Source: a virus. From it: DNA of 21,178 nt. Under the pieces are notes generated by a model. The model searched no databases and was not told the origin of the DNA. It was given only the letters and a program-made list of their open reading frames with translations. The position numbers were made by a program, and so were the translations under genes. Position 1 is the first letter of the stretch. The number at the start of each line of letters is the position of its first letter. This document shows positions 1-21,178 of the stretch, one piece after another. The stretch spans positions 1 to 21,178 of the IMG/VR virus record IMGVR_UViG_3300018424_000311. The stretch is one strand, 5' to 3'.

Positions 1-1
1 T

Positions 2-1310
2 GATCAAACAACTGTAAATGTTGTAAATGATACAGCAACTACTGTCAACTTTGCAGGTGCAGCAACAGCAATTAACGTTGGTGCAGCAACAGGCAAAACA
101 ACATTTGCACATGATGTTGACATCAACGGCGGTGACCTAGACAGTAACCAATCATCGTTCTACTTGTTATCATCACCAAGTTCGGTTGTGATAGGTGCAG
201 GCGCAACTATTGTTAACATTGGAACAGGCGGCGATGGCGGCGGTACAACTACAATTGGACACGATCTTGTTGTTACAGGTGATCTTACAGTTAATGGTGA
301 TACAACAACAATTAACAGTACAACATTAACAGTTGATGACTTGAGAATTGTAGTTGCAAGTGGTGCATTAAATGCAGCAGCAGCAAACGGCGCAGGTATT
401 GAAGTAGATGGCGCAAATGCAACATTAACTTACGATGCAGCAAACACAAGTTGGGATAGCAGCGAAGACTTCAATCTAGCAAGTGGTAAAGCATATTATG
501 TTAACGATGCAAATGTTCTAAGTTCAACTACACTAGGATCGGGTGTTGTAAATTCAAGTTTACAACAAGTAGGTACAATTGGTACAGGTACATGGCAAGG
601 TACAGTTATATCTCCAACATACGGTGGTACTGGTGTAAACAATGGTAGCAAAACTATCACACTAGGTGGTAACTTTACACATACAGGTGCGCACACGTTG
701 TCATTAACAACAACAGGTAACACCAGTTTAACATTACCAACAAGCGGTACTGTTGCTGTAAGCACATCAGGACTTGGACAGTTTGCTTCTACAACAAGTG
801 CTCAACTAGCAAGTGTTATGAGTGACGAAACAGGTAGTGGTGCTCTAGTATTTGGAACTAATCCAACTATGAGTACAGGCATTGTTGCAGGCACAACAAC
901 ATTCAACTTGCTTGACACAACTGCTACAACTATCAATTTTGGTGGTGCAGCAACAGCAGTTGCAATTGGTGCAGCAACAGGTACAACAACTGTACATAAC
1001 AATTTAGATGTAGACTTAGATGTTAATATAGACGGCGGCGATTTGACAACCAACGCTGCTACATTTAATTTGTTAAATGCTACAGCAACTACAATAAATG
1101 CATTTGGTGCAGCAACAGATATTAACATAGGTGCAACAACAGGTGACTTTGGTGTTAACAACGCAACAGCAAACTTTGCAGGTAACTTGTTTGTAAACGG
1201 TAATACATTAGATACAGACGAAACAGGCACATTTAACTTGCTGAAAGATAACGCAACAAACATTGCATTTGGTCAAGCAGCAAGACAAATGACTATTGGT
1301 GAAACCAAAG
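2..1310 (+). repeat. Degenerate FNLL / ATTINFGGAAT fibre repeats
   Basis: Within the fibre gene, units of the form (F/Y)xLL-x(3-5)-(A/T)TT(I/V)N(F/I)-x-G-AA(T)-x-(I/V)x(I/V)GAATG recur, clearest near 2-110, 896-980, 1060-1140 and 1228-1310. They are alternated with VDI(N/D)GGDL linkers. The repeats are divergent at DNA level and encode short beta-rich segments, as expected for a trimeric beta-helical fibre shaft. Confidence 0.7.
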
Positions 1311-3580
1311 CAGCAGCAGTTGCAGCAGGTCAAGTTAATCCAGAAGTAATTGTGCGCTTGGATTTAAGAACAAATGCTGATATGTATATCGACGGTGACT
1401 TGTATATTAGCGATATTGATAATGTTCCAATTGGTCCAAATACTCCAAGCACAGGTGCATTTACTACATTGTCATCAAACGATCTAACAAGGTTTACAGC
1501 AACTGACAATGCAAACATAGCAGTAGCGTTTGCAACAGATGGAGCAGCAGTTAAAATCAGCGGCGGTCTAAGAGTTGCAAAAGATGTTGCTGCTGATAAC
1601 TTTATGGGTGATATGGATGCTGGTTATTTAACAAGCGGTACTATTCCGGATGCACGTATCCAAGTATCAGGTGTTACACAACACCAGTTAAGTATCACAG
1701 GTACAGGTGCGTTGAATGCAGGTAGTATCACAAGTGGCTTTGGTAATATTAACATTGGTAGCAGTATCTTTACTGGTGACGGTAGTGGTTTAAGCAACTT
1801 GAATGCAAGCAATCTTGCATCTGGCAGCGTACCAAATGCACGTATTACTTCAGGTAGTGTTACACAACACCAAGGTGATATCACAGGTACTGGTGCTCTT
1901 GATAGCGGTAGTATTACAAGCAACTTTGGCAACATCAATATTGGAACAAGTACATTTACAGGTAATGGTAGCGGACTGAGCAGTCTAAATGCAAGTAACT
2001 TGAGTACTGGTACAGTTGCAGGCGCAAGACTTGGTGGCAACCAATCAATGGGTGGTATCAAAACATTTAGTGATACAACTGAAGCAACTACTACAGGCAA
2101 CGGTGCAGTAAGACTTAGCGGTGGTTTAAGTGTTGTTAAAAACATTGTGTTTGGTGGTACTGCAACCGGTAATGGTAGCGGACTAACAAGTCTAAATGCT
2201 ACTAACTTGGGTAGCGGAACTGTTCCAAGTGCAAGAGTAACAGGTAGTTACACAGGTATTACTGGTACCGGTGCACTAGATGCAGGTCAGATTACCAGCG
2301 GATTTGGCGATATCAACATTGGTACAAATACATTTACTGGTAACGGTAGTGGCCTAACCAGCGTTGATGCAGCAACACTAGATGGTGTTGACAGTCTAAG
2401 TTTTGTACGCAGTGACGCAAATGATACACTAACAGGTGCTTACGTTATAAGCAGTACAAGTTCGCAACCACTTACATTAAAACGTTCCGATCGTGCCGGT
2501 GCAAACGCTACATCGTACCTGTATTTTACTGATCAAAACGATGCAACAATGGGTTACATAGGTAATGCAATATTTGGTGCTTATGATATGTACATGCACG
2601 CCGCTAGTGGCGGTAACATTGTTATGTTTACTACAGGTGAACTTCGATATACCAGCGATGGTGCAACCTTCTACAAATATTGGCATGCTAATAATGATGG
2701 TAATGGATCAGGACTAGATGCTGACTTAGTAGATGGTATACACGCTAGTAGTTTCTTACGCAGCGATTCTAACGATTCGTTTAGTGGTACACTAAGTGGT
2801 ACTGGTAGCATTAACATTACTGGTACTATCACGGCTGCTGGATATAGCGGCGATGGTAGCGGACTAAGTGGCATTACTGCTGATAGTATCGGTGGCGTTG
2901 GACTAACTGGACTGTTAAGAACAACTGGTGAAAACGCTGCTACAGCAAACATTACATTTAGTAATAGCGGTACTGCTAAACGCGGTATTACTGGTACAAT
3001 GGGAGACAACGATCAGTGGTTCTTCGGTGGTGCTGCTACTGCATCAAACGCAGGTTATTTGGAAATCTCAACAGGTGATGATGGACAGAGTACAAGTGCC
3101 GAACCGCATTATCATAGACAGTACGGCCCAGGTACCCCATTAACTGGTACACTTGTAAGAACTGCAACTATATTAGATAATAATGGTAATACACTATTCC
3201 CAGGCGAAGTTACAGCATACTCATCAGATGCTAGACTTAAAACCAACATCGAAAACATTCCAAATGCACTTGACAAAGTCAAAGCATTGAACGGTGTGCT
3301 TTATAACTGGACCAACGAAGGTCACAAGTGGGGACTTGATGTTGATACTGAAAAACGTGAAGTTGGTTTACTTGCTCAAGAAGTTCAAGAAGTATTGCCT
3401 GAAGCAGTTGCTCCGGCACCATTTGATATTGATACTGATACAGGCGAAAGCAAAAGCGGCGAAGATTATCTGACAGTCAAATACGAACGTATTGCGCCTG
3501 TATTAATTGAAGCAATCAAAGAACAGCAAAAAGAGATTGATGAACTCAAAGCAATGGTGCAAAAACTACTGGATAAATAA
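2..3580 (+). CDS. Long tail fibre protein with C-terminal S74 chaperone, 5' partial
   Basis: The reading frame is open from base 2, so the gene starts upstream of the window; the TTG at 164 is an internal leucine codon. Visible are about 1190 residues, low in complexity and rich in Gly, Thr, Ser, Asn and Ala. First come repeats with FNLL and ATTINFGGAAT-type strands, then a GTW(x)G...YGGTG segment typical of phage fibres, then six GxGSGL modules. The last 119 codons (3221-3580) match the peptidase S74 intramolecular chaperone: S-D-A-R-L-K at 3224-3241 holds the expected Ser/Lys pair, followed by GLLAQEVQEVLPEAV and a terminal coiled coil. In this family the chaperone helps the fibre trimerise, then cleaves itself off just before that Ser. 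Inferred role: distal, receptor-binding fibre. It resembles other marine T4-like fibres by pattern only; its T4 counterpart cannot be assigned. Confidence 0.88.
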   Translation, partial: DQTTVNVVNDTATTVNFAGAATAINVGAATGKTTFAHDVDINGGDLDSNQSSFYLLSSPSSVVIGAGATIVNIGTGGDGGGTTTIGHDLVVTGDLTVNGDTTTINSTTLTVDDLRIVVASGALNAAAANGAGIEVDGANATLTYDAANTSWDSSEDFNLASGKAYYVNDANVLSSTTLGSGVVNSSLQQVGTIGTGTWQGTVISPTYGGTGVNNGSKTITLGGNFTHTGAHTLSLTTTGNTSLTLPTSGTVAVSTSGLGQFASTTSAQLASVMSDETGSGALVFGTNPTMSTGIVAGTTTFNLLDTTATTINFGGAATAVAIGAATGTTTVHNNLDVDLDVNIDGGDLTTNAATFNLLNATATTINAFGAATDINIGATTGDFGVNNATANFAGNLFVNGNTLDTDETGTFNLLKDNATNIAFGQAARQMTIGETKAAAVAAGQVNPEVIVRLDLRTNADMYIDGDLYISDIDNVPIGPNTPSTGAFTTLSSNDLTRFTATDNANIAVAFATDGAAVKISGGLRVAKDVAADNFMGDMDAGYLTSGTIPDARIQVSGVTQHQLSITGTGALNAGSITSGFGNINIGSSIFTGDGSGLSNLNASNLASGSVPNARITSGSVTQHQGDITGTGALDSGSITSNFGNINIGTSTFTGNGSGLSSLNASNLSTGTVAGARLGGNQSMGGIKTFSDTTEATTTGNGAVRLSGGLSVVKNIVFGGTATGNGSGLTSLNATNLGSGTVPSARVTGSYTGITGTGALDAGQITSGFGDINIGTNTFTGNGSGLTSVDAATLDGVDSLSFVRSDANDTLTGAYVISSTSSQPLTLKRSDRAGANATSYLYFTDQNDATMGYIGNAIFGAYDMYMHAASGGNIVMFTTGELRYTSDGATFYKYWHANNDGNGSGLDADLVDGIHASSFLRSDSNDSFSGTLSGTGSINITGTITAAGYSGDGSGLSGITADSIGGVGLTGLLRTTGENAATANITFSNSGTAKRGITGTMGDNDQWFFGGAATASNAGYLEISTGDDGQSTSAEPHYHRQYGPGTPLTGTLVRTATILDNNGNTLFPGEVTAYSSDARLKTNIENIPNALDKVKALNGVLYNWTNEGHKWGLDVDTEKREVGLLAQEVQEVLPEAVAPAPFDIDTDTGESKSGEDYLTVKYERIAPVLIEAIKEQQKEIDELKAMVQKLLDK
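1775..2905 (+). repeat. Six GxGSGL fibre modules
   Basis: The peptide G(D/N)GSGL starts at 1775, 1961, 2168, 2339, 2699 and 2849. The first three copies run on into xxLNA(S/T)NL-x-(S/T)G(S/T)V-x(2)-AR. Copies at 1775, 1961 and 2339 are preceded by an ITGTGAL-DxGxITSxFG-xINIG block. The spacing of the first four is 186, 207 and 171 bp. These are typical of modular phage fibre shafts and are a plausible substrate for recombination between fibres. Confidence 0.75.
3572..3579 (+). promoter_or_regulatory. T4-like late promoter octamer in the fibre stop codon
   Basis: GATAAATA matches the NATAAATA form of the T4-type late promoter. It is formed by the last two sense codons of the fibre gene plus the stop (GAT AAA TAA). 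By T4 spacing the start would fall near 3585, just before the hairpin at 3587-3613. It could serve the 53- and 127-residue genes downstream. An Asp-Lys-stop ending in an AT-rich genome could also produce this by chance. Confidence 0.4.
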
Positions 3581-3586
3581 GATATA

Positions 3587-3613
3587 GTAAGAGCCGATTT
3601 TGTCGGCTCTTAC
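3587..3613 (+). terminator. Perfect 11-bp hairpin after the fibre gene
   Basis: GTAAGAGCCGA pairs perfectly with TCGGCTCTTAC around the loop TTTTG. There is no T-run after the stem (CGTTGAC follows), so it is not a standard intrinsic terminator. It may end the fibre message, or it may be a 5' stabilising hairpin for a transcript starting at the octamer 3572-3579. Confidence 0.6.
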
Positions 3614-3615
3614 CG

Positions 3616-3647
3616 TTGACAATGTTTAAATAACGTGTTAATATAAA
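3616..3647 (+). promoter_or_regulatory. Possible sigma70-type promoter before the 53-residue gene
   Basis: TTGACA at 3616-3621 is followed after 17 bases by TAATAT (3639-3644), which overlaps TATAAA at 3642-3647. A GGA-containing ribosome site then precedes the ATG at 3665. The -35 is perfect and the -10 is imperfect. It lies 3' of the hairpin, which fits a new transcription unit. Confidence 0.4.
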
Positions 3648-3664
3648 CGAAATAGGATTATTAT

Positions 3665-3826
3665 ATGGCTATACCAGCAACCGGATCAGCAGTAACAATG
3701 ACACAGATCTACACCTACTTCTCTGCTTCCGGAGCATACAGTCTTGGTAATCTTGGCACTTATATGGGTATTAGTGTAGGTAATACTATTAATATGAGTG
3801 CAACGTTTGGTGGACAAGGTACATAA
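3665..3826 (+). CDS. Small structural-type protein, 53 residues
   Basis: It begins ATG GCT ATA CCA, with AGGATT upstream as a ribosome site, and ends in TAA at 3824-3826. The product is rich in Gly, Ser, Thr and Tyr. It carries the pattern VTMTQIYTYF...GxYSLGxLGxYMGI...INMSATFGG. This resembles a short motif (about: polar residue-ISLSxIxxEF-Gly-rich-YSL) that I know from small virion proteins and fibre tips of T4-like marine phages. There is no signal peptide or membrane segment. Its place directly after the long fibre suggests a small fibre- or baseplate-associated protein, but that is inference. The next gene follows after 14 bases, so the two are probably co-transcribed. Confidence 0.7.
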   Translation: MAIPATGSAVTMTQIYTYFSASGAYSLGNLGTYMGISVGNTINMSATFGGQGT

Positions 3827-3840
3827 CACAGGAGCACATT

Positions 3841-4224
3841 ATGAAAACATTATTTGAAGTCATGAACATTGACTTAGCACAAGAATATACCAAAGAACGC
3901 AAACTAGCAGTAGTAGAAAAACTTGCAACTGAATTAGGTGCAGAACTAGAAGAAGAAGTACGTGCAGCGATTGCAGAATTAGATATTCCAGAATCAGATG
4001 AACGTTATCATTGGGTTCAAAAAATTGGACGTATTATGGGTGCAGACTTGTTAACTATTGGCAAAGTACAGCCAGAAAACATGTTAGCAGCGTCTTCTCT
4101 CAGTGTTGAAGATTTTCAAGAAGCAGTAAAAGTTGCAGTACAAGGTGCAAATGATTTGAACCAGTATACTATTGCAGCAGAAACAGCAATCAAAAACGAC
4201 ACAATTTCTGAAACAATTACATGA
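3841..4224 (+). CDS. Unrecognised acidic helical protein, 127 residues
   Basis: A good ribosome site (AGGAG, then six bases) precedes the ATG. I do not recognise the family. The first 50 residues are rich in Glu, Lys and Ala and look helical (VVEKLATELGAELEEEVR). A middle part reads HWVQKIGRIMGADLLTIG, and the tail is polar and Thr/Asn-rich. It has no membrane segment, signal peptide, Cys cluster or nucleotide-binding loop. Its stop overlaps the start of the glycosyltransferase gene (ATGA at 4221-4224), which implies translational coupling and a shared function or timing with that enzyme. Confidence 0.75.
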   Translation: MKTLFEVMNIDLAQEYTKERKLAVVEKLATELGAELEEEVRAAIAELDIPESDERYHWVQKIGRIMGADLLTIGKVQPENMLAASSLSVEDFQEAVKVAVQGANDLNQYTIAAETAIKNDTISETIT

Positions 4225-4814
4225 TAAAACTTGCAATTTGTATTCCATCACGGGATACAGTTCATGCAGGATTTGCATTAAGTCTCTCTAAGATTACAAG
4301 TAAACTTACAGAACATAATGTTGAACACACTGTATTGTTTAATCTAGGAACAGTAATACCTCAACAACGTAATAGTCTAATAGACGAAGCGTTAGATTGG
4401 GGTGCTACACATATACTGTGGTTAGACAGTGATATGCATTTGCCGTCTAACACCGCAGAAATCTTATTGTCTCACAATAAAGATATTGTAGCAGCAGCAT
4501 ACAGCACAAGAGTTCCGCCTTACAAAAGTACTGCATTTGTTGATGCAGATAATTTAGATAACAGATTATCTGCCATCACCGACTTACACAAAGTGTTTGC
4601 AGTTGGTATGGGATGTATGTTAGTTTCAACAGAAGTCTATAAAGTTTTAGGAAAACCTTGGCATACATATCTATACAATAATGATACACAAGATTTGTCA
4701 GGCGAAGATATATATTTTTGTAAATGTGCAAACGATGCAGGAATTGATGTGTATGTTGATGCAAGTTTAAGCCAAGAAATTGCACATTACGGTACAAAGT
4801 CATTTAGGTTATAG
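4221..4814 (+). CDS. GT-A fold glycosyltransferase, 197 residues
   Basis: The start opens with KLAICIPSRD, the first strand of a family-2-like GT-A nucleotide-sugar domain. VIPQQRNSLIDEAL follows, then the metal-binding DxD motif in ILWLDSDMHLP (about residues 68-78), then VGMGCMLVS and GEDIYFCKCANDAGI, which supplies the ED pair usual before the acceptor site. A late His (IAHYG) fits a further metal ligand. At 197 residues it is a minimal, soluble, catalytic-only form with no membrane anchor. Members transfer a sugar from a nucleotide-sugar to a glycan, lipid, protein or modified base; the donor and acceptor cannot be read here. It overlaps the upstream gene by 4 bases and is followed one base after its stop by the repeat-protein gene. 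Confidence 0.8.
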   Translation: MIKLAICIPSRDTVHAGFALSLSKITSKLTEHNVEHTVLFNLGTVIPQQRNSLIDEALDWGATHILWLDSDMHLPSNTAEILLSHNKDIVAAAYSTRVPPYKSTAFVDADNLDNRLSAITDLHKVFAVGMGCMLVSTEVYKVLGKPWHTYLYNNDTQDLSGEDIYFCKCANDAGIDVYVDASLSQEIAHYGTKSFRL

Positions 4815-4815
4815 A

Positions 4816-7800
4816 ATGAATATATTTGAAAAGTTTGAAAGATACGGTCAAAAAACATACAACGGACAAGATGTATTAAAAAATCATTTTTTACAAATCT
4901 ATCCAATACATTATACTGACAATTGCGACGACGAGACTGTTGCAACACAATATGCTGATAAAGCAGATTACGTTTGGATTGTTAACAAAAATATTAATGT
5001 ACTTAGAACTTTTCCTTGGCACTTTAAACCAACCAAAGAACAATTAAATAAAAAACATGTATTTCCGTATGTTTATAAAAGCAGCAAAAGAATTAAAAGT
5101 TGGGAATATGCAAAACTTATTCCTACTAAAGTTGAATATACAGGTGTAATTGAACACAAAAATATTGCAGCAATCTATGATGTATATTGTGGCAAAGATG
5201 TGTTTGATGTATTTTATTTAGGTTTAGAAACAGACGAACTATTTACACAAATACAAGAACGTGCTCCACATGCTCGTGTTGTTAGTTCGCATAAACAAGC
5301 ACAAGACATGTCTACTACGGATATGTTTTGGCTTGTGCCTAATGATATTGAATTGGGAAAGTTTTTTAAATTTAGTTATCGTCCTGATGACTGGAGTCAC
5401 AAATTTGTGCATGTGTTTGGAAATGGTAATGTAGGAGTGTTTGATGGTATTGCATTATTTCCAAAAGCATACAACCCTACTGACAAAGAATTACAACACA
5501 GATTTTATGCAGATAAAAAAACAGTATCATTAATTGCAAGTACTCCTAAAAAATATCCTGTGTATAACTTTGAAACATTTGAAGAATATCAGTTAGCGTT
5601 AGAAAAAGAAAGCGAGTTGTTTTGGTATGTTCCAACAGACGTTCAAGACGTAGTTGATTTAGATTTGTATTTTGATCATCATAATCAATATGATCGACGT
5701 ATTAATCATGTGTTTTTAAATGATAATGAATATGATGGCGTAGTACTGTTTAGTAAACATAGTCCTATAACTGAAAAAGAATTTAATCACAGATTTATTG
5801 CAAACAAAAAAGAACACCCGGAGGTATATAGCCGGCCAAAAAAGTTTGATCAGTTTGTGATCAACAACTACGCTGATTACAAACTGGCAATGGAGCGTAG
5901 TACTACTGAAATGTTCTGGGGTGTGCCCGATGATGTTGAAGTTTCAGATGACTTTGATTTTGACATTTATTTTACACATCATAACACATACGATAGAAAT
6001 ATTACACATGTGTTTGCTAATGGTAAAACATACGACGGTATTGTGCTGTTTAGTAAAAATGTCGAAGTAATTGAACGTGAAGTTGATTATAGATTTTACG
6101 CTGAAAAGAAAGAATGGAATATTGTTGCAAGCCATCCAAAAATCTTTCCTGTGTACAAAATTGACACGTATGATGAATACTTAGAAGCATTAAAGAAAAC
6201 ACCAAACGAATTGTTTTGGATGAGTAGTTCAAACATTCAAATGCTTACAGACATTTATAATGTTTATATTAGTCATCACGATAGAAATTTACGTAAACAA
6301 AATCATGTGTTTTTACATCAAAACAACGAAGGTGTATCATTTAATGGAATGATTTTGTGTAGTGTACACACGCCTTTAACACAAAAAGAAGTTGAATATA
6401 GGCATCCAGTAAATCGCATAGAACACACTAATATTGTAAGTAAAAATAAAAGATATGATCATTTCAATATTGAAACGTATGAGGATTATTTACACGCATT
6501 AGAAACCAGTGAAACTGAAATGTTTTGGATGGATTCTCCAAACATAGATACAACTGATTTTAATTTTAAAATGACTTTTGATTTTGAAAACGAATATGAT
6601 CGAAAGGAAAATCATGCTTTTGTACACATGGTAGATGGAAAAGAATATTACAACGGATTGTTTCTTTGCAGCAAACACAAACCTTTAACTAAAAAAGAAG
6701 TTGAATATCGCCATATTGCAAATGCAAAAGAATGGGACATAATGGCAAGTTTTGCTGTGTTTTATGAAAGATTTATTATTGAAACTTATGACGATTATCT
6801 TCGTGCATTAGATAACAGCGAAACAGAAATGTTTTATGGGTATAGCGAAAACATTGATTGTAGAGACTTTGCATTTGATCATTACTTTACGCATGATAAC
6901 GAATATGACAGAAAAATAAATCATAACTTTATTCATAAAGTTAACGGTAAAGAATACCGTAATGGAGTATTTTTGTTTAGTAAACACAGTCCAGTTACAC
7001 AAAAAGAAATAGAACATAGACATATTGTTAATGCAAAAGAATGGAATATAGTTGCAAGTAGGCCTGTTTGGTATGATAGAATTGTAATTAATAATTACAA
7101 AGATTATAACATGGCATTAGAATCGTCTAAGACTGAAATGTTTTGGGGTATTCCTAGTGATGTAGAAGTTGATATAAATTTTGAATTTGATTATTACTTT
7201 ACTCATGATCAAGTTTTTGAAAGAACTACAAATCATGTATTTTTAAATGATAAAAATTATGATGGAATAATTTTGTTTAGTAAACACAGTCCGGTAACAG
7301 AGAAAGAAATAAAATCAAGATTTTTAGTTAACAAAAAAGAACACAATGTCATAGCAAGTTATCCTAAACAATTTAGCAAATTTGTTATAGAAACTTATAA
7401 TGATTATTTAAATGCTCTTGAAACTAGTAAAACAGAAATGTTTTGGGCTACTACTAATAATATAAAAATTGCACAAGACTTTGATTTTAATTTTTATTTT
7501 AGTCATCATAACACTTATGACAGAAATATAAATCATGTTTTTGCGCACGAAGTTAATGGCAAAAAACATTACAATGGTTTATTTTTGTTGTCAAAAAATG
7601 TACCGCTTACACAAAAAGAAATTGAATTTAGAACAATAGCAAATCGTAAAGAATGGGATATTGTTGCCAGTGGTTCTGTTGAATATGATAAATTTAAAAT
7701 AAAAAATTACCAAGACTATTTAGAAGCATTTAAGAAATCAAAAACAGAAATGTTTTGGATGATACCAAGCGAAGTTGTTGTAGATAACTCATTTAATTTT

Positions 7801-8676
7801 AATACTTATTTCACACATGATCAAATATTTGAAAGAAAGACACATCATGTTTTTAAAAATGGTGATGCATGGGACGGCATTTCACTTGTGAGTAAACATG
7901 CCAATGTTACTGAACGTGAAATTAATATGAGATTTCTTACAAATAAAAAACAATATAATATTGTTGCAAGTACTCCAAAATTATATGATATTGTGTTTAT
8001 TAGCAAAGACGAAGAACATGCGGACAAGAATTACAAAGATTTGTTAATAAGATTTCCAAGAGCAAAGCGTGTACACGGTGTTGAAGGTATTCATAATGCA
8101 CACATTGCAGCAGCAAAACTTTGCAACACAGATATGATTTGGATTGTTGATGCAGATGCAGAAATTGTTGACAATTTTAATTTTGATTATTATGTTCCTG
8201 CATATGATCCTGATAGTAAAAATGCTGTGCATGTTTGGAAAAGCAAAAATCCAATTAATGGTTTAATTTATGGTTACGGTGCAGTCAAATTGCTTCCTAG
8301 AGAACTAACACTAAATATGGATACAACTACTACAGATATGACAACAAGCATTGGTAAATCATTTAAAGTTGTAAATAGAATCAGTAACGTTACTAAATTT
8401 AATACAGACGAATTTAGTGCATGGCGTAGTGCATTTAGAGAATGTGTTAAACTGTCGAGTAAAGCAATTAACGGTCAACTAGATGAAGAAACTGAATTTA
8501 GGTTAAAAGTTTGGTGTACAAGAGGTAAAGATAAACCTTTTGGTCTTGCAGCAATCAATGGTGCTATTCAAGGCAAAAAATATGGTGAATCTGCAACTAG
8601 TAAAGATCAACTTGGAAAAATCAACGACTTTAACTGGTTGTTAAATGAATTCAATAAGTTTAAAGATAGTTTCTAA
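4816..8676 (+). CDS. Giant repeat protein of degenerate glycosyltransferase-like units, 1286 residues
   Basis: I start it at the ATG at 4816, one base after the preceding stop and 7 bases after an AGG; an in-frame ATG at 4780 would overlap the neighbour by 35 bases and add a poorly fitting leader. About residues 150-1090 hold nine tandem repeats of 98-104 residues (the last 128). Each begins (T/S)E(M/L)FW and passes through YDR...NHVF and (D/N)G(I/L/V)xLxSKHxPxTxKE(I/V), ending in KEW(D/N)IVAS. The C-terminal unit has TDMIWIVDADAEIVDNFNF: the same TxMxW entry but with an intact DxD-like DAD. The internal units replace it with PxD, SPN, TNN and similar. A more distant copy (ADYVWIVNKNI) sits near residue 51. 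I infer tandem duplication of a GT-A-like domain with decay of the metal site. The role could be a large glycan-handling enzyme or a structural scaffold. The last 36 bases overlap the opposite-strand Nudix gene. Confidence 0.85.
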   Translation: MNIFEKFERYGQKTYNGQDVLKNHFLQIYPIHYTDNCDDETVATQYADKADYVWIVNKNINVLRTFPWHFKPTKEQLNKKHVFPYVYKSSKRIKSWEYAKLIPTKVEYTGVIEHKNIAAIYDVYCGKDVFDVFYLGLETDELFTQIQERAPHARVVSSHKQAQDMSTTDMFWLVPNDIELGKFFKFSYRPDDWSHKFVHVFGNGNVGVFDGIALFPKAYNPTDKELQHRFYADKKTVSLIASTPKKYPVYNFETFEEYQLALEKESELFWYVPTDVQDVVDLDLYFDHHNQYDRRINHVFLNDNEYDGVVLFSKHSPITEKEFNHRFIANKKEHPEVYSRPKKFDQFVINNYADYKLAMERSTTEMFWGVPDDVEVSDDFDFDIYFTHHNTYDRNITHVFANGKTYDGIVLFSKNVEVIEREVDYRFYAEKKEWNIVASHPKIFPVYKIDTYDEYLEALKKTPNELFWMSSSNIQMLTDIYNVYISHHDRNLRKQNHVFLHQNNEGVSFNGMILCSVHTPLTQKEVEYRHPVNRIEHTNIVSKNKRYDHFNIETYEDYLHALETSETEMFWMDSPNIDTTDFNFKMTFDFENEYDRKENHAFVHMVDGKEYYNGLFLCSKHKPLTKKEVEYRHIANAKEWDIMASFAVFYERFIIETYDDYLRALDNSETEMFYGYSENIDCRDFAFDHYFTHDNEYDRKINHNFIHKVNGKEYRNGVFLFSKHSPVTQKEIEHRHIVNAKEWNIVASRPVWYDRIVINNYKDYNMALESSKTEMFWGIPSDVEVDINFEFDYYFTHDQVFERTTNHVFLNDKNYDGIILFSKHSPVTEKEIKSRFLVNKKEHNVIASYPKQFSKFVIETYNDYLNALETSKTEMFWATTNNIKIAQDFDFNFYFSHHNTYDRNINHVFAHEVNGKKHYNGLFLLSKNVPLTQKEIEFRTIANRKEWDIVASGSVEYDKFKIKNYQDYLEAFKKSKTEMFWMIPSEVVVDNSFNFNTYFTHDQIFERKTHHVFKNGDAWDGISLVSKHANVTEREINMRFLTNKKQYNIVASTPKLYDIVFISKDEEHADKNYKDLLIRFPRAKRVHGVEGIHNAHIAAAKLCNTDMIWIVDADAEIVDNFNFDYYVPAYDPDSKNAVHVWKSKNPINGLIYGYGAVKLLPRELTLNMDTTTTDMTTSIGKSFKVVNRISNVTKFNTDEFSAWRSAFRECVKLSSKAINGQLDEETEFRLKVWCTRGKDKPFGLAAINGAIQGKKYGESATSKDQLGKINDFNWLLNEFNKFKDSF
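5323..8142 (+). repeat. Tandem ~300-bp coding repeats
   Basis: The (M/L)FW-type anchor codons begin at 5323, 5617, 5911, 6211, 6520, 6829, 7138, 7438, 7750 and 8134. The intervals are 294, 294, 300, 309, 309, 309, 300, 312 and 384 bp, all multiples of three. Two subtypes are visible: shorter units with an NHVFxNxxxYDG loop (5617, 5911, 7138, 7750) and longer ones with an added NGKxYYNGLFL-type hairpin (6520, 6829, 7438). The DNA sequences have diverged, so the array is old and not a fresh slippage product. Confidence 0.85.
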
Positions 8677-9072
8677 TTTTTGTACATTATTCTTATTACG
8701 CAATGTACTTAACAACCCTTTGTGTAGTGGTTTTGGCCAGTTATTAAAACTTACCCAAGCATAACCGTTGTGTTCGTCGTTTAATACTGGAATAAATTCT
8801 TTGCTTACAACACACAAATAAGTATGAAATTCAAAATGAGAATCGTTGCTAATAAAAGTTTCTAGTGGAATAGTTTTTACAATAGATGGAAGTGTTCCTA
8901 TTTCTTCTTGCATTTCTCTTTTCAATGCTTCCCAAGGAGTTTCACTATCTTCGTTTGTACCGCCTACTAATCCCCAAACATTATTTTGTTTACTTTGTGC
9001 TCTATGCAAAAGTAAAAATCGATTAGTATCTAATGTATAAAAAAGTGCACCACTACAAATAATTTTCTTCAT
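8641..9072 (-). CDS. Nudix hydrolase, 143 residues
   Basis: A complete Nudix box is present: G38, E44, R52-E53, E56-E57 and G59, spaced as GX5EX7REUXEEXGU, with Thr in place of the final aliphatic residue. VWGLVGG just before it corresponds to the WxFPGG stretch of MutT-like enzymes. The family hydrolyses nucleoside diphosphates linked to another group (oxidised or excess dNTPs, ADP-ribose, nucleotide sugars, dinucleoside polyphosphates), using Mg bound by the EE pair. The substrate here is unknown; it need not be orthologous to T4 NudE. The gene starts 8 bases after the gp15 stop and is the last of the leftward gp14-gp15-Nudix operon. Its 3' end overlaps the convergent repeat-protein gene by 36 bases. 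Confidence 0.88.
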   Translation of the reverse strand: MKKIICSGALFYTLDTNRFLLLHRAQSKQNNVWGLVGGTNEDSETPWEALKREMQEEIGTLPSIVKTIPLETFISNDSHFEFHTYLCVVSKEFIPVLNDEHNGYAWVSFNNWPKPLHKGLLSTLRNKNNVQKLETIFKLIEFI

Positions 9073-9080
9073 ACAAATAA

Positions 9081-10562
9081 TTATGCATCAAGATAAATGT
9101 CCCATGTACCAACTGGATAGTAACCTTCGTATGCTTGTAACCATTCCTCGCCAGTCCATTTGTAAATAATATTTGTATTAAGATTTTTACTGTTGATACC
9201 ATTGGTGCTGTCTGTTGCATCCATGACAACTACCCAACTTGTGCCAGTCCACTCTATCAAGTCGTTTGCTCCACAAACAAAATCAGTGCCGTCTGCATTT
9301 TTCCAGGCATCTGGACCATCGTATGCACTGTCGCCTACACTTTGACTATTGTTAATATCGCCTAGTGTTAATACTCTAAATCCCGGTACTTTATCTGCTG
9401 TTGGATTGTAGACAAGTGGATCGATAACTTTATCAAAACTTGTCCAACTATTTACAGATCTTGCTGGACCGTCGATAACATCGCCACTTGGCAATGTATC
9501 AGCATCCCAATTAACACTGATTTGATTTTCATCCAACGGATTAAGTGTAAATGTTCCAACAATAAACCCTGTGTCTGTACGTAGTCTAATTTCACTTACA
9601 TCTGCTCTATATTGCCCTGGATAAGATTCTATAATTTTTCTCCAGTTAATAGTTCCTACCTTGTTGTCTTTGTCAACTACTCTTGCAATGTTACCTTCAA
9701 CATAGATTCCGTAATCTCTAAATGTTGTTGCATTAGTTGCTCTATTTCCAAGCATTGGATCGATCCTTGTAATTGTATCAAGTCTTCCATCGTCGGTAGT
9801 ACCGTCTTCTTGGTTAGTTGTTTGTAACGGAGGTAAATCGTCGCCGTATGCATTGATTTCTGGATTACTTAATCCTAAGTCAATAGTTCCTTTGTTTTCG
9901 TCCCACATGTTAGCAATAACACTGGTGATAACTCCAAGTTTTTTGACTTTTGCAGGCGGCGTAATAAATATTGGTGTTTCAAAACTCATTGTTGCAATAT
10001 CAATTTCTGAATCAACACCGATAGGAATAGTTCTATTACTCCACCTTACATCTGTCATGTGTAATACTGTTAAACTTGTCCAGTCTACATAGTTGTCTGT
10101 TGTTTGCAATTCTAAACTAGGACGGAACAAAACTAATATTTGTTCTAGCATTTGTAATTTTTGTTCTGTATTACTTGCCCATAAATCTACGTTAACACTC
10201 AATGTATACGGTGCTGGATAAAGTCTTTCAACTGTATAGTTTTTACCTTGAGTATTTAGATACTCGTTGTTTTGTTCGTCAAATGCACGTTCTCTAATAT
10301 TAACTTTATCAACATAACTTGCATCGCCTGTACGACTTCTATCCATTTCAATGTTAGTAACATACACACTCATGCGAGGAACAGTCGGAAGTTTGTTTTC
10401 ACTGTTGTCTCTTAAAATATTGCCAACTTGTCTAGTTAAATCGCCATATGTTACAGGTACAGATTTTAAATTACCATTTCCGTCTTGTACACTGAATCCA
10501 CTCATAATTCTAACAATTTGAGTAATATATTTTCTTACTTGTCCGTCATAAAAAAACTGCAT
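9081..10562 (-). CDS. 15: Tail sheath stabiliser / tail completion protein gp15, extended
   Basis: The first 200 residues follow T4 gp15: FFYDGQVRKYI at the start, VPVTYGD near 36-41, VPRMSVYVTNIEMD near 61-73, a central NYTVERLYPAPYTL where T4 has an equivalent YNPSPIKMIYELSI, then MLEQILVLFRPSLEL, and a closing SFETPIFITPP. In T4, gp15 forms the hexameric ring that ends the tail and joins it to the neck. T4 gp15 is about 270 residues; this one is 493. The extra C-terminal half (about 210-493) is beta-rich and ends with two WTGxxW segments also seen in gp14 and gp18. The start overlaps the gp14 stop by one base (TAATG), so the two are translationally coupled. Confidence 0.85.
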   Translation of the reverse strand: MQFFYDGQVRKYITQIVRIMSGFSVQDGNGNLKSVPVTYGDLTRQVGNILRDNSENKLPTVPRMSVYVTNIEMDRSRTGDASYVDKVNIRERAFDEQNNEYLNTQGKNYTVERLYPAPYTLSVNVDLWASNTEQKLQMLEQILVLFRPSLELQTTDNYVDWTSLTVLHMTDVRWSNRTIPIGVDSEIDIATMSFETPIFITPPAKVKKLGVITSVIANMWDENKGTIDLGLSNPEINAYGDDLPPLQTTNQEDGTTDDGRLDTITRIDPMLGNRATNATTFRDYGIYVEGNIARVVDKDNKVGTINWRKIIESYPGQYRADVSEIRLRTDTGFIVGTFTLNPLDENQISVNWDADTLPSGDVIDGPARSVNSWTSFDKVIDPLVYNPTADKVPGFRVLTLGDINNSQSVGDSAYDGPDAWKNADGTDFVCGANDLIEWTGTSWVVVMDATDSTNGINSKNLNTNIIYKWTGEEWLQAYEGYYPVGTWDIYLDA

Positions 10563-11713
10563 TAGTTATCTGCCTTTGGTTTAAGTGCTTTTGACAACGA
10601 TTGTCTTTCATTCACTGTTTCACCACTAATTTCGTTTGTTGCTGTGTTGTTTATAAACGATGCAACTTGTGTACGTTTTGTATCTGTATTCGAAAGTTCT
10701 GCTCTTACACTATCTTGCACTTTAGTCCATTTAACTCCGTCATATTTAAACAATCTATTTGGAAAAAAGTCTGTTCTTAAAAAGTAATCGCCTACAACGT
10801 TGTCAGTAGGAAAACTTATACCGCTACCAAACACTTCACCATTCAAACTGCCTACACCAAGCAAGTAACCTTTATAACCTGCTCTGCTAGGTTTAGCATT
10901 TATTCTATCAGCAGTCATGTCTGCATCTGCTGTAATTTCATCTGTTTCTGCTGAACGAATTTCTGGTGTACCGTTTTCGTCAACTTGCAATGTATAATAA
11001 TGACTTACATCATAACCTGATAGTGGTGCATCATCATATGCTTGTGCAACCACAGCATTATTAATTTGCATTTCTTTTTCAAATGTACTTAGTATATCTC
11101 TAAGTGTATTTCCGTCTTCATCTTCTGCAGGTAAATCAAGTATTTCTTTGTATTCTTGACTGTCAATGATTTGTTTTAATTTTACTCTATATAAATGAGG
11201 ATACCAAGTTTGACTAAATCCTTCTGCTGCACGATTTACATCTTCAACAACATAAAATCTTTTTAATGCTACACTGTAATCGTTTAGAGCATATTCATCC
11301 ATTAGGTGCGGAAATTCAATAACATCTCCACTCATTATTTTTCTGCCAAGTGTTTTAACACTGCTATTAATATGTATGGTCATAAACAATGTATCATTTT
11401 GTAAAAACAATCCAAACTGACTTAGATTAAAATCAGTATCGCTTACGTTGTATATTCCACGCATAGTATATACATCAGGATCATACTTGCGATCTCTATT
11501 TTCCATAAACAACATATCTTGTATGTTTGTTTCACTCACAGCATTATATTGTGGAGTTGCTGATGTTGCATCTCCTTCTTCTGGATTTAACGGTCCTAAA
11601 TACTTGTGAACATGTATGTCAGTTCCGCCTACACTGAATTGCTCATAGACAATCTTGTCTAAAAATTCATAATCCTGTGTTTTGTTTGGTCTGTATAAAC
11701 TAAGTCTTGGCAT
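10562..11713 (-). CDS. 14: Neck protein gp14
   Basis: I start it at the ATG at 11711-11713, giving 383 residues beginning MPRLSLYRPNKTQDYEFLDK. A GTG farther out (11747-11749) would run through the promoter. The N-terminal YxFLDKIVxEQF and GGTDIHVHKYLGP and the middle (LSQFGLFLQNDTLFMTI, SGDVIEFPH, DYSVALKRFYVVEDV) match gp14 neck proteins of T4-like marine phages. In T4, gp13 and gp14 close the head portal and connect it to the tail. It is longer than T4 gp14 (256 residues); the C-terminal extension includes GDYFLRTD...FKYDGVKWTKV. There is no Shine-Dalgarno before the ATG: a late-promoter octamer ends exactly 5 bases upstream, so the mRNA may be leaderless. Confidence 0.82.
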   Translation of the reverse strand: MPRLSLYRPNKTQDYEFLDKIVYEQFSVGGTDIHVHKYLGPLNPEEGDATSATPQYNAVSETNIQDMLFMENRDRKYDPDVYTMRGIYNVSDTDFNLSQFGLFLQNDTLFMTIHINSSVKTLGRKIMSGDVIEFPHLMDEYALNDYSVALKRFYVVEDVNRAAEGFSQTWYPHLYRVKLKQIIDSQEYKEILDLPAEDEDGNTLRDILSTFEKEMQINNAVVAQAYDDAPLSGYDVSHYYTLQVDENGTPEIRSAETDEITADADMTADRINAKPSRAGYKGYLLGVGSLNGEVFGSGISFPTDNVVGDYFLRTDFFPNRLFKYDGVKWTKVQDSVRAELSNTDTKRTQVASFINNTATNEISGETVNERQSLSKALKPKADN

Positions 11714-11718
11714 AGTTA

Positions 11719-11734
11719 TATTTATGCATAAATA
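11719..11734. promoter_or_regulatory. Palindromic divergent late promoter between gp14 and gp13
   Basis: TATTTATGCATAAATA is a perfect 16-bp palindrome made of two CATAAATA octamers abutting head to head, one per strand. Rightward, the octamer (11727-11734) lies 17 bases before the gp13 ATG at 11752, with GGAG at 11741-11744. Leftward, it (11726-11719) lies 5 bases before the gp14 ATG. Both fit the T4 late octamer, whose last A is at about -6. As DNA, only one late holoenzyme could bind at a time. Confidence 0.75.
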
Positions 11735-11751
11735 CTGTACGGAGAACACCT

Positions 11752-12522
11752 ATGGCAGACACAAACCTAGCAACAGCAAAACAACACGTTTTTGATTATG
11801 TATACGCAATGCTCGGCGGCGGTATGGTTGATGTAGAACTAGACCCAATGCACTATGAAGCAGCATTGCAAAAAGCATTAACACGTTATCGTATGCGCAG
11901 CGATCACAGCGTAGAAGAAGCATACGTTGGATTAAAATTATTAGAAGATCAAAACGATTATACACTTCCACATGAAATTGTAGAAGTGAACAAAGTATAT
12001 AGACGAAGTGTTGGTTCACGTAGCGGCGGCGGAGACGGCGGAACATTATACGAACCGTTTAACCTTGCATATACAAATGCTTATTTGCTTGCTGGATCTG
12101 GCATGGGCGGATTAGCAACATACGAATTGTTTGCTCAACAACAAGAACTAGTTGGTAGAATGTTTGGTAGTTTTATTGAATTTACTTGGAACACTACAAC
12201 AAAGAAACTAACTATATTACAACGTCCTAGAGCAGGCGAAGGCGAAGATGTATTGCTAGAAGTTTATATGTATCGTCCTGATATGCAATTATTGGATGAT
12301 TATCTTGCAAAACAATGGATCAAAGATTATACACTTGCTGCCTGCAAATACATGTTAGGAGAAGCACGTGAGAAGTTTGCTACTATTGCAGGTCCTCAAG
12401 GCGGTACTAGCCTTAATGGAGCGAGTCTTAAAGCAGAAGCCCAAAGCGAAATGGAAAAACTAGAAGCAGAAGTAGCACTAGCAGTTTCGGGTGGAACAGG
12501 ATACGCATTTACTATTGGTTGA
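11752..12522 (+). CDS. 13: Neck protein gp13
   Basis: 256 residues with the layout of T4-like gp13: an N-terminal helix (AKQHVFDYVYAMLGGGMVDVELDP), then ALQKALTRYRMRSDHSVEEAYV, DYTLPHEIVEVNKVYRR, a Gly/Ser-rich loop, FEFTW-type strands (SFIEFTWN...KKLTIL) and a C-terminal helical part (WIKDYTLAACKYMLGEAREKF). gp13 with gp14 forms the collar between portal and tail. A GGAG ribosome site lies 7 bases before the ATG and a late octamer precedes it. It is read away from gp14 and gp15, whereas T4 has 13-14-15 in one direction. Confidence 0.85.
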   Translation: MADTNLATAKQHVFDYVYAMLGGGMVDVELDPMHYEAALQKALTRYRMRSDHSVEEAYVGLKLLEDQNDYTLPHEIVEVNKVYRRSVGSRSGGGDGGTLYEPFNLAYTNAYLLAGSGMGGLATYELFAQQQELVGRMFGSFIEFTWNTTTKKLTILQRPRAGEGEDVLLEVYMYRPDMQLLDDYLAKQWIKDYTLAACKYMLGEAREKFATIAGPQGGTSLNGASLKAEAQSEMEKLEAEVALAVSGGTGYAFTIG

Positions 12523-12547
12523 CAAACATAACATTTTATGTTAATGT
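12519..12547 (+). promoter_or_regulatory. Possible sigma70-type promoter for the dNMP kinase gene
   Basis: TTGACA (12519-12524) overlaps the gp13 stop codon (TGA). It is 17 bases before TAATGT (12542-12547), a weak -10. The kinase ATG follows at 12553, leaving little room for a ribosome site. No late octamer is present here, which would fit earlier expression of this enzyme than of its structural neighbours. Confidence 0.25.
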
Positions 12548-12552
12548 AAATC

Positions 12553-13056
12553 ATGCGTAAAAAATTATTAATTATTGGACATGGTCGTCACGGCAAGGAC
12601 ACTGTGTGTGAAATCCTTAGAGACAAATACGGTTATAGTTTTGAGAGTAGTAGTCAGTTCTGCTCTAAATTGTTTATCTATGACATGTTAAAAAAGAAAT
12701 ACAATTATAACAGCGAAGATGAGTGTTATAATGATAGACACAATCATCGAGCAGAATGGTATAATGCTATTTGTGATTACAATGTTCCTGATGCTGCTAA
12801 GTTAGGCAGAGAAATATTTAAAGCCCACGATATCTATTGCGGACTACGTAACAAGCGTGAATTTTATGCTATGAAAATTGCTGGTGTGTTTGATTATGCT
12901 GTTTGGGTTGACCGTAGCGACTACTTACCTCCTGAATCTGAAGATAGTATGAGCCTCAAACCTTGGATGGCAGATTATCATATTGACAACAATGGTACGC
13001 TTAAAGACCTAGAGTTTTGGGTAGACGAACTGTATAAATTTAAATTAACTACGTAG
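12553..13056 (+). CDS. P-loop deoxynucleoside monophosphate kinase-like protein, 167 residues
   Basis: The N-terminus KLLIIGHGRHGKDT carries a Walker A loop (G9...G14-K15-D16-T17). GKDT in place of GKST is the signature of phage dNMP kinases such as T4 gp1, with which it shares little else by eye. Later FDYAVWVDRSD supplies the strand before the nucleotide-binding Arg, and ADYHIDNNGTLKDLEFWVDEL is the closing strand-helix seen in this superfamily. The likely reaction is ATP-dependent phosphorylation of dNMP to dNDP for phage DNA synthesis; base specificity is unknown. It lies between gp13 and gp18 and is not a virion gene. T4 gp1 is longer (241 residues), so this is a compact relative, possibly another adenylate-kinase-like P-loop enzyme. 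Confidence 0.72.
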   Translation: MRKKLLIIGHGRHGKDTVCEILRDKYGYSFESSSQFCSKLFIYDMLKKKYNYNSEDECYNDRHNHRAEWYNAICDYNVPDAAKLGREIFKAHDIYCGLRNKREFYAMKIAGVFDYAVWVDRSDYLPPESEDSMSLKPWMADYHIDNNGTLKDLEFWVDELYKFKLTT

Positions 13057-13081
13057 TTAACCGCTAAAAACCGGTATTTTT
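13045..13081 (+). terminator. Palindrome plus weak hairpin with T-run after the kinase gene
   Basis: TTAACTACGTAGTTAA (13045-13060) is a perfect 16-bp palindrome containing the kinase stop codon. A second small stem, ACCG (13060-13063) with CGGT (13072-13075), is followed by ATTTTT (13076-13081). The second could be a weak intrinsic terminator. Together they separate the kinase from the sheath promoter. Confidence 0.4.
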
Positions 13082-13092
13082 CCCCAGGATCT

Positions 13093-13100
13093 GCTAAATA
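13093..13100 (+). promoter_or_regulatory. Late promoter variant before gp18
   Basis: GCTAAATA differs by one base from the GATAAATA seen elsewhere. T4 spacing predicts a start near 13106, giving a 30-base leader with a strong GAGGAG ribosome site (13121-13126) nine bases before the sheath ATG. The bases after the octamer (ATAGTATAAACGAGATCC) resemble the leaders near 19114 and 19620. Confidence 0.55.
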
Positions 13101-13135
13101 ATAGTATAAACGAGATCCATGAGGAGAAAATTACA

Positions 13136-16100
13136 ATGGCATTAGTATCACCAGGTGTACAGGTTTCAGTTATTGACGAGAGTTTTTATACTCCTGCTGA
13201 ACCAGGCACAACACCAATTATTTTTGTGGCAACACAAGAAAACAAAACTAATCCAGGTGGCACAGGTGTAGCACCTGGTACGTTAAAAGCGAATGCAAAC
13301 AAAGTTTATTTGATGAGTTCACAACGTGAACTAGCAGAAACATTTGGCGATCCGCTTTTCTACACAGACGAAAACAACAATCCAATTCACGGCGGCGAGC
13401 AAAACGAATATGGTCTACAAGCAGCATATTCATTCCTTGGCGTAGCAAACAGAGCATATGTTGTGCGTACAGATTTAAACCTAGATGCAATTACAGGTAG
13501 TGCAACAGCAACAACTGGTAACCCAACAGACGGGTCATACTGGTTTGACACAAACGATTCATTCTACGGTATTTTTGAATGGAATGGCGCAGCAGCATCA
13601 GCAGCAGGCGGACAAACATTCTCAAATAAAGTTCCACATGTAATTACAGATACAACAAAAGTTGTTAATTTTGCTGGCGGTGATTATACACCAAAAGGCA
13701 GCGTAGGCGGCATCGGCGATTACGCAGTTGTAGCAGTAACTACTGTAAACAGAATTTGGTATAAAAATACTGCCGGTACTTGGGTAGAAGTTGGTAGTAA
13801 CAACTGGAAAAATAGTTGGCCATTTGTTGTTGGTTCAGCAAATCCAACAATTTCAGGTACAGGTAATCTTTCATTTACAGTTGACGGATCTTCTCTATGG
13901 ACAGTAACAACAACAGGCACAACATTAACTCAGGTAGTAGCAGACATTAACGGCAATGCAAATTTATCATCAAATGGTATTTCGGCAGCAGCAGTTGGTG
14001 GTGCACTAGCACTATACTTTGCACCAACAGCAGACGACATGATGGACGACATTATTGTTGCAGGTGATGCACAACTATTATCAGATTTAGGTATTACTGC
14101 AAAAACATACTACGGTCCAGAAGTAACAATTGCACCACATACACAAGTACCAGAATACAAGTCACGTGATACAAATCCACGTCCATCTGGTTCAATTTGG
14201 ATTAAAACAACTACTCCAAACTTGGGTGCAAACATTGCAATGAAAACATACAGTGACGCAACAAGCACTTGGTCAACTATTTCAGCACCAATGTATGCAA
14301 GCGGTCAAAGTGCAATTTACAATCTTGACTCAACAGGCGGTGGTGTAAACATTCCACTAGGAAGCGTATACACAGTATACAACATCGGCGAAGACAGTGA
14401 GCCTTTAGGTACATTTGCATTTAAGCGTAGAAACTCAACTGGTGCAACAACTATTACTAGTGCAGCAGTTACAGCAACTACATTTAATGGCGGTAGTTAC
14501 ACATTTGAAATTCAAGAAAGCATCAAAGGACAAGAAGCATTAAGTACTCAAAGTATCATTTCTTGGACAGCAACAGGTGCAACAACAGACGCAGAAGCAA
14601 TGGCAGATGCTATCAACGGCGCAGGCATGGTAAACGTAACTGCAAGTGTTAACACTAAAAACCAAATTGTTATCACACACGCACTTGGCGGAGAAATGAG
14701 ATTTATTGACTGGGATAGCACATTAGATAATGTGTTTACACCTTTTGATTCAACTGTTCCGAGTTCAACTGCAAATCTATATTACTCACCAGGAACTGAT
14801 GTTAACACTTCACCTAAAAAGTTCACAGCAAGTAACTGGGCAGATTTAACATATACTGCAAAAGACGGTGAACCAACAACAACTCCAGCAGATGGAGCAC
14901 TATGGTACAGCAGTGTTGTTGACGAAGTTGACATTATGATTCATAACGGTACAGACTGGGTTGGTTATCATAACTATGACCACACAGGTACAGGCGCAGT
15001 AGGTCCTACAAGCACAAACAACGCAACTGGTCCAATTGTTGCAGCAAGTGCTCCAACAAAGCAATCAGATGGTGTAAGTACTCTAGTCGAAGGCGACCTA
15101 TGGGTTAGCACAGCAGACTTAGAAAACTTCCCACAAATTTATCGTTGGAATGCAGGAACAACTAAATGGGTATTACTAGACAAAACTGATCAAACTACTG
15201 AAAACGGTGTGCTATTTGATGATGCACGTTGGGCATCAGCAGGTGCATCAGAAGATGCAACAGATATTGCAGATCTACTAGTAAGCGATTATTTAGATCC
15301 AGATGCTCCAGATCCAGCACTATATCCAAAAGGCATGTTGCTTTGGAACACACGTAGAAGCGGATTTAACGTCAAGCGTTTTGAACGTGACTACATTGAC
15401 ACACTAGGTGAAAATGTACGCAACAACGACGAAGCAATGAGCGGTTACTATCCACATCGTTGGGTTACTGAATCAGCAAACAATGCAGATGGCAGCGGAT
15501 CATTTGGACGTAATGCACAGCGTAAAGTTGTTGTTCAAGCAATGCAAGCAACAATCAACTCAACTGAAGATCTACGTGATGACGAAACACGTATCTTTAA
15601 CTTGATTGCAGCACCAGGTTATCCAGAATTAATTGGCGAAATGATTAGCCTAAACTATGACAGAGGATTAACAGCATTTGTTGTAGGTGATAGCCCAATG
15701 AGACTTGCACCAAATACTACTTCGATTAGCGAATGGGCAACCAACGTTAATCAAGCAGTTGAAGATAACGACTTAGGACTAGTAAGCAGAGATGAATATC
15801 TAGGCGTTTACTATCCAGCAGGCTTTAGTAGTGACAATGCAGGAAACAACATTGTTGTTCCAGCATCACACATGGCACTACGTACAATTGCACTAAGTGA
15901 TCAAGTTTCTTACCCATGGTTTGCACCAGCAGGTACAAGACGTGGTGGTGTTACTAACGCAACAGCATCAGGTTACATTAATGCAGAAGGCGAATTTGTA
16001 AGTATTGCACTTAACGAAGGACAGCGTGACACACTATATCAAAACAACGTTAACCCAATTACATTCCTAAATGGAGCAGGGTTGGTTGTATTTGGTCAGA

Positions 16101-16447
16101 AAACTCGTGCTAGAAACGCAAGTGCAGTTGACAGAATCAACGTTGCAAGATTGGTTGTATATCTACGTAGCCAACTTAAGAAACTTGCAAAACCATACAT
16201 CTTTGAACCAAACGATAAAATCACACGTGATGAAATCAAACAACAGGTTGAAAGTTTAATGGTTGAACTGATTGGTTTGAGAGCAATTTATGACTATTTG
16301 GTTGTGTGTGATGAAACAAACAACACTCCAAATAGAATTGATAGAAACGAACTATATGTTGATATCGCTATTGAACCAGTTAAGGCAGTTGAATTTATTT
16401 ACATTCCGCTACGCCTTAAAAACACAGGAGAAATCGCAGGTTTATAA
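13136..16447 (+). CDS. 18: Contractile tail sheath protein gp18, enlarged
   Basis: 1103 residues. The start, MALVSPGVQVSVIDESFY, and residues 26-110 are the conserved sheath N-terminal domain. Residues 740-1103 are the conserved C-terminal domain: VVGDSP, WFAPAG (928-933), INPI-like NVNPITFLNG, VVFGQKTR, then RLVVYLRSQLKKLAKPYIFEPND and ELYVDIAIEPVKAVEFIYIPLRL, the strands that knit neighbouring subunits together. T4 gp18 has 659 residues; the extra material sits between about 120 and 720. It contains several short modules beginning (D/E/S)GxxW (132, 351, 586, 652) and ending in WNG- or NGxxW-type strands, facing outward by analogy with T4's protruding domains. A strong GAGGAG ribosome site precedes it, and a G5/C5 hairpin follows the stop. 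Confidence 0.92.
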   Translation: MALVSPGVQVSVIDESFYTPAEPGTTPIIFVATQENKTNPGGTGVAPGTLKANANKVYLMSSQRELAETFGDPLFYTDENNNPIHGGEQNEYGLQAAYSFLGVANRAYVVRTDLNLDAITGSATATTGNPTDGSYWFDTNDSFYGIFEWNGAAASAAGGQTFSNKVPHVITDTTKVVNFAGGDYTPKGSVGGIGDYAVVAVTTVNRIWYKNTAGTWVEVGSNNWKNSWPFVVGSANPTISGTGNLSFTVDGSSLWTVTTTGTTLTQVVADINGNANLSSNGISAAAVGGALALYFAPTADDMMDDIIVAGDAQLLSDLGITAKTYYGPEVTIAPHTQVPEYKSRDTNPRPSGSIWIKTTTPNLGANIAMKTYSDATSTWSTISAPMYASGQSAIYNLDSTGGGVNIPLGSVYTVYNIGEDSEPLGTFAFKRRNSTGATTITSAAVTATTFNGGSYTFEIQESIKGQEALSTQSIISWTATGATTDAEAMADAINGAGMVNVTASVNTKNQIVITHALGGEMRFIDWDSTLDNVFTPFDSTVPSSTANLYYSPGTDVNTSPKKFTASNWADLTYTAKDGEPTTTPADGALWYSSVVDEVDIMIHNGTDWVGYHNYDHTGTGAVGPTSTNNATGPIVAASAPTKQSDGVSTLVEGDLWVSTADLENFPQIYRWNAGTTKWVLLDKTDQTTENGVLFDDARWASAGASEDATDIADLLVSDYLDPDAPDPALYPKGMLLWNTRRSGFNVKRFERDYIDTLGENVRNNDEAMSGYYPHRWVTESANNADGSGSFGRNAQRKVVVQAMQATINSTEDLRDDETRIFNLIAAPGYPELIGEMISLNYDRGLTAFVVGDSPMRLAPNTTSISEWATNVNQAVEDNDLGLVSRDEYLGVYYPAGFSSDNAGNNIVVPASHMALRTIALSDQVSYPWFAPAGTRRGGVTNATASGYINAEGEFVSIALNEGQRDTLYQNNVNPITFLNGAGLVVFGQKTRARNASAVDRINVARLVVYLRSQLKKLAKPYIFEPNDKITRDEIKQQVESLMVELIGLRAIYDYLVVCDETNNTPNRIDRNELYVDIAIEPVKAVEFIYIPLRLKNTGEIAGL

Positions 16448-16456
16448 GTCATAATA

Positions 16457-16482
16457 TAGGGGGTTATTGATTTAACCCCCTA
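16457..16482 (+). terminator. Strong G/C-clamped hairpin after gp18
   Basis: TAGGGGGTTA pairs perfectly with TAACCCCCTA around TTGATT (10-bp stem). No T-run follows; ATAT and then the gp19 late octamer come directly after. It probably blocks or slows read-through from the sheath gene or protects its 3' end, leaving gp19 under its own promoter. Confidence 0.65.
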
Positions 16483-16486
16483 ATAT

Positions 16487-16494
16487 GATAAATA
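16487..16494 (+). promoter_or_regulatory. Late promoter before gp19
   Basis: GATAAATA with a predicted start near 16500 gives a 17-base leader containing AGGAG (16504-16508), eight bases before the gp19 ATG. The spacing is right for both transcription and translation. Confidence 0.7.
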
Positions 16495-16516
16495 CTTGTG
16501 AATAGGAGTATATTAT

Positions 16517-17140
16517 ATGGCAATCTCAAGTCTATCAAAATTAACAGTACCATTAGCAACTAATGACAGTGCAGCGTCACAAGGTTTGCTAATGCCAAAA
16601 CTACAGTACCGTTTTCGTGTTACTTTAGAAAACTTTGGTGTATCAACACCAACAACAGAACTTACAAAGCAAGTAATGGATGTAACTCGTCCAACAATTA
16701 CTTTTGAAAACATGGAAATTCCAGTATACAACAGTAAAATTAATCTTGCTGGTAAGCACACATGGAGCCCATTGTCACTTAACATGCGTGACGATGTAAA
16801 CGGCAACGTTCAAAAACTAGTTGGCGAACAGTTACAGAAACAGTTTGACTTTATGGAACAAGCAAGTGCAGCATCTGGTATTGATTACAAGTTCTTAACA
16901 AGAATTGAAATCCTAGATGGCGGTAATGGTGACTTAACTCCGAATGTATTAGAAACTTGGGAATGTTATGGTTGCTATGTTAACGAAGCAAATTACAACA
17001 CACTTAACTATGCAACAAACGAACCAGCAACAGTGTCACTAAGCATTACATATGACAACGCAATCCAAACACCAGAAGAAACAGGTGTTGGTACAGATGT
17101 AGGCAGAACACTTGGTACAGCAGCAACAGGTGCCGGCTGA
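16517..17140 (+). CDS. 19: Tail tube protein gp19
   Basis: 207 residues with the T4-like tube fold: an early strand LQYRFRVTLENFG, then TKQVMDVTRPTITFENMEIPVYNSKINLAGKHTWSPLSLNMRDD, which is the hallmark stretch of gp19 (the VDRP/Y-N-S/W-xPLxLxxRDD pattern), then QLQKQFDFMEQ and ETWECYGCYVNEANYNTLNYA. In T4, hexamers of gp19 (163 residues) stack to form the DNA-conducting tube inside the sheath. The C-terminus here has an extra Gly/Thr tail. It has its own late promoter, ribosome site and terminator, which suits a protein needed in hundreds of copies per virion. Confidence 0.9.
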   Translation: MAISSLSKLTVPLATNDSAASQGLLMPKLQYRFRVTLENFGVSTPTTELTKQVMDVTRPTITFENMEIPVYNSKINLAGKHTWSPLSLNMRDDVNGNVQKLVGEQLQKQFDFMEQASAASGIDYKFLTRIEILDGGNGDLTPNVLETWECYGCYVNEANYNTLNYATNEPATVSLSITYDNAIQTPEETGVGTDVGRTLGTAATGAG

Positions 17141-17167
17141 TAAAAATTAAAATGATTGCCAATTTAG

Positions 17168-17196
17168 AGGAGTACATTTTTATGTACTCCTTTTTT
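17168..17196 (+). terminator. Intrinsic terminator after gp19
   Basis: AGGAGTACAT and ATGTACTCCT form a 10-bp perfect stem with a TTTT loop, followed by six T (17191-17196). This is the most canonical Rho-independent terminator in the window. Confidence 0.9.
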
Positions 17197-17220
17197 ATTA
17201 TGTGCGCACTTATTAGAAAA

Positions 17221-17228
17221 GATAAATA
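17221..17228 (+). promoter_or_regulatory. Late promoter 5 bases before the ATG
   Basis: GATAAATA is followed by TTATT and then the ATG at 17234. With the T4 late octamer ending at -6, the predicted +1 is the A of the ATG. No Shine-Dalgarno lies between. The arrangement is the same as at gp14. Confidence 0.65.
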
Positions 17229-17233
17229 TTATT

Positions 17234-18310
17234 ATGGCAAATCCGTTTTCAGGTTTATTTGATAATTTAATTAATGGTGCTCTTAGTCCAAAAGGTGACT
17301 TAGGAGATTACACCCATGCGAGCAAAGTATTTGTAGATGGCAATATGAGGCTTGCACCTAAATTCAAACACATGTTCCATGTGGTTTTGAATATAAATCC
17401 TAACGTTACACTAAATGGTAACAGCGGTTGGACAAATACTACTAAACGTGAAATAAACTTACTTTGTAAAAGTGTTGACTTGCCTAGTTTCAGTATGCAA
17501 ACAGAAACACTTAATCAATACAATCGTAAAAAAGTTATACAAACCAGTGTTAACTATGATCCTATTAATATGGTATGGCACGATGACAATGCAGGATTAA
17601 CTAATTTTCTTTGGAAAAACTATTTTAACTATTATTACAGCGATGCACAGCATGTGCAACAAACTGAGGGTCCTCCTGCTGTAACCGATGCTGCTTACAA
17701 CAGAGTAAGTAATAAAAACAGTGCATACGGTGCAGGCGGCGTAATGAAAAATAGATTTGGTTTAGATAGACCGGGTAAAAACGATAACTTTTTTACAAGT
17801 ATTCAAGTATTCCAATTACATCCACAAAATGGACGTTCTACTAATACAAGTTATACATTTATAAATCCGCTAATTGATCAATGGGATCATGATGAAGCAA
17901 ACAGCGAAGGTAGCGAATTTGCAATCAACAGAATGCGTTTTAGTTACGAAACTGTGTTAACTGATAGAGATTACACAGTGCCTGATATTATTCCAGCAGG
18001 GTTTGGTGAGTATAGATATGATCAAGGACCTAGCCCATTAAGTCCAGCAGGTGGTGGTGCTTCAAGTTTATTTGGCACAGGCGGAGTTCTAGCAGGTGCA
18101 GCAACTACATTAGGAAACATACAATCAGGTAATTTGCTCGGTGCTTTAATTACGGGTGCAAACACTGTTCGTAATGGAAGAGGACTTACACTAGGAAGCA
18201 TTGTAAATGAAATAATTAGCACAGGAGAAAGTGCTATAACCGATGTTCTTATTCCAGGCGCATTTGGACAAAATACAACAGATGCACAATCAAGGAATGA
18301 CTTATTATGA
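17234..18310 (+). CDS. Second tail-tube-fold protein, probable baseplate-tube component (gp54/gp48/gp19-like)
   Basis: 358 residues. The core reads like a larger gp19 relative: RLAPKFKHMFHVVLNINP is a tube-fold first strand, KREINLLCKSVDLPSFSMQTETLNQYNRKKVIQTSVNYDPINMVWHDD parallels the strand-loop-strand region of gp19, and FLWKNYFNYYYSD is the following helix. FFTSIQVFQLHP and the RMRFSYETVLTDRDY end of the core close the barrel. The C-terminal 80 residues are Gly/Ala-rich. In T4, gp54 (320 residues) and gp48 (364 residues) have this fold and start the tube at the baseplate; length favours such a role. The exact orthologue is not settled. Its stop overlaps the next start (ATGA at 18307-18310). 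The mRNA may be leaderless. Confidence 0.62.
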   Translation: MANPFSGLFDNLINGALSPKGDLGDYTHASKVFVDGNMRLAPKFKHMFHVVLNINPNVTLNGNSGWTNTTKREINLLCKSVDLPSFSMQTETLNQYNRKKVIQTSVNYDPINMVWHDDNAGLTNFLWKNYFNYYYSDAQHVQQTEGPPAVTDAAYNRVSNKNSAYGAGGVMKNRFGLDRPGKNDNFFTSIQVFQLHPQNGRSTNTSYTFINPLIDQWDHDEANSEGSEFAINRMRFSYETVLTDRDYTVPDIIPAGFGEYRYDQGPSPLSPAGGGASSLFGTGGVLAGAATTLGNIQSGNLLGALITGANTVRNGRGLTLGSIVNEIISTGESAITDVLIPGAFGQNTTDAQSRNDLL

Positions 18311-18672
18311 GTTATCAATCTACATTAACAAACAAAGATGTAACTGTTAAAACAAAAAGTTATTTTGACAATTATCAAAAAGATAGGATAAGTTATCCAA
18401 GTAATCAAGTTGACGCTGTTGTTGGATTTTTTGAATCAAGAGGATTTGAAAAAACAGCAGCAATTAATACTGCTACTGTTCTTCTACAACAAGCAAAAGT
18501 TGACAATTATAATGTTATGGAACTGCTAGATAATCTAAGAAAGTTTGAAAAGCCTCAACTAAATGAATTAATTGGTGCAATATTAAACAACAATAGAGAC
18601 AACATCAGCAGAATAGGATTTAGAGCAGCATTAAATTTAGAAAACAAATCTGCTCGTAATATAATTTACTAA
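18307..18672 (+). CDS. Unrecognised protein coupled to the tube-like gene, 121 residues
   Basis: It starts four bases inside the preceding gene (ATGA), with AAGGA upstream. I cannot name the family. The middle is helical: AVVGFFESRGFEKTAAINTATVLLQQAKVDNYNVMELLDNLRKF, then LNELIGAILNNNRDNISRIGFR. That is compatible with a small all-helical virion or assembly protein with a closing Arg/Asn-rich tail. It has no Cys, signal peptide or membrane segment. Its position between a tube-baseplate protein and head-completion gp4 suggests a late, structural or assembly role. The next gene begins one base after its stop. Confidence 0.78.
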   Translation: MSYQSTLTNKDVTVKTKSYFDNYQKDRISYPSNQVDAVVGFFESRGFEKTAAINTATVLLQQAKVDNYNVMELLDNLRKFEKPQLNELIGAILNNNRDNISRIGFRAALNLENKSARNIIY

Positions 18673-18673
18673 A

Positions 18674-19111
18674 ATGAAACAATATGCACAAGGCAAATTT
18701 ACACCAAAAAACCCTGACAAGTATGTAGGTGGTAGAACTCCAACTTATAGAAGCAGTTGGGAATTTGCTTTTATGCGTTTTTGCGACGAACATCCTAGTG
18801 TAAGTAAATGGGCAAGCGAAGCAGTAAAAATACCTTATAGAAATCCATTTACAGGCAAACACACAATTTATGTACCAGATTTTTTTATTGCATATGTTGA
18901 TGCTAACGGCAAACAACATGCAGAATTAATTGAAGTTAAACCAAGCAATCAAATGACAATGGAAAGTGCTGGACGTAATAAACGTAATCAAGCACATGTA
19001 GTTTTGAACAAAGCAAAATGGGAAGCAGCAAATGCTTACTGTAAACAAAACAACATCAAGTTTAGAGTTGTAAGCGAAAAAGATATTTTCCATACTGGTG
19101 GTAGAAGATAA
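18674..19111 (+). CDS. 4: Head completion protein gp4 with nuclease-like motif
   Basis: 145 residues, close to T4 gp4 (150). The shared pattern is KYxGGRTPTYRSSWE (E30), FMRFCDEHPSVSKWASE, IPYRNPFTGKHTIYVPDFF (P68-D69), then AELIEVKP (E87, K89). SSWE...PD...ExK is the layout of PD-(D/E)xK nucleases, as in TnsA-like and related proteins, so a DNA-cutting or DNA-binding activity at the filled head is plausible. In T4, gp4 acts after packaging to make heads competent for tail joining. It is tightly packed, one base after the previous stop. Its own stop (TAA) forms part of the late octamer for gp16. Confidence 0.85.
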   Translation: MKQYAQGKFTPKNPDKYVGGRTPTYRSSWEFAFMRFCDEHPSVSKWASEAVKIPYRNPFTGKHTIYVPDFFIAYVDANGKQHAELIEVKPSNQMTMESAGRNKRNQAHVVLNKAKWEAANAYCKQNNIKFRVVSEKDIFHTGGRR

Positions 19112-19114
19112 ATA
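19107..19114 (+). promoter_or_regulatory. Late promoter overlapping the gp4 stop
   Basis: GATAAATA contains the gp4 stop codon (TAA 19109-19111). The predicted start is near 19120. A TATAAT lies at 19124-19129 but has no -35 partner. The gp16 ATG is at 19141, with only a weak GGA before it. Confidence 0.6.
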
Positions 19115-19140
19115 ATAGTAGTATATAATGGAATATCTCT

Positions 19141-19620
19141 ATGACTAAAAAACTCGAAGATTTATTAAACTTACCCGATGCAAAAGAAATGGCCGAAGAG
19201 AAGCCAAAGCCTGTTGCGGCACAACAAGATACTTTTAGAGATATCGAAGAACTTGATAAAATAGCAGCAGCATTGCCTCAAGTTAAAGGTCTTGGTGAAT
19301 TAGCAGATCGAGAACTAAATGAAGTTGCAGATAAAGCAATGAGTGCATACGAAGATTTAATGGACCTAGGCATGAATGTTGAAAGTAGATACAGTGGTAG
19401 GGTATTTGAGGTCGCAGGAACAATGCTTAAAACCAATCTAGATGCCAAGGTTGCAAAACTAGATAAAAAACTAAAAATGGTTGAATTACAACTTAAAAAA
19501 CAAAAAATGGATCAAGACAATTTTGGAGATAACGGTGGATTCTCCGAAGGCGAAGGTTATGTTGTTACAGACAGAAACAGTTTGCTAGAACGTCTCAAAG
19601 GTCTCGATAAAGATAAATAG
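19141..19620 (+). CDS. 16: Probable small terminase subunit gp16
   Basis: 159 residues, close to T4 gp16 (164). An N-terminal acidic stretch (LEDLLNLPDAKE) is followed by TFRDIEELDKIAAALP, then a helical core (ELADRELNEVADKAMSAYEDLMDLGMNVESRYSGRVFEVAGTMLKTNLDAKVAKLDKKLKMVELQLKKQK), which is an expected coiled-coil oligomerisation region, and a short polar tail. In T4-like phages gp16 forms a ring that binds DNA ends and stimulates the gp17 motor. The large subunit is not in this window. The last codons GAT AAA TAG make the late octamer of the next gene. The assignment rests on length, helical pattern and context more than on a strong motif; a scaffold or other coiled-coil virion protein is the alternative. 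Confidence 0.65.
   Translation: MTKKLEDLLNLPDAKEMAEEKPKPVAAQQDTFRDIEELDKIAAALPQVKGLGELADRELNEVADKAMSAYEDLMDLGMNVESRYSGRVFEVAGTMLKTNLDAKVAKLDKKLKMVELQLKKQKMDQDNFGDNGGFSEGEGYVVTDRNSLLERLKGLDKDK
19612..19619 (+). promoter_or_regulatory. Late promoter overlapping the gp16 stop
   Basis: GATAAATA is formed by the final Asp-Lys codons plus the first two bases of the TAG stop. It is followed by GTATATAATGGGATCC, close to the leader of gp16. The predicted start is near 19625, 16 bases before the ATG at 19641. Confidence 0.6.
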
Positions 19621-19640
19621 TATATAATGGGATCCTTACA

Positions 19641-20189
19641 ATGAAAAAGATTAAAGAATTTATAACTGAATCGCATAGAACATATCCTTGGAAGATTGGC
19701 GTTGCTGGTCCGCTTCCTGAAGGTTGCGAAGAACAGATCAAAAGATGCATGGAAAAATGGACAGTTGCAAGTTGGACAAAAGGTAAGAAAACTCCTATCC
19801 AAGAACGTCCGTTAGATTTTCCACAACTAGAAAATATTGATGTGCAGTATTGGGATGCTGAAGTACGTTATCCTACAACAAGAGATGCTGTACAAGAATA
19901 CATTGCACAATGCTGCAATGTTCCAGCAAGTCACATTATTGTAAGACATCCTGAAGAGCCACAAGAACTTTACCAGAAAGAAAAAGATGATGGCCCTTAT
20001 GAAACAATATTAACTAAAGAAGACATGGGCGGCGAAAGTGCGCAAAAAGATGCAGGCGAATCACGCATTATGGATCTATTAAAAGAACTTGAAGCAGCAC
20101 GTAAAGAAAAAGACGATGCGTCCAGTGGTTTTAAAATGGAAGCAACAAAAGAAGAACCACAAAATAACCAAAGCGTAGTGGGGAACTAA
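19641..20189 (+). CDS. Probable encapsidated internal protein with capsid-targeting N-terminus, 182 residues
   Basis: The first ten residues, MKKIKEFITE, match the capsid-targeting sequence of T4 internal proteins (MKxxxEFIxE; T4 IPI and IPIII begin MKTYQEFIAE and MKTYQEFISE). They end in I-x-E, the cleavage signal of prohead protease gp21, so processing after Glu10 is predicted. The next 95 residues look like one compact domain: PWKIGVAGPLPEGCEEQIKRC, TPIQERPLDFPQLENIDVQYW and PTTRDAVQEYIAQCCNVPASHIIVRHPEEP. The C-terminal 70 residues are charged and look unstructured. I do not know the function of the domain. It is read from its own late promoter between terminase and an acidic protein, consistent with head morphogenesis. 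A non-virion role cannot be excluded. Confidence 0.75.
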   Translation: MKKIKEFITESHRTYPWKIGVAGPLPEGCEEQIKRCMEKWTVASWTKGKKTPIQERPLDFPQLENIDVQYWDAEVRYPTTRDAVQEYIAQCCNVPASHIIVRHPEEPQELYQKEKDDGPYETILTKEDMGGESAQKDAGESRIMDLLKELEAARKEKDDASSGFKMEATKEEPQNNQSVVGN

Positions 20190-20190
20190 A

Positions 20191-20664
20191 ATGCAAGATA
20201 AAACAATGCAAGACATATTGTCTAACTTTTTAAAAGCAGGACGCCTAACAGAAACCGAAGTTACAGAATGTGGCATGAGCGAAGGCGGAATGGAAAGTGG
20301 TGTAACACTTAAAACAAGCAGTGCAAGTGAAATGGCAGAAATTTTAAGAGCACTAGCAGGTGTAGAGTCAGGTAGTAAACCGGATATGCCTCCTATGGAT
20401 GCACCAATGGATATGCCAATGGATATGCCTATAAAAATGAAACTTCCAGCACCGGAGCCAGAAGAGGAACTGGAATCTTATGGCGACGAAATGGACAATG
20501 AACCAGAAGAAGAATACATGGATACAGATGATGTACTTCCGAGTGGCGACGACTTACACCGCAAAAAGCCATTAAAAGCAATGCGTGTAAAAGACCCAGC
20601 AGTTGAATCATCAATTAAAGATCGTTTGTGGGCAGCACTAAACGAAAAGAAAGCAGAGTTATAA
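20191..20664 (+). CDS. Acidic Met/Pro/Asp-rich protein, 157 residues, unknown
   Basis: It begins one base after the preceding stop; GTGGGG is a poor ribosome site, so coupling is likely. It has three parts. Residues 1-57 are helical (MQDILSNFLKAGRL...SEMAEILRALAGVE), and a single L-T-E (20-22 region) could be a prohead protease site. Residues 64-85 are a short repeat of PMDMP/APMDMP type, with acidic runs after it (EPEEELESYGDEMDNEPEEEYMDTDD). Residues 120-157 are basic and then helical (HRKKPLKAMRVKDPAVESSIKDRLWAAL). This looks like a core or scaffold-like head protein by composition and position, but I cannot name it. An intrinsic terminator follows. Confidence 0.75.
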   Translation: MQDKTMQDILSNFLKAGRLTETEVTECGMSEGGMESGVTLKTSSASEMAEILRALAGVESGSKPDMPPMDAPMDMPMDMPIKMKLPAPEPEEELESYGDEMDNEPEEEYMDTDDVLPSGDDLHRKKPLKAMRVKDPAVESSIKDRLWAALNEKKAEL

Positions 20665-20681
20665 TTTATAACACATAAGTC

Positions 20682-20710
20682 AAATAGCGCCTCTGGGCGC
20701 TATTTTTGTT
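20682..20710 (+). terminator. Intrinsic terminator after the head genes
   Basis: AAATAGCGCC and GGCGCTATTT form a perfect 10-bp stem with loop TCTG, and the right arm runs into ATTTTTGTT. It ends the rightward packaging/head block. Confidence 0.88.
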
Positions 20711-20722
20711 TATAAGTATTGT

Positions 20723-21178
20723 ATGAGTTATTTTTCAGCAGAACATATAGACTATCTATATTCACAAGTAAACAATCCATTAGAAGAAACAGTATCTATA
20801 TGTCACGAATGTTATAAACACGTTCCTGCATTAAAGTATGAAATTGACAATAAACTTTACATGGTAAAACATTGTGAAGAACACGGCACACATAGATACG
20901 TAATTGAAAATGATTATGAATTTTACAAGAGTTTAAATTGCAGTTATCAGTCTTATCATTTTAACGATTATGTAATGATTGAAGTAAGTGACAAATGTAA
21001 TTTAGATTGTCCTCATTGTTATCATATACCCAATAACAAAATTAAAGATCCTACAGTAGACACACTATTAAATCAAATTAAAATTATTGATAAACAACTA
21101 AGTCCTACACTACAAAAGAAAGGTTGGACTGTTTGTTTTGCTGGCGCTGAATCAACTTTACACAAAAACTTTACAGAA
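20723..21178 (+). CDS. Radical SAM enzyme of the COG1964-like type, 3' partial
   Basis: An open frame of 152 codons runs off the window. The canonical cluster motif CNLDCPHC (Cys92, Cys96, Cys99; CX3CX2C) binds the 4Fe-4S that cleaves S-adenosylmethionine; Tyr100 follows, as in most members. A G-A-E at 141-143 is the GGE motif in modified form. N-terminal CHEC (27-30) and CEEHG (51-55) make a CxxC...CxxHG pattern. I know this from COG1964 radical SAM proteins, the group including archaeal tetraether lipid synthase. Substrate unknown. It begins just after a terminator, with TATAAGTA at 20711-20718 as the only promoter-like octamer. I see no Shine-Dalgarno. Confidence 0.82.
   Translation, partial: MSYFSAEHIDYLYSQVNNPLEETVSICHECYKHVPALKYEIDNKLYMVKHCEEHGTHRYVIENDYEFYKSLNCSYQSYHFNDYVMIEVSDKCNLDCPHCYHIPNNKIKDPTVDTLLNQIKIIDKQLSPTLQKKGWTVCFAGAESTLHKNFTE

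Follow-up and report, generated by a model that had tools for sequence, protein, structure and literature searches.

Single non-catalytic domains resembling a glycosyltransferase (GT), placed beside an active GT, are already known. The AC domain of human LH3/PLOD3 has a GT fold without activity and may recognise the substrate (PMC6082870). COSMC is a GT that lost its DxD motif and became a chaperone (PMC7185993). Among phages, virion glycosylation has been reported for mycobacteriophages (cited in PMC12619734), and the GTs of the pelagimyophage host-recognition cluster, from T4-like aquatic phages, lie beside tail fibres and radical SAM cassettes (PMC7029224). The accessible text of that last report names GT8 and LPS genes and mentions no GT with a repeat array.

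The DNA analysed here is a viral stretch of 21,178 nt (IMGVR_UViG_3300018424_000311:1-21178), referred to as the window. It is a fragment of a T4-like myovirus, with genes for the tail-sheath stabiliser gp15 and a head-tail adaptor, and sheath-like and tube-like ORFs recognised by eye. L003, a contig of 45 kb nearly identical to the window, carries a gp23-like capsid gene (by eye) and, upstream, very large structural-type ORFs. In the window's longer relative, an ORF of 2531 aa (L217:4426-12021) lies downstream of the gp23-like capsid gene and contains internally repeated segments of the CxRD type. The window encodes a protein of 1286 aa, termed here the array GT, in which ten units precede a C-terminal domain predicted to be a GT. 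The gene, its parts and the genes upstream of it are as follows:

164–3580, + strand: tail-fibre protein with a C-terminal intramolecular chaperone (Peptidase_S74), from domain and PHROG searches
3841–4224, + strand: small conserved ORF (phrog_1409) between the fibre and glycosyltransferase genes
4221–4814, + strand: small glycosyltransferase-like protein of 197 aa (phrog_1574; Anp1-like, just under the Pfam cut-off)
4816–8676, + strand: whole array gene (1286 aa), comprising a divergent unit, a cap unit, eight pseudo-GT repeats and a predicted C-terminal GT-A domain
4816–5196, + strand: divergent N-terminal unit (residues 1-127) without DxD, from profile scoring
5197–5541, + strand: cap unit (residues 128-242), aligned to the GT domain with hhalign
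5542–7971, + strand: eight internal pseudo-GT repeats (residues 243-1052), each 97-104 aa long and without DxD, an HGV loop or the first beta-alpha unit
7978–8673, + strand: predicted C-terminal GT-A domain with intact motifs (residues 1055-1286), from the AF2 model and motif counts
8149–8157, + strand: codons of the DAD (DxD) motif, residues 1112-1114

The array ORF runs for 1286 codons from the ATG at 4816, which lies one base past the stop of the small GT-like ORF, to the stop codon at 8674-8676. The two ORFs are probably co-translated, and their order, small GT followed by array GT, is constant throughout the window's lineage. Near-identical proteins of 1286 aa are encoded by four other viral contigs (L001, L002, L003 and L007). 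The internal repeats occupy residues 243-339, 340-439, 440-542, 543-645, 646-748, 749-848, 849-952 and 953-1052, and at the DNA level they are only about 67–78% alike. The C-terminal domain takes up the remainder of the protein, residues 1053-1286. A preliminary description of this DNA had counted nine units of about 100 residues; these correspond to the cap unit and the eight repeats, to which a tenth, more divergent unit must be added at the N-terminus. The profile score of that unit is N-type in the window's lineage, and in L004 and L008 it scores weakly as GT (14-17 bits). The shared motifs listed in the same description lie where it placed them, except that TEMFW occurs some 25 residues into the unit and not at its start.

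That the units are copies of the C-terminal domain, as had been proposed, was borne out by profile-profile comparison. Computed with hhalign, the cap units matched the C-terminal domain with E=6e-17, the internal repeats matched it with E=4e-8, and the internal repeats matched the cap units with E=7e-26. An HMM built from the window's eight internal repeats only scored at least 12 bits on 128 of 214 distinct C-terminal or standalone GT domains. On decoys the same HMM reached that score in none of 1936 unrelated ORFs, none of 214 shuffled domains and none of 214 reversed ones, the best decoy scoring 7.4 bits. Judged by these profiles, both unit types, internal repeats and cap, are homologues of the C-terminal GT domain.

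The fold of this domain was predicted from an AF2 model of residues 849-1286, which covers two repeats and the C-terminal domain (75 sequences; pLDDT 92, pTM 0.81). All 50 of its best PDB matches were GT-A glycosyltransferases or GT-A-like close kin, led by K4 chondroitin polymerase, ppGalNAc-Ts, WrtF, SunS and RmlT. The model thus assigns the C-terminal domain a GT-A (Rossmann-like) fold, and the DAD at residues 1112-1114 follows a hydrophobic strand, as the metal-binding motif of GT-A enzymes does. Searched against the PDB by sequence profile, the GT domain gave no match and the repeats gave two, at chance level. The model of a single repeat had a pLDDT of 86; its individual Foldseek matches were insignificant (best E 0.19), and the fact that nearly all of the 50 best were GT-A or GT-A-like nucleotidyltransferases counts as a consistent trend only. 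Inspection of the secondary-structure lists showed the strand and helix order of the repeats to be that of the C-terminal domain minus the first beta-alpha unit and the C-terminal helices. Neither of the two outcomes that the preliminary description had named as fatal to its proposal, repeats of an unrelated fold or a C-terminal fold other than GT-A, was found.

The best PDB match of the model that joins the GT domain to two repeats was the Escherichia coli K4 chondroitin polymerase (2z86), with which the array protein has tandem GT-A domains in common. Both GT-A domains of the polymerase are catalytic, whereas in the array protein DxD is kept only in the last domain. The likeness to LH3/PLOD3 and to the mimivirus collagen glucosyltransferase consists in an active GT domain beside a GT-like one. 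LH3, however, has one full-size accessory domain, located after the GT and before the hydroxylase, while array proteins have 1-16 trimmed units before the GT. A non-catalytic GT-like domain adjoins a putatively active GT in the array protein too, as far as sequence and model indicate, which is a likeness of working and not membership of the LH3 group. The C-terminal 2OG-dependent lysyl hydroxylase domain of LH3 is absent, the array protein ending with the GT domain and having no such Pfam match. Among the best BFVD fold matches was a glycosyltransferase of mycobacteriophage Che8 (Q855A2, E=1.9e-5); the likeness is by fold alone, with no sequence match, and this protein of 391 aa has no reported array. 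Two uncharacterised BFVD proteins from uncultured Caudovirales phages, A0A6J5LK21 and A0A6J5L5L5, were matched by Foldseek over most of the model (E=8e-29 and 1e-27, 18-21% identity). They appear to be distant relatives, and their models make it likely that they share the array architecture.

The distribution of the DxD motif was counted by HMM position across 216 related loci. Of 218 distinct GT domains 216 have it, as against six of 133 cap units and none of 407 distinct internal repeats, in agreement with the earlier observation that the internal units lack a motif kept intact in the C-terminal one. At this position the window's internal repeats read PTD, PDD, SSN, SPN, SEN, PSD, TNN and PSE; the repeats in general have mostly P, S, W or T at the first residue and still mostly N, D or E at the third. 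The segment HGVxGIxxAH, nearly invariant in the GT domain, is absent from cap and internal units. The lysine of YGYGxxK, found in 218 of 219 GT domains, is by eye missing from the units of the window. The window's cap unit retains both N-terminal beta-alpha units, lacks the HGVxGIxxAH loop and reads PND at the DAD position; internal repeats are short of one more beta-alpha unit than cap units. Across loci the cap units conserve [W/Y/P]DD where the GT domain has DxD, the third D being present in 117 of 133, and because this motif is kept they may still bind some ligand or metal. In GT-A enzymes the features that the units have lost would be expected to serve in donor binding, a role that we infer here from the fold. 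With homology to an active GT-A on the one hand and loss of its motifs on the other, the internal repeats may be classed, on sequence grounds, as GT-A-derived pseudo-enzymes. Since DxD is kept only in the C-terminal domain, at most this last domain is likely to be catalytic, as had been predicted.

The family is common among uncultured aquatic phages: in IMG/VR, at least 600 stretches of viral contigs were hit for the GT domain and 314 for the cap unit. The architectures range from the GT alone (98 ORFs) through N-GT, N-R1-GT and N-R2-GT up to N-R15-GT. All complete array-plus-GT proteins have the array N-terminal to one C-terminal GT, with 1-16 extra units; the set includes a few GT-GT proteins with two full domains. 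In L060, L061 and L088 a separate GT of the family is fused to the array protein. L201:7986-10421 encodes an 812-aa protein that joins a cap unit and a GT domain to a radical SAM domain (by eye SPASM-like), a fusion that ties the GT family to radical SAM enzymes encoded elsewhere by next-door genes. In two contigs (L090:6362-8669 and L096:6419-8672) the array is divided at an identical point between neighbouring N-R3 and R1-GT ORFs, either a natural split or a shared frameshift, and L041 has two overlapping frames. Family members also occur in four bacterial MAG contigs (L213-L216), at least three of which (L213-L215) have phage-like neighbourhoods; these are probably misbinned phage contigs.

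No named family covers the array protein. A score over the curated threshold of a Pfam or NCBIfam family, or a significant match in PHROG, was taken as membership, and searches of the three collections with the whole protein and its pieces gave no convincing match, the C-terminal domain included. The best Pfam GT score was 12.2 bits for the window's GT domain (cut-off 23.3) and 17.8 for L060 (cut-off 27). Tblastn searches of cultured phages, from which very near records may be missing, found no match to the whole protein, to its repeats or GT domain, or to the N-terminal domain of L060. No GT repeat array was described in the literature searched.

The preliminary description had called the repeats decayed, which does not hold: each is a trimmed GT-A core under strong conservation. 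The dN/dS values computed for single repeats between related phages were mostly 0.02-0.2, similar to those of the GT domain, and the highest (0.27) was obtained where dS nears saturation. Values so far below 1 indicate that the repeats are neither junk nor decaying. The inactive-looking copies are held by natural selection, and the phage thus seems to have made them into a working arm. In a tree of the units, the first and the last unit each remain recognisable from one phage to another, while the middle ones have multiplied. Arrays reached 15 repeats on at least two occasions, in L113 and independently in the window's lineage (L012 and L024). In L113 (3114-8678) the 15 repeats consist largely of three-unit blocks in which the lengths 104-100-97 recur. 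As this expansion is independent of the window's lineage, arrays have grown more than once.

The gene order in the window's lineage is fibre, phrog_1409, small GT, array GT, NUDIX(-) and gp15(-). The NUDIX hydrolase gene (window 8641-9072, - strand) is convergent with the array gene, overlaps its 3′ end by 36 bases and is conserved in the lineage. A nucleotide-kinase-like gene (12553-13056; phrog_139, deoxynucleoside monophosphate kinase) is present in the tail structural module of the window, before the sheath-like ORF. In other loci the fibre gene is followed by several unknown genes, a GT of ~300 aa of the same family, the array GT and then radical SAM/SPASM genes. Further loci are islands with epimerase, UDP-sugar dehydrogenase and DegT aminotransferase genes (Pfam) and GDSL-like genes. 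Neighbours were assigned by cluster or motif, so that the following counts, for the 103 array loci whose stretches span seven genes or more, are approximate: a fibre-like gene was found in 55, a radical-SAM-like gene in 72 and a separate same-family GT, often directly upstream of the array gene, in 55; a gene of these three kinds or from sugar-nucleotide clusters was found in 93. The region of the array gene corresponds to the host-recognition cluster reported for pelagimyophages (PMC7029224). Array length was not correlated with fibre length where both were complete (rho -0.10, p 0.66, n=21), a comparison restricted to small copy numbers since the fibre ORFs of the long-array lineage run off their stretches; the idea of the array as a simple ruler of fibre length is therefore unsupported.

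The reading we favour, which we consider to have about an even chance of being right, is that of one active C-terminal GT joined to an array of pseudo-GT modules that would most likely serve as a long arm holding the acceptor. The protein would be a metal-dependent GT-A glycosyltransferase with its single active domain at the C-terminus, and all or nearly all of the remainder would consist of pseudo-enzyme modules copied from the same fold. An intact GT may have given rise to a copy stripped of its HGVxGIxxAH loop and of the first DxD aspartate, which would be the cap unit; shortened copies from which the first beta-alpha unit had also gone could then have become the internal repeats, duplicating one at a time or several together. 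Because the nucleotide sugar is expected to be held by the very parts that are missing, donor binding by the internal units is not anticipated. They would retain the portion of the core that comes later, which in GT-A enzymes faces the acceptor. The array may be pictured as an extended arm, in line with the acceptor-binding option already listed in the preliminary description, that grips an acceptor of great length or repetitive make-up and passes it on to the active site at the C-terminus; a phage fibre, another virion protein or a growing glycan are candidate acceptors, and a change in unit number would change reach or avidity. A more specific proposal, put forward tentatively as possible but short of likely, is that an enzyme fold has turned into an extendable repeat protein, in which truncated pseudo-GT modules before one active copy make up a rod, or a groove, for reading a polymeric acceptor, its length being tuned by duplication. 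Such a pseudo-enzyme array would not have been described before.

Several other explanations bear on the same observations. The array protein might modify a host surface glycan (O-chain) during infection and so block other phages, its array binding the growing polysaccharide; the GTs of the pelagimyophage host-recognition cluster have been read in this manner (PMC7029224), and sugar-nucleotide genes lie near the array gene in related loci. That reading is itself an interpretation, however, and a position directly after the fibre gene together with radical-SAM neighbours would fit a protein acceptor as well, so that we find a host-glycan target somewhat unlikely. We think it unlikely, and slightly more so, that the array holds a partner GT (the ~300-aa family member or, in the window's lineage, the 197-aa GT) or a tail-fibre protein, as a chaperone or as a scaffold for assembly, the active GT being incidental. 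COSMC, which does so for T-synthase, offers a precedent (PMC7185993), a separate same-family GT is present in 55 of the 103 array loci, often directly upstream, and the partner is fused to the array protein in L060, L061 and L088; but DxD is kept in nearly every C-terminal GT, the domain itself is conserved, and a one-to-one partner needs no variable array length.

It is quite improbable that the protein is a virion component, a fibre or whisker whose GT-like modules are glycan-binding adhesins with residual catalysis. By position the gene does belong to the structural module, where fibre genes and neck genes lie on either side of it, and adhesins commonly vary in copy number, yet DxD is intact in all but two of the 218 GT domains and related genes are also found in glycan-biosynthesis islands. 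The intact GT and the neighbouring sugar-biosynthesis and glycosyltransferase genes in related loci point to an enzyme, and not to the structural protein considered in the preliminary description. Nor is there much reason to regard the copy number as an artefact of metagenome assembly and the repeats as junk, an explanation we consider hardly credible: overlapping frames in L041 and the divided arrays of L090 and L096 might suggest it, but the same 1286-aa protein is found in four other contigs, the window's repeats are only about 67–78% alike in DNA, and their dN/dS is far below 1.

The array GT is an extreme, so far unnamed form of a GT with a non-catalytic GT-like domain. To our knowledge, arrays of up to 16 trimmed GT copies have not been known. 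The family forms a graded series, from the single GT to proteins with 16 extra units, and thus allows a test of how an enzyme fold becomes a binding repeat. It also points to an unknown glycosylation carried out by abundant aquatic phages.

Follow-up and report, generated by a model that had tools for sequence, protein, structure and literature searches.

Capsid-targeting tags (CTS) have reportedly been described on variable, non-essential internal proteins of bacteriophage T4. The T4 proteins gp24, IPII and IPIII are substrates of the prohead protease gp21, and gp24 is cut after E10. In the T4 record, both IPII and IPIII open with MKTYQEFIAE↓A (here and below the arrow marks the known or presumed cleavage point). 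Mutagenesis of the T4 tag assigned mainly targeting to residues 4 and 7 and processing to residues 8 and 10, and Asp at position 10 stops processing and leaves targeting unaffected (review, PMC9026906).

In this study, we report the analysis of a protein carrying a tag of this type, encoded in a virus record of 21,178 bases (the whole stretch analysed, referred to as the window) which contains genes for the tail, the neck and packaging from a phage of the T4 superfamily. The phage is plausibly marine, and its relatives are aquatic metagenome contigs. The ORF concerned and its neighbours are the following:

19641-20189, plus strand: tagged-protein ORF, 182 amino acids, matching PHROG_14802 ('virion structural protein') and with homologues in related phages
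19641-19670, plus strand: T4 CTS-like tag MKKIKEFITE, residues 1-10, identified by its register match to T4 IPII/IPIII, its conservation and its statistics
19668-19673, plus strand: predicted gp21-type cleavage point between Glu10 and Ser11 (I-T-E↓S), suggested by the major capsid proteins (MCPs) of relatives and the mass of the 121Q MCP
18674-19111, plus strand: gp4-like head completion nuclease (PHROG_218, 1.5e-43; Pfam PF08722)
19141-19620, plus strand: probable gp16-like terminase small subunit (weak PHROG_445 match; precedes the terminase large subunit in relatives)
20191-20664, plus strand: adjacent acidic ORF, 157 amino acids, pI 4.3, with an early [IL]-x-E-[ST] in most homologues and a PA5oct counterpart in virions

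The tagged ORF opens with ATG 20 nt after the end of the gp16-like ORF, MKKIKEFITES being encoded at 19641-19673 on the plus strand, and no better in-frame start was found upstream of 19641 in the window; the encoded protein begins with MKKIKEFITESHRTYPW. The PHROG_14802 profile matched most of the protein (E 6.2e-6, residues 1-158 on profile positions 1-165 of 179). Searches with PHROG and Pfam profiles gave no toxin, nuclease or effector family, no Pfam family matched, and no solved structures related by sequence were found. Residues M1, K2, E6, F7, I8 and E10 are identical to those of T4 IPII and IPIII, and the two tags are in register at both the targeting (4, 7) and the processing (8, 10) positions, while the start of T4 IPI (MKTFKEFTST) does not match. 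Judged by its residues, the ORF carries a T4-type tag together with an I/L-x-E cleavage signal, here ITE. The sequence-only reading, which had described an MKxxxEFIxE-type tag of T4 internal proteins ending in an I-x-E prohead protease signal, is thus confirmed as an observation, both by this register and by the positional conservation given below.

Besides the register of the first ten residues, the likeness to T4 IPII and IPIII consists of the I/L-x-E signal and of the fact that the orthologues are virion proteins. The mature domain of the window protein is unrelated, acidic, conserved and syntenic within a packaging operon, whereas the T4 internal proteins are basic and plastic. Its pI after residue 10 is about 4.9 (4.4-5.4 for the mature proteins of the family) against 8.9-9.5 for T4 IPI-III, which argues against DNA binding; it is therefore not a small basic DNA-associated mature protein like IPI-III, and its gene is a conserved, syntenic core gene instead of a highly diverse accessory one. 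Mature-part homology was likewise not found, since profile alignment (hhalign) of the tagged family with 14 T4 proteins gave probabilities of at most 1.4% and nothing past the tag. Homology beyond the tag to the T4 internal proteins, gp67, gp68, gp22, gp2, gp53, gp3, gp15, gp16, gp24, gp14 and inh was discarded in this way; the best, non-significant alignments (IPII and gp24) begin exactly at the tag. The T4 vertex protein gp24 (MAKINELLRE↓S) has the same loose register pattern, defined below, with L-x-E↓S at residues 8-11, but it is an HK97-fold capsid protein and its homology with the tagged protein ends at the start.

Conservation was counted in 54 non-redundant homologues. Position 4 was F, I or L in all 54 and position 7 was I, Y, L, F or V, both targeting positions thus being hydrophobic in 54/54, as in the T4 tag of about 10 residues. 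Position 8 was L or I in 53/54 and position 10 was E in 53/54, so that the gp21 signal I/L-x-E at 8-10 is present in 53 of the 54, Glu10 being kept throughout the aquatic jumbo-phage clade of the window; the signal is absent from some distant clades. Positions 3, 5, 6 and 9 vary. The family consensus start is MRSFxEILTES, and the exact 'EFI' of the window copy owes something to luck. The first scan gave 80 homologues, of which about 70 were retrieved with the internal peptide TKEDMGGE, without using the tag, and therefore its conservation is not an artefact of selection by tag-based searching.

The gene order in the window is a gp19-like tube gene (16517), a second tube-like gene (17234), a small ORF (18307) and the gp4-like gene (18674), followed by the gp16-like gene (19141), the tagged ORF, the acidic ORF (20191) and a radical-SAM ORF (20723). 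The terminase large subunit comes directly after the radical-SAM gene in the near-identical contig L005 and directly after the acidic ORF in other relatives. The tagged gene belongs to the syntenic core and lies between the terminase small and large subunits, beside gp4; it was found in hundreds of contigs and at least 50 isolate records; the order gp4, TerS-like, tagged gene is present in the window, 121Q, CBB, RaK2 and PA5oct. Around this packaging cluster, relatives carry either no insertion or other cargo genes (L034, L049). The radical-SAM protein (window 20723-21178, complete at 11083-12249 of L005) has an HMPTM zinc-ribbon domain and lies between the acidic ORF and the terminase large subunit. 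Homologues of the acidic ORF (20191-20664) are highly variable in length and share a short C-terminal piece, with a PHROG_24078 match in some contigs. Its early I/L-x-E sites were set aside as evidence and are suggestive only, being too common in acidic sequence and absent from several homologues. Almost the same leader, AGTATATAATGG.AT, precedes the gp16-like ORF (19105-19161) and the tagged ORF (19612-19643), and it looks like either a late promoter of the T4 type or a common translation leader.

Orthologues were found in purified virions of three phages, in data sets which, as read here, do not tell head from tail and give no N-termini, with tail genes lying nearby. CBB_210, the CBB orthologue, was detected with 13 unique peptides and 60.5% coverage (PMC5259590), and in the PA5oct record an ESI-MS/MS note is attached to both the orthologue and the gene downstream of it. 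The third case is phAPEC6 gp270c, listed at 16.20 kDa with 4 peptides and 41.1% (PMC7247149, Table 1). This is exactly the mass that 121Q gp557 has when started at its Met38, and the gene order matches, by which we map gp270c as an orthologue; it seems to be annotated with a late start, and therefore its N-terminal peptides would be undetectable in the published data. The members of PHROG_14802 in Rak2-like jumbo phages (CBB_210, 121Q gp557, RaK2 ORF047) are orthologous to the window protein by profile and gene order, but they share only about 22% identity with it, several lack Glu10 and their C-terminal tail is of the SAGFGKK type. Scans that used the Vibrio or the PA5oct homologue as a single query sequence gave no further relatives.

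At this distance almost all orthologues keep the hydrophobic helix, whereas the protease residue is less widely kept. Glu10 is present in 121Q (MNRLQQILTEK), CBB/GAP32 (MNKLQKILTEL) and Vibrio phage 2.275.O (MKDLNTILTES), and it is replaced by Asp in RaK2 (ILTDN), BF (FLIDL) and Hallingskeid (ILIDS), by Ala in XaC1 (ILTAL) and PA5oct (YYDAS), and by Ser in PHA46 (ILTSL) and Phosso (YLSSV). Orthologues lacking the tag had been named beforehand as one result that would speak against it; these seven phages go part of the way, since they keep the helix and lose Glu10. Therefore, the family as a whole cannot depend on trimming. The natural variation suggests that targeting is separable from processing. 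Atu_ph07 (NC_042013) had appeared to lack the tag, a loss which was discarded: the start of its gp113 is annotated about 29 codons late, and reading from an ATG further upstream, which has a good ribosome-binding site (GAGG), gives MKTLQDYLTESKK, so that the corrected protein opens with MKTLQDYLTES and has Glu10.

With respect to the protease, the search for gp21 recommended by the sequence-only reading was positive in the phage group: of the 10 records that were searched, 6 contained Pfam Peptidase_S77 (gp21), the remaining four being fragments, while none was seen in the window record, itself a 21-kb fragment. The MCPs of relatives have L-x-E↓S/T/A/N where gp23 is cleaved, namely MLTE↓SATSG in 121Q, LME↓SATNG in the Vibrio phage, LAE↓SATAG in the relative G001, LVE↓NASAG in PA5oct and LSE↓SATAG in most aquatic contigs. 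Cutting the 121Q MCP at LTE43↓S gives a computed mature mass of 37.24 kDa, which fits the SDS-PAGE estimate of 37 kDa (PMC5646251). The L-T-E of the tag is therefore the type of signal apparently used by this protease lineage. If the tagged protein is trimmed after Glu10, CBB virions would give LTPEYSYR, the peptide starting at residue 11, and not ILTELTPEYSYR.

The remaining part of the protein has the following features:

19683-19946, plus strand: predicted ferredoxin-like domain (beta-alpha-beta-beta-alpha-beta), residues 15-102 (AlphaFold2, pLDDT mostly 61-84)
20010-20045, plus strand: conserved linker motif LTKEDMGGESAQ, residues 124-135 (family alignment)
20061-20117, plus strand: predicted C-terminal helix, residues 141-159 (AlphaFold2 model)
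20163-20186, plus strand: C-terminal motif NNQSVVGN, residues 175-182 (family form N-x-K-[SA]-x-[IV]-G-x)

The AlphaFold2 model, built with 51 sequences, had a mean pLDDT of 65.5 (core about 75-84), with a disordered tail and a loose N-terminal helix which is not confidently packed on the domain (pLDDT 55). Foldseek against the PDB returned weak generic ferredoxin-like matches of the ribosomal protein S6 type, none below E 0.001; as a guide to function, so generic a match from a modest model was set aside.

Most family members end in N-x-K-[SA]-x-[IV]-G-x, with Q for K in the window copy. In scans of ORF ends in two partial genomes of relatives (G003 and G004), this motif was found in exactly two proteins each: the tagged protein and a gp67-like acidic prohead-core protein encoded directly upstream of gp21. 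In G001 it occurs on the gp67-like protein only, the tagged-protein copy having no tail; in the Vibrio phage it occurs once, on an unrelated ORF, and in the fetched stretches of 121Q, PA5oct and T4 it was absent from ORF ends. The majority of 54 gp67-like proteins end in the motif, most of the others having a STLNKLSKRAK-type tail. Some of the octapeptides (N-x-K-S-x-[IV]-G-x) are identical in the two proteins (NKKSVVGK, NTKSTIGS), although the gp67-like protein is long, acidic, of low complexity, encoded beside gp21 and gp22 and otherwise unrelated. We infer from these sequences that the octapeptide may be a docking motif common to both proteins.

On balance, we consider it somewhat probable that the tagged protein is a structural head protein of T4-superfamily jumbo phages, recruited by the prohead core and trimmed by gp21. 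The first ten residues would form an amphipathic helix of the capsid-targeting type, by which the precursor docks during assembly on a prohead core made of the gp22-like scaffold and the gp67-like core protein, and the short disordered C-terminal motif would probably bind that partner surface as well. In the clade of the window the gp21-type prohead protease would then cut after Glu10, and the acidic 19.7-kDa domain would remain in the mature virion. What we infer is that the protein lies inside the head, that both of its ends dock and that it is cleaved, and targeting followed by trimming is a reasonable prediction for this clade. It is rather doubtful, though a serious candidate, that the protein belongs to the portal vertex, the neck or the packaging accessories, joins the particle outside the prohead core and keeps its helix uncut as a permanent docking element, Glu10 then being important for the helix and not as a protease site. 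The position of the gene between the terminase subunits, beside gp4 and near the tail tube genes, would suit such a protein, as would its core and not accessory character and the clades that lose Glu10 and keep the hydrophobic pattern. However, positions 8 and 10 are (nearly) invariant in the window's clade amid a variable stretch, the MCPs of these phages have an L-x-E↓S site too, the C-terminal motif recurs in a prohead core protein, and the model shows no confident packing of the helix against the domain.

A quite unlikely explanation is that the resemblance to T4 is fortuitous, the start being an ordinary amphipathic helix with a Glu, of a kind frequent among phage proteins. We defined two register patterns. 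The strict one is M[KRN]-x-h-x-x-h-[IL]-x-E, where h stands for a hydrophobic residue, and the loose one allows any residue at 2 and [ILVM] at 8. Their chance expectations per genome were 0.03-0.26 and 0.17-1.15, respectively; for this reason a single instance in a single genome would be unremarkable. It is the conservation across homologues that places the tag above chance, as it is position-specific even at about 22% identity and in phages of different hosts. Moreover, the loose pattern retrieved gp24, IPII and IPIII only from the T4 stretches that were scanned. On these two grounds chance was rejected as the leading view. In 121Q the loose pattern found only the tagged-protein orthologue and the gp22-like scaffold, in Vibrio phage 2.275.O these two and two others, in the partial or truncated G003 and G004 the tagged protein only, in G001 the tagged protein and one other, and in PA5oct one unrelated ORF. 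Other ORFs of G001 and of the partial G003 and G004 gave no strict match, and the tag as a general cargo signal within a genome is not supported; further tag-bearing proteins, proposed as something to look for, were thus generally not found in relatives, apart from the gp22-like scaffold of 121Q and Vibrio phage 2.275.O.

Finally, it was proposed that the protein is an effector which is injected and acts against the host or organises DNA, analogous to the T4 internal proteins but with a mature domain of a new kind. This is very improbable and was not borne out: the same tag does bring T4 IPII and IPIII into the head, and injection is described for IPI-type proteins (PMC3012670), but an acidic product without any effector-type family match, from a conserved core gene syntenic with packaging genes and with Glu10 replaced in several distant orthologues that keep the helix, fits better with a standard structural head part. 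In the prohead-core reading that we prefer, the presence of the T4 register on a conserved jumbo-phage structural protein suggests an older and more general targeting code. The tagged protein offers a testable route to how giant heads load internal proteins and is a candidate for the head or inner-body content of 121Q-type phages. An extension of that reading, which we regard as unlikely, is a client of the prohead core bound to the scaffold at two ends, through the N-terminal T4-type helix and the gp67-like C-terminal motif, in which the Asp10, Ala10 and Ser10 variants uncouple targeting from trimming and which could belong to the radiation-sensitive inner body of 121Q and phAPEC6.

Some further traits of these sequences were observed. 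Close homologues (L209, L210) lie within contigs binned in a Candidatus Neomarinimicrobiota MAG (Tara Red Sea); they are probably co-binned jumbo-phage contigs, and possibly a hint at the host. The window also encodes a 1298-amino acid ORF (4780-8676) with about ten degenerate repeats of roughly 100 amino acids (TEMFW ... HVF ... G..LFSK), adjoined by a glycosyltransferase-like ORF at 4221 with a weak Pfam Anp1 match, and a NUDIX hydrolase gene on the minus strand (8641-9072) lies within the tail-gene region.
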